A stretch of DNA of 45,594 nucleotides, taken from NCBI GenBank assembly GCA_001797365.1, contig MGPH01000058.1, positions 255 through 45,848 on the forward strand, read 5' to 3'. Positions within the stretch are counted from its first letter, which is position 1. Each line of letters begins with the position of its first letter. This DNA comes from Deltaproteobacteria bacterium GWA2_45_12. Lineage in GTDB: Bacteria; UBA10199. This document shows positions 1-45,594 of this stretch, one piece after another. A program made the position numbers and the translations under genes. The notes below the pieces were generated by a model. The model saw only the letters and a list, made by a program, of their open reading frames with translations. It had not been told where the DNA came from and searched no databases.

Positions 1-2
1 TC

Positions 3-944
3 AATCCATCGGAATCAAATCCTGTTGGGCTTTTGGCTTTGGGCGGGGATGGTACCGTTAATGATATGGTAGTGGGGGTGATGACCTATCTTTTTCCCAA
101 CCTTACAGATTATGTACAAGGGTCACCCGAGGATGTGGCGACAACGATGCTGGCCAGTGGGATATGGATGGGAACTTCTGCCATGGGCGGAGCCAATGAT
201 TTGGCCATGCTGTATGGGGCGCCCCGCCCGGTGCCGCTGCGCCTCGTCCATTTTATGCAACAGGCCACGACAGTTCCTCTTAATTTGGGAATAGGGTTTC
301 TCGATGATGGTCCGCCCGTTCTTTTTGCCCATACTTTAAGCGGGGGTGTGGCCATTGCGCCTGTTTATGAAGAAACCGTCGATGAACGGGGAATGGCCGC
401 GCGCAGGCATCGGCAATGGCTGGGTTTTGAAAAAGTCGTTCTTCATCCCCAATCCGTTTCTGTTCAATGGGAGGGTGGGCAGGAAGAAAGCACTTTTGAA
501 GTGATCGCCCATGCCACACGGCGGGCTGACGGGATGAATGGTTTTCCCGGTGCGCCTTTTCCAGGAATTGGTATTAAAGTTTTACCTAATTGGGGTCGGG
601 CAAATACGGCAAGAATGTTTAGTGAAGTCGTTTTTCGGGGGCTTGTTTCCAGGGCCGGCTGGACAAGTCTGCTTATGCGCGAGGGAGGGCTCCGTAGTTT
701 ACCCCCTTCCCATCAACAGGCCTTGGTAGTTGGGGAAGAAATGGGGTTTATTTTTGAAGAACCCGTGGCCGTGCAGGGTTGCGGTGATTTTCTCCACAGG
801 GCCAGTCAATTAAAAGTAAAAGCGGGGGTTCCCTTTCCTCGCTCCTTATCCCATCGCTCTTCCACCATGGCCCAGATTGCCCACCGAATGGGTGGGCCGA
901 GACTTTTGGGAAGTCCGGCGGGGCCACGTCTTCTTCTTCGGTAA
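3..944 (+). CDS. Diacylglycerol kinase-like lipid kinase, 5'-truncated by window edge
   Basis: The frame is open from base 3, so the gene starts before the window; TTG 33 is only the first possible start inside it. Near the visible N-terminus the sequence reads LLALGGDGTVND, which contains the GGDGT nucleotide-binding motif of the diacylglycerol/sphingosine kinase superfamily. About 45 residues on, MGGANDLA matches the G(T/G)xND segment of the same fold. The roughly 314 visible residues are close to the usual size of bacterial YegS/DgkB-like lipid kinases, so little is missing. The expected role is ATP-dependent phosphorylation of a lipid at the cytoplasmic membrane. The exact substrate cannot be told. 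The next gene lies 132 bases downstream and is probably a separate transcription unit. Confidence 0.7.
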   Translation, partial: NPSESNPVGLLALGGDGTVNDMVVGVMTYLFPNLTDYVQGSPEDVATTMLASGIWMGTSAMGGANDLAMLYGAPRPVPLRLVHFMQQATTVPLNLGIGFLDDGPPVLFAHTLSGGVAIAPVYEETVDERGMAARRHRQWLGFEKVVLHPQSVSVQWEGGQEESTFEVIAHATRRADGMNGFPGAPFPGIGIKVLPNWGRANTARMFSEVVFRGLVSRAGWTSLLMREGGLRSLPPSHQQALVVGEEMGFIFEEPVAVQGCGDFLHRASQLKVKAGVPFPRSLSHRSSTMAQIAHRMGGPRLLGSPAGPRLLLR

Positions 945-1060
945 AAATAAAAAATCTTTATTTTTTATATGCTTAGATAAATAAATCCAGGTGTCAAAAT
1001 TTTTTATATATACATAAGATGGAAGCATCCTTTAAAATAAATACATTTCCAGGGGTGGAA

Positions 1061-1114
1061 ATGATGAAATTCAAAAATGCTCGATTTAATCGACCAACGC
1101 TACAAAATCATTAA
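1061..1114 (+). other. Possible short leader ORF overlapping the start of the kinase/sigma-54 gene
   Basis: The best Shine-Dalgarno-like stretch here (AGGGGTGG, 1051-1058) is placed for ATG 1061 or 1064, not for ATG 1077, which starts the 1656-residue protein. Translation from 1061 gives 17 codons ending TAA at 1112-1114, in a different frame and overlapping the start of the large gene. It could be a coupling or leader peptide, or the ribosome may simply use 1077 at long spacing. A stop at 1065-1067 in the large frame rules out a longer N-terminus there. Confidence 0.3.
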
Positions 1115-4100
1115 AACCCTTGGAAGTGGGCTTTCAGGTGATGTTTTTGCTGTTAAAGATGCAGATGGCAAAAAAGCGCTCAAGTTTTTAAAGAAAGTCC
1201 AATTCAATGTTTCCCGCGACGAAGCCCTTCAAAATTTCAAAAACGAATTTTCAATTCTTTCTGAATTAAACCATCCCGGCATTGCCCGTATTCTGGATTT
1301 TGGATTCGACCCAAAAATCGAAAAATATTATTTCACTTCTGAACTTATCGAGGGCAGGGATTTTTTTACGGCGACGGAGTTGCTTCCCATGGAAGCCGTT
1401 GAAGATTTGGTTGTCCAGATTTTAAGGGCCCTTTCCTATCTTCATTCGCGTGGAATCTATCACTTTGACATCAAACCCCAAAATATTCTGGTCGCCATCC
1501 ACAATGAAAAGCGTGTGGCTAAAATAATTGATTTCGGATTGGCTGGATTTTCCTCCCCCCGCAAAAAAGTGGGAACGCCCGCCTATATGGCGCCTGAAAT
1601 CATCATGGGGGGCAATCTGGATGGCCGCACCGATTTGTATTCATTGGGTGTGCTTATTTACAAGGTGCTCACGCGTGAGAATCCATTTGCCAGCAAAGAT
1701 TTAAAAGAAACCTTTGCCCGGCATCAAAATTTCATTCCAAAACCACCTTCCCAGGTTAACTCGGCCGTTCCGGCATTTTGGGATACCATCATTGCCCGTC
1801 TCTTGGCCAAAAAGCCATCCGACCGTTATCACGATGGGGCTTCGGTGATTCGTGATTTTAATTTTTTGGCGGGCCGCAATTACGAAATGGAAACAGTGGT
1901 CACAAGGCTTTCCTATCTTCCTGAAAAAGGGAAACTCATCGGGCGCACCAAAGAGGTGGATATTTTCCGTAATCTTTTTGATTTGATCATGAAACAGGAA
2001 GACACCCATGTCAGTCGTCTTCTTATTTTGGAAGGGAAAATAGGCACGGGCAAAACAAGATTGTTGTCCGAATTCAAGTATCATTGCCAGCTTAATGCCG
2101 TCCCTGTCATTATGTGGGACAGTTTTTTGATGGAATCATCCAAGCCTCCTTTTTGTTTGCAAATTGATGAGCAGGCCATTGCAAATCCGGATGAGGTAAA
2201 CCAGCTTCTTCAAAAATATTCCAACCAAAAGGTCATCATTTTATGGGCCACCTCAAAAGCCCCTGTGGGTTGGAGCCATGCCGAAATTATCCATCTCCAT
2301 TCTTTTACCGAAGAAGAACTTACCCAATATCTGGCCATGGTCATGGGTCTGGAAAATCCACCGGCAAAGCTTGTGAAACAGATTTTTAAACGCACTGATG
2401 GCAATCCGTTATTTGTCAGTGAACTGCTTAAAACCATGCTGGCTTCCAATTTTTTACTCGATGCTTCGGGTCGTTGGTCGGGGGCTACTTTTGAAGACAT
2501 TGGTATTGATTTTGACAAACTGGAAGTTCCGGAAACTCTTTCCCAGCTTTTGGAAGCTCGCATTAAGGTTTTGGATGAAAACCAAAAAGCCGTTTTGGAA
2601 TGGCTGGCTGTGGCCGGAGAACCCTTGTCCATTAATGAGATCCGTTTCTTGACCAATCTTCCCAATCCTCAGGCGGCCCTCTTGTTTTTAACCAAGGAAG
2701 ACCTCATCAGCCGAACCGATCGCGAACATCATTATTTTTTCACCAATGTTTTACTAAGGGATGTCATTTATCAGGGGCTAAATTTGGCACACAAACAGAA
2801 AAAGCACGATGCCCTGGCCCTTTATTATCGCCAAAATGTCAATGATCGTGAGAAAGCCCTTTGGCATGAAGGGCAGGGGACGGATGCCCTGAAGGCCATC
2901 GAGGCTCTTTTAATCTTGGGCGATTTATTTTTGAAAAAAGAAAACCATGGCAAAGCGGTTTCCATTTTTGAAAATGCCTGGGAAAAAGCCCAAAATATTT
3001 CGGATAAGAATCTGACAAACAAGGCGGAACAACGATTAGCTGAAAGCTTGGTAGATATACGCGATATTCGTCGGGCGATTACCCATTTTGAACATCTTAA
3101 AGAAGGTCCTGAAATCCAGAGATCTTTGCGTATTCATCTGTTGCAGCAGTTGGGGGATCTTTATGGAAAAATAGACGAATTTGACCATGCCCTCCAATTA
3201 TTTGATGAGGCTTTGACTCTTTTAGATGAAAAAGATTCCTCATTTCATGTTGAAAAACTCATTTTGGAAAACAACCGGGCCAATATTTTCATGAAAAAAG
3301 GGTTGTTGGTTGAAAGCGAATCTATTTTCAGGAAAACATTGAAGGAATGGGAAACCCTTTCAGAAATTGACCAGAAACAAGTCACTAATAACTGGTTGGC
3401 CGATCTTCTTATCCTGCAAAAACGGTATGATGAAGCTTCGGCATACTTGGACGGGCTTGAGTCCTTTGTTGAAAAAGCGGGGGATACGTATTTATGGGCC
3501 AGGGCCCTTTATGTGCGTGGCGATCTCTTTTTTAAAAAAATGATCGATGCTCCTGAGGCTGAAAAAGCGGGCATTCGAAACAAGGCCCTTAAATTTTTTG
3601 AAAAAAGCCTGGAATTGGCCAAACAGGTCAATGCGCTCGACCTGATGTTGCGCACGTATAACGGCCTGGGGAATTTGCATTATTACGAAAAAGATTTTAC
3701 CAAGACCATTGACGGGTATTTAAGGGCCTTGGCCATTGCCCGAAAGATGGAAGATTGGCAAACTGCGGCCACCATTTCGCTCAACCTTGGCAATATTTAC
3801 AAAATGGATGGCAAATTTCACGATGCTTATTCCTATCTTGTTTATGCCATCAACACCCTCAAGGATATCCCGCACAAGAATTCCTATACCTGGCTTCATT
3901 TGTTTAACAGCCATATCGAGATTGCCGAAGCCTACCGTGAGTTGAAAAACCTTCCCAAGGCTGAAGAATCGCTGGATGCCGCTTATAAACTGGTTGGGGA
4001 ACACCCTCATTTGGTGTCCTATGAATTCTGGGTTTGGCTGGAACGCGCCAAGGTTTATCACAAGGAAAATCACACATCCCTTTTGGATCAGGCTCTCTTT

Positions 4101-6047
4101 AAGGCCCAAGAGCTGGCCAAGCAGACCCACGAGCAGGAAGAAATCAAAAAATTCCAGGAAAGCATGACAAAAGAAGAAGGAATTGCTTCGTCTTCTTTGC
4201 CGAGCCTTCCCTGGAATTTAAAAGTCATGAAGGTTGAAAAAACAGATATCAGCGATTCGGAATTCGGAAAAATTTTGCAGATAAACAAGTTTTTAAATAC
4301 CGAACATGACCCCCAATTGCTCATGAAAATGGTGCTTAATTACGCCCTTGAATTTACCGGTGCCGAATGCGGGTTGATTTTACTGGTAGGTGATGAAGGT
4401 GAACTGGAAATAAAATCATCGGCTAATACAGCGGTGAATGCCGATTTGACGCAAATTTCAACCAGCGTGGCAAAGCGTTGTATGGAAACAGGGGAGGTGG
4501 TGGCCAGTCAGGATGCGTTAGCTGACGGGCGCTTTGATACTTCGGAATCCATCGTTTTAAACGAACTCAAATCCATCTTGAGCATGCCTTTGAAATCACG
4601 CAACAAGATTGTGGGTGTTTTGTATCTGGATAATCGCATGAAGACACACGCTTTTGAAAACATGAACATGTCCATCCTTCAGGCGTTTTGCGACCAGGTG
4701 GGGATTGCCATCGAAAATACACGGCTTCTTAATCAATACCAGGAAGCCAAAGCCCAGTTGGAGGCAAAACTGGAACAGACCGCCGGCGAACTGGAAGAAA
4801 TAAAGGAAATCCTTCGGAGCGAAACGGGGGATTACAAATCAAAATATTCCTATTCGCATATCATTTCAAAAAGCAAACCCATGCAGGAAGTGTTCAAGAT
4901 TTTGGATAAAATTACCGAAACCAATCTGGCGGTTTTTATTTCGGGGGCTTCGGGTACGGGTAAGGAATTGATTGCCAAAGCCATGCATTTTAATAATGCC
5001 ATTCGTTCCGGCAAACGTTTTATTGCCATTAACTGCGGGGCCATTCCTCCCAATCTTATTGAGAGTGAATTGTTTGGTTACAAGGCGGGAAGTTTTACAG
5101 GGGCCCATCGCGACAAGAAGGGTCTTTTTGAGGAAGCCACCGGGGGGACTCTTTTGTTGGATGAAATTGGCGAGCTTAAGCCCGAGCTGCAAGTGAAATT
5201 GTTGCGTGTGTTGCAGGAAGGGGAAGTGCGGCGCATTGGTGATACCAAGTCGATCAAGGTGGATGTGCGTATTGTTTCGGCTTCACATAAAAATTTGGAG
5301 GAGATGGTCAAAATAAATCAATTTCGTGAAGATCTTTATTATCGTCTATGCCAGATAAAACTGTTTTTACCACCTCTGGCCCAACGGAAGGAAGACATTC
5401 CCCTATTGGCGAACCATTTTGTTGAAAAATTCAAACAAGAAAACAATGTCAAAGACAAAATCCGTGTGGCTCCAGCACTCATGAAAGCCTTTTTTCAACA
5501 CAACTGGCCCGGCAATATTCGTGAGCTTGAAAATCTGGTGAATGTGGCGTGTGCCTTAAGAACCGGCAATGAACTTGATTTTTCCAGCATTCCCGCCAAT
5601 TACAGTTTGCTGCAAAATTTCAAGCAAAAAGGTCTGGGCAATTTGGCTCTTGTGGCGGCCAAAGAACCTTTTGGTCCCAAGGAAATAGCTTTTGATAGTC
5701 ATAATAAATATGACCCGGCCAAGACATGGAACGAGTATGAAACCCTGATTATTGCCAAGGGATATGCCCATTATCAGTTCAAAAAAAATGAAACGGCACA
5801 AGGGCTGGGCATTTCTCCTTCCACCTTGTACAAAAAAATCAAGGAATACGATCTTGAAAACAAGGAAAACCCCATTTATAAGGACGAGTTTGTTTATGAA
5901 GCCGCCCAAAGTTTGAAAAATTATATTCCAAAAATTTTCAAGGCCGTCCTGGAATATTGCGACAATCATCCCTATGCCGCTATTCGCCAATTGGGTGTGT
6001 CACAGGGCTATTTTTATAAAATCATCAAGGCTGCGAAAGTGGCATAA
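1077..6047 (+). CDS. Ser/Thr protein kinase-AAA ATPase-TPR-GAF-sigma-54 activator fusion
   Basis: A 1656-residue one-protein signalling chain. Residues about 8-265 are a Hanks-type kinase: glycine loop LGSGLSGDVFAV, catalytic-loop IYHFDIKPQN (HFD instead of HRD at 129-131), DFG at 152-154 and an APE segment. From about 287 there is an AAA_16-type NTPase with P-loop GKIGTGKT near 320. Residues about 605-1030 are TPR-like helical repeats. A GAF domain spans about 1072-1215, followed by a coiled coil. A sigma-54 AAA+ domain follows: Walker A GASGTGKE about 1290, GAFTGA loop as GSFTGA at 1338-1343, and Walker B GTLLLDEIGEL. A Fis-type helix-turn-helix lies near 1571-1592, with about 60 extra residues after it. 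The protein should sense a signal and activate sigma-54 RNA polymerase. An in-frame stop 10 bases upstream fixes the start at 1077. Related kinase/sigma-54 fusions are known in deltaproteobacteria. Confidence 0.92.
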   Translation: MLDLIDQRYKIIKTLGSGLSGDVFAVKDADGKKALKFLKKVQFNVSRDEALQNFKNEFSILSELNHPGIARILDFGFDPKIEKYYFTSELIEGRDFFTATELLPMEAVEDLVVQILRALSYLHSRGIYHFDIKPQNILVAIHNEKRVAKIIDFGLAGFSSPRKKVGTPAYMAPEIIMGGNLDGRTDLYSLGVLIYKVLTRENPFASKDLKETFARHQNFIPKPPSQVNSAVPAFWDTIIARLLAKKPSDRYHDGASVIRDFNFLAGRNYEMETVVTRLSYLPEKGKLIGRTKEVDIFRNLFDLIMKQEDTHVSRLLILEGKIGTGKTRLLSEFKYHCQLNAVPVIMWDSFLMESSKPPFCLQIDEQAIANPDEVNQLLQKYSNQKVIILWATSKAPVGWSHAEIIHLHSFTEEELTQYLAMVMGLENPPAKLVKQIFKRTDGNPLFVSELLKTMLASNFLLDASGRWSGATFEDIGIDFDKLEVPETLSQLLEARIKVLDENQKAVLEWLAVAGEPLSINEIRFLTNLPNPQAALLFLTKEDLISRTDREHHYFFTNVLLRDVIYQGLNLAHKQKKHDALALYYRQNVNDREKALWHEGQGTDALKAIEALLILGDLFLKKENHGKAVSIFENAWEKAQNISDKNLTNKAEQRLAESLVDIRDIRRAITHFEHLKEGPEIQRSLRIHLLQQLGDLYGKIDEFDHALQLFDEALTLLDEKDSSFHVEKLILENNRANIFMKKGLLVESESIFRKTLKEWETLSEIDQKQVTNNWLADLLILQKRYDEASAYLDGLESFVEKAGDTYLWARALYVRGDLFFKKMIDAPEAEKAGIRNKALKFFEKSLELAKQVNALDLMLRTYNGLGNLHYYEKDFTKTIDGYLRALAIARKMEDWQTAATISLNLGNIYKMDGKFHDAYSYLVYAINTLKDIPHKNSYTWLHLFNSHIEIAEAYRELKNLPKAEESLDAAYKLVGEHPHLVSYEFWVWLERAKVYHKENHTSLLDQALFKAQELAKQTHEQEEIKKFQESMTKEEGIASSSLPSLPWNLKVMKVEKTDISDSEFGKILQINKFLNTEHDPQLLMKMVLNYALEFTGAECGLILLVGDEGELEIKSSANTAVNADLTQISTSVAKRCMETGEVVASQDALADGRFDTSESIVLNELKSILSMPLKSRNKIVGVLYLDNRMKTHAFENMNMSILQAFCDQVGIAIENTRLLNQYQEAKAQLEAKLEQTAGELEEIKEILRSETGDYKSKYSYSHIISKSKPMQEVFKILDKITETNLAVFISGASGTGKELIAKAMHFNNAIRSGKRFIAINCGAIPPNLIESELFGYKAGSFTGAHRDKKGLFEEATGGTLLLDEIGELKPELQVKLLRVLQEGEVRRIGDTKSIKVDVRIVSASHKNLEEMVKINQFREDLYYRLCQIKLFLPPLAQRKEDIPLLANHFVEKFKQENNVKDKIRVAPALMKAFFQHNWPGNIRELENLVNVACALRTGNELDFSSIPANYSLLQNFKQKGLGNLALVAAKEPFGPKEIAFDSHNKYDPAKTWNEYETLIIAKGYAHYQFKKNETAQGLGISPSTLYKKIKEYDLENKENPIYKDEFVYEAAQSLKNYIPKIFKAVLEYCDNHPYAAIRQLGVSQGYFYKIIKAAKVA

Positions 6048-6050
6048 ATC

Positions 6051-6126
6051 GGTCGCTGAGCGGAGTCGAAGCGAGCCGGCCCTTCGACCCCTCGACTCCG
6101 CTCGGGGACCACTCCGCTCAGGGACC
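6051..6126. repeat. Dispersed palindromic repeat, GAGCGGAGTCGA family, copy 1
   Basis: The segment has inverted copies of TGAGCGGAGTCGA and TCGACTCCGCTC flanked by GGTC and GGGACC, with a further partial copy (ACTCCGCTCAGGGACC) at its right end. A second copy lies at 37977-38024. It sits between the stop of the sigma-54 regulator and the acyltransferase start, and would form strong hairpins in RNA. The ORF that runs through it (from 5974) is an artefact of the open repeat, not a real N-terminus for the next gene. Confidence 0.85.
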
Positions 6127-6135
6127 GTGCATTTC

Positions 6136-6954
6136 ATGAAATCTCTCCATATCCGCAATCAGCTCCATCACCACGACCATGATTTTATCGATGCGATTAT
6201 TCCCTTGTTTCATTGGATCGAACGTTATTTTAAGTACGAAGCCCATGGCTTGGACCGTATTCCTGCAGGAAAGAAATGCGTGGTTGTGATGAACCATGGC
6301 ATCATTCCCTTTCATGGTTTTTTATTGACCAAAAAATTAATCGAGCTTCGTGGCATTTATCCGCGGGGCTTGGGTGCGGGGTTTTTATTTTCCATTCCTG
6401 GATTGAGGGAGTTTTTTTTGAAAGGGGGAGTGGTTAATGCCAATGAATATAATGCTCGCCAGCTACTCAAAGAAAACAACTGCCTCATGCTGGCCCCCGG
6501 TGGAATTTATGAGGGCTTGGTGGCTCACCCGGGAATGAAGCGTATTCCGTGGGAAAGAAGAAAGGGTTTTGTTGAACTGGCCATTGAAACGAACACACCC
6601 ATTATTCCTTCCTTTTGCGGGGGCATTAACGATGTTTATTTTAATTCCAAATTTTTGCTTAAATGGCGGATCAAAATTTTGGAAACAACCCGGTTTTCCC
6701 TTCCCCTTTTTTGCGGCATTGGTTTGTTACCGCTTCCTGCCAAATTGATACACAATGTGGGCGAGCCCATCCCCATCACCAAGAAAAATGGCGAAAAACC
6801 CCAAGCCCAGGTCAAGCGCATCCACGCGCAGGTCATCCAGGCCATGCATCAGCTGGCTGAAAAGCAGGCACTGCTTCGCGAACCTACCTGGCTTGATCAT
6901 TTGCGCGATCGGGTGAATGAGAAGCTTTCTGTTTTCGGGATGCTGGATGAATGA
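6136..6954 (+). CDS. Lysophospholipid/diacylglycerol acyltransferase-family protein
   Basis: A 272-residue protein of the PlsC/LPLAT superfamily, membrane-associated enzymes that transfer acyl groups from acyl-CoA or acyl-ACP to glycerolipids. The acceptor motif appears as VVVMNHGIIPFHG, where family members have NHxxxxD; the Asp position is altered, as in the MGAT/DGAT-like branch. Further on, LAPGGIYEG takes the place of the PEGTR motif, and PIIPSFCGG is the usual following strand. ATG 6136 is chosen because upstream sequence in the same frame is palindromic repeat; GTG 6127 is an alternative. There is no clear ribosome binding site. The acyl-CoA genes further along give a compatible metabolic context. 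The substrate is unknown. Confidence 0.72.
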   Translation: MKSLHIRNQLHHHDHDFIDAIIPLFHWIERYFKYEAHGLDRIPAGKKCVVVMNHGIIPFHGFLLTKKLIELRGIYPRGLGAGFLFSIPGLREFFLKGGVVNANEYNARQLLKENNCLMLAPGGIYEGLVAHPGMKRIPWERRKGFVELAIETNTPIIPSFCGGINDVYFNSKFLLKWRIKILETTRFSLPLFCGIGLLPLPAKLIHNVGEPIPITKKNGEKPQAQVKRIHAQVIQAMHQLAEKQALLREPTWLDHLRDRVNEKLSVFGMLDE

Positions 6955-6999
6955 AATGATGGATTATCAACGAACATTGGATTAAATTGAGTGCCAATT

Positions 7000-7710
7000 A
7001 TGGTTCAACTGACGCCAAAGCAGAGGCAAGTTTACAAACAGCAAGACCAGATTCTTTCTTTATTTAAAAAAAGAAAAAATTTCCCTTTTGTCCTGTCGGG
7101 AGGGACTGCCTTGTCCCGTTTTTACCTTCACCACCGTTTCTCGGAGGATTTGGATTTTTTTTGTGAGGAACCCGATTTTTCCTTTGCCAAGGTTGAATTG
7201 CTCATGAGGGGAATTGGGCCCTTTGAGATGATAGGACAAACAAATTTGCCTAGTCGCTTGAAGGTTGCTTCCTACGCCGCTGGTAAAGGGCTTAAGATCA
7301 AGGTTGATTTTTTAGAAGACCCTTTTAGCGGGATGTGGAACCCGACCCTAAAAAAGGCCGAATCCGGATTGACCTTTAGGGTTGATTCCATTGAACAGAT
7401 TTTCTATCGAAAATTTTATTCCTTGCTTGAGCAGTATCATCAAACGAACACCATCACCCGGTTTAAAGACATTATTGATCTGTATACCCTGCATTCTCAT
7501 TATAAAAAGATCGGCAAGGTCTTTGATTATTACCGCAAGCACAATGTTTCGATGAATGAAGAGAAGATCATTTTAATTTTTGGCCAGATCACCAAAAAAC
7601 AGGTTCAAGAAGGGCTGAACTTGATTAAAGTGGATGCATCCTCCGAGGAAATTTATAGAACATTGAAGGAAGTTTCTAAAAAATTAATGAGAGAAGGAGT
7701 GGCCTCATGA
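7000..7710 (+). CDS. AbiEii-type nucleotidyltransferase (module A)
   Basis: This 236-residue protein (ATG 7000; GTG 6991 is also possible) carries the minimal nucleotidyltransferase signature of AbiEii/AbiGii toxins: GGTALSRFYL at 34-43 followed by the acidic pair SEDLDFF at 48-54. In this family the enzyme adds nucleotides to tRNA or another target and acts as the toxic half of type IV abortive-infection or toxin-antitoxin pairs. Its stop overlaps the next ATG by four bases (ATGA), so the two genes are translationally coupled. No AbiEi-type antitoxin lies upstream. The toxin or housekeeping role is inferred from the family only. Confidence 0.75.
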   Translation: MVQLTPKQRQVYKQQDQILSLFKKRKNFPFVLSGGTALSRFYLHHRFSEDLDFFCEEPDFSFAKVELLMRGIGPFEMIGQTNLPSRLKVASYAAGKGLKIKVDFLEDPFSGMWNPTLKKAESGLTFRVDSIEQIFYRKFYSLLEQYHQTNTITRFKDIIDLYTLHSHYKKIGKVFDYYRKHNVSMNEEKIILIFGQITKKQVQEGLNLIKVDASSEEIYRTLKEVSKKLMREGVAS

Positions 7711-7964
7711 CAAATCCTATCTGGGACATGGCTATTAGTCTTAAAGAGTTCAAAAGGACGCTCAAAAACCCCCGCAGTGAGAGGTTTTTACCTTTTTTTG
7801 TAAGGGTCTTGTGTCGTGTCCCGTTTAGAGAGGCGTTTCGCCATTTCATCAGTGTGCGCGTTTACAAAAAACATTACCCCAAAGCCCGCCGTTTTGTGAA
7901 CAGTGACCCTTTAGGCGCCGGACGAGTCCCTTTTTGGGATTTTCTTTATAAACAGATGAAGTAA
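7707..7964 (+). CDS. Small basic protein coupled to AbiEii-like gene
   Basis: An 85-residue, Arg/Lys-rich protein of unknown function. Its ATG overlaps the stop of the nucleotidyltransferase gene by four bases, a strong sign that the products are made together and probably interact. It has no signal peptide or membrane segment. The middle (KEFKRTLKNPRSERFLPFF) and the C-terminal part, rich in Phe, Tyr and basic residues, look like a compact helical protein. By position it is the natural candidate partner or antitoxin of module A, but it shows no helix-turn-helix that I can recognise. Confidence 0.6.
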   Translation: MTNPIWDMAISLKEFKRTLKNPRSERFLPFFVRVLCRVPFREAFRHFISVRVYKKHYPKARRFVNSDPLGAGRVPFWDFLYKQMK

Positions 7965-8026
7965 AAATTATCGATGGAAGAGGCGCGCTGAGGGGGAGGC
8001 CGTTCGCAGTGCTCACGGCATCTGGG

Positions 8027-8100
8027 GCACCAGAGGTGCTGATCCAGCTCCAGCGGCTTTGCCAATGGAGGAAGGCTCCATGAGCCGCTGCCAGTGGCAG
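8027..8100. repeat. GC-rich run of three consecutive hairpins between the two AbiEii modules
   Basis: Three inverted repeats follow one another: GCACC/GGTGC (8027-8039); CAGCGGCT/AGCCGCTG (8051-8058 with 8083-8090) enclosing TGGAG/CTCCA (8066-8080); and CTGCCA/TGGCAG overlapping it (8088-8100). The sequence is more GC-rich than its surroundings. It could be a transcription terminator for module A, an inserted palindromic element, or a small structured RNA. No poly-T run follows directly. Confidence 0.5.
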
Positions 8101-8143
8101 ATATCTCAAAATACCCTTGATCCCGCCGGCATTTTTATTTACT

Positions 8144-8169
8144 ATAGTTAACAATAGTTAATAATAATT
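8144..8169 (+). promoter_or_regulatory. AT-rich promoter/operator candidate of AbiEii module B
   Basis: Immediately before ATG 8170 the sequence contains repeated AGTTAA-type units (TATAGTTAACAATAGTTAAT), with GTTAAC itself a palindrome. There is no Shine-Dalgarno sequence, so the message may be leaderless or weakly translated. A repeat array next to a gene for an Xre-like repressor is what autoregulation would look like. This is inferred from position and pattern only. Confidence 0.35.
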
Positions 8170-8631
8170 ATGTATTTTCAATTACTTAAAAATATAATGA
8201 TTTCAAAAAATCTATCCAAGACCGATGTGGCTAAAGCCTCTGGAGTGAGTCGAGCGGCAGTGACGAAATGGTTTCATCAGGGGGAAGAGACCAATTTCAT
8301 CAATATGGAAATGAAAACGCTTACTCGTTTCGCAGAGAGCACCGGTATTCAACCGGAATTGCTTTTAACAAAATTGGATGTGGATGAACCTCAAATGAAA
8401 ACAATATTTTTATGGGATGCGCTCTATCCCAGCTTGGCACATTTTGTAAATGCGCTTCATCGCGGTGTGCCGCAAGCCTTGGCTCGCTTGGTTCAGGTGG
8501 TGGGGTTTCATCAGGCGAGTTTTATTGGGGGCAAGAAAATCATTCAAAAATTTCCTATGTATAAAAAATTCATCAAGCCGGTACGGCGGCTTCAGCTGGA
8601 GAAAATATGGCCGCTCTATTTAAATCGATAA
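8170..8631 (+). CDS. Xre-type helix-turn-helix protein, likely antitoxin of module B
   Basis: A 153-residue protein. Its N-terminal 60 or so residues are an Xre/Cro helix-turn-helix: NLSKTDVAKASGVSRAAVTKW fits the LTQxELAxxxGVSxxxISxxE pattern of DNA-binding antitoxins. The rest is basic and unrecognised. The gene overlaps the following AbiEii-type gene by 25 bases, so they are co-translated. The organisation of a DNA-binding protein first and a nucleotidyltransferase second matches AbiE-like type IV pairs, though classical AbiEi has a winged helix rather than an Xre domain. The Xre protein probably represses its own promoter. ATG 8197 is an alternative start. Confidence 0.72.
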   Translation: MYFQLLKNIMISKNLSKTDVAKASGVSRAAVTKWFHQGEETNFINMEMKTLTRFAESTGIQPELLLTKLDVDEPQMKTIFLWDALYPSLAHFVNALHRGVPQALARLVQVVGFHQASFIGGKKIIQKFPMYKKFIKPVRRLQLEKIWPLYLNR

Positions 8632-9389
8632 AACCTCTTCCTCAATTTTCAAAAAAGGCGGTGCCCAACGCGTTGCATGAAGCGCTTCGGCTTTTGTTTA
8701 CGGGGTCCTGGACCGATGTGTGCTTGGTGGGAGGGACAGCTCTTGCGGGTGTCTATGCGGAGCATCGCAGATCGGATGACATTGATCTTTTTGCAACAAC
8801 CCCTTCTTCATTCACCGCCATGGTTCGGCAAACGGCGGGGCTTAAAAAACAGGGCGCCGTTTTTTCACAGGAGCTTTCAACGCCCCATTATTTCCATGCG
8901 GCCGTTGATTTCAAAAAACACCGTTTCACTTTGGACATTGTTCTCGATGAAAACTTAAAAAATTTGGGAGAGCCCTTTGTCACTGAGGAAGGTATTCCCG
9001 TCGCCAGATTGGAAACCCTTTTTTGCATGAAGGTGGCTTGTTTGGTGAGCCGATGTTCGGAAAAAGATTTATTCGATCTGGATTGGATTTTTTCAAAAAT
9101 AGGTTTTGTGGATGTAGCCACCTTGATTGAGTGTGGAAGAAAAATCGATGCGGGAGTAACTGCGGAATCTATGCTCATCAGTTTAAACGGGACTCTTTTG
9201 AAAAAAGAAGCCTGCCACTTTGCGCTTCCAGAAACAGGAGTAACAGTAGAGGAGGCTCACAAAAGAGTTTCCAAGTTACAGAAAAAGCTCATTCATGATT
9301 TTGGGGAATTTGAAAAAAAAGAAAAACCTTTATCCGAGATTCAATCTTTAAAGGATATGGCGTCGATTCAGAAAAAAATTTCCAAATAA
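8607..9389 (+). CDS. AbiEii-type nucleotidyltransferase (module B)
   Basis: A 260-residue nucleotidyltransferase-fold protein with VGGTALAGVYAEHRRSDDIDLF at 41-62, which includes the GG and SxDxD catalytic elements of AbiEii/AbiGii toxins. It overlaps the Xre gene upstream by 25 bases and, at its 3' end, the convergent TIGR02757 gene by about 22 bases. It is only distantly similar to the module A enzyme, so the two look like separate acquisitions rather than a recent tandem duplication. Expected activity: nucleotide transfer to RNA or protein, toxic when not held in check by the partner. This rests on the family, not on anything specific in this copy. Confidence 0.78.
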   Translation: MAALFKSIKPLPQFSKKAVPNALHEALRLLFTGSWTDVCLVGGTALAGVYAEHRRSDDIDLFATTPSSFTAMVRQTAGLKKQGAVFSQELSTPHYFHAAVDFKKHRFTLDIVLDENLKNLGEPFVTEEGIPVARLETLFCMKVACLVSRCSEKDLFDLDWIFSKIGFVDVATLIECGRKIDAGVTAESMLISLNGTLLKKEACHFALPETGVTVEEAHKRVSKLQKKLIHDFGEFEKKEKPLSEIQSLKDMASIQKKISK

Positions 9390-10225
9390 CCATAATCCAA
9401 TTCCGCCCGTATCCCCAACCTTGTCAGTGCAAAGTCGTATTTGACCGGGTCTTCCAGGGAGATTTGTTTAAATCGTTTAGTCATCTCAATGGCGGTTTGC
9501 AGGTTGGCTTGTTTGCGGCGCGTGAGTTTGAGTTTTCGACCCAGGGCAAACATGTGTGTGTCAATGGGAACAATGAGTTTGGAAGGGGAAAGATTCCAGC
9601 CGCCGGGATCGACGGCATCTTTTCGTATCATCCATCGTAAATACATCCACAATCGTTTGCAGGCACTGCCATCGGATGGGGAGGGAAGCAGGTTTTGGCG
9701 CATGTTTGGGGCCAATTTGCGGAGGGTTTGGACGAATCCCGCGAGGGCGGGGAGGTAGGAATTATCATCATTATTATTTTTGGAATGTCCGGGCGAACCT
9801 TGTGTTCGCCCATGCGGGGACGGGCGAACACAAGGTTCGCCCGTACAAGACACGAATAAATTCTTCAATCCCCCATGCAATTCAATCGCCTTCCCGCACG
9901 CCACCAACAATCCTGCAATATCTTCCCCCGTATGCCACCTGTGTTTGAAATTTTTGTAAATTTTTTGAAAATCCTTTTCCGACGTATTTGTAACAAAGGA
10001 AACAGGGTGGCCTTCCATGGGTTTCAAAATTTTTTCCACACTGACCAAAATCTGCTTCACATTGCCGTAGGCTAAGGAAGAGGCGATGAGCCCCACAATT
10101 TCACGGTCGGCGATTTTGTCGTACTCAAAAAGAAATTGAAGTGGATCGGGACTGACGTATTTGCGTTGGTTGAAACGGAAATAGAGATCTTCAAGCTGAT
10201 TAAATAAACGAGTTTGATCTTTCAT
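9368..10225 (-). CDS. TIGR02757 family (DUF2400) protein with internal palindromic insert
   Basis: A 285-residue member of the TIGR02757/DUF2400 family, cytoplasmic proteins of unknown function found in many bacteria. Family-like segments include FEYDKIADREIVGLIASSLAYGN near the N-terminus, KLIVPIDTHMFALG and a C-terminal SLEDPVKYDFALTRLGI; the last two resemble helix-hairpin DNA glycosylase-like folds, but no activity is established. Residues about 127-148 do not fit the family: they are the translation of a perfect inverted repeat (9791-9842) that leaves the frame open. The 3' end overlaps the convergent AbiEii gene. A second palindrome lies 15 bases before the start codon. Confidence 0.8.
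   Translation of the reverse strand: MKDQTRLFNQLEDLYFRFNQRKYVSPDPLQFLFEYDKIADREIVGLIASSLAYGNVKQILVSVEKILKPMEGHPVSFVTNTSEKDFQKIYKNFKHRWHTGEDIAGLLVACGKAIELHGGLKNLFVSCTGEPCVRPSPHGRTQGSPGHSKNNNDDNSYLPALAGFVQTLRKLAPNMRQNLLPSPSDGSACKRLWMYLRWMIRKDAVDPGGWNLSPSKLIVPIDTHMFALGRKLKLTRRKQANLQTAIEMTKRFKQISLEDPVKYDFALTRLGIRAELDYGYLEIFF
9791..9842. repeat. Perfect 21-bp inverted repeat inside the TIGR02757 gene
   Basis: The two arms (9791-9811 and 9822-9842) are exact reverse complements, each starting GGGCGAAC and ending TTCGCCC, separated by ten bases. It belongs with the GTAGGGGC-type repeats common in environmental bacteria. It is translated as part of the TIGR02757 protein without a stop. Confidence 0.95.
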
Positions 10226-10239
10226 GAATAACTATCCGC

Positions 10240-10267
10240 GTAAGGGCAATTCATGAATTGCCCTTAC
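10240..10267. repeat. 28-bp perfect palindrome, GTAAGGGCAATTC family, copy A
   Basis: The segment is a perfect 28-base palindrome with half-site GTAAGGGCAATTCA. It stands just upstream of the TIGR02757 start codon. The other copies are at 29796-29823 and 37119-37146. Exact identity between three separated copies points to a recently active or maintained element. Confidence 0.95.
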
Positions 10268-10373
10268 AAAAACCGGACACCCTGAGATTGTCCCGCACAC
10301 GGGGCATGTCCAATAAACTTCCAATAAACTTCTTTTGACTTCCTCAATTGATTTTGCTCATATCGCCACCAGC

Positions 10374-10697
10374 ATGAAAAAGTCAAAGATCATCCTTATC
10401 GTTCTTCTTTTGTTGGCCGCGTGTGGCGGACGTGCCCCCTCTCCCAAATCAGCCCATGGCATGGCCCAAAGCTTTTTTAAAAGCTATGGGCACAAATACA
10501 AGCAATCGGCCTTTGGGCAGGTCCCCATTGATAAAATTGAAATAAACCGTGTTGAAGAAAGGGCTCTCAATCTGGCTGAAGTGGAAGTTTTCCTTAATTT
10601 CCACGACGGGCATGTGGCCCGTGTTCTCTTGCTTACCCGCAAAAGTCCTCCTTTTGGGTGGACAGTCAAATCGTGGGAAGTGCTGGATGTGCAATAG
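10374..10697 (+). CDS. Small lipoprotein of unknown function
   Basis: A 107-residue protein beginning MKKSKIILIVLLLLAACGG: a short basic n-region, a hydrophobic core and a lipobox (LAAC) with the lipid-modified Cys about 17 residues in. The mature part has about 90 residues and looks like a small alpha+beta domain ending FGWTVKSWEVLDVQ, reminiscent of NTF2/DUF4878-like lipoproteins, but I cannot assign a family. ATG 10374 is chosen over the longer frame from 10335 because it starts the signal peptide exactly. It should be anchored in the periplasmic face of a membrane. Confidence 0.75.
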   Translation: MKKSKIILIVLLLLAACGGRAPSPKSAHGMAQSFFKSYGHKYKQSAFGQVPIDKIEINRVEERALNLAEVEVFLNFHDGHVARVLLLTRKSPPFGWTVKSWEVLDVQ

Positions 10698-10746
10698 CCT
10701 CCCCCAAACGTACTAAAAATACCCATTGCCTTTTTAAGAGTGTTTG

Positions 10747-10779
10747 TTAGGGCGTCCTAAACGGGGGCTAAGGAGGAAT
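10747..10779 (+). promoter_or_regulatory. Strong ribosome binding site and small dyad before the acyl-CoA dehydrogenase
   Basis: AAGGAGGA lies about six bases before ATG 10782, one of the best Shine-Dalgarno sequences in the window and consistent with high expression. A short dyad, TTAGG-gcgt-CCTAA (10747-10760), lies just upstream and could be an operator, but the arms are only five bases and the match may be chance. Confidence 0.5.
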
Positions 10780-10781
10780 TT

Positions 10782-13391
10782 ATGCCTAATGTCGATGCGC
10801 GCTCTTTTTGGGGACCCATTCTTATTGATATGATCGTTCGCTTTCCCCAAGCGGCAGATCAATTTGTTCAATTGGCTTCCCGCATTTCTAATGATGAATA
10901 TGTGGGAGTTCCCCCTCTTTACTTGGAACAACCTCCCGTGCGAGGCCCCATTTCCAATGCTTTACGGCTTATGGATCCCGGGCTAGCTTCTACTTTTTTA
11001 CAACCCGGTCTTCCGGAAAATCAGCGCATTCATCAATTCCCCGAAATGAGTGAGGTCATGGGCCTTATTTTATTTCATGCGGCCTTGGTTGCCGGAACTC
11101 CTCCCGGTGAAGAGCATTTGTTAAGTCTTTGGGATCATTTTGAAAGAACAGTGCCCGATTTAGGCTTAGCTGCCGCCAGGATTATTTATTTGAGACAAAC
11201 TAATGTATTACTACAGGGGGCTCTCCAAACCGCCCGAACCTACGTCCCCGCATCACACGAGGCTCTTCCCATCTTTAGCGGCTTGGCGGGGGACGCGTAT
11301 GAAAATTTGGGGACGCCCGAAGCGTTTTGGAAAGATAAAGATAAAGACACCGAGCACATGTTTATTGAAACTATGAGAAAACTCGTTGAGAGAGAAATTC
11401 TCGCTACAGGCTTAGGTAATGCTGTGGAGCGCCATGCACCGGGAGATTTTACGGCTCTCAAGAAAATTTTTAGACTTTTTGGAGATCAAGGCATCATCCG
11501 GTCCGAATTCCCTGATGAATTCGGAGGCGCTGGATTTGATCTTGCCACTTCGGCCCAAATCATTGAAGCGATGAGCCGTGGTGTTCCCAAATCCATTCCC
11601 GATTCTTTGGGCGTGAACATGGCCGGCATTGGCAGCATGCCGATCATCCTTTATGGGACTGAAGAGCAAAAACAAAAATATCTGCCGGGCATGGCGGCAG
11701 GCACCACCATTGGCGCTTTTGCCCTGACCGAACCGGATGCAGGGTCGGATACTTCAGGAATGAAGACTACGGCAACAGTGGATGGGGAAAATTATGTGCT
11801 GAATGGTTCTAAAACCTTTATTACCAACGGCGGCATTGCCGATGTCTTTATTGTTTTTGCCAAGCTTAGTGGCCGAATTACGGCCTTCATTGTGGATAAG
11901 GAAACGGCAGGCTTTACGGTTGTGCGTGAAGAAGAAAAAATGGGGTTGCATGGAACCTCCACGGTTCAACTTTCTTTTGCTGATGTTAAAATTCCCAAAG
12001 CCAATCTCTTGGGCGCCGAAGGTCAGGGGCAGCGCATTGCTTTGAGCACCTTGACTCTGGGCCGGTGGAAGCTGGCCACGAGCAGTGTGGCCAACGCCAA
12101 GGAAGCCGTGGACTATACGGTAAAATATGTTCGTGATCGCAAACAATTTGGCAGTTCGATTGCCGAATATGGCGCTGTGCGCGCCATGGTTGCTGGGCAA
12201 ACCATCGGTACGTTTGTCGCCGAGAGCATGACCTACCGCATTGCCGGAGAATACGATGCGGCCAGGCCCGCGGGTGTGTTTGGTCCCGTTGAAAAAATTG
12301 CCTTGTGGAATCAATTTTCGGTCCAAGCGGGCATTGCAAAAGTTTTTGACACCGAAAACTTCCAAAATGCGGCCGACCTGGGTGTACAGGCGCATGGGGG
12401 ATATGGATTTATCGAGGAATATCCGATTGCCAGGCTTTATCGTGATTCGCGCGTGACACGGATTTATGAAGGTTCCAACGAAATCCAGCGCCTCTTTGTT
12501 ATTTCACGCGGAATCTTAAGCCAAATGGCTAAAGCCGGAATGGATGAAAAATTTCATTTTGATGCAACCGTGGCAAAGGCCATGGATCATATCGAAGCAA
12601 ACTTCCATGGCGATGTTCTGGTAGAGGCTCTTAAGCAAACTGAAATCGCCAAGCTTGTTGCCAATGAAGCTTATCGACTTGTGGCTTCCAATACGGATTT
12701 GGCCGATATTGTCGTAAATTCGGGACAACCGGCGCATAAACAACAAGGCCAGGCCATTGCCCTTCATTTAGCGAATCTAGCTATCAGCGCTTACGCGATG
12801 GACTCTGCCATCCAACGCGCTTTGAAATTGGGCCAGATGTTTGGAGACGATCAAGCCAAGACAGCTGTGCAGATCGCCCGTGTGTTTGCACAAACGGAGT
12901 TGAGGAAAGTGCGCAATACCTTCCGCGAGCTGAACAATGTACTTCGGTCTTATGATCTTGAACTGACAAAAAATGCTGAAACTGTTTTGGCCGTGGCAGA
13001 TTTCAACACCCCCATGGATGAAAGTGTTTTGAATAACGAGATCGCCCAGACCATGCTGGACCATGGTGGTTATTCGATTGTGCCTCGTTCCACCCCGCTT
13101 AAGCCCACGGATCCTTCTGGACGCCGTACCCGCTCTGCTTCGACTCAGGCTGCGGAGGTGGCTCCCCTTGCTTCTCCGGATGGACAAGGAACGGGGACGG
13201 GTTCCGTTTCTGAATTGTTGGGTGGAACTCTAGTCGATTCAAAGATCACGGCCGTCGACGCTCCAAGAACGCAAAGGGTTTTTCGAAATCGCCCGAATGT
13301 TCAAAGCCGAAATTGGGGATTGCGTGCTCATCCCATGGCACGGCAGTTTTCGGGGATGCGGGGATTTGGACTTAAAGCAATGCATCGTTGA
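10782..13391 (+). CDS. Acyl-CoA dehydrogenase with long N- and C-terminal extensions
   Basis: An 869-residue FAD enzyme that makes the trans-2-enoyl-CoA in beta-oxidation. The core (about 190-585) holds the family signature LTEPDAGSDTSGMKT near 316 and GGYGFIEEYPIARLYRD and RIYEGSNEIQ near 560, with the presumed catalytic Glu at 563. A helical C-terminal domain (about 590-740) resembles that of very-long-chain enzymes (VLCAD/ACAD9 type). Unusual are about 190 unassigned N-terminal residues and a final tail of about 110 residues rich in Ser, Pro, Arg and Gly. A very good ribosome binding site precedes it. Its C-terminal gene end is followed by a large palindromic repeat. Linked acyl-CoA-binding protein and acetyl-CoA synthetase genes fit fatty acid catabolism. 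Confidence 0.92.
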   Translation: MPNVDARSFWGPILIDMIVRFPQAADQFVQLASRISNDEYVGVPPLYLEQPPVRGPISNALRLMDPGLASTFLQPGLPENQRIHQFPEMSEVMGLILFHAALVAGTPPGEEHLLSLWDHFERTVPDLGLAAARIIYLRQTNVLLQGALQTARTYVPASHEALPIFSGLAGDAYENLGTPEAFWKDKDKDTEHMFIETMRKLVEREILATGLGNAVERHAPGDFTALKKIFRLFGDQGIIRSEFPDEFGGAGFDLATSAQIIEAMSRGVPKSIPDSLGVNMAGIGSMPIILYGTEEQKQKYLPGMAAGTTIGAFALTEPDAGSDTSGMKTTATVDGENYVLNGSKTFITNGGIADVFIVFAKLSGRITAFIVDKETAGFTVVREEEKMGLHGTSTVQLSFADVKIPKANLLGAEGQGQRIALSTLTLGRWKLATSSVANAKEAVDYTVKYVRDRKQFGSSIAEYGAVRAMVAGQTIGTFVAESMTYRIAGEYDAARPAGVFGPVEKIALWNQFSVQAGIAKVFDTENFQNAADLGVQAHGGYGFIEEYPIARLYRDSRVTRIYEGSNEIQRLFVISRGILSQMAKAGMDEKFHFDATVAKAMDHIEANFHGDVLVEALKQTEIAKLVANEAYRLVASNTDLADIVVNSGQPAHKQQGQAIALHLANLAISAYAMDSAIQRALKLGQMFGDDQAKTAVQIARVFAQTELRKVRNTFRELNNVLRSYDLELTKNAETVLAVADFNTPMDESVLNNEIAQTMLDHGGYSIVPRSTPLKPTDPSGRRTRSASTQAAEVAPLASPDGQGTGTGSVSELLGGTLVDSKITAVDAPRTQRVFRNRPNVQSRNWGLRAHPMARQFSGMRGFGLKAMHR

Positions 13392-13405
13392 TCTCCTCCT
13401 CTTTT

Positions 13406-13521
13406 CCCCTTTAAAAAAGGGGGACTAAGGGGGATTTGTTCCCGTTCCCGCTTTGCCGTATCCGTTTCAATTCGGGGAGGGTACGGGGAAAATCCCCCTG
13501 TATCCCCCTTTTTTAAAGGGG
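13406..13521. repeat. Large inverted repeat, AAATCCCCCTGTATCCCCC family
   Basis: Arms of about 32 bases (13406-13437 and 13490-13521) are near-perfect reverse complements, built on CCCCTTTAAAAAAGGGGG and AAATCCCCCTGTATCCCCC, around a unique loop of about 52 bases. It fills the gap between the acyl-CoA dehydrogenase and the amidohydrolase. It could serve as a terminator for the first gene while its right end supplies the GGGGGAAGG ribosome binding site of the second. A closely related element lies inside tadA. Confidence 0.92.
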
Positions 13522-13528
13522 GAAGGAT

Positions 13529-14368
13529 ATGCCCACTCTCATCGACTTCCACACCCACTTCTTTCCCGATGGCGTGTTCACCGCTATTTGCCGCTGGTTT
13601 AAGGAAGTGGATTGGCCGGTATTGCATCAGCAAAGTATTGAAGAGCGTATCACCCATCTTAAAGCACAGGGCGTAAGTCAGGTTGTGTCCCTGCATTATC
13701 CGCACAAGGCAGGCATGGCCGAGACTTTAAATCGTTTTGCATTTGATCTTGCTCAAAAACATCCTGATTTTATCATTCCCTTCGGCAGTCTTCATCCCGA
13801 TGACAAAAACAAAACCGGAATTTTAAAACAGTGTTTTGGAGAATTTGGGTTCAAGGGAATAAAAATCCATTCCCATGTCCAAAAAGTGGCCTCGGATGAT
13901 TCCCGTATGGACGAAATTTATCAGGTTTGCAGTCAATACAAAAAAATCGTTCTCATCCATTGTGGCACTGGCCCTCATTTTAAAGATAAACCAGGCCGTG
14001 GATATGGTTATGACGTGGCTACGGTGACAGGAGTGACCCGCTTTGAAGCGGCCATCAAGCGTTTTCCGGATATAAAATTTGTCGTTCCCCATTTGGGGTA
14101 TGAAGAAATTAGGGAGTTTTTTTCGCTTCTTGATAAATATCCAAATCTTTATCTGGATACCTCCATGGCCTTGGCCGGCCATTTTCCTGCTGAGATAAAA
14201 AGAGAGTGGTTTATCAAGTATGTCGATCGGCTCTTGTTTGGAACGGATTTTCCGGTTATTCCCCATGAATGGAAAAGGGAAAAGGAGATACTTCTTGGTT
14301 TCAAGTTAGGAGAGAAAGTTGAAAGAAAGATTTTTTATGAAAATGCCCGGCAATTGTTGCAGCTTTAA
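13529..14368 (+). CDS. Amidohydrolase-family metal-dependent hydrolase
   Basis: A 279-residue TIM-barrel amidohydrolase (amidohydrolase_2 type). The metal-binding HxH appears as DFHTHFFPDG at the start of the barrel, followed by KGIKIHSH, LIHCGTGP and FVVPHLGYEE on later strands and the terminal metal Asp in LLFGTDFPV. The family includes decarboxylases and lactonases; the substrate here is not evident. The ribosome binding site GGGGGAAGG lies within the adjacent palindromic repeat. Its 3' end overlaps the next gene by about 30 bases, so the two are probably co-transcribed. Confidence 0.82.
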   Translation: MPTLIDFHTHFFPDGVFTAICRWFKEVDWPVLHQQSIEERITHLKAQGVSQVVSLHYPHKAGMAETLNRFAFDLAQKHPDFIIPFGSLHPDDKNKTGILKQCFGEFGFKGIKIHSHVQKVASDDSRMDEIYQVCSQYKKIVLIHCGTGPHFKDKPGRGYGYDVATVTGVTRFEAAIKRFPDIKFVVPHLGYEEIREFFSLLDKYPNLYLDTSMALAGHFPAEIKREWFIKYVDRLLFGTDFPVIPHEWKREKEILLGFKLGEKVERKIFYENARQLLQL

Positions 14369-15614
14369 AATTTTCAGTATCCCTGCTTTTGTATTGATTC
14401 TTTTTTCATCTTTACCAGTCTTTGCCTACACACAGGCCCTGACTCATGTTGGGGGGGCGCCCGCCAAAGCAGAAGTGGTCCTTGTCACTGACGACAACAA
14501 AGTAATTATGGCAGGGGCGGCACGTTTAAACGGCAATGCCTTTGGCGCGGTGGTTCGTTATTTGGCCAACGGCAGTCTCGATTCATCCTTCGGGCACAAG
14601 GGAGTGGCTCGCATTGATCCGTTAGGAAAAGAATATTTGTATGGCCTAACGGCCAATGAAACGGGAGCCGTGTACGTTTCTGGTTATTCCCAACGCTGGT
14701 TTCACAAGGATGTTTTACTTGTCAAACTTGATACGCAAGGAAAGCCGGATCCCCAGTTTGGTAAAAATGGTTTTGTTGTTGATGATTTTGGAGGGGATGA
14801 AGAAATTCATTACATGGCCCGTGATTCCCAAGGGAGGCTTGTGTTGGCAGGGTTTTCCGAGGATGGGGATGGCACACACCCTTTGGTGGTGAGGTATCTT
14901 CCGGATGGGAAACGTGATCCCGCCTTCGTAGGGGCGCGGCAAGCAGCGCCCCAAATTAAGGGCGCGGCAAGCAGCGCCCCTACGATTCTCTATTCTCTCG
15001 TTCTCGATTCCCAAGATCGCCCCGTAGTGGCCGGGGCCATCCAAGATGACAGGGGCATCACTTATTGCATCGTGGCTCGGTTCACTTCCCAAGGAAATTT
15101 GGATGCCTCTTTTGGAAATGAAGGAATTGTTTGGGCCAATGAAGAGGGTGTATCCGGCGTTTGTTCCTCTGTGACTGTAAGTAAAAAGGGGGGAATTTTT
15201 GCAGCCGGATACCAACAAATGGGGCTTAACAATACAGCTTTTTTTGCAACGAGTTTAAATAAGAATGGAACTAAAAACCTTGCTTTTGGCCAAAAAGGTA
15301 TTGTCCTTACAGACATAACCCCCGGTTTTGATTTGGCTCATGGAATTGTGATCGATTCAAATGAAAATATTTTTTTGGCAGGGGAATATCAGACGGGTCA
15401 GGATGAAAGAGGAAAGTTTTATTTTGGAATGGCCCTTGTCCAGTATGATGCTCATGGGATCCCTGATCCCTCTTTTTATGAAAAAGGGGTCTTTAAGATG
15501 AGTTTATCGTCCAGGGATATTTCCGGTTTTATGGGGGTAACCCTTGATAGTGATGAAAAACCGGTGATGGCAGGCGTTTCAAAAAAACGTTTTTTGCTCT
15601 TGAGAAATCCGTGA
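14337..15614 (+). CDS. Secreted delta-60 repeat protein
   Basis: A 425-residue exported protein. After MKMPGNCCSFK a hydrophobic stretch ending SSLPVFA gives a classical signal peptide. The mature part is built from about six delta-60 (TIGR02608/DUF5122) repeats, each with a core such as NGSLDSSFGHKGV, QGKPDPQFGKNGF, QGNLDASFGNEGI and HGIPDPSFYEKGV, which form a beta-propeller-like surface domain. ATG 14337 starts the signal peptide and overlaps the upstream stop by 32 bases. Between the third repeat and its following strand, residues about 198-216 are translated from a palindromic element (14928-14983) that does not fit the repeat pattern. Function unknown; probably cell-surface or secreted. 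Confidence 0.88.
   Translation: MKMPGNCCSFKIFSIPAFVLILFSSLPVFAYTQALTHVGGAPAKAEVVLVTDDNKVIMAGAARLNGNAFGAVVRYLANGSLDSSFGHKGVARIDPLGKEYLYGLTANETGAVYVSGYSQRWFHKDVLLVKLDTQGKPDPQFGKNGFVVDDFGGDEEIHYMARDSQGRLVLAGFSEDGDGTHPLVVRYLPDGKRDPAFVGARQAAPQIKGAASSAPTILYSLVLDSQDRPVVAGAIQDDRGITYCIVARFTSQGNLDASFGNEGIVWANEEGVSGVCSSVTVSKKGGIFAAGYQQMGLNNTAFFATSLNKNGTKNLAFGQKGIVLTDITPGFDLAHGIVIDSNENIFLAGEYQTGQDERGKFYFGMALVQYDAHGIPDPSFYEKGVFKMSLSSRDISGFMGVTLDSDEKPVMAGVSKKRFLLLRNP
14928..14983. repeat. Palindromic GTAGGGGCGC element inside the delta-60 gene
   Basis: Outer arms GTAGGGGCGC and GCGCCCCTAC enclose two direct copies of GGCGCGGCAAGCAGCGCCCC. The whole is translated in frame and interrupts the otherwise regular delta-60 repeat pattern. 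Confidence 0.9.
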
Positions 15615-15649
15615 AATCCTTATAGAGCCGTAAACCTGTGCTGTTGTGA

Positions 15650-15669
15650 GGACAATCCGAGGATTGTCC
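15650..15669. terminator. Perfect hairpin GGACAATCC/GGATTGTCC after the delta-60 gene
   Basis: Nine-base arms with a two-base loop lie 36 bases past the stop of the delta-60 gene and 28 bases before the acyl-CoA-binding protein gene. A T-rich stretch (CATTTTT) follows seven bases on, so it may act as a terminator, or it may be another dispersed palindrome. Confidence 0.5.
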
Positions 15670-15697
15670 ATACGTCATTTTTCTAGAAAGGTAACTT

Positions 15698-15961
15698 ATG
15701 TCAATCCAAGACCAATTTGTCGAGGCGCAGGGTAAACTGAAGACACTTCCCGCCCAAGACAATGAAGTTCTTTTGAATTTATATGCTTTGTATAAACAAT
15801 CCACTGAAGGGGATGTTTCCGGCAACAAACCCGGCATGTTTGATATTGTAAAAAAAGCCAAGTACGAAGCCTGGGCTTCGCGCAAGGGGCTTTCCAAGGA
15901 ATCTGCCATGGCTGAGTATGTGAAATTGGTAAGCACCTTGGTGGAAGAAGCAGCAAAATAA
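15698..15961 (+). CDS. Acyl-CoA-binding protein
   Basis: An 87-residue protein matching the whole ACBP fold: an N-terminal helix (IQDQFVEAQGKLKTLP), LLNLYALYKQSTEGDVSGNKPGMFD with the conserved YxLYKQxTxGD pattern, and KAKYEAWASRKGLSKESA with the conserved Lys, Trp and GxS turn. These residues bind the CoA head group. The protein is a cytoplasmic carrier of long-chain acyl-CoA. It is common in eukaryotes and patchy in bacteria. A modest ribosome binding site (AAAGG) precedes ATG 15698. The acyl-CoA dehydrogenase gene nearby supports a shared role in acyl-CoA handling, though repeats separate the two. Confidence 0.95.
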   Translation: MSIQDQFVEAQGKLKTLPAQDNEVLLNLYALYKQSTEGDVSGNKPGMFDIVKKAKYEAWASRKGLSKESAMAEYVKLVSTLVEEAAK

Positions 15962-15979
15962 TTTTGGAATCTAATTGGT

Positions 15980-16068
15980 CTCCTCCCCTTTATAAGGGGA
16001 GGATTAAGGTGGGGTAGGGTTTTAGGGGGAATACCTCCCCTGAATCCACTCCTTACAAAGGAGGGGAG
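15980..16068. repeat. Inverted repeat before ilvB, CTCCCC/GGGGAG family
   Basis: Two opposed halves, each itself hairpin-forming (CTCCCCTTTATAAGGGGAG at left, CTCCTTACAAAGGAG at right), surround GGATTAAGGTGGGG and ACCTCCCCTGAATCC. It is related in design to the CCCCC/GGGGG elements but not identical. Its right edge supplies the GGAGGGGAG ribosome binding site of ilvB. Confidence 0.85.
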
Positions 16069-16074
16069 ATTTGT

Positions 16075-17844
16075 ATGTCAAAACCATCATCTGCATTAAA
16101 ACAGACTGAACCCAAAAAACTTAAAGGGCGTGATCTTATTGTTCAATCGCTTGAACGCGAAGGGGTGGAAGTGATTTTTGGATATCCCGGTGGAACTTCC
16201 ATGGAAATTCACCAAGGGCTTACCCTTTCCAAAAAAATTCGCATGATTTTGCCTCGGCATGAACAGGCGGGGGCTTTTGCGGCTGATGGTTATGCGCGCG
16301 CCACGGGGAAGCCCGGTGTTTGTTTGGCTACTTCCGGTCCTGGTGCCACCAATTTGATTACGGGGATTATGGATTGTAAGCTTGATTCCATTCCCATGGT
16401 GGCCCTTACAGGACAGGTGCCCACCACGATGATGGGTGGGGATGCGTTTCAGGAATGTGATATTGTGGGGGCGACCCTTCCCTGTGTGAAGCACAGTTAT
16501 TTGGTCAAAAATATTGACGATATTCCGGCCGTGGTCCATGAAGCTTTCCATATTGCCTCAACAGGGCGGCCAGGCCCTGTGCTTATCGATTTTCCCAAAG
16601 ACATTCAACAGCAGGAAGCGGTGCCCAATTTTGAAAAACGCATTGACAGGCCCGGCTATCATCCCGTGGTGGAACCATCCTCCGAACAGATTAAAAAAGC
16701 ATGGGAACTTATCAGTAAAGCCCAGCGCCCCGTTGTTTATGCGGGGGGCGGTATTATCGCTAGCCAAGCCAGTGATGAGTTGCGGACTTTTGTTCGTAAA
16801 ACACGCATTCCCATCACGACAACCTCGATGGGGTTGGGAGCTTATCCTGAAGACGATCCGCTTTCGCTCCGCATGTTGGGCATGCACGGTGCCGTGTACG
16901 CCAATATTGCCATGAACAAGGCGGATGTGGTGATTGCCTTGGGGGTACGTTTTGATGACCGTGTTACCGGAAAACTTTCCGAGTTTTGCAAAGGGGCCAA
17001 ATTTGTTCATGTGGATATCGATGCCAGCGAATTCAACAAAAACATCAAGGTGGATATCCCCATTTTAGGGGATGTGAAATCCGTTCTTAAAGAATGGAAC
17101 AAAATGGCCAAGCCCTTAAAGCTTGATGCGTGGCACAAGCAGGTTGAAGGCTGGAAAAAAGAATTTGCCCACGGTTATCCTGAAAACAGAAAAACCATCA
17201 TGCCCCAGCATGTCATTGAAGAGCTTTCCCGTCTTTCTCCCAAGGACGCCATTATTAGTGTGGGCGTGGGTCAGCACCAGATGTGGACCGCGCAGTTTTT
17301 TGGATTCCATTCACCACGTAGTTTTTTGTGTTCATCGGGTCTTGGTTCCATGGGTTTTGGCCTGCCTGCGGCCATGGGCGCGCAGATTGCTTTCCCCAAA
17401 CGGACTGTGGTTGATATTGACGGGGATGGCAGCTTTTTAATGAACATCCAGGAATTGCAAACCCTGGTGCAGGAAAAAATTCCTGTGAAGAGCATCATTT
17501 TGAACAATCAATATTTGGGGATGGTGGCCCAATGGGAAGACCGTTTTTATGAAAGTGTCCGGGGGCACACTTATTTGGGCCGGGCTGATTTTGCAGAAAT
17601 TGCCGATGCCTTTGGCATTGCCAGTGACACCATTACCAAACCGGATGAAGTTGTTCCCGCTTTGAAGAAAATGCTCTCCAGCAAGGGCCCGTATGTCCTG
17701 GATGTAAAATACCCCTATGACGACAAATCGCATGGCCACGTCATTCCCATGATTCCCGGCGGCCGCACGTATCTCGACTCCATTTTGCGCGAAGGAATCA
17801 CACTCAAGGATTATTGGAAGAAAAAAGGCGTTTTGGTGGAATGA
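16075..17844 (+). CDS. ilvB: Acetolactate synthase large subunit
   Basis: A 589-residue thiamine-diphosphate enzyme that condenses two pyruvates, or pyruvate and 2-oxobutyrate, in branched-chain amino acid synthesis. The N-terminal domain has VIFGYPGGTSMEIH and the catalytic Glu in LPRHEQ (Glu63). The central FAD-binding domain includes GAVYANIAMNKADVVIALGVRFDDRVTG. The C-terminal ThDP/Mg motif runs from DIDGDGSF to IILNNQYLGMV (about 447-480). The FAD-associated and RFDDR features point to the biosynthetic form, not the catabolic one. No small subunit ilvN or ilvC gene is adjacent. The strong ribosome binding site lies in the repeat immediately upstream. The next gene follows after 15 bases. 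Confidence 0.95.
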   Translation: MSKPSSALKQTEPKKLKGRDLIVQSLEREGVEVIFGYPGGTSMEIHQGLTLSKKIRMILPRHEQAGAFAADGYARATGKPGVCLATSGPGATNLITGIMDCKLDSIPMVALTGQVPTTMMGGDAFQECDIVGATLPCVKHSYLVKNIDDIPAVVHEAFHIASTGRPGPVLIDFPKDIQQQEAVPNFEKRIDRPGYHPVVEPSSEQIKKAWELISKAQRPVVYAGGGIIASQASDELRTFVRKTRIPITTTSMGLGAYPEDDPLSLRMLGMHGAVYANIAMNKADVVIALGVRFDDRVTGKLSEFCKGAKFVHVDIDASEFNKNIKVDIPILGDVKSVLKEWNKMAKPLKLDAWHKQVEGWKKEFAHGYPENRKTIMPQHVIEELSRLSPKDAIISVGVGQHQMWTAQFFGFHSPRSFLCSSGLGSMGFGLPAAMGAQIAFPKRTVVDIDGDGSFLMNIQELQTLVQEKIPVKSIILNNQYLGMVAQWEDRFYESVRGHTYLGRADFAEIADAFGIASDTITKPDEVVPALKKMLSSKGPYVLDVKYPYDDKSHGHVIPMIPGGRTYLDSILREGITLKDYWKKKGVLVE

Positions 17845-17859
17845 TCGTTATAAGGTTTT

Positions 17860-19128
17860 GTGTTTCATATCTTCCTAAAAATTCTAGGAATCTTAGTGTG
17901 GTGTGTCTGTTTTCAGTGCGGTTCTTCAGGTTCAGGCCAAAATTCTGATGGTCAAAACCAAGATGAACAGGCCCCCCAAGATGATGGGGGTGGAGCCCCA
18001 CCTCAATCGGCCCTCTCCTTTTGCCCCGCCTATGTAGATTCGCCCATTTATCGAAAAAGGGCTGTTACCCTTGTTGTAGGTCCCAATGATGACTGGAAGG
18101 GGGCCATTTCAAAGGCAACGCCTGATACCGAAATTTTGTTAAGGGATGGTGTTTACCCCATGGGGAATACCTATGCCATTTACATCCCTGCAGAGGTGAC
18201 AATTCGGGGACAAAGCGGGGACAAAAATAAAGTTCTTATTCAAGGGGCAGGATATGCCGTGGGGAACGAGGGGCTTACTTTTACCGGTGCTAATAGCACG
18301 GTAGCCGATTTAAGCATGACGGGCCAGCGACATCATGCCATCTCCATCAAAGGGGAATTGGGCGCCCAAGCGCCGCATATTTATAATGTAAGTCTTTATG
18401 ATGTCGGAACCCAGCATATCAAAGGCACCCCCGGGGGTGTGCGTAAGGGGGTGATTGCATGTTCCTCCATTGGATATAACCCAGGTAAGGCCAAGGGTGA
18501 TTATGTGGATGCCATTGATATTCACGAAGGGATCGATTGGGTGGTGCGGGATAATTTTATTTACAATCTTACAGGAGATGGAAGCGGATGCGAGGTAGAT
18601 GATTGTTCCATTGACGATTATGTCAGTGGTCCCGCCATTTTATTTTGGAATAATTCTTCCGGTACGATTGTGGAAAGAAACACGATTGCGAATAGTTTTC
18701 GTAATATTGCCTTCGGATTGGGACGGGGGCACACGGGGGGGATCATCCGCAATAATTTTATTTATCGGATTCAAGCAGGCGATGCAGGGATTGAAATTCA
18801 AGGGGCTCGTGGAGTTAAGGTTTATAATAATACGGTGCGTATCTTTGGTTATCCGGGCGCCATTGAGGTGAGGCAGAGCCAAAACATCGATGTCGCCAAT
18901 AATTTGGTGACGCAAGATATCTGGGATCGTGGAGGAAATACGGGCCTTCTTCTTCGTAGCAACATGACCTTCGCCAAAGATGTGGAATTTTTATCGCCGG
19001 ATAGCCCATATCTCAGTGCCATTTCAAGTGCCATTGGGGCGGGTATTTCCCTTGTGGATGTACCCGAAGATTTCGAAGGGCAAAGCCGCGATGGGCTCAT
19101 GGATATTGGGGCCGATCAATCATTCTAA
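17860..19128 (+). CDS. Exported right-handed parallel beta-helix protein
   Basis: A 422-residue protein starting at GTG 17860, the first start after an in-frame TAA, with AAGG just upstream. The N-terminus is hydrophobic (IFLKILGILVWCVCFQCGSSG) and followed by a Gln/Asp/Gly linker, so it is probably a lipoprotein anchored through one of the Cys residues, although the lipobox is not canonical. The rest looks like a pectate-lyase-type beta-helix: a start of DWKGAISKATPDTEILLRDG, then many short rungs such as GTIVERNTIANSFRN and GIIRNNFIYRI, and VKVYNNTVRI. These proteins bind or cleave polysaccharide; no catalytic site can be named. It follows ilvB by 15 bases but is functionally unrelated. Confidence 0.82.
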   Translation: MFHIFLKILGILVWCVCFQCGSSGSGQNSDGQNQDEQAPQDDGGGAPPQSALSFCPAYVDSPIYRKRAVTLVVGPNDDWKGAISKATPDTEILLRDGVYPMGNTYAIYIPAEVTIRGQSGDKNKVLIQGAGYAVGNEGLTFTGANSTVADLSMTGQRHHAISIKGELGAQAPHIYNVSLYDVGTQHIKGTPGGVRKGVIACSSIGYNPGKAKGDYVDAIDIHEGIDWVVRDNFIYNLTGDGSGCEVDDCSIDDYVSGPAILFWNNSSGTIVERNTIANSFRNIAFGLGRGHTGGIIRNNFIYRIQAGDAGIEIQGARGVKVYNNTVRIFGYPGAIEVRQSQNIDVANNLVTQDIWDRGGNTGLLLRSNMTFAKDVEFLSPDSPYLSAISSAIGAGISLVDVPEDFEGQSRDGLMDIGADQSF

Positions 19129-19134
19129 AACTCT

Positions 19135-19210
19135 TCTAAATAAAATAACCTTGTATTTTATTAAAATATATGAAAAATTAGGTATTATTTTATTAAATAA
19201 TTAATAAAAC
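19135..19210 (+). promoter_or_regulatory. AT-rich near-palindromic region before the first DUF4143 ATPase
   Basis: The 76 bases before ATG 19211 are almost all A and T, with near-palindromes TATTTTATTAAAATA and TTATTTTATTAAATAA. No ribosome binding site is visible. It is the likely promoter, perhaps with operator sites. The other DUF4143 gene also has dyads at its start. Confidence 0.35.
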
Positions 19211-20536
19211 ATGTACCTAGAAAGAAAAATAGAAGTTTATTTGAATCAATGGGCCAAAGTTCCCAATAGGCGACCTCTTTTGCTCCGCGGGGCCAGGCAA
19301 GTGGGAAAGTCGACCTTGATCGAACAATGGGGTGCCCGCTTTTTTGAAAAAACCATCGTTATTAATTTCGAGCAATATCCCAAATACAAAGAAGCCTTTA
19401 AGGAATTGGATCCACAAAAAATTCTGGATGTTTTAAGTTTGCTTTCCAATCAACCCATTCAGGAAGGTTCCCACCTTCTGTTTTTGGACGAGATTCAGGA
19501 ATGTCCCCAGGCCATAACAGCCCTTCGTTATTTTTTTGAACAAAAGCCGGGCCTGCATGTGATAGGCGCGGGATCGTCCTTGGAAATGGCGCTGCAATCC
19601 GATTCCATTAAAGTACCCGTAGGGCGGATCGAGTATCTTTATTTGTACCCTTTCAGTTTTGAGGAATTTTTAAAAGCTATAGGAGAAAATCTTTTGATGA
19701 ACCACCTTGCGGAAGTGGATTTTGATCACCCACCCGCTTTGCCAGTGCACGAAAAGCTTTTAAGTTTGTTAACCCAATTTTTCTTCTTGGGCGGGATGCC
19801 CGCTGTTGTTGAAGAATATGTACGCACCAAGGATTTGCTGCGCTGCAAACAACTTCAGCACGATATTTTAACCACGTACAATCAGGATTTCGGCAAATAC
19901 CACCGTTTGGCCAAGAAGGAATGTTTGGAAGCCGTTCTGAATGCCATGCCTTCTTTAGTCGGAAATAAACTTGTTTATGCAAAGGTCAGCACTGATCACA
20001 CGGCTTTGGAACTTAAAAAAGCCATTGGGCTTTTGGAAGGGGTGGGCATTCTTCATCGAGTGTTTCAGTCAACGGCGCGGCAGGTTCCCTTGGCAGCGGG
20101 GAAAAAGGAAAAGTTTTACAAAACCCTATTTTTGGACATTGGCCTTCTTCAATCGATGAGCGGCCTGGGGGCCGAAATTCTCAATCCCGATAAAATCATG
20201 GACACACATCGCGGTGCCTTGGCCGAACAATTTGTGGGGCAGGGGCTTTTGCATTTGTTTCAAGGAGAAGAGCCGCAGCTTTATTATTGGTTTCGGGAAG
20301 CCAAGAGTAGCTCGGCTGAGGTGGATTATCTTTGGGCGCATCAGGGGCAGATTTATCCTGTTGAAGTGAAATCAGGAAAAAGCGGCTCTTTAAAGAGCCT
20401 GAATCTAATCCTTAAGGAATATGATCTTCCCAGGGGCATTCGCTTTTCACAAAAACCATTACAGCGTGAAGGATTGCTGGTTTCCATTCCCTTATATCTT
20501 GTTGGCCAGCTTCCACGGCTACTTCAGGTGGGATGA
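19211..20536 (+). CDS. AAA ATPase with DUF4143 domain (first copy)
   Basis: A 441-residue protein of the AAA_14/DUF4143 family. The P-loop is GARQVGKST at 27-35 and the Walker B acidic pair is in LLFLDEIQECP. RALAEQF-like and YYWFREAKSSSAEVDYL segments in the C-terminal half are typical of the DUF4143 nuclease-like fold with an ExK-type motif (PVEVKSGKSGS). The family is widespread in bacteria and archaea, often carried like an accessory module, and its biological role is not established. This copy is about 10-15 percent similar at best to the second copy at 22407-23693 and is of a different subtype. It converges on the RCC1 gene with a 22-base gap. Confidence 0.85.
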   Translation: MYLERKIEVYLNQWAKVPNRRPLLLRGARQVGKSTLIEQWGARFFEKTIVINFEQYPKYKEAFKELDPQKILDVLSLLSNQPIQEGSHLLFLDEIQECPQAITALRYFFEQKPGLHVIGAGSSLEMALQSDSIKVPVGRIEYLYLYPFSFEEFLKAIGENLLMNHLAEVDFDHPPALPVHEKLLSLLTQFFFLGGMPAVVEEYVRTKDLLRCKQLQHDILTTYNQDFGKYHRLAKKECLEAVLNAMPSLVGNKLVYAKVSTDHTALELKKAIGLLEGVGILHRVFQSTARQVPLAAGKKEKFYKTLFLDIGLLQSMSGLGAEILNPDKIMDTHRGALAEQFVGQGLLHLFQGEEPQLYYWFREAKSSSAEVDYLWAHQGQIYPVEVKSGKSGSLKSLNLILKEYDLPRGIRFSQKPLQREGLLVSIPLYLVGQLPRLLQVG

Positions 20537-20558
20537 GTTAAAAAAGGCATGCTTAATT

Positions 20559-22280
20559 TTAATGATCGACGAGCGTTGCCGAATCCTCCCTTGTTCCATT
20601 GCCTAATTGTCCGTAAAAATTATCGCCCCAAGTCCAGATTCCACCCCCTGTATCCATCAAGAGGCTGAAACGATAACCGGCATCGATGCTTTCGGTGGGC
20701 GGGGGCCTTTCCATGGTATGGGGAGCGGCCACACGGTGATCAAGGCTCATTCCCGCTTGACCATCGCTATTAGAGCCCCAGACCCATAGGGTTATATTGT
20801 CGGCAAGCGCTAAGGTATGGAATCCACCCGAAGCTATTTTGGTAATCCCGCTTAATTCTTCGACCTTAATGGGTTGGAGGGCCGGCGGGGCTTGAAAACC
20901 ACTTTGTCCATTCCCCAATTGACCGCTGAAATTATCTCCCCAGACCCAGACCGTACCGTCATGTTTGAGAGCGACCGAATGCCCCCATCCGCAATCAATG
21001 GCGCGTACATTGGTGAGTTCTTGAACTTGAATCGGTTGGTGCTGATCATCAGTATTTCCTGTGCCCAATTCCCCATGTTCGTTACGTCCCCAGGCCCACA
21101 CGGTTCCGTCATTTTTAAGAGCGAGGGAATGAGCATAACAACTGGCAACCTGAGTGATACTGGATAAACCGGGGACCAAAACCGGGGTATTACGGGAAAT
21201 GGTTGTGCCATCGCCGAGTTCTCCACTTGCATTTTTTCCCCACGCCCATACGGTGCCGTCCCTCTGGGCCACTAATGAATGATAGTTGGAGGAAGCAAGA
21301 GAGATGACATTGGAAATTCCTTCAATTGTTTGGGGTGTTGGGGAAGGATCACTTTCATAACCAAGGCCCAACTGGCCAAAATCGTTTCGACCCCAGCTCC
21401 ATACAATTCCTTGGTTATCAAGAGCCGTTGAGTAATAAACTCCTCCAGAAAGCGAAATCAATCGGTTGGGAAATTGAACATCAGGGTTACTAAGGAAAGG
21501 TTTGTAGGAAGAAGGGGAAGAGGCTAGTTCGCCATAGGCATTGCTGCCCCAGCCACTTAAGTGGCTGTTCCAAGGATCGATATAAAAAGCGTGGGAAAAA
21601 GCGGCGGCGACCAAGGGGCCATTTTCTGACTCACCCGGAATGTCGGGGGTTAAAGGGCCTAAACCATCTCCTTGATCATCAATATCTTCCGCATCATCCA
21701 AATCGGTTCGACGGAGTCCTTTTATTTTAACGGAAACCTGGCAGTCACTAACGGCACCATCACTTAAATCACTGCATTCGGATGAAAAATCGAGATCACC
21801 GACACTGGGGCCGGAAAGTTCCTGTTTATCGGAAGAGAGAGTCAACCGGGTTACGCCCATCACCGAGGCATTGCATTCTTCAAAAACGGATTCTTCGTAG
21901 GTTTCTTCAAAAGTGATCACCGAACCTCCCGCGAGGCAGCGGAGGGTGGCCGTATTTTCCAATATTTCTTCAGCTCCCCCATAACCGACTTCCCGAAGCA
22001 CATAGACACGGGTCACGCGGCACCCCTCTTCTGTTTGGGAAATGCGGTAGTAAGAAATAGTTTCTTCCCCTTCAATATTGTCTACGAAAGAACAATTGGT
22101 TGCAGGGGAGGTCGCATGAAATTCCCAAACCCCAAAAAGGGCCGCATCCGGGGGTGAGTTGGGAACTTCATTCGGATCAGGAAGGTCAATATTTTTTTCA
22201 TCGCTGTCTCCCCCTCCACCACAACCGATAAGGGTCAGGGAGCACAAAAGAAATAAGGCAAAAAAGAATATTTTTTTCAT
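20559..22280 (-). CDS. RCC1-repeat lipoprotein
   Basis: A 573-residue exported protein. It begins MKKIFFFALFLLCSLTLIGCGGGG, a lipoprotein signal with lipobox LIGC. After a linker and a domain of about 190 residues containing several Cys, the C-terminal 340 or so residues are six or seven RCC1 repeats with units such as GTVWAWGKNASGELGDGTT and GTVWVWGDNFSGQLGNGQ, expected to form a seven-blade beta-propeller. It is likely anchored in the outer membrane and surface-exposed. The binding partner is unknown. A good ribosome binding site (GGAG) precedes the ATG. Confidence 0.9.
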   Translation of the reverse strand: MKKIFFFALFLLCSLTLIGCGGGGDSDEKNIDLPDPNEVPNSPPDAALFGVWEFHATSPATNCSFVDNIEGEETISYYRISQTEEGCRVTRVYVLREVGYGGAEEILENTATLRCLAGGSVITFEETYEESVFEECNASVMGVTRLTLSSDKQELSGPSVGDLDFSSECSDLSDGAVSDCQVSVKIKGLRRTDLDDAEDIDDQGDGLGPLTPDIPGESENGPLVAAAFSHAFYIDPWNSHLSGWGSNAYGELASSPSSYKPFLSNPDVQFPNRLISLSGGVYYSTALDNQGIVWSWGRNDFGQLGLGYESDPSPTPQTIEGISNVISLASSNYHSLVAQRDGTVWAWGKNASGELGDGTTISRNTPVLVPGLSSITQVASCYAHSLALKNDGTVWAWGRNEHGELGTGNTDDQHQPIQVQELTNVRAIDCGWGHSVALKHDGTVWVWGDNFSGQLGNGQSGFQAPPALQPIKVEELSGITKIASGGFHTLALADNITLWVWGSNSDGQAGMSLDHRVAAPHTMERPPPTESIDAGYRFSLLMDTGGGIWTWGDNFYGQLGNGTREDSATLVDH

Positions 22281-22406
22281 GGGAAATCTCCGTTATTGAG
22301 AATGTCATCTTATTATCGGTAAACGTGATAAAAGAGTTGCTAGGTTTTTTGGAGGAGTTTTTTAAAATTTTTAGATGAAAAAACTGGGATATTTCATAAC
22401 TTAAAC

Positions 22407-23693
22407 CTACTCCAAACAACTCGCAAAAACCTCAATGCTTACGCTGGTGATTTTGTCGTTTACTGAGAAGATATTTTCTTCTTCGACAACCAGGAGGGAT
22501 TCGGTGGGTTTGAAATGCTTCTCAAAATAAGGGAGATGCCCCGTTCCATGTTTGACTTTCAGTTTGCATTCAATGGCGATGGCGATACTTTTTTTATCGC
22601 GCAAAACAAAATCGATTTCATGTTGTTGGTAGTCCCGGTAGAAGCCAAGCTTGAAGTGAGGAAGAAAGCCGGATATTTCGGGCCACAACCCACGGTAAAG
22701 CAGGCACGCTACTGTACTTTCGAAAGGCGCCCCTTCCATCAGGGGTGTTTGGTAGCGGGCAAAGCAAAAATCCATGGGGTAGAATTTTTTCTCCTTGCGA
22801 ATTTGTTTGGCTTTGGAAATTTGGCAAACGGGGATGTCATAGCCCCATAAAACCTGTTGCAAGGCACGAATGTCACTTTTAATGGTATTTGGCGACACTC
22901 CCAAAGTTTGCGCCAGACTGTTGATAGAGTAAGTAGAGCCCATGCCTTCCAAAAGTAATTCATAAACCCGATAAACTCTTTCTACATCCTTACCCAAGTT
23001 TAAGTCTCTCAAATCCCTATCCAGCATGGCCGCCTGATAATCCGTTAGCCATTGTTTTAAAAAAATCTCATTTTGCTGGAGGAGATTTTCCGGATAGCTT
23101 CCATGCTGGGCATAAATGTTCCAGAGGCCACGCAAGTTTTTTTGATGTTTAAAGTTGGACCGGATGGCCTCTCTCAATAATCCCTTTCCTTTCCAAGCCG
23201 GGGCTAAGTCAATTTCAGGAGCCATGGATTGGACATATTCCCTGAAGGAGAGGGGAAACAGTGTGAACCACACGGCTCTTCCCGCCAGAGAATCCCCTTT
23301 GTCCTGCTTGCGTAATTCAAAAGCAGAGGAGCCGGACGCCACATAGTTAATAACATGGTGTGTCTTGTCGTAGGTTCCCTTCATGAGATTACGCCATCCC
23401 TTGACCTTGTGGATCTCATCGATAAAAACAAGAGGCTTAGGGGAGAGGTTTTCTTTTTTGGGAAACGGGCCGATGGAGCGTTCGTACCAATTGATGATTT
23501 CTTCCGGCATTTTCTTGAAGCGAAGACGCTCGGAGGCCACGTCCATATTGAGTTCAAAATCAGGCTTGAGGCAATGCGTGATTAAAAACGTTTTCCCTGC
23601 CTGCCTGGGGCCCGAAATGAAAATGATCTTATTCTTAAAAAGACCTAATTGCTTGGTTAAGTGACGTTCAAAGGCCATGGCAAATTTATTCAT
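22407..23693 (-). CDS. AAA_14-type ATPase with DUF4143 domain (second copy)
   Basis: A 428-residue protein with P-loop GPRQAGKTF at 28-36 and Walker B LVFIDEIHKVKGWR, followed by the family's SGSSAFELRK sensor and, at the C-terminal side, a DUF4143 region with AIAIECKLKV that resembles a nuclease ExK motif. A middle segment (INSLAQTLGVSPNTIKSDIRAL) looks like a winged helix. The role is unknown. The ATG (23691-23693) lies inside the first of two palindromic sites, which suggests autoregulation. No Shine-Dalgarno sequence is seen. Confidence 0.85.
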   Translation of the reverse strand: MNKFAMAFERHLTKQLGLFKNKIIFISGPRQAGKTFLITHCLKPDFELNMDVASERLRFKKMPEEIINWYERSIGPFPKKENLSPKPLVFIDEIHKVKGWRNLMKGTYDKTHHVINYVASGSSAFELRKQDKGDSLAGRAVWFTLFPLSFREYVQSMAPEIDLAPAWKGKGLLREAIRSNFKHQKNLRGLWNIYAQHGSYPENLLQQNEIFLKQWLTDYQAAMLDRDLRDLNLGKDVERVYRVYELLLEGMGSTYSINSLAQTLGVSPNTIKSDIRALQQVLWGYDIPVCQISKAKQIRKEKKFYPMDFCFARYQTPLMEGAPFESTVACLLYRGLWPEISGFLPHFKLGFYRDYQQHEIDFVLRDKKSIAIAIECKLKVKHGTGHLPYFEKHFKPTESLLVVEEENIFSVNDKITSVSIEVFASCLE

Positions 23694-23740
23694 GTCTATG
23701 AATAAATTTCAATAAAATTATTCATGTCTATGAATAATTT
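23683..23740 (-). promoter_or_regulatory. Two tandem palindromic operator-like sites at the DUF4143 gene start
   Basis: Two near-identical dyads, ATTTATTCAT-gtct-ATGAATAAAT and AATTATTCAT-gtct-ATGAATAATT, are spaced 32 bases apart (three helical turns). The first covers the start codon of the ATPase gene. Identical cores and regular spacing on one face of the helix suggest cooperative binding of a dimeric repressor, possibly encoded by the gene itself through its winged-helix-like segment. Confidence 0.65.
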
Positions 23741-23780
23741 TCAATAAACTGTTTTTATAAATATTAAGTATTTGAATTTA

Positions 23781-25760
23781 TTATATTTTTTGAATGAGCT
23801 TCTCCACCACCGAAGGATCCGCCAGCGTGGAAATATCCCCCAAATTATCCAAATCATTTTCGGCGATTTTGCGGAGGATGCGGCGCATGATTTTGCCGCT
23901 CCGGGTTTTGGGGAGGGCTGCGGCGAATTGGATTTTATCGGGCACGGCGATGGGGCCGATTTCTTCGCGAACGTGCGCAGCTAATTCTTTTAAAAGGGAT
24001 TCGTTGCCTGAAATATTTTCTTTCAGCGTCACGAAGGCATACAGCCCCTGGCCTTTGATTGCGTGGGGCATGGGGACGACGGCGGCCTCCGAAACGCTTG
24101 TATGCGAGACAAGCGCGCTTTCGACTTCGGCGGTTCCGATGCGGTGCCCCGAGACATTGACCACGTCATCAATACGGCCCAAGAGCCAGTAATCGCCATC
24201 CTTGTCGATGCGGCAACCATCCCCTGTGAAATAAAGATTTGGAAATGTCGTAAAATAAGTATCGATGAAGCGATCGTGATCGCCCCAGGTGGTGCGCATC
24301 ATCCCCGGCCAGGGTTTTTTGATGCAGAGCTTGCCGCCCTCATTTGTGGCACATTCAGTTCCATCATCCTTAAGAACAATTGGTTCAACTCCAAAAAAAG
24401 GCCGAGAGGCACTTCCCGGTTTCAACGTATGGGCGCCGGGAAGCGGGGAGATGAGGATACCACCCGTTTCTGTTTGCCACCATGTATCGACAATGGGGCA
24501 TTTTTCTTTTCCGATGTTTTGGTAATACCAATTCCAAGCTTCGGGATTGATGGGTTCGCCCACACTTCCGAGAAGACGCAACGAATCCAAATTATATTTT
24601 TTCGGCCATGCCTCTCCTGCCTGCATCAGCGAACGAATGGCCGTGGGGGCGGTGTAGAAGATCGAAACCTTGTGTTTTTCAACCACCTGCCAAAACCGTC
24701 CGGCATCGGGATAGGTTGGCACGCCTTCAAACATCAAGGCTGTGGCCCCATTGGCCAAGGGGCCGTAGACAATATAGGAATGCCCCGTCACCCAGCCCAC
24801 ATCGGCGGTACACCAGTAAATGTCCTCCGGCTTGCAATCAAAAATATATTTGTGAGTGAGCGAAACGTGCAGCAAATATCCAGCGGTCGTATGCAAAACC
24901 CCTTTGGGTTTTCCCGTGGAGCCTGAGGTGTAGAGGATGAAGAGCGGATCCTCCGCTTTCATCGGCTGGGCTTCATGCTTGGGAGAGGCTTTGGCCATTT
25001 CATCGTGCCACCATGCATCCCGCTTAGGTGTTATTGTGATTTTTCCAGCACCCCGTTTGACGACGATGACATGTTCAATCGAAGGGCAGTTCGCCAACGC
25101 TTCATCCGCAATATTTTTAAGTGGGATTTCTTTTCCTGCACGAAACCCAACATCTGCCGTGACTAAAACTTTGCATTGCGAGTCGATAATCCGATGAGAA
25201 AGCGATTCCGCGCTAAATCCACCAAACACAATGGAGTGGATGGCACCCAGTCGCGCGCAGGCGAGCATGGCCACAGCGGCTTCGGGAATCATGGGCATGT
25301 AGAGGCAGACGCGGTCGCCTTTTTGGACTCCTTTTTGGAGGAGGACATTGGCAAATTGGCAGACAAGTTTATGCAATTCGCCATAAGAAATCTTTTTTAT
25401 CTCCTCATCTTTTTCTCCCTGCCAAAGAATCGCGATTTTGTCTTTTGTGGGTCCTTTCAGATGGCGGTCCAGACAATTGACGGCAATATTAAGCTCTCCA
25501 TCTTCAAACCAACTGTGTTGAATAATCCGCTTTTTTGAGTCCCATGTATATTTAAGAGCATGTGTTGGAAATTTAGACCACGTAAGGGTTTTAGCTTGTT
25601 CAAGCCAGAAATTTTGGGGTTCTTTGAGGGAACGGTCGTACAACGTTTGATATTGTTCCAAAAACCGAAGGTGGGCTTGTTTTGCAAACGAATTGGATGG
25701 GGGATACGTTTTGCCATTGTGTTGAAGCGACAAAATAGAAGAAGAATTTTGCATAATCAT
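23781..25760 (-). CDS. acs: Acetyl-CoA synthetase
   Basis: A 659-residue AMP-forming enzyme that makes acetyl-CoA from acetate, ATP and CoA through acetyl-AMP. Motifs in order: the phosphate-binding loop [37 protein letters not shown]; the adenylation motif [41 protein letters not shown]; and the acetylatable Lys in [11 protein letters not shown]. Length and motifs match Acs closely. ATG 25760 or ATG 25754 is preferred over TTG 25766. The gene stands alone, flanked by AT-rich regions, and links to the beta-oxidation genes through acetyl-CoA. Confidence 0.97.
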
Positions 25761-25854
25761 ATCCAATTCTTATCCATAATTCATGGCCTAAAAATTTTTT
25801 TTAAGCAATTTTTTCTTTTATAAACCGATAATAAATAACAGAAAAGGAGATTTT

Positions 25855-26085
25855 ATGACGCAAGTAGGCACTATAAAACTGGTCCCTGCCCTTGGGCCTT
25901 GCCAACATCCCATCACTCCAGAGGAACAAAGAGTTTATGTGTTGGGAGCAGATAATCCATTTGAGATGTTTCAAAGATATACGGAAGTTATCATTGGGAA
26001 ATATCGTCCAAATGTATGTGCGCAAGAGGCGCAGAATGCAAGGGATAACGAATTCGATGACGGAGATGCGGAAAATCTAGATTAG
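25855..26085 (+). CDS. Small acidic protein of unknown function
   Basis: A 76-residue protein with an excellent ribosome binding site (AAAAGGAG, seven bases before the ATG), which is the main reason to believe it. It has two Cys (CQHP and VCAQ) and an acidic tail (NEFDDGDAENLD). There is no signal peptide, membrane segment or recognisable fold. A possible -10 (GATAAT) lies upstream near 25832-25837. Its neighbours give no hint: acs diverges from it and the decayed tadA fragment starts right at its stop codon. Confidence 0.6.
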   Translation: MTQVGTIKLVPALGPCQHPITPEEQRVYVLGADNPFEMFQRYTEVIIGKYRPNVCAQEAQNARDNEFDDGDAENLD

Positions 26086-26212
26086 GGACGCCTTTTTCCT
26101 TTAAAAAATTCCTGAAGCAAGGTCTGACATTGTCCCTCTAACAGACCTCCTCTAATCGCAATTGTGTGATTATTCCCATGGAGAGAATTTATTTCTTTGA
26201 GGGAGGGGAAAA
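26082..26212 (-). pseudogene. Decayed duplicate of the 3' end of tadA
   Basis: Read on the minus strand, about 42 residues (FPSLKEINSLHGNNHTIAIR then LLEGQCQTLLQEFFKGKRR) match the C-terminus of TadA at 27256-27400 (FFPSLKGIKSIHGNNHT, ILEKECAMILQEFFKQKRK). The catalytic part is absent. An 80-residue frame continues upstream to 26324 but its first part shows no TadA similarity. The 286-residue unknown gene lies between the fragment and the intact tadA. It looks like a remnant of a partial duplication. Confidence 0.8.
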
Positions 26213-26337
26213 TAAATTGAGGGGATGACCCTTCGATCACCGTGTAGCGGGATCCCGTGTGCGGGACATTGACGGGACAAAATAGAAGAAGGTTTGGATG
26301 ACACGACTTGAATTTATAGCACATTCAATAATGGGGT

Positions 26338-27198
26338 CTACACTTCATCCTTCTCCACAGGCTTTCGAGAACGTCTAATGGAGTCAGTGAGATCAGCAAG
26401 AGGTCCTAAAATAATCATCGGAAGCTCAACTACCAGGAACCAAAGCAATCCTGTTGGCAATTCTTTCAGCCAATTTCTTAAAGTGGATTTTCCAGACAAG
26501 TGTTTTATAGGGACGTAGTTTCTCGAAACACCGGGGTACAATGTGTATTTTAATTTCATAATTTTGTGGGTAAGAGAGTTGGAAGAAATGTCCAGGCCGA
26601 AAACCCGATGGGTGTCTGTTTCAGAAATAGAGGAAGGAACACGATGTAAGATCTCAGGGAAGGGAGCTAGAGAATCAAATTCTAATACAGGGAAATTATC
26701 CAACGGTTCTTGCATGAAGTATCCAGAAAAAACATCTTTCGCATTGTGGAGCGCTTCGGAAATGAGATGATAGATTGTTCGCAAATACCGTGATTTTTTT
26801 GTAGAAGGATTCTCTAAACATCTATCGATAAGGCTTTGCAAGCGTTGCAGCTCTGTAATTATTTCCCAAAGAGCTGTTTCATGGGGGTCAGGTTGATTAG
26901 GAATGATGTTCGCTGTACTGAGTCGTTTGGGGGAGGTGAGCCTTGAAAGAGCATAATGGACTCCGGTGAGCATATGGTCTTGCTGTAACAGTGGCGCTTC
27001 GTGATCCATTGTCGGGCTGTCGATGATGACCTCGGGCTCTTCATAAACTCTTCCTGCCGTTATTTTCTGTAGTTGTCGATATTGGGCCCATTGCTGCACC
27101 GGTGCCGATACATGACCCCATCTTCTTTGAAGGGCGGCACCCATGCGAGCGACCCCAAAGGAGTGTATTCTACCTATATTCGGAATTCTAAAATTCAT
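26338..27198 (-). CDS. Unknown protein with C-terminal membrane segment
   Basis: A 286-residue protein I do not recognise. The N-terminal half is soluble-looking and rich in Arg, Gln and His. Around 100-160 there are amphipathic helices (ETALWEIITELQRLQSLIDRCL). A single hydrophobic stretch near the end (LLWFLVVELPMIILGPLADL) is a probable membrane anchor, followed by a short charged tail. The start has no obvious ribosome binding site; a TTTCGCGAAA palindrome lies about 30 bases upstream. It separates the tadA fragment from intact tadA, so it may have arrived with the rearrangement. Similar loosely structured proteins with Pro-rich stretches occur at 28687 and 29106 but no clear homology is visible. 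Confidence 0.6.
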   Translation of the reverse strand: MNFRIPNIGRIHSFGVARMGAALQRRWGHVSAPVQQWAQYRQLQKITAGRVYEEPEVIIDSPTMDHEAPLLQQDHMLTGVHYALSRLTSPKRLSTANIIPNQPDPHETALWEIITELQRLQSLIDRCLENPSTKKSRYLRTIYHLISEALHNAKDVFSGYFMQEPLDNFPVLEFDSLAPFPEILHRVPSSISETDTHRVFGLDISSNSLTHKIMKLKYTLYPGVSRNYVPIKHLSGKSTLRNWLKELPTGLLWFLVVELPMIILGPLADLTDSIRRSRKPVEKDEV

Positions 27199-27255
27199 AA
27201 GTTATTCACTTGGATTCTTACTTTTCGCGAAATTAAAAATAAAGTTGCGGAGTTT

Positions 27256-27873
27256 TTATACGGTCTTTTTTAGTTTAAAGTGTGAGGTTTTACGCTTCTG
27301 CTTAAAAAATTCCTGAAGAATCATAGCGCACTCTTTCTCGAGAATGCTGCCGATAATTTGAAGCGTATGGTTATTTCCGTGGATGGATTTTATTCCTTTG
27401 AGAGAGGGGAAAAATCCCCCTGTATCCCCCTTTTGTAAAGGGGGAAATAAAGAGGGGAGCTCGATTTGTCCCCCTTTACAAAAGGGGGATACAGGGGGAT
27501 TTTCTCCCGTATCACTCTGCCTCTTCGGATCCGCACACCCAAACACCAAGGTCCCCACGCGCGCCTGAAGAAGGGCGCCCAAGCACATGGGGCAGGGTTC
27601 CAAGGTGACATAGAGAGTGGTGTTGGTAAGCCGCCAATCTTTTTTCTTTTTCCCCGCTTTGGTAAGCACGATCATTTCAGCATGGTGGAGCGGATTACGC
27701 GTCTTCTGCCGCGTGTTATAAGCACGAGCAATAATTTTTCCATCTTCCACTAAAACAGCCCCAATGGGAATTTCACCGGCATCGAAGGCCTTTTGGGCTT
27801 CTTTGAGGGCTTGTTGCATGAAAAATTCGTGACGAGGTTTTTGAATATCCATTGGCTTAAAAAAAGGGGTCAT
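27256..27873 (-). CDS. tadA: tRNA-specific adenosine deaminase with palindromic insert
   Basis: A 205-residue zinc deaminase that converts A34 to inosine in tRNA-Arg(ACG). The zinc/catalytic HAE is at 64-66 and PCPMC at 93-97, both intact. Residues about 124-153 (from ENPPVSPFCKGG to QKGDTGG) are not family sequence: they translate a 91-base inverted repeat (27412-27502). They lie after the catalytic core, before the C-terminal helix region, where an insert is most likely tolerated. Without them the length is about 175, normal for TadA. The ATG overlaps the stop of ogt by four bases (ATGA), so the two are coupled; Met8 (27852) is an alternative start. A decayed duplicate of the 3' end lies 1 kb away. 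Confidence 0.93.
   Translation of the reverse strand: MTPFFKPMDIQKPRHEFFMQQALKEAQKAFDAGEIPIGAVLVEDGKIIARAYNTRQKTRNPLHHAEMIVLTKAGKKKKDWRLTNTTLYVTLEPCPMCLGALLQARVGTLVFGCADPKRQSDTGENPPVSPFCKGGQIELPSLFPPLQKGDTGGFFPSLKGIKSIHGNNHTLQIIGSILEKECAMILQEFFKQKRKTSHFKLKKTV
27412..27502. repeat. Perfect 33-bp inverted repeat inside tadA
   Basis: Arms 27412-27444 and 27470-27502 are exact reverse complements, starting AAATCCCCCTGTATCCCCC and ending in the TTTTGTAAAGGGGG region. The loop is 25 bases. The element is nearly the same as the one at 13406-13521 and is translated without a stop. Confidence 0.96.
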
Positions 27874-28445
27874 CCTACTTTAATGTTTTCTATGGCCAGT
27901 AATTTTTTCTTAATACCCACTCCACAGCTATACCCCCCAATCCCTCCATTCGCCGCGATCACGCGGTGGCAGGGGATGATGATGGGCAGGGGGTTTTTTC
28001 CATTCGCATTGCCCACGGCGCGTGCGGCTTTGGGGAGCTTCACTTTTTGGGCCAGCGTCTTATAGCTGATCGCTTTTCCATAAGGAATCTTCCACAATTG
28101 CTTCCACACTTTTTTTTGAAAGCTTGTTCCAAAGGGCAAATCAATTAACTCCCACGGAAAAGGTTTATTTGACCCTTTGAAATAGGCATCAAGCCAACAA
28201 TTTATTTTAGTTTTTAAATCCCCCTTACGTCCCCCTTTTCGGCCAGAGGCTGATCCGCCTTTGGCGGAAATAAAGGGGGAAAGAGGGGGATTTTTCGTAG
28301 GGGCGCGGTTTCCGCGCCCTGGGCGGGGAAACTCAGCCCTTATAAAGGAAATTTTCTGGATTCCATGCCCTGAAATCTGAATTTTTAAGGCTCCTATAGG
28401 CGATGCATATTCATAAAATAAAAAAGGAGACGTTTTTGTAGGCAT
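27870..28445 (-). CDS. ogt: Methylated-DNA--protein-cysteine methyltransferase with palindromic inserts
   Basis: A 191-residue suicide repair enzyme that takes the alkyl group from O6-methylguanine. The active-site PCHRV is at 158-162, preceded by the helix-turn-helix region (YKTLAQKVKLPKAARAVGNANGKNP) and followed by NGGIGGYSCG. Residues about 40-77 are foreign to the family: RPGRGNRAPT and PPLSPFISAKGGSASGRKGG come from two adjacent palindromic elements (28216-28293 and around 28296-28326). The catalytic C-terminal domain is untouched. ATG 28445 with AAGGTG upstream is chosen over TTG 28463. It overlaps tadA by four bases; the two form an operon. Confidence 0.92.
   Translation of the reverse strand: MPTKTSPFLFYEYASPIGALKIQISGHGIQKISFIRAEFPRPGRGNRAPTKNPPLSPFISAKGGSASGRKGGRKGDLKTKINCWLDAYFKGSNKPFPWELIDLPFGTSFQKKVWKQLWKIPYGKAISYKTLAQKVKLPKAARAVGNANGKNPLPIIIPCHRVIAANGGIGGYSCGVGIKKKLLAIENIKVG
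28216..28326. repeat. Two adjacent palindromic elements inside ogt
   Basis: The first (28216-28293) has opposed arms AAATCCCCCTTACGTCCCCC and GGGGGAAAGAGGGGGATTT, with an internal CCGCCTTTGGCGG hairpin. The second contains GGGCGCGG-ttt-CCGCGCCC (28301-28319) preceded by GTAGG, a GTAGGGGCGC-type element like that in the delta-60 gene. Both are read through in frame. Confidence 0.9.
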
Positions 28446-28489
28446 TTTTTGCACCTTTTCCAAATGGGGAATTAATTTATAAGACTTTG

Positions 28490-28522
28490 AAATAATTATT
28501 TAAAATCGAAAAATAATTATTT
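28490..28522. promoter_or_regulatory. Twin AAATAATTATTT palindromes 21 bp apart
   Basis: The 12-base self-complementary word AAATAATTATTT occurs at 28490-28501 and again at 28511-28522, a centre distance of 21 bases, two helical turns. They lie in the divergent gap between ogt and the unknown gene pair, 45 bases upstream of the ogt ATG and about 115 bases upstream of the sigma-54 promoter, where activator or repressor sites are expected. AT-rich words recur by chance, so this is a candidate only. Confidence 0.45.
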
Positions 28523-28637
28523 TCAAGAATCTCAATTCGAGAACTTCTCACTTTGAAATCTTCTAACTTCCCCCAAACGTCAAAAAACAGACCCTAAAAA
28601 TATATATAGATCAATAAGTTACCTAATATTTTGGGCT

Positions 28638-28653
28638 TGGCATAGAACCTGCA
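28638..28653 (+). promoter_or_regulatory. Sigma-54 (-24/-12) promoter
   Basis: TTGGCATAGAACCTGCA fits the sigma-54 consensus TGGCACG-N4-TTGCA: the invariant GG (28639-28640) and GC (28651-28652) are separated by exactly ten bases, and TGGCA and TGCA are both present. Transcription should start near 28664, about 23 bases before ATG 28687. This predicts nitrogen-type, activator-dependent control of the downstream unknown genes. Confidence 0.75.
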
Positions 28654-28686
28654 TTATTACCTTGCAGGGGGTTGGGGTTTAAGGTC

Positions 28687-29052
28687 ATGAAAAGTCCGGG
28701 TATTTTAGATCAACCAATATCACCGTTACCACCAAGGCCAACATTAGAGTCTCCTCGCCTGGGACAGTTTTATAAGAAGAAGGGGGTCTACGATGGCAAG
28801 CTTCTTCATAGTGCTTCCAAGGTGACTTACACTTTTGTTGGAGATAACGAAGTCATTTCCCTTCATTTTGATCGTGATCGCAAGGCCATTTTTTACAAAG
28901 GGCACAATATTGAAAATATAGAATTAAGCAATATTCAACAGGCCCATCTCGAAAAATTTCGCCAAGCTTTAATCAAAAATCCAGGAACCAAAGACATGAT
29001 TGGCGATTTCGATTTGTCCCATCAAGCCTATCTTAAAAAAAGTTTACGTTAA
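28687..29052 (+). CDS. Unknown protein under sigma-54 promoter
   Basis: A 121-residue protein of unknown function, starting at ATG 28687 (TTG 28672 would add five residues and is less likely). A Pro-rich start (ISPLPPRPTLESP) is followed by a beta-rich central part (KVTYTFVGDNEVISLHFD) and a strand-helix unit, AIFYKGHNIENIELSNIQQAHLEKFRQAL, that resembles two units in the next protein. It has no signal peptide or membrane segment. It is followed after 53 bases by the next unknown gene, so they are probably co-transcribed from the sigma-54 promoter. Confidence 0.65.
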   Translation: MKSPGILDQPISPLPPRPTLESPRLGQFYKKKGVYDGKLLHSASKVTYTFVGDNEVISLHFDRDRKAIFYKGHNIENIELSNIQQAHLEKFRQALIKNPGTKDMIGDFDLSHQAYLKKSLR

Positions 29053-29105
29053 AATGTTTCTAAACTTCCCTTGAAGCAGGCCCTCTATTTAAGAGACAAT
29101 AAGTC

Positions 29106-29786
29106 ATGGTTCGAGTTCTTAGATCCATCCTTCCCTTAGATAAGCCTCAGATCACTCCGGCACCTTCAGGAGTTAAATTATCCAAATTACCGCCCCTTCC
29201 CAAACCACCTGCAGGGGATTGGCGTTATTCCAACGGACATATTTTGGTCAATGGAGAAGACGTGGCTAAAGTGGTGAATCAGCTCGCCGACAAAAGCCCC
29301 GCCGAATTATCCCATTTTGCCCGGGAATTGGCCGCTTACCAAAATTACACTTTTTATACGAAATGGGCCAAACGACGCCGGCGTTTGGGGAAAAAACACC
29401 GTGATCCCGACAGCATTGATCCTACAGGGGAGTTAAGCCACATCATGGCCTTGGTGGATGCTTATGTGGCCAAGATTTCACGCATATTAAAACGTCGATA
29501 CGACGAAAAAACAGATGGCATTACTTTTAAGTTAGATGAAGAGGGGCAGCTTATTTTAAATGGAATGAATGTAACTTCCTTCATTGAAATGACACGCCAG
29601 TATCCCAGCAAGAAAGCTCAAGTCTTTTTAAGGGGTTTAAAGAACAGGCTGGCCTTGATGGTCGCCAATAAAAGCCGCAGCCCCGCCTACGAAAAAATAC
29701 GCGAGACCACTGTGAGTTTGTTCCATCAAATTGATGATGAATTAAAGAGAATTATTGAAGAAGAGAGGTTGTTGGAAAATTCGTAA
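29106..29786 (+). CDS. Unknown protein with duplicated strand-helix unit
   Basis: A 226-residue cytoplasmic protein of unknown function. After a Pro-rich start (SKLPPLPKPPAGD) it carries two similar units: GHILVNGEDVAKVVNQLADK near 50 and GQLILNGMNVTSFIEMTRQY near 148, each an ILxNGxxV strand-turn followed by a helix. Between them is a very basic helix (KWAKRRRRLGKKHRD), perhaps for nucleic acid contact. The C-terminus is a charged helix (DDELKRIIEEERLLENS). The stop TAA (29784-29786) is formed by the first half-unit of a palindromic repeat. It belongs with the 121-residue protein upstream and lies 63 bases before comEC. Confidence 0.7.
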   Translation: MVRVLRSILPLDKPQITPAPSGVKLSKLPPLPKPPAGDWRYSNGHILVNGEDVAKVVNQLADKSPAELSHFARELAAYQNYTFYTKWAKRRRRLGKKHRDPDSIDPTGELSHIMALVDAYVAKISRILKRRYDEKTDGITFKLDEEGQLILNGMNVTSFIEMTRQYPSKKAQVFLRGLKNRLALMVANKSRSPAYEKIRETTVSLFHQIDDELKRIIEEERLLENS

Positions 29787-29823
29787 GGGCAATTCGTAAG
29801 GGCAATTCATGAATTGCCCTTAC
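29783..29823. repeat. GTAAGGGCAATTC palindrome, copy B with extra half-unit
   Basis: A full 28-base palindrome (29796-29823) is preceded by a single half-unit (GTAAGGGCAATTC, 29783-29795). The half-unit supplies the stop codon of the upstream gene, and the hairpin separates it from comEC, where it might reduce read-through. Confidence 0.95.
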
Positions 29824-29849
29824 ATGGCCCTTTATGATACCCCGCCTCC

Positions 29850-32111
29850 GTGAACGGTTATTCTTTGCGAGAATTTTTTTCTCGTCCCCTAATTTGGCCC
29901 CTGCTTGTTTTGATTCTTTCGGTTCTTATTCATGATTCATTTTTTAGAGCCCATGACATTCATTTACCCAAAGGAAAATTTTCTTTGGAGGCCAAACTTC
30001 TTTTAAAAGATCCATCCAAAAACAAATTGATTGTTGAACCTTTAAAAGGAAATGCGTTATTAACCGATTTTTCAGGCAAGATCCAAATCACAACGGCCGA
30101 ACCCATCCCGGCTTCGTGGAATGCAGGCGATGAATTTCATTTTGATTCCATCAAATTATCCAAGCCGGCTCATTATCAAAACCCGGGCGGATTTGATTAC
30201 CGGCAGTATCTTTACCGCCACAATATCGAAGCCACGGCTTTTGTTTCCAATCTTTCCACCCTTCATAAGGTAAAGGATCACACCCATTTTTTTGTCGAAG
30301 CCAAAAACAGGTTTCAGAAAAGAATGACCCGGTGGATTCATCGTGATCCCAACAAGGAAGCCGGAGCCGTGCTCATTGCCATGGTGTGGGGGGATGAAAG
30401 CCATTTGAGTGAGGAAACAAACGAATTATTTCGCAAAATGGGGCTTTCCCATCTTTTGGTTTTGTCCGGATTGCAATTTGTTGTTGTGGCGGCCCTGTTT
30501 TTTAAGGGGCTTTTATTTTTGGGGCGAATTTATCCCAAAGTTTATTTGTATGGTTGGCGGCAGGTGGCGGCTGTGGGCACCTTGGCTCTGGTAAACATCT
30601 ATTTGTTTATTTGTGTGTCAAGCCCTTCGGTGATGCGAGCCTATATTGGTATCAGCTGTTATCTGATTGCCCTTGTTTTTAAAAAGGACCGCGATCCCCT
30701 CAATATTTTATTTTTGGCCGCCCTTCTTATCCTGATTTTAAATCCGTATGATTTGTTTGAAGTGTCGTTTCAATTTTCTTTTGTTTCTGTCTTAAGCCTC
30801 ATCCTTTTTCAGCCCACTTTTAAAAATAAAATGGCCATTTTTTTTACAAAGTTTGGCCGATTTGGAAATTTTGCAGGCAATCTTGTCAGCTCTTCTCTGG
30901 CTGTTTTTATCGGGTTGGGGCCCCTGCTTCTTTTTTATTTCCACACCCTGCAACCCCATGGTTTGTGGATGAACCTGTGGGCCATCCCGTATGTTGAAAT
31001 GCTTGTGGTGCCCTTGGGTTTGGCAGGACTGGTGCTGGCCCCCCTTGTGCCCGGCCTGGCTAAAGTCTTTTTATGGATGGGCCTTAAACTGACCGCTTTT
31101 TTTCTTACGGTTTTGCATGGGTTGGATTCATTTTTAGACCCACCACCTCTCTTTTACCCACCGTATAAAGGAGAACTCGTTTTGTATTATTTGATTTTGA
31201 TGTTTTTGTTTTTTCGATTTTCATCCAAAGTGAAGTGGAGTGGGGTTGCCATCCTTGTCTTGATTTTGGTGTCAGAAGTGGGATGGAGTTTTGGTTTTTT
31301 CAAACCCGGAAATCAATTTTCAATTACACAAATAGATGTTGGCCAGGGAGATTCCCTTTTGTTGGAATTACCAGGTCATAAGAACATTTTAGTAGATGGG
31401 GGAGGGTCTGCTTATTTTGATATGGGAGAAAATGTTCTTATCCCAAATCTTCTTTACCGCCGCATTCCCGCCCTTGATGTGGTTTGTGTAACGCATGCCG
31501 ATACGGACCATTATCTTGGATTACAAACCCTTTTGGAAAAATATCCGGTGCGTGAACTGTGGTGGAACGGGTTTGTCTCGGAGGATGAACGTTACAATCA
31601 ATTAATAAAATCAGCCAGACAAAGAGGAATCGTCGTACGTGAAATGACAAAAGGGATGAAGACGAAAATGGATCAAGCCGAGGTCAGTGTGCTTTGGCCC
31701 CCTGCAGGAATGCAGCAAAAAAAGGACAATAACGAATCCATCGTACTTCAAATAAAAGTAAAAGAGCATACGGCGCTTCTTACGGGAGATGCGGAATTTC
31801 CTTCGGAGGCCAGCCTTGTTGAGGAAGGATTATTACAATCTGCGGATTATTTAAAACTGGGGCATCACGGAAGCCGCACTTCTTCCAGCGAAATGTTTTT
31901 ACAAGCGGTTCATCCCCAATTGGCCACGGCAGGGCTTAAAGAAGGTAATCGTTTTCACCATCCGCATCCGGAAGTGGTGGAACGTTTGGGACAATGGGGA
32001 ATTCCATTTTTCCGGACGGATCGTGACGGAGCCATTACGATTCACTTTAAAGAGGGTGGTTTTTTGGTGGATAGATTTGTCGGAGAGAAAGTTTTTATTC
32101 TGAGATACTAA
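29850..32111 (+). CDS. comEC: DNA internalization competence protein ComEC/Rec2
   Basis: A 753-residue polytopic inner-membrane protein forming the channel for single-stranded DNA in natural transformation. The N-terminus has two or so hydrophobic stretches and an OB-like region (about 40-130), then the competence domain with about eight membrane helices (SHLLVLSGLQFVVVAALFF onward to about 480). The C-terminal beta-lactamase-like nuclease domain has ITQIDVGQGDSLLLELPG, the metal motif VTHADTDHYLG, LLTGDAEF and LKLGHHGSRTSS. All three parts are present, so it looks functional. Start is GTG 29850 with no clear ribosome binding site. It may be read from the sigma-54 promoter at 28638 together with the two unknown genes. 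Confidence 0.95.
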   Translation: MNGYSLREFFSRPLIWPLLVLILSVLIHDSFFRAHDIHLPKGKFSLEAKLLLKDPSKNKLIVEPLKGNALLTDFSGKIQITTAEPIPASWNAGDEFHFDSIKLSKPAHYQNPGGFDYRQYLYRHNIEATAFVSNLSTLHKVKDHTHFFVEAKNRFQKRMTRWIHRDPNKEAGAVLIAMVWGDESHLSEETNELFRKMGLSHLLVLSGLQFVVVAALFFKGLLFLGRIYPKVYLYGWRQVAAVGTLALVNIYLFICVSSPSVMRAYIGISCYLIALVFKKDRDPLNILFLAALLILILNPYDLFEVSFQFSFVSVLSLILFQPTFKNKMAIFFTKFGRFGNFAGNLVSSSLAVFIGLGPLLLFYFHTLQPHGLWMNLWAIPYVEMLVVPLGLAGLVLAPLVPGLAKVFLWMGLKLTAFFLTVLHGLDSFLDPPPLFYPPYKGELVLYYLILMFLFFRFSSKVKWSGVAILVLILVSEVGWSFGFFKPGNQFSITQIDVGQGDSLLLELPGHKNILVDGGGSAYFDMGENVLIPNLLYRRIPALDVVCVTHADTDHYLGLQTLLEKYPVRELWWNGFVSEDERYNQLIKSARQRGIVVREMTKGMKTKMDQAEVSVLWPPAGMQQKKDNNESIVLQIKVKEHTALLTGDAEFPSEASLVEEGLLQSADYLKLGHHGSRTSSSEMFLQAVHPQLATAGLKEGNRFHHPHPEVVERLGQWGIPFFRTDRDGAITIHFKEGGFLVDRFVGEKVFILRY

Positions 32112-32120
32112 AGAGTACCT

Positions 32121-33320
32121 TTAGGCTTGGACAAACGACAATAGTTTTTCAACCACCCGGCTTATTTCGATATTGGGTGTGGAAGCGCCGGCAGTAATCC
32201 CCACTGAAAGGGCGCCATTTTTAAGCCATTGCCTTGTTTCAATTTCAGTTTTTTTTCCAAAAGGCTTGTGGCGGATTAAGGTGGATGAAACCAGGCATTC
32301 GGTGCGGTCAATATGATAGGTAGGGGCGATTTTTTCAGCCATTTCACACAGGTGATTGGTGTTGGAACTGTTGTAACCCCCAAGCACCAAAATAAAATCG
32401 GGATTTTTTTCCTTCAATTTTACAATGGCATCTTGTCTGTCTTGCGTGGCGTTGCAAATGGTGTCAAAGGACATATAGTGTTCGTTTAAAGCGGTTTCGC
32501 CATAACGTTTGATAAGGGCCTGTTTGATCATGTTGGCAATTTGCAGCGATTCAGAAGACAGCATCGTGGTCTGGTTGGCCAAACCAATTTTTATAAAATC
32601 GCGGTCAGGATCAAAACCGGGGGACATCACTTCCCTGAATTTTTCGATAAAGGTTTCTTTGTTTTCACCTTTAACAATATAGTCGCATATTTCCTGGGCT
32701 TCTTTTTCATTGAAAACAACGATGTATTTTCCATCTGGAAAAACAGAGACACGGGACGTCGTTGCCTGCGTTTCTTCGTGGTAATGTTTTCCGTGAACAA
32801 CCACGGTGAACCCGTTTTTGGCGTATTTTTCAATGCGCTTCCACACCACAATCACGGAAGCGCAAATAGTGTCGATGAGTTCGCATTTTTTGTCCATGAG
32901 CTTTGAAAGCATGTTCACGGTGGTGCCAAAGGCGGGTACGATGACGACGTCATTTTCCTTAATTTCATCAAAATCGGCGTCTTTGTATTGGCCCGCTAAA
33001 AAACGAATGCCCATTTTTTGAAGATCGGTATTAACCAAGGGATTATGGATGATTTCGGTGGTGAGAAAAACGCGTTTGTCAGGGTAACGTTTGCGGGTTT
33101 CGTAAGCCAGCTCCACCGCTCGGTCAACACCGTAACAAAATCCAAATTCCTTGGCCAAGTGGATGGTAAGGGGCCCATAGGTTTTGGAGTAACCGGCGGC
33201 TTTAATTTCTTCAACAAGTTGGCTCTTATAATAGCGGTCAAGATCAGTCTTGATATCGTCCTTAAGCCCAAAGCCCTTGCGGTTCATCTTAAAATCCAAA
33301 ATGCTTTCGTTTACAGTCAT
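32121..33320 (-). CDS. ispH: 4-hydroxy-3-methylbut-2-enyl diphosphate reductase (long form)
   Basis: A 399-residue [4Fe-4S] enzyme that carries out the last step of the MEP isoprenoid pathway, making IPP and DMAPP. Cluster ligands are in KEFGFCYGVDRAVELAY, in LIDTICASVIVVW and in FDTICNATQDRQDA. The length and the DTICNATQDRQDA form match the plant/cyanobacterial-type LytB rather than the roughly 315-residue E. coli enzyme. The ATG at 33320 is preceded by AAGGA. It converges on comEC with a nine-base gap and diverges from the next gene across 88 bases. Confidence 0.94.
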   Translation of the reverse strand: MTVNESILDFKMNRKGFGLKDDIKTDLDRYYKSQLVEEIKAAGYSKTYGPLTIHLAKEFGFCYGVDRAVELAYETRKRYPDKRVFLTTEIIHNPLVNTDLQKMGIRFLAGQYKDADFDEIKENDVVIVPAFGTTVNMLSKLMDKKCELIDTICASVIVVWKRIEKYAKNGFTVVVHGKHYHEETQATTSRVSVFPDGKYIVVFNEKEAQEICDYIVKGENKETFIEKFREVMSPGFDPDRDFIKIGLANQTTMLSSESLQIANMIKQALIKRYGETALNEHYMSFDTICNATQDRQDAIVKLKEKNPDFILVLGGYNSSNTNHLCEMAEKIAPTYHIDRTECLVSSTLIRHKPFGKKTEIETRQWLKNGALSVGITAGASTPNIEISRVVEKLLSFVQA

Positions 33321-33408
33321 GGGGGTCCTTATTTAGTCAGGTTGAAGGAGGAATACAAGGGGGAATGTGGGGCAACTTTCTGGTGACAAAACCGATAATT
33401 AAAACACT

Positions 33409-33975
33409 ATGACTTCTGTTTCATTTCAAACTTATGACATTAGTGGCGATGACTTGATTTGCGCTGAAGAATTACATGCCATCCATCATTTTCAAATGAC
33501 GCGAAAGATGCTTTTGGGGTTAAGTTTAAAGGCCCTTCAGGCGCCTGACCCAGAAGCTGCCAGAGGGCTTGTTTTGGGTTTGATTTTCTGGGTTGACCAA
33601 ACCATTGAAAACATGGAAGCCCAAAGTAAGATGAAACCAAACTACACTCTGGATGTTCCTCTTCTTCAACCCACTGCCAACTGGGATGTTTTTCCTACTC
33701 AGGTCATCAATTCGATTGTCCGAGGCTATGCCAATCTGCCTCCTTTGGAAAAAGTTTACTTTAAAAGGGAGTTTGAGAAATTTAAAGGCCAACTCAAAGA
33801 TGGCAGTGTCAATTTGCAAACGGACATAGATGATTCTTCCCTCATCATTTATAATCAAGCTTTTCCGGACGAAATTAGGGCAAACGAGGCTTCTTTTTCA
33901 CAAAAAGACTGGCAAGACTATGTTAATCGCCAAGAAGCTGAACTGCTCATTCAAGGTAAGAAATTTTGTCCGTAA
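33409..33975 (+). CDS. Unknown cytoplasmic protein
   Basis: A 188-residue protein I cannot assign. It is mainly helical and acidic, with no signal peptide, membrane segment or Cys cluster (one C-terminal Cys in KKFCP). The segment MTRKMLLGLSLKALQAPDPEAARGLVLGLIFW suggests a helical bundle. No Shine-Dalgarno sequence precedes ATG 33409. It stands alone between divergent ispH and convergent dapL. Long codon-regular frame and position support it being real. Confidence 0.65.
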   Translation: MTSVSFQTYDISGDDLICAEELHAIHHFQMTRKMLLGLSLKALQAPDPEAARGLVLGLIFWVDQTIENMEAQSKMKPNYTLDVPLLQPTANWDVFPTQVINSIVRGYANLPPLEKVYFKREFEKFKGQLKDGSVNLQTDIDDSSLIIYNQAFPDEIRANEASFSQKDWQDYVNRQEAELLIQGKKFCP

Positions 33976-33990
33976 TTAATGTTGCAGAGT

Positions 33991-34013
33991 CACCCTTCGA
34001 GAGCCTCAGGGTG
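33991..34013. terminator. Bidirectional hairpin between convergent genes
   Basis: CACCCT (33991-33996) and AGGGTG (34008-34013) flank an imperfect stem (TCGAGAGCCTC). It sits between the stop of the 188-residue protein and the stop of dapL, so it could end both transcripts. A similar end (AGGGTGTCC motif in reverse) occurs near 10278, so it may be another dispersed palindrome. Confidence 0.5.
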
Positions 34014-34015
34014 TC

Positions 34016-35251
34016 CTATAGTTTCAACTGCGTTTTAATCCGTTCAATCGCCTCTTCGATTTTTTCTGTAAATCCAAACGCTGAAAGGCGGAAATAGCCT
34101 TCGCCCGAAGGACCAAAGCCGGCGCCAGGGGTGCCCACGACGTGGCATTCGGAAAGAAGTTTGTCGAAAAATTCCCAGGAAGAAAGTTTGGCAGGGGTTT
34201 TAAGCCAAATATAGGGGGCGTTTACCCCACCATAAACCTGGATGCCCAACGAACTTAAGCCTTCGCGGATGAGTTTGGCGTTATTCATGTAATAGGCAAT
34301 GGTCTCGCGGATTTCTTTTTTTCCTTCAGGACTAAAGCAGGCGGCGGCCGCTTTTTGAACGGGGTAGCTTACCCCATTGAATTTGGTGGTGTGACGGCGG
34401 CTCCACAGACTGTTGACAGATACTTTATTACCCTGTGAATCTTTTACTTTCAGCTCTTCAGGAATTACCGTGTAGGCGCAACGCGTCCCGGTGAACCCGG
34501 CGGTTTTTGAAAAACTCCGGAATTCGATAGCCACTTCCTTGGCTCCTTCGATTTCATAAATGGAATGGGGAATTTGAGCCTCTGAAATAAAAGCCTCATA
34601 GGCAGCATCAAACAAAATGACGGCTTCATTTTTACGGGCATAGTCCACCCATTTTTGAAGAGTGGCTTTGTCCATCACAGCCCCCGTGGGGTTGTTGGGT
34701 GAACACAAATAAATGAGATCCACTTTTTGTTTGGGAAGTTCCGGTGTGAAATTATTTTCGGCCGTGGTGGGCATGTAGACAAGCCCGGCATAACGTCCGC
34801 TTTTATCCAAGGGGCCTGTACGTCCGGCCATTACATTTGTGTCGACATAAACGGGGTAAACAGGGTCGGTAACGGCCACACTATTGTTGATGCTAAAGAT
34901 TTCCTGAATATTGCCTGTGTCGCATTTGGAACCGTCGGAAACAAAAACTTCCGTTGCTTTTAAAGAAACGCCGCGAGGTTTGAAATCGTTTTCAATAATG
35001 GCCTGGATTAAAAACGGGTATCCCTGTTCCGGACCATATCCTTTGAATGTTTCGTTTTTGGCCATTTCGTCCACCCCTTGGTGGAAGGCCTTGATCAACG
35101 TTGGGGAGAGGGGACGTACCACGTCGCCAATGCCCAAGCGGATGATATCGGCTTTGGGATTTTTTTCCTGAAAGGTTTTTACACGTCGCCCGATTTCAGG
35201 AAACAAGTAACCGGCGGCCAGTTTGAGATAGTTGTCGTTGATTTGAGCCAT
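34016..35251 (-). CDS. dapL: LL-diaminopimelate aminotransferase
   Basis: A 411-residue PLP enzyme that converts tetrahydrodipicolinate directly to LL-diaminopimelate, bypassing the acyl intermediates of the E. coli pathway, for lysine and peptidoglycan. Family segments: [21 protein letters not shown] at the start, [42 protein letters not shown] and the PLP-lysine site [21 protein letters not shown] 35251 gives the family's usual start and length (about 410); the longer frame from TTG 35278 adds nine unlikely residues. DapL occurs in plants, Chlamydiae, cyanobacteria and some deltaproteobacteria. It diverges from folK over 45 bases. Confidence 0.95.
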
Positions 35252-35296
35252 AAAAGATGGTTGATTTAACGTATTCAATTTTAAAGGTCAACTTGC

Positions 35297-35812
35297 ATGC
35301 AAAAGCAAATATTCATCGGTATCGGAGCTAATTTGGGGAGTCCTTTGGCTCAATGTCAAAGAGCTTTAACGCTTCTTTCAGGGCATCCCCAACTTCATTT
35401 GGTCAGAACCTCGTCTTTCTATGAGTCGGAACCTTTAGTGCCCGGCGGGGTTTCGCCCAAAACTGTGCCTTGCTATGTCAACGCTGTTTGTGAAATGACC
35501 ACAGAGCTTAGCCCGGCCAAAGTTTTGGAAATCCTCATTCAAATTGAAAAAGAGATGGGAAGGGAGCGCCGGGCCAAGTGGGAATCACGAATCATTGATC
35601 TGGATTTTTTGGCCTATGAGAACGTGGTCTTAAATTCGAGCCAACTGACACTCCCCCACCCTGAAATGGCCCATCGTTCCTTCGTTTTGGTCCCCCTTTG
35701 TGAAATAGCCCCCCAGTGGATGCACCCTGTTTTGAAAAAAACAGTGGGGGAAATGGTCCAACTCATGGGACAAAATCAGAAAATAACCCCATTAATGTTG
35801 TTGACTCGCTAG
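35297..35812 (+). CDS. folK: 2-amino-4-hydroxy-6-hydroxymethyldihydropteridine pyrophosphokinase
   Basis: A 171-residue folate-pathway enzyme (HPPK). FIGIGANLGSPLAQCQRAL at the start, SSFYESEPL, CYVNAVCEM, ALIQIEKEMGR-like IEKEMGRERRAKWESRIIDLDFLAY with the catalytic DLD, and LPHPEMAHRSFVLVPLCEIAP match the family from end to end. It transfers pyrophosphate from ATP to 6-hydroxymethyl-7,8-dihydropterin. A short AAAGGT lies nine bases before ATG 35297. No other folate gene is adjacent. The GTPase gene follows after 26 bases, so they may share a transcript. Confidence 0.95.
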   Translation: MQKQIFIGIGANLGSPLAQCQRALTLLSGHPQLHLVRTSSFYESEPLVPGGVSPKTVPCYVNAVCEMTTELSPAKVLEILIQIEKEMGRERRAKWESRIIDLDFLAYENVVLNSSQLTLPHPEMAHRSFVLVPLCEIAPQWMHPVLKKTVGEMVQLMGQNQKITPLMLLTR

Positions 35813-35838
35813 AAAGCCTTCTTTAGCATATCGTTTCT

Positions 35839-36420
35839 ATGGCTGTTATTGATTCAAACAAGAAAGAAATTAATTTTAAAATAGTTTATTACGGGCCAGC
35901 CCGATCCGGAAAAACCTCTTCAATTCATGCAGTTCAAGAGGGTATTCAGGTGTCCAAAAAATCCAAAATCAAAAAGAACCTCGAAACGGATAAAACCATT
36001 TTTTTCGATTTTTTAGCACTCTCTTCTGAAGCCATTGGAGGGTACAAAACCAAATTTCAGGTTTATACCGTTCCTGGGCAGGTCTTATACGAGGATTCCC
36101 GGAAGCTTTTGCTAAAAGGAGTGGATGGCCTTCTTTTTGTCGCTGATTCACGCCTGGAAAAATTGGAAGACAATATCCGCAGCATGAGTGAATTAAGGGA
36201 TCATTTGCAGGCCATGGGCTATGTGCCGGGGGATATCCCCACCGTGTTGCAATACAATAAAAGAGATCTCCCTTCCGCACCGCAAGTGGATGAATTGCGA
36301 AAAACCCTCAACATTTATCACTGGGCTGATTTTGAAACTGTGGCCATTAAGGGCCAGGGTGTTGTGGATGCCTTTAAAGAATGCGTCCGCCAGGTGGTAT
36401 TAAATTTAAAAGAGGTATGA
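35839..36420 (+). CDS. MglA-like small Ras-type GTPase
   Basis: A 193-residue GTPase of the MglA group, the polarity switch for gliding and type IV pilus motility in Myxococcus. G1 is GPARSGKT at 19-26; the switch II region is VYTVPGQVLYEDSRKLLLKGVDGLLFVADS, with TVPGQ in place of the DxxG of Ras, as is typical of MglA; G4 is QYNKRDLP. The central segment with Asp/Glu-rich helices after VADS is also MglA-like. No mglB or roadblock partner is adjacent. It follows folK by 26 bases. The physiological role in this organism is not shown. Confidence 0.88.
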   Translation: MAVIDSNKKEINFKIVYYGPARSGKTSSIHAVQEGIQVSKKSKIKKNLETDKTIFFDFLALSSEAIGGYKTKFQVYTVPGQVLYEDSRKLLLKGVDGLLFVADSRLEKLEDNIRSMSELRDHLQAMGYVPGDIPTVLQYNKRDLPSAPQVDELRKTLNIYHWADFETVAIKGQGVVDAFKECVRQVVLNLKEV

Positions 36421-36431
36421 TTCGTGTCCCA

Positions 36432-37076
36432 TCATTTTGGAACCTTCTGCCAGTCATCCAAGAATTTCTTTAATCCAAGATCGGTAAGCGTGTGTTTGGC
36501 CAGTTGTTGAATAACTGCAAAGGGGACTGTTGCCACATCCGCTCCGATGAGGGCGGCATCAAGAAAGTGGATGGGGTTGCGTACACTGGCCACCAAAATC
36601 TCTGTTTTTAGCCGGTAATTGGTATAAATGGTTTTAATTTGTTTGATGAGATCCATGCCTACCTGCCCAATATCATCAAGTCTTCCCACAAAAGGACTAA
36701 TATAAGTAGCTCCCGCTTTGGCGGCGAGTAACGCCTGATTGGCCGAAAAACAAAGAGTGCAATTGGTTTTAATACCAAGTTCTGTGCAGGTGCGGATGGC
36801 TTTCAGGCCTTCTTCAATCAAGGGGATTTTAACGACGATATTGGGATGGATTTTGGCCAAAATCTTGGCTTCTTCAACAATTTCGTGATGCTTGATGGTG
36901 ACTGTTTCTGCGGAAATGGGGCCATCGACGACGGCGACAATGTCTTTGAGTACATCCTCAAATTTGCGCCCCGTTTTGGCGACTAGCGACGGGTTGGTGG
37001 TCACCCCATCAATAACTCCCATGGCATGGGCTTCTTTGATTTCTTTAATATCGGCACTGTCGATGAAGATTTTCAT
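36432..37076 (-). CDS. Transaldolase / fructose-6-phosphate aldolase family
   Basis: A 214-residue TIM-barrel enzyme of the small transaldolase group (TalC/Fsa/MipB). [27 protein letters not shown] at the start, [16 protein letters not shown] with the Schiff-base Lys (about residue 83), [31 protein letters not shown] and the C-terminal [25 protein letters not shown] are all present. It belongs to the pentose phosphate pathway. True transaldolase and fructose-6-phosphate aldolase cannot be told apart here. A GGAG ribosome binding site is nine bases before ATG. Its start lies next to the palindrome at 37119. Confidence 0.93.
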
Positions 37077-37103
37077 AATTTTCTCCGTGGTTCATGATTT
37101 CCG

Positions 37104-37146
37104 GTAGGGGCAATTCCGGTAAGGGCAATTCATGAATTGCCCTTAC
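37104..37146. repeat. GTAAGGGCAATTC palindrome, copy C with extra half-unit
   Basis: A full 28-base palindrome (37119-37146) preceded by a variant half-unit (GTAGGGGCAATTCC, 37104-37117). The same full-plus-half layout is seen at 29783-29823. It contains the stop codon and last four sense codons of the PP0621-like gene. Confidence 0.95.
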
Positions 37147-37366
37147 ACGTTTTTTTAAAACATTCCTCACTGCAAAAATATTTTCGATCCTTTGCATACG
37201 CCTGTTTTTGTGGATTATAAACACCGCAAGCGGGACAGGCAATCATTGTGTCTAAAATTTTTTTAGAAGATTCTTGGGTTCCAGATGGTGTTAGTTTTTG
37301 TCGAAAAAGAAACTTAAACAAAAAATAACATAAAAGAAATAATAGAATTAATCTGAACAAACCCAT
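37130..37366 (-). CDS. PP0621-like small membrane-anchored Cys protein
   Basis: A 78-residue protein with an N-terminal membrane helix (FRLILLFLLCYFLFKFLF) and a C-terminal Cys-rich knuckle: CPACGVYNP, then YFCSEECFKKTC. It fits the PP0621 family of small bacterial proteins, whose function is not known; the Cys pattern suggests zinc binding. The ATG follows the recR stop with no gap, so it is the fourth gene of the dnaX-ybaB-recR operon. The last four codons and the TGA come from a palindromic repeat, so the original C-terminus was probably different. Confidence 0.72.
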   Translation of the reverse strand: MGLFRLILLFLLCYFLFKFLFRQKLTPSGTQESSKKILDTMIACPACGVYNPQKQAYAKDRKYFCSEECFKKTCKGNS

Positions 37367-37954
37367 TTAATACTCCATCCTGTGTTCAAAAGCGCGAGAA
37401 AGTGTGACCGGGTCAGCATACTGAATGTCGCCTCCCACGGGAAGCCCTGAGGCTAATTTGGTCATGCGCAACCCCAGAGGTTTGATCAGTTTTGAAACAT
37501 ACAGGGCTGTGGCATCCCCTGTGACATTGGGGGAAGTAGCCAGAATGATTTCTTCCACGGGCTCGGAACGCAATCGTTGGATTAATTCTTTAACGCGCAG
37601 ATTGTCCGGTCCAATGCCATCCAAGGGAGAAAGGGCCCCTTGTAACACATGATAACGGCCGCGATAGATTTTCGTTTTTTCCAGGGCCATAAGATCAGAA
37701 GATTCTTCAACCACACATAAAATTTTATGATCCCGCATGGGGTTGGTACAAACGGAGCATAGTTCCTGGTCTGTTAAATGAAAACAAACCGAACAAAAAC
37801 GGATTTTTGAAGTGACCTCGGTTAAGGCTTTTGCCAGGCTGAGGGCATATTGAGCCGGTTGACGCGTGATAAAAAGAGCCAGGCGTAGGGCCGTTTTATT
37901 CCCCACGCCGGGAAGTTTTGATAATTCATGTGTGAGAAGGTCAAGAGAGGTCAT
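37367..37954 (-). CDS. recR: Recombination mediator RecR
   Basis: A 195-residue RecFOR-pathway protein that helps load RecA at gaps. An N-terminal helix-hairpin-helix (LSKLPGVGNKTALRLALF), a four-Cys zinc finger (Cys54, 57, 66, 69 in CSVCFHLTDQELCSVC), a Toprim domain starting KILCVVEESSDLMALE, and the C-terminal ASGLPVGGDIQYADPVTLSRAFEHR are all standard. The length is near normal. It is downstream of ybaB, separated by the second GAGCGGAGTCGA palindrome. No strong ribosome binding site is seen. Confidence 0.97.
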   Translation of the reverse strand: MTSLDLLTHELSKLPGVGNKTALRLALFITRQPAQYALSLAKALTEVTSKIRFCSVCFHLTDQELCSVCTNPMRDHKILCVVEESSDLMALEKTKIYRGRYHVLQGALSPLDGIGPDNLRVKELIQRLRSEPVEEIILATSPNVTGDATALYVSKLIKPLGLRMTKLASGLPVGGDIQYADPVTLSRAFEHRMEY

Positions 37955-37976
37955 TTTTTGGGGTGGTCATTTGGCT

Positions 37977-38024
37977 GGTCACCGAGCGGAGTCGAGGTGG
38001 TCCCTTCGACTCCGCTCAGGGACC
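37977..38024. repeat. GAGCGGAGTCGA palindrome, copy 2
   Basis: GGTCACCGAGCGGAGTCGA faces TCGACTCCGCTCAGGGACC. It lies between recR and ybaB and matches copy 1 at 6051-6126 over both arms. Confidence 0.92.
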
Positions 38025-38048
38025 GGAACTTGCATGCAAATGAGTTTT

Positions 38049-38360
38049 TTACATCCCGGGGATTTTCAATCCAAGATTACCCATCATGCCACCCATTTGG
38101 TCTTGTTGGGCTTCTTGTGCGCGGTTGGTGGCTTCATTAACGGCAGCCATAATGAGGTCTTGGAGCATGTCGATATCGTCTTTATTAACTACTTCAGGAT
38201 CAATGGTTATTTTGAGCACTTCTCCACGTCCATTTACCTTACAGGTGACCATGCCTCCGCCGCTTGACGCCTCAAATTCCTTGGTGGCAAGCATTTCCTG
38301 CTGTTTTTTCAATTCTTTTTGAAGCTGCTGGGCTTGCTTCATGATTTGGTTGATGTTCAT
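38049..38360 (-). CDS. ybaB: YbaB/EbfC nucleoid-associated protein
   Basis: A 103-residue DNA-binding protein that forms tweezer-like dimers. The family pattern MNINQIMKQAQQLQKELKKQQ, with VTCKVNGRGEVLKITIDPEVVNKDDIDMLQDLIMAAVNEA in the middle and GGMMGNLGLKIPGM at the end, is present throughout. It lies between dnaX and recR, the usual position in many bacteria. A hairpin occupies the gap to dnaX. Confidence 0.95.
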   Translation of the reverse strand: MNINQIMKQAQQLQKELKKQQEMLATKEFEASSGGGMVTCKVNGRGEVLKITIDPEVVNKDDIDMLQDLIMAAVNEATNRAQEAQQDQMGGMMGNLGLKIPGM

Positions 38361-38385
38361 TTTTTCTGGCCGACCATCGTTTGTC

Positions 38386-38412
38386 GGGCATCGTAAAGTT
38401 TTACGATGGCCC
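38386..38412. repeat. Hairpin in the dnaX-ybaB gap
   Basis: GGGCATCGTAAA (38386-38397) faces TTTACGATGGCCC (38400-38412) across a two-base loop, with one bulged G. It lies between the dnaX stop and the ybaB start and could trim or stabilise the operon message. A related CCATCGT motif stands just before it. Confidence 0.65.
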
Positions 38413-38428
38413 GTTGATGATAGCCGAC

Positions 38429-40066
38429 TTATTTGATTTCCCTGATTTCTTTTACTTTGGCTCCCAAAATCTCTTGGGCCAGTTTGATGCTTGGGTCATT
38501 TAACGCATCTTCTCTTAATTTGGTTGAACGTTGAATTTGCTCTTCTTGTTTTTGTTGGGCCACTGTAGGGCCACCTTGTTTCTGATTTTCCGCCGATTTT
38601 TCCAATGAAAAATGAATCTGCTGTTTGAAAAATCCAACCGCCATTTCTTCAATGGTTTTAAGCCGGTCTTTGAGCATGTCAGGGTAGATGGATTGGGGAT
38701 CAAAGCCAAGAGAAATGAGGTTTTCCACTTTTTTCAAGGGGCGGGCATGTTCCAAAATGGCCCCAATTTGGGGCCGGGTCTCCAAAACTTTTTGGACAAA
38801 GGATCGCCAGAGGGAGTGGAGGTCGGGGGATGGTTGACTTGTCGCTGGTCGCTCGTGGGTAGAAGAGGGAGGAGAGGATTGTTGGTTGCTAGTTGCTGGT
38901 TCCGGCTGAAGCCTAAGTCGAACCATGTTTGGTGGGTTATTCTCAGCGTTTAACTTCTCCACCAATTCCGGTATCGAAACGAGTTCGCGTACTTTCATCA
39001 TTTTAATCAGAGTGGTTTCAAAAACGATTTTGGGAAGACTGCTTCGCGAAATTTCTTCGGTGCCGCGCAATAAAATTTGAAACAAGATCAGCAAATGAGT
39101 CGAGGGAATTTTTTGTGTCCAATCTTTGAGGTTTTCATTTTCTTGCTGTGAGAGGCTTGTGGGAGATAAGGGGCTTTCTTTAACAATGAGAGCATCACGT
39201 AAAAGCTCCAAGAGCCCTTCGGCAAAAATTTTTAGATCAAAACCCTTGTTAAAAAGTCCTTCCACCTGTTTGAGGGCGTGGCCAATATCTTCTGAAAGGA
39301 TGGCCCTGAGGGTTTCAAGAAGCAATACACGGTCGGCCAACCCCAGAATATCCCGAATTTGCTCGCTTGAAGGGTGATTGCCACAAAAACTGATGACTTG
39401 GTCCAAAAGAGAAAGGCTATCGCGCACCGACCCTTCCGAGGCGCCGATGAGAAGATGAATGCTTTCATCATCAAGGGTCACTTTTTCCTGGGACATGATG
39501 TTTTTTAAATGCCCCGCAAGTTTGTCTTGAGGGAGCCTTTTAAGGTCAAAGCGCTGGCAGCGTGAGAGAATGGTGATGGGTATTTTGTGAGGTTCAGTTG
39601 TGGCAAACACAAAAATGATATGCGGGGGTGGCTCTTCCAATGTTTTAAGCAGGGCATTAAAAGCGCTGGTGGAAAGCATGTGCACTTCATCAATAATATA
39701 AATTTTATACTTGCCGTGGGAAGGTAGAAACTTTGTTTGTTCCCTTAATTCACGCACATCATTGACTGAAGTGTTTGAGGCCCCATCAATTTCCAACACA
39801 TCCATAGATGTTCCCTTGGTGATACCGACACAGGAAGAACAGGTTTGACAAGGGGTGGTGGTGGGGCCTTTTTCGCAATTGAGTGATTTGGCAAAAATAC
39901 GGGCCAATGAAGTTTTCCCCACACCCCGGGCCCCGCAAAAAAGATAGGCATGATGAATGCGCTTTAAATCAATGGCGTTTTTAAGCGTGGTGACAGCCGC
40001 TTCTTGGCCAATGACTTCGTCAAAATGCTGAGGGCGATATTTGCGGGCGAAAACTTGATAACTCAA
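38429..40066 (-). CDS. dnaX: DNA polymerase III subunit gamma/tau
   Basis: A 545-residue clamp-loader ATPase. MSYQVFARKYRPQHFDEVIGQE is the standard start. Walker A is GARGVGKT at 45-52, the zinc module has Cys64, 73, 76 and 79, Walker B is IYIIDEVHMLS, and the sensor is FATTEPHKIPITILSRCQRF. The C-terminal third (tau-specific, about 360-545) is low-similarity with Gln/Ser-rich linkers. The start codon is TTG 40066, directly against a heptad repeat array, and no ribosome binding site is visible. No A-rich slippery site for a short gamma form was noticed. It is first of the dnaX-ybaB-recR genes. Confidence 0.96.
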   Translation of the reverse strand: MSYQVFARKYRPQHFDEVIGQEAAVTTLKNAIDLKRIHHAYLFCGARGVGKTSLARIFAKSLNCEKGPTTTPCQTCSSCVGITKGTSMDVLEIDGASNTSVNDVRELREQTKFLPSHGKYKIYIIDEVHMLSTSAFNALLKTLEEPPPHIIFVFATTEPHKIPITILSRCQRFDLKRLPQDKLAGHLKNIMSQEKVTLDDESIHLLIGASEGSVRDSLSLLDQVISFCGNHPSSEQIRDILGLADRVLLLETLRAILSEDIGHALKQVEGLFNKGFDLKIFAEGLLELLRDALIVKESPLSPTSLSQQENENLKDWTQKIPSTHLLILFQILLRGTEEISRSSLPKIVFETTLIKMMKVRELVSIPELVEKLNAENNPPNMVRLRLQPEPATSNQQSSPPSSTHERPATSQPSPDLHSLWRSFVQKVLETRPQIGAILEHARPLKKVENLISLGFDPQSIYPDMLKDRLKTIEEMAVGFFKQQIHFSLEKSAENQKQGGPTVAQQKQEEQIQRSTKLREDALNDPSIKLAQEILGAKVKEIREIK

Positions 40067-40070
40067 AATA

Positions 40071-40139
40071 GTTATGAGTTATGAGTTATGAGTTATGAGA
40101 CATCTTTTTGAACATCTCATAACCCATAACCCATAACTC
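40071..40139. repeat. GTTATGA heptad array and its inverted copy upstream of dnaX
   Basis: Four exact GTTATGA units (40071-40098) face three complementary TCATAAC/CCATAAC units (40117-40137) across an 18-base loop. The whole would fold as one long hairpin between the SRP RNA gene and the dnaX start codon. It is read in the dnaX leader. Confidence 0.95.
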
Positions 40140-40152
40140 AGCTTCTACAAAA

Positions 40153-40250
40153 TAGCCGGGAAACCCGTAGCACCGGGCCACAAGCTTACCGTTGCTTCCT
40201 TCCGAACCTGGCGGGTTTGGGCTTAAAAACCCCCGCACGGGCCCCGGCTA
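40153..40250 (-). ncRNA. ffs: Signal recognition particle RNA (4.5S type)
   Basis: On the minus strand the roughly 98-base segment has the conserved domain IV core CAGGTTCGGAAGGAAGCA with its GGAA tetraloop, and its ends AGCCGGGGCCCG and CGGGTTTCCCGGCT pair to close the long hairpin. It is the small bacterial form without the Alu domain. It binds Ffh to deliver membrane and secreted proteins. Its place just upstream of dnaX recalls the scr-dnaX-yaaK-recR order in Bacillus. Confidence 0.95.
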
Positions 40251-40297
40251 GGAATTTAGCTAGCATCTCCACCTATTCATTTCCAAGGGAAAAATGG

Positions 40298-40459
40298 TTA
40301 GAATTTTTTGGCCAATGCCCATTCTGGAGCCAATCCCAGTTTTTGAACCTGTAAATCGATAAAAGAGCCAACATGCCTTGTCATCGGCCAGCTCTCACAG
40401 GTATTGCTTAAGATATGAATATTGTTGGCTTTACAAATGGTCCGGCATTTTTTAAATGC
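40298..40459 (-). pseudogene. Possible gene remnant upstream of the SRP RNA gene
   Basis: In the 304-base gap between the SRP RNA and the EF-hand-like gene, one minus-strand frame is open for 53 codons between two stops and reads like protein (ANNIHILSNTCESWPMTRHV, then LQVQKLGLAPEWALAKKF). It has no good start. I cannot name its family. It may be the 3' end of a lost gene. The rest of the gap (40460-40554) is AT-rich and shows no clear promoter. Confidence 0.35.
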
Positions 40460-40554
40460 TTAAAAAGCTAAGAATAAAAAAGTGAAAAATAGCCGGTTAT
40501 ATGGCAACTTTTTTTGGAAATTGACGAAAAAAGTGGAGAAAGTGAAATATCAAT

Positions 40555-40980
40555 ATGAGCCAAGTTGTAGATAATAGCGTACAAAGCGCAGCGCAAGCTA
40601 TTCTGGGAACGTTAACGAGAGAAAACCTGTTATTAATAAGGGATGCCTCTCAAATTGTTCCTGCCATTGATACTAAAATTCTTAAATCTGAAATAGATCA
40701 CCTGGCTCTCGCAGTTAGCCGTTATTACGTGATTGTTGAAGACCGGAACCGGGATTTAAAAATATCACCTCAAGAGCAAACAAGAGCGCTGGCAAAAGCA
40801 ACGGCTTTTTGGTCGGAGTTCCGATACAGGGAAGATTATTTTTCAAAAATGCTTATTGAACGCAATTCAAATCCTTATATTTTTAATAATGTGGCTTATT
40901 CCCTTTTTCAAGAAGCAGATTTCCTTCAGGGTAACACAACATCCTGTTCTTCATGTGATCATACAAACTCTTGTGAATAA
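40555..40980 (+). CDS. Small protein with an EF-hand-like loop and Cys tail
   Basis: A 141-residue protein of unknown family. Residues 63-74 (DRNRDLKISPQE) match a calcium-binding EF-hand loop at positions 1, 3, 5, 8 and 12 (Asp63, Asn65, Asp67, Ile70, Glu74), though the usual Gly at position 6 is Leu. The rest is helical. The end is Cys-rich (TTSCSSCDHTNSCE), suggesting metal binding or disulfides, but there is no signal peptide. GGAGAAAG lies about 16 bases before ATG 40555. It converges with the thrombospondin repeat gene with a five-base gap. Only one EF-hand loop is seen. Confidence 0.6.
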   Translation: MSQVVDNSVQSAAQAILGTLTRENLLLIRDASQIVPAIDTKILKSEIDHLALAVSRYYVIVEDRNRDLKISPQEQTRALAKATAFWSEFRYREDYFSKMLIERNSNPYIFNNVAYSLFQEADFLQGNTTSCSSCDHTNSCE

Positions 40981-40985
40981 TCATT

Positions 40986-43900
40986 TTATGGTGGGGTTGG
41001 GGGTTCTTGAATATTAACTGCGGGATTTTCTGCAAGATTATTAATAAAATTCTGAATAGTATCTTCTATATCTATATTGGGATCAAATTGAACAAGTATT
41101 CTATTGCCCGGAGTTTGGAATGCCCCTGGGGACCTTTGAACATGGGCACTACTGATGGCAAGGGAAGATAATCTTCTATTACTTGTTATTAAAAAAAGAT
41201 CTTCCATTTTACCATAAGGGTAGAAATAAATTTTCTCAAAAATTGAATTTTCCGAAGAAATTGGAGGATAACCCTCATGAGCCAAATTATCGAAAGCATG
41301 GCCTATTTCATGGGCAATAACACCACTCATAACCGTATAATAATTGTCGACAAAAATAATGCCTCCTTCAAATCCAGGCAATCCAAACTCTGACATTGTA
41401 TCGGGACCAAAATATGCCCCAGCCATAAGTTGCCCATCAGCCCTAATCATGAGCCCAGGTACTACAAAAACATTCAGTCCCTCTACTAAAAGCTGACCTC
41501 TAAATTCTCTAATAATCCTTGCTAAAGTTATGTCTTCGATATTAACGGTCCCGGGTTCGTAAAAAATATCTACTTCTGATCCCGGATTCCGTGGAGGTTC
41601 GATAATTTGAATTGATTCAGGTAGGATGGCAACACATCCTTGTTGCCAAAGTATATTTGTGATTCGAATAGAACTTCCAAGGGAAGAGTCAATGATGGGA
41701 TTTCTAACGCCACTTGGCAAGAACATGTCAATAGTTAGATTGTCTAGATAAAATATTTCATTCTTATTATTTTCGTTTTTAGTATTAATATCAGCAAAAG
41801 GCTCGCATTCCCAACCGTTGGAGTCATTGCAAATGCCGTTTTGATCCCGATCTTCATAGTCAAAACGACCATTTCCTGCCCCAACGATATTACCATCAGG
41901 TAATCTAATTCCTGTATCCAAAAATGATTCTTTAAAAACAAAAATTCGCATCTGAACCATTTTTCTTTGATCGGGTTCTCTTTGGCAGATAGAAATTTCT
42001 TTTTCGATTGCCCCAATTTGCTCTGATGCCTGAAAGCGCACCCGGACAGAACCATCGATTAGTGTCATGTGAGTTCTATCTTCTGGAGCATCATCTACCA
42101 CGGGACCGACTAAACCATCATGGGCATTAAACTGATCATCAGAACATCGATGAGAAATGTGGCAAGTCATCAGGTCCTCAGCATTGCTATCATTATCTAA
42201 AGTCATCCCCATGGTGGCTGTTGTTAAAATTTGGGACTTGGAAACAAAAATATCTGTATTGGGACCTGTTTCCGTCAATGTGATCGGAGTTAGATCGTCA
42301 AAAGAAGCCGATTGACGAACAGTTCCAAGAGAAAGAGAAAAGGGATTAGTGCTTTGAATGATATCAATGGCGTGAGAATTAAGGTTGGCCTCTGGGTTAA
42401 TCATACGTATATAAAATCGCTCAGAATCTCGGTCAATAAAATTGCGTGAAGGATCTCCTTCATTATAAATTTGGAGAATGCCAGTCTCAATTCCCTGATC
42501 ATCTCTCACGACTTCCTTATAGAATCCTCTCTCCCATCGAGCGATTTGCAAATAATCTACAGGGTTATTTGTTTTATCCACAATACCAATTCCGCAATTA
42601 TCAGGCTGGTTGGGGGCACACTCTGTTCGCTGATTGTTGTTTTTATCTTTCACCACATCAATTTGAATGATGCTTAAAGGCAATCTTTTTTCGGAGAGAG
42701 CAAGTCCTTGACCCCCAGCTTCGCGAGAATTCCATTCAACTTGTAGTTGCTGTTTTCCCCCTTTTCCTCCTTCAATATAAATAACTGAGGTAGGATTTTC
42801 TCCCGTTTCAATAACATAAGGGCGTGCCAAAGCGTTTGAATGGGAAGGATTTAACCATAGACTGACCGGAGGCTGGGGATCCTCAGGATTATCACCAACA
42901 ATCCGAACTGTTAACTCTCCTCTCAATGGAGGATCCATCCGTATAGTCAGAGGAACGATGTCATTGTCGTTTTGTGTTTCATTATCAGCTAGATCTTCAA
43001 GAAAATCACGGTCGTCATCGTCATTATTGACATAGAGCACTAATTTTTCGATGGGCGGCAGATTGTTATTGGCTCCATTTCCTCCCGACTGAGCTAATCC
43101 TTGTGCCATTTTAAAAAATTGGATGCGGTGGATTGTAAACATCACCGGAGCTGGTGGAGAGATATCTCGTCCATCAGAAGTTTGCCCTTGCAGTTCCATT
43201 TTATAAATCCCGGGAATGGCAACCGAACCGTCCTCTTTTCGTCCATTCCAAGTTAGATTTCCTATCGGTAGGTTTTGATTATTTATTCCCATCTCGACCC
43301 GTGTGCATTCACTGATATGTTGATTGTTTGAATCTTTAATGAAACACCGAACATTTCCCAAACGGGCATTTCCAATAGGATTTGCTACAAAAAAGGCTTG
43401 AACAGACCTTCTTTGTTCGTTCAAATCATCCCAATCAATGTAGAGGGTTGTCCCTGTGAGCGAGAGAACGATGATTTCACAGGCATCTCCAGTCAGTATT
43501 CCGTCACTATTCCTTTGGTCGGCATTTGGTAGGGAGGGGCAATTATCACACGTATCCTTCACCCCATCTCCATCAGTATCTAAATTTTGTTGCGGTCCGG
43601 CATTTGCATTTCGAACACAGCTATCACACACATCACCCACTCCATCGCCGTCAAGATCCCCTTGGTCGTTTGATTCTAGACGCCCATTTTTTGTTTGTGG
43701 ACAATTGTCATCGCTATCAGCGACACAATCTTGGTCGTAATCTTGCGTTGCACTGTTTAAGTCGGGGCATCTGTCACAAATATCTCCCTTTTCGTCTTGA
43801 TCACGATCCGTTTGGGCTTCATTAAAATCGTGTGGACAATTATCCGCTTCATCAATGATGTTATCATGATCGCTGTCGGGGGGATCGCAGGCATCTCCAG

Positions 43901-45452
43901 AACCATCACCATCGGTATCATCTTGATTGTCATTAAAATGCCAAGGGCAGTTGTCAAGATCATCAATTAACGCGTCACCATCATCGTCGTCATCACAGGC
44001 ATCTCCTTGAGGGTCTCCAGAGGGAAGATCCTTGTCGGTATTGCTTTGGCTGGGATTGTTATGCGTCGGACAATTATCGCATCGCACATCTGCAATGGGA
44101 CAAGAAGTATCCAAACTACAGGCCTGAATCCCATCCCCATCTGAATCCTGTTCAATACTATTTAGATCGAATGGGAATAAATCGACGCGTTCTCCAGAAT
44201 TGGCTGCTACTCTTCCAGGAACTCCATCGCCATCACAATCATTATTCCTATCATAGGGAAATTGATCGCAGACATCCCCTAAACCATCTTCGTCTTGATC
44301 TAGTTGTCGATTCTCTCCTACTCTTATAGGTAGAGGGTTGGCTATCTCAGGACAATTATCACATTGATCATTAACGTGATCGAGATCGAAGTCTCGAAGA
44401 GGATCTTCTACATTAAAGGGCATCGCATGGTCACCAGGGCAAATATCACACGCATCTCCAATTCCATCTCCATCGCTTTCGGGTTGAATTCCTTGTTCGT
44501 TTTTAGGATTGGGATGCCTTGGGCAATTATCACAACTATATCCAAGACCATCATTGTCGAATGGATCAGGACCCTCATCCGATTCAACATCAGGATAATC
44601 GTCAAAATTTGGAAGTTGAACGCAGGTGTCTTGCAAATCACAGACACCATCTCCATCGGTATCTGGATTTTCATAATCGTAACCCTCACTCATATAAAGA
44701 TTACGGAGGGGAGCCTGATAAAACAGCTCCACCGATTGACGAATGCATTCGGTGACCTCGGGCCATGGGTCGGTTGCTAATCTGTTTATCGCAAAATCTA
44801 CGGCCCTTCTCTCCCGATCATCACGATTGCTATCGGGGGTAACCCCAGGGCTTGTAATGACGTCAAGATCAAGCTCAGGACTCAAACCTTGTTCTTCTAA
44901 GCATCGACCCGTTTGCTCATTAATGTATTCGGCGCCCAGTTCTTCAAACCGTAGAACTTTGCGAACATTCACTTCGCAGAGTAAAGCATTCGTAATCACG
45001 CCACGTTCCAAATTACCTGCTACTTGTCCACCAGCCGCCTCAGCCCCTTGGCACCCGGGAACATAATAAGAATCATCAGCGCCTATGATGTTCCCATTGC
45101 CGTGATGGATATGAATAACACCTGGTGCCTCCGGTGGAGCCCCGCCGATGCGAAGATGAAAATTGCGATGATTACGAATCTCTGTTTCGATCGAACCAAT
45201 TTTCCTATCTTCGTCCACTGTTTCAATATTAGAGAAGGGACAATCCCCGCTAATATTACTACACCGGTGTTCAATAGCATCGACACGTGTCTGTATATCC
45301 CTCGGTAATTGGATAGGAGTGCTGTCTCTATAACTATTTCCAACGGCAACTGGAATATTAGTACACCCACACTCCTTGAAATGAATATCTTCGGGTGGAG
45401 TTATCTTTTGAGAGGTTTCTCCTAACCCAATATCAACGGCACCAAGGACCAT
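40986..45452 (-). CDS. Giant thrombospondin type 3 repeat protein with HEXGH motif
   Basis: At least 1488 residues. The N-terminal part is Cys-rich and unrecognised. Residues about 255-650 are a long series of calcium-binding thrombospondin type 3 repeats (DSDGDGIGDACDICP, DTDGDGVKDTCDNCP and many like it). A region of beta-sandwich-like domains follows (about 650-1330). Near the end GVIAHEIGHAFDNLAHEG (about 1376-1393) contains HEXXH with the extra GH typical of zinc metalloproteases, so a peptidase domain is likely. No signal peptide is visible at ATG 45452. The frame stays open without a start codon to a TAA at 45588-45590, reading like real protein (GSDRNAEGLPICSHVSEQD) up to two palindromes at 45535-45582. 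The true 5' end is probably disrupted or lies beyond the window. Confidence 0.82.
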   Translation of the reverse strand: MVLGAVDIGLGETSQKITPPEDIHFKECGCTNIPVAVGNSYRDSTPIQLPRDIQTRVDAIEHRCSNISGDCPFSNIETVDEDRKIGSIETEIRNHRNFHLRIGGAPPEAPGVIHIHHGNGNIIGADDSYYVPGCQGAEAAGGQVAGNLERGVITNALLCEVNVRKVLRFEELGAEYINEQTGRCLEEQGLSPELDLDVITSPGVTPDSNRDDRERRAVDFAINRLATDPWPEVTECIRQSVELFYQAPLRNLYMSEGYDYENPDTDGDGVCDLQDTCVQLPNFDDYPDVESDEGPDPFDNDGLGYSCDNCPRHPNPKNEQGIQPESDGDGIGDACDICPGDHAMPFNVEDPLRDFDLDHVNDQCDNCPEIANPLPIRVGENRQLDQDEDGLGDVCDQFPYDRNNDCDGDGVPGRVAANSGERVDLFPFDLNSIEQDSDGDGIQACSLDTSCPIADVRCDNCPTHNNPSQSNTDKDLPSGDPQGDACDDDDDGDALIDDLDNCPWHFNDNQDDTDGDGSGDACDPPDSDHDNIIDEADNCPHDFNEAQTDRDQDEKGDICDRCPDLNSATQDYDQDCVADSDDNCPQTKNGRLESNDQGDLDGDGVGDVCDSCVRNANAGPQQNLDTDGDGVKDTCDNCPSLPNADQRNSDGILTGDACEIIVLSLTGTTLYIDWDDLNEQRRSVQAFFVANPIGNARLGNVRCFIKDSNNQHISECTRVEMGINNQNLPIGNLTWNGRKEDGSVAIPGIYKMELQGQTSDGRDISPPAPVMFTIHRIQFFKMAQGLAQSGGNGANNNLPPIEKLVLYVNNDDDDRDFLEDLADNETQNDNDIVPLTIRMDPPLRGELTVRIVGDNPEDPQPPVSLWLNPSHSNALARPYVIETGENPTSVIYIEGGKGGKQQLQVEWNSREAGGQGLALSEKRLPLSIIQIDVVKDKNNNQRTECAPNQPDNCGIGIVDKTNNPVDYLQIARWERGFYKEVVRDDQGIETGILQIYNEGDPSRNFIDRDSERFYIRMINPEANLNSHAIDIIQSTNPFSLSLGTVRQSASFDDLTPITLTETGPNTDIFVSKSQILTTATMGMTLDNDSNAEDLMTCHISHRCSDDQFNAHDGLVGPVVDDAPEDRTHMTLIDGSVRVRFQASEQIGAIEKEISICQREPDQRKMVQMRIFVFKESFLDTGIRLPDGNIVGAGNGRFDYEDRDQNGICNDSNGWECEPFADINTKNENNKNEIFYLDNLTIDMFLPSGVRNPIIDSSLGSSIRITNILWQQGCVAILPESIQIIEPPRNPGSEVDIFYEPGTVNIEDITLARIIREFRGQLLVEGLNVFVVPGLMIRADGQLMAGAYFGPDTMSEFGLPGFEGGIIFVDNYYTVMSGVIAHEIGHAFDNLAHEGYPPISSENSIFEKIYFYPYGKMEDLFLITSNRRLSSLAISSAHVQRSPGAFQTPGNRILVQFDPNIDIEDTIQNFINNLAENPAVNIQEPPTPP

Positions 45453-45534
45453 TCTCCAATTTTGGGTATCTTGTTCACTGACGTGGGAACAGATGGGGAG
45501 ACCTTCTGCATTTCTATCAGAACCCCGCTGAGGA

Positions 45535-45582
45535 CCACGGGCGTAAGCCCGTGGGTGAAAGCGGGTAGCAGCGAAGCTGCTA
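45535..45582. repeat. Two palindromes at the 5' end of the thrombospondin repeat gene
   Basis: CCACGGGC-gtaa-GCCCGTGG (45535-45554) and TAGCAGC-gaa-GCTGCTA (45566-45582) lie side by side. Both are of the dispersed-palindrome kind. They separate the coding-like sequence before ATG 45452 from a TAA at 45588-45590, and no other copies of either were noticed in this window. Confidence 0.88.
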
Positions 45583-45594
45583 ATGTTTTATAGG

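Follow-up and report, generated by a model that had tools for sequence, protein, structure and literature searches.

A dispersed palindromic repeat carried in frame within the tRNA deaminase gene tadA of a deltaproteobacterium

Rickettsia palindromic elements (RPE) are dispersed palindromes of ~150 bp, found inserted in frame in housekeeping genes that are unrelated to one another (Ogata et al. 2000, 2002; reviewed in PMC10969869). They are known from Rickettsia, and their insertions are predicted to be compatible with the fold and function of the proteins that carry them (PMC10969869). GTAG/CGTC REPs are palindromes of 20-40 bp that occur singly or as inverted dimers, mostly between genes; some of them lie in frame in open reading frames (ORFs), including genes of DNA and RNA metabolism, and the dimers encode 20-30 amino acids (PMC3733652). 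The enterobacterial repeat units RU-1/2/3 are MITE-like elements of 103-168 bp with open frames, which are found fused in frame in genes (PMC2759123). The TMECO intrastrand triplex motif consists of a C-rich stem, a short loop, a G-rich stem, a loop of ~3 nt and a second G-rich stem. It is dispersed, GC-rich and patchily distributed between relatives, and in E. coli K-12 has no copies inside genes (PMC4666352).

Here we analyze a stretch of 45,594 nt from Deltaproteobacteria bacterium GWA2_45_12 (the window), in which the gene for the tRNA adenosine-34 deaminase, tadA, carries a palindrome within its reading frame (Table 1). This insert is very probably DNA of a repeat that we name REP1, inserted in a tolerant loop and translated as disordered residues of a TadA that still works.

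The inverted repeat and the TadA protein

The first-pass annotation had described a 33-bp inverted repeat inside tadA. The repeat is real and exact, but its arms are 35 bp long; with degenerate flanks the palindrome extends over 27406-27508, with 49-nt arms that match at 88%. The number of exact 35-bp pairs expected by chance is ~45,594 × 100 × 4^-35 (our own arithmetic), and a chance origin is excluded. Folded as RNA, the repeat reaches -89.3 kcal/mol (z = -9.2; 0/200 shuffles). An Rfam search of the window returned only the small SRP RNA, and a terminator scan gave nothing at the insert. The arm recurs in an intergenic element, previously placed at 13406-13521 and called near-identical. Its arm does match that of tadA (95% over 40 nt), but the arms stand in the opposite order, L..R instead of R..L, so that the near-identity holds for the arms only and the two are not the same element.

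Table 1 Features of the window and sites of REP1 in reading frames
Feature	Position or source	Strand	Remark
tadA, tRNA adenosine-34 deaminase, 205 aa	27256..27873	-	REP1 in conserved ORF; insert at ~residues 121-155
Palindromic element in tadA	27411..27503	.	two exact 35-bp arms, R..L order, 23-nt spacer
R arm AAAATCCCCCTGTATCCCCCTTTTGTAAAGGGGGA	27411..27445	+	tail, then inner 9-bp hairpin
Spacer between the arms, 23 nt	27446-27468
L arm	27469..27503	-	exact reverse complement of R arm
Second tadA 3'-end fragment	26085..26214	-	FPSLK...GNNHT...QEFFK
Nested palindrome GACCCTTCGATCACCGTGTAGCGGGATCCCGTGTGCGGGA	26229..26266	.	just upstream of tadA fragment
Intergenic element of REP1 family	13404..13524	.	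L..R arm order
ogt (MGMT), 197 aa	27870..28463	-	in-frame palindromic insert, absent from relatives; adjoins tadA
ogt insert	28215..28296	.	REP1-family arms; second palindrome TCCGCCTTTGGCGGA in hairpin loop
GTAG-type palindrome	28298-28320		after ogt REP1-variant insert
Palindrome of another family GGGCGAACACAAGGTTCGCCC	9774..9859	.	in frame in TIGR02757/DUF2400 gene 9368-10225(-)
RlmD-like uracil methyltransferase	L029		REP1 in conserved ORF
YgfZ/GcvT-like gene	L037		REP1 in conserved ORF
PMT_2 membrane protein	L043		REP1 in conserved ORF; Pfam match on N-terminal side only
Amidohydrolase	L038		REP1 in conserved ORF; Pfam match on N-terminal side only; locus sequence covered except for one stretch
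MobA-like protein	Nitrospirae		REP1 in frame; Pfam match spans insert
KdsB-like protein	Nitrospiria		REP1 in frame; Pfam match spans insert
T9SS sorting tail	Ignavibacteria		REP1 in frame; Pfam match spans insert
MalT-like TPR protein	Thiothrix caldifontis, cultured isolate		REP1 in frame; insert at end of TPR match
NuoL-like protein	Geotalea toluenoxydans, cultured isolate		REP1 in frame, judged from the surrounding sequence of a protein with an antiporter domain match

The reading frame of tadA is uninterrupted through the whole repeat, with neither stop nor frameshift, and four of the six possible frames of the insert contain no stop. The palindrome-encoded insert reads NPPVSPFCKGGQIELPSLFPPLQKGDTGGF and includes the stretch IELPSLFPPLQK. 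Alignment places its ~30 extra residues between the zinc motifs, which are intact (H64-A-E66 and P93-C94-x-x-C97), and the C-terminal helix, as proposed in the first-pass annotation. None of the 29 related TadA proteins in the alignment has the repeat-encoded residues, and all 22 invariant columns, among them H64, E66, C94 and C97, are kept. The protein scores 148.6 bits against the NCBIfam equivalog PRK10860.1, just below the cut-off of 150; it is assigned to TadA by its HAE...PCxxC zinc motifs together with homology over the core and the C-terminal helix. A TadA-like match was found in 59 of the 60 genomes searched.

The nearest genomes compared are of the same order, and the boundaries given for the insert are approximate. 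Their TadA proteins keep DPKR before the loop and FPSL...GNNHT...FF..KR after it. The spacing from KR to FPSL is 36 residues in our protein versus 5-18 in same-order TadAs, the exceptions being L048 and L051, each with a longer loop of its own. Since this spacing differs among the relatives, the element occupies a loop that was already variable in length. An AlphaFold model (30 sequences) has a pLDDT of ~98 for the core and below 50 at insert residues 125-133, 141-146 and 150-152; after the insert, the final strand and helix are again modelled with confidence (94-97). TadA structures are the best PDB matches of the model in Foldseek.

One recognizable tadA is present in the genome, which is 95% complete and comprises 2.46 Mb in 68 contigs. 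Two other deaminase-like matches resemble by motif a guanine deaminase of the GuaD type (C64) and a cytosine-deaminase type with HGE/PCDMC (C7), and were not counted as tadA. The genome has 40 tRNA genes, several of which were not individually read, and a gene for tRNA-Arg with anticodon ACG, the substrate for A34-to-I34 editing, was found. Because tadA is single and this tRNA is present, the product with the insert is probably used. The invariant catalytic residues and the confident predicted fold likewise point to a TadA that is probably functional and would edit tRNA-Arg(ACG), in line with the earlier expectation that the product works.

Two other readings of the open frame have to be weighed. 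If tadA were in the course of loss, the insert would disable the enzyme and the frame would be a recent relic. The insert is indeed large and adjoins the C-terminal segment, and tadA is followed by an ORF of unknown nature and by the fragment of a second tadA 3' end. The lack of any stop or frameshift, the conservation of the invariant columns and the confident fold argue against such decay, as does the want of another tadA in a nearly complete genome whose tRNA-Arg(ACG) needs TadA, and we consider loss very improbable. It is also conceivable that the protein lacks these residues, because the ribosome bypasses the long hairpin or the insert is removed from the RNA. Very stable hairpins are the kind of structure present at known bypass sites, and at -89 kcal/mol this one is extremely stable. 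However, the frame is open across the entire insert, so that no bypass is needed, and neither a splice nor a frameshift is required for read-through; copies of the family moreover keep the frame in a number of unrelated genes, across several phyla. Absence of the residues from the protein is thus very improbable, and we take the insert to be probably translated, as a loop of a TadA that probably works.

REP1 and other palindromes in this genome

The palindrome in tadA is a copy of REP1 with two arms; REP1 is a dispersed element of the REP-like kind, with the arm AAATCCCCCTnnnTCCCCCTTTnnnAAAGGGGGA. Its inner hairpin, CCCCCTTT-n-AAAGGGGG, occurs as 63 exact units in the genome, versus 0 for the reversed-pattern control. 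A third tract, AAATCCCCC or GGGGGATTT, stands on one side of the unit (L or R) or on both. Neighboring arm pairs are inverted in all 17 cases, 11 of them L..R (one with its arms 600 bp apart) and 6 R..L, and the flanks of ~50 units have AAAT/ATTT tails.

REP1 copies lie mostly between genes. Five of the 38 sites fetched are well within conserved ORFs (Table 1); with ~92% of the window covered by genes, so few sites inside them mean that copies in genes are strongly depleted (binomial p ~4e-31, taking the sites as independent and the gene coverage of the window for that of the genome). Six ORFs with an N-terminal element (murC L042, pheS-like L020, L030, L035, L039 and L041) were not counted, as their translation may start downstream, and L040:10031 was dropped as a site without an arm tail. 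No intragenic REP1 was found among the 15 loci read in genome G006.

RlmD-like genes of two genera, in this genome (G000, L029:2986-3096) and in G003 (L255:2008-2094), have REP1 arms in the same loop. Their arrangements differ, which suggests that REP1 entered one tolerant loop independently in the two genomes. In the YgfZ-like gene REP1 occupies the place of a longer stretch in relatives, and therefore seems to have replaced sequence there.

Judged from the reading frames, palindromic in-frame insertion affects at least two more genes of the window besides tadA, namely ogt and the TIGR02757 gene. The palindrome in the latter is unrelated to REP1 and absent from relatives; the G018 ortholog of this gene carries a REP1 copy slightly further downstream. 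Three near-identical 30-nt palindromes, CGTAAGGGCAATTCATGAATTGCCCTTACA, at 10239-10268, 29795-29824 and 37118-37147 belong to another dispersed family.

The second 3' end of tadA had been taken for a decayed duplicate that passes the corresponding point without the repeat, and the insertion for the younger event. The DNA that the fragment shares with tadA extends only from the edge of the repeat downstream. Its upstream side has no homology to the upstream flank of tadA (score 16 versus a shuffle mean of 16.8, p = 0.65), and the palindrome at 26229-26266 begins ~15 nt further upstream, beyond the end of the homology. Since the homology ends at the edge of the repeat and another palindrome lies nearby, the order of insertion and duplication is not readable from the fragment, and the duplicate lends no support to the proposed dating.

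The palindrome next to the fragment (31 nt, CACCGYGTAGCGGGATCCCGTnTGCGGGA; L322-L331) has 10 exact copies in the genome. Five occupy the loops of hairpins that resemble REP1, CCCCCTTT...AAAGGGGGG, as hairpins nested in hairpin loops, while the other five, including that at 26229-26266, come after CCTTCGAT sequence belonging to another repeat. Between tadA and its second 3' end lies an ORF of 286 aa (26338-27198, minus strand) with no Pfam match, placed as if something had integrated at the end of tadA.

Spread and mobilization of REP1

The hairpin is found in 17 of 46 genomes of the class, in a patchy distribution of 1 to 242 copies with genome-typical loop triplets. A degenerate pattern of the arm, in which 28 bases are fixed, matched at least 120 stretches of named genomes, where ~1e-5 matches would be expected by chance (our own arithmetic), and the 80 matches listed fall into ~17 phylum-level groups. 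Many of the carriers are metagenome-assembled genomes (MAGs), and isolates are also included. An exact 34-mer of the tadA arm had no match in GTDB genomes.

The in-frame cases in other phyla (Table 1) also bear on whether the repeat in tadA is an artefact of metagenome assembly. Assemblers can be misled by dispersed repeats, and this genome consists of 68 contigs. Against a misjoin, the reading frame is preserved exactly and the sequence on either side of the insert aligns with TadA orthologs; conserved genes of other genomes, among them two isolates, Geotalea toluenoxydans and Thiothrix caldifontis, also carry the family in frame; a misjoin is accordingly highly unlikely, and we retain an insertion present in the gene itself.

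Such an insertion would have been made as DNA, by a hairpin-acting enzyme or by templated copying, in the TadA loop that links the deaminase core to the terminal strand and helix. Most REP1 insertions into genes would be eliminated; the tadA copy may have survived as an in-frame, stop-free sequence in a tolerant loop. The ribosome would then read REP1 as ~30 disordered residues, and TadA would still edit tRNA-Arg(ACG). Most likely REP1 is without function in the TadA protein and represents tolerated selfish or by-product DNA.

As for the mobilizing enzyme, no REP1 was found beside those PF01797 (Y1 transposase) genes that were sampled from this genome and from 18 related ones. REP1 copy number shows no correlation with Y1 transposases (rho -0.19, p = 0.45). 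With neither adjacency at the sampled genes nor correlation, we rejected a Y1 transposase as the mobilizer of REP1. One Y1 (RAYT-like) transposase gene (L046:3419-3883, minus strand) itself has GTAG-type palindromes in frame. Another, in this genome (L045:1060-1846, contig C33), is flanked by two AAGGGGACCCCTT-type hairpins; the small contig C33 may be foreign to the genome.

More tentatively, REP1 could be one cross-phylum family, moved by an enzyme yet unlinked to it, that keeps adding in-frame loop insertions, on a wide scale, to housekeeping proteins of bacteria distant from Rickettsia, a reading that we find rather doubtful. If it were true, REP1 would owe its persistence in genes partly to a sequence that is open in four of the six frames.

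Comparison with known palindromic elements

Like RPE, REP1 is a short dispersed palindrome through which the frame stays open in conserved genes, where it would be translated. By description, its units are shorter and occur in ~17 phylum-level groups. REP1 shares with GTAG/CGTC REPs the occurrence as singles and inverted dimers, but differs in lacking either tag at the arm ends, as read from the flanks of ~50 units, and in not standing beside the sampled Y1 transposases. The layout of the REP1 arm, TCCCCCTTT-nnn-AAAGGGGGA-nn-AGGGGGATTT, fits by inspection the pyrimidine stem, loop, purine stem, loop and second purine stem of purine-motif intrastrand triplexes such as TMECO. In contrast, the TMECO consensus CCCTCNCCC...GGGNGAGGG...GGGNGAGGG is not matched by the arm, and REP1 also lies inside genes. 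RU-1/2/3 are likewise open-framed and in frame in genes, but are elements of 103-168 bp from enterobacteria.

In-frame palindromes are already established from Rickettsia, GTAG/CGTC REPs and enterobacterial RUs; searches with the arm sequence and its 9-mers did not recover the REP1 family from the open literature, whose searchable part is incomplete. It provides natural examples of insertion in conserved enzymes (TadA, MGMT, RlmD-like, MobA-like, KdsB-like and NuoL-like), and gives annotators a signature of repeat-derived residues: NPPxSPFxKGG, PPLxKGD and IPLxPPFxKGE. In-frame insertion of palindromes, described from Rickettsia, from some REP-rich proteobacteria and from enterobacteria, would with REP1 extend to a repeat family of many phyla.
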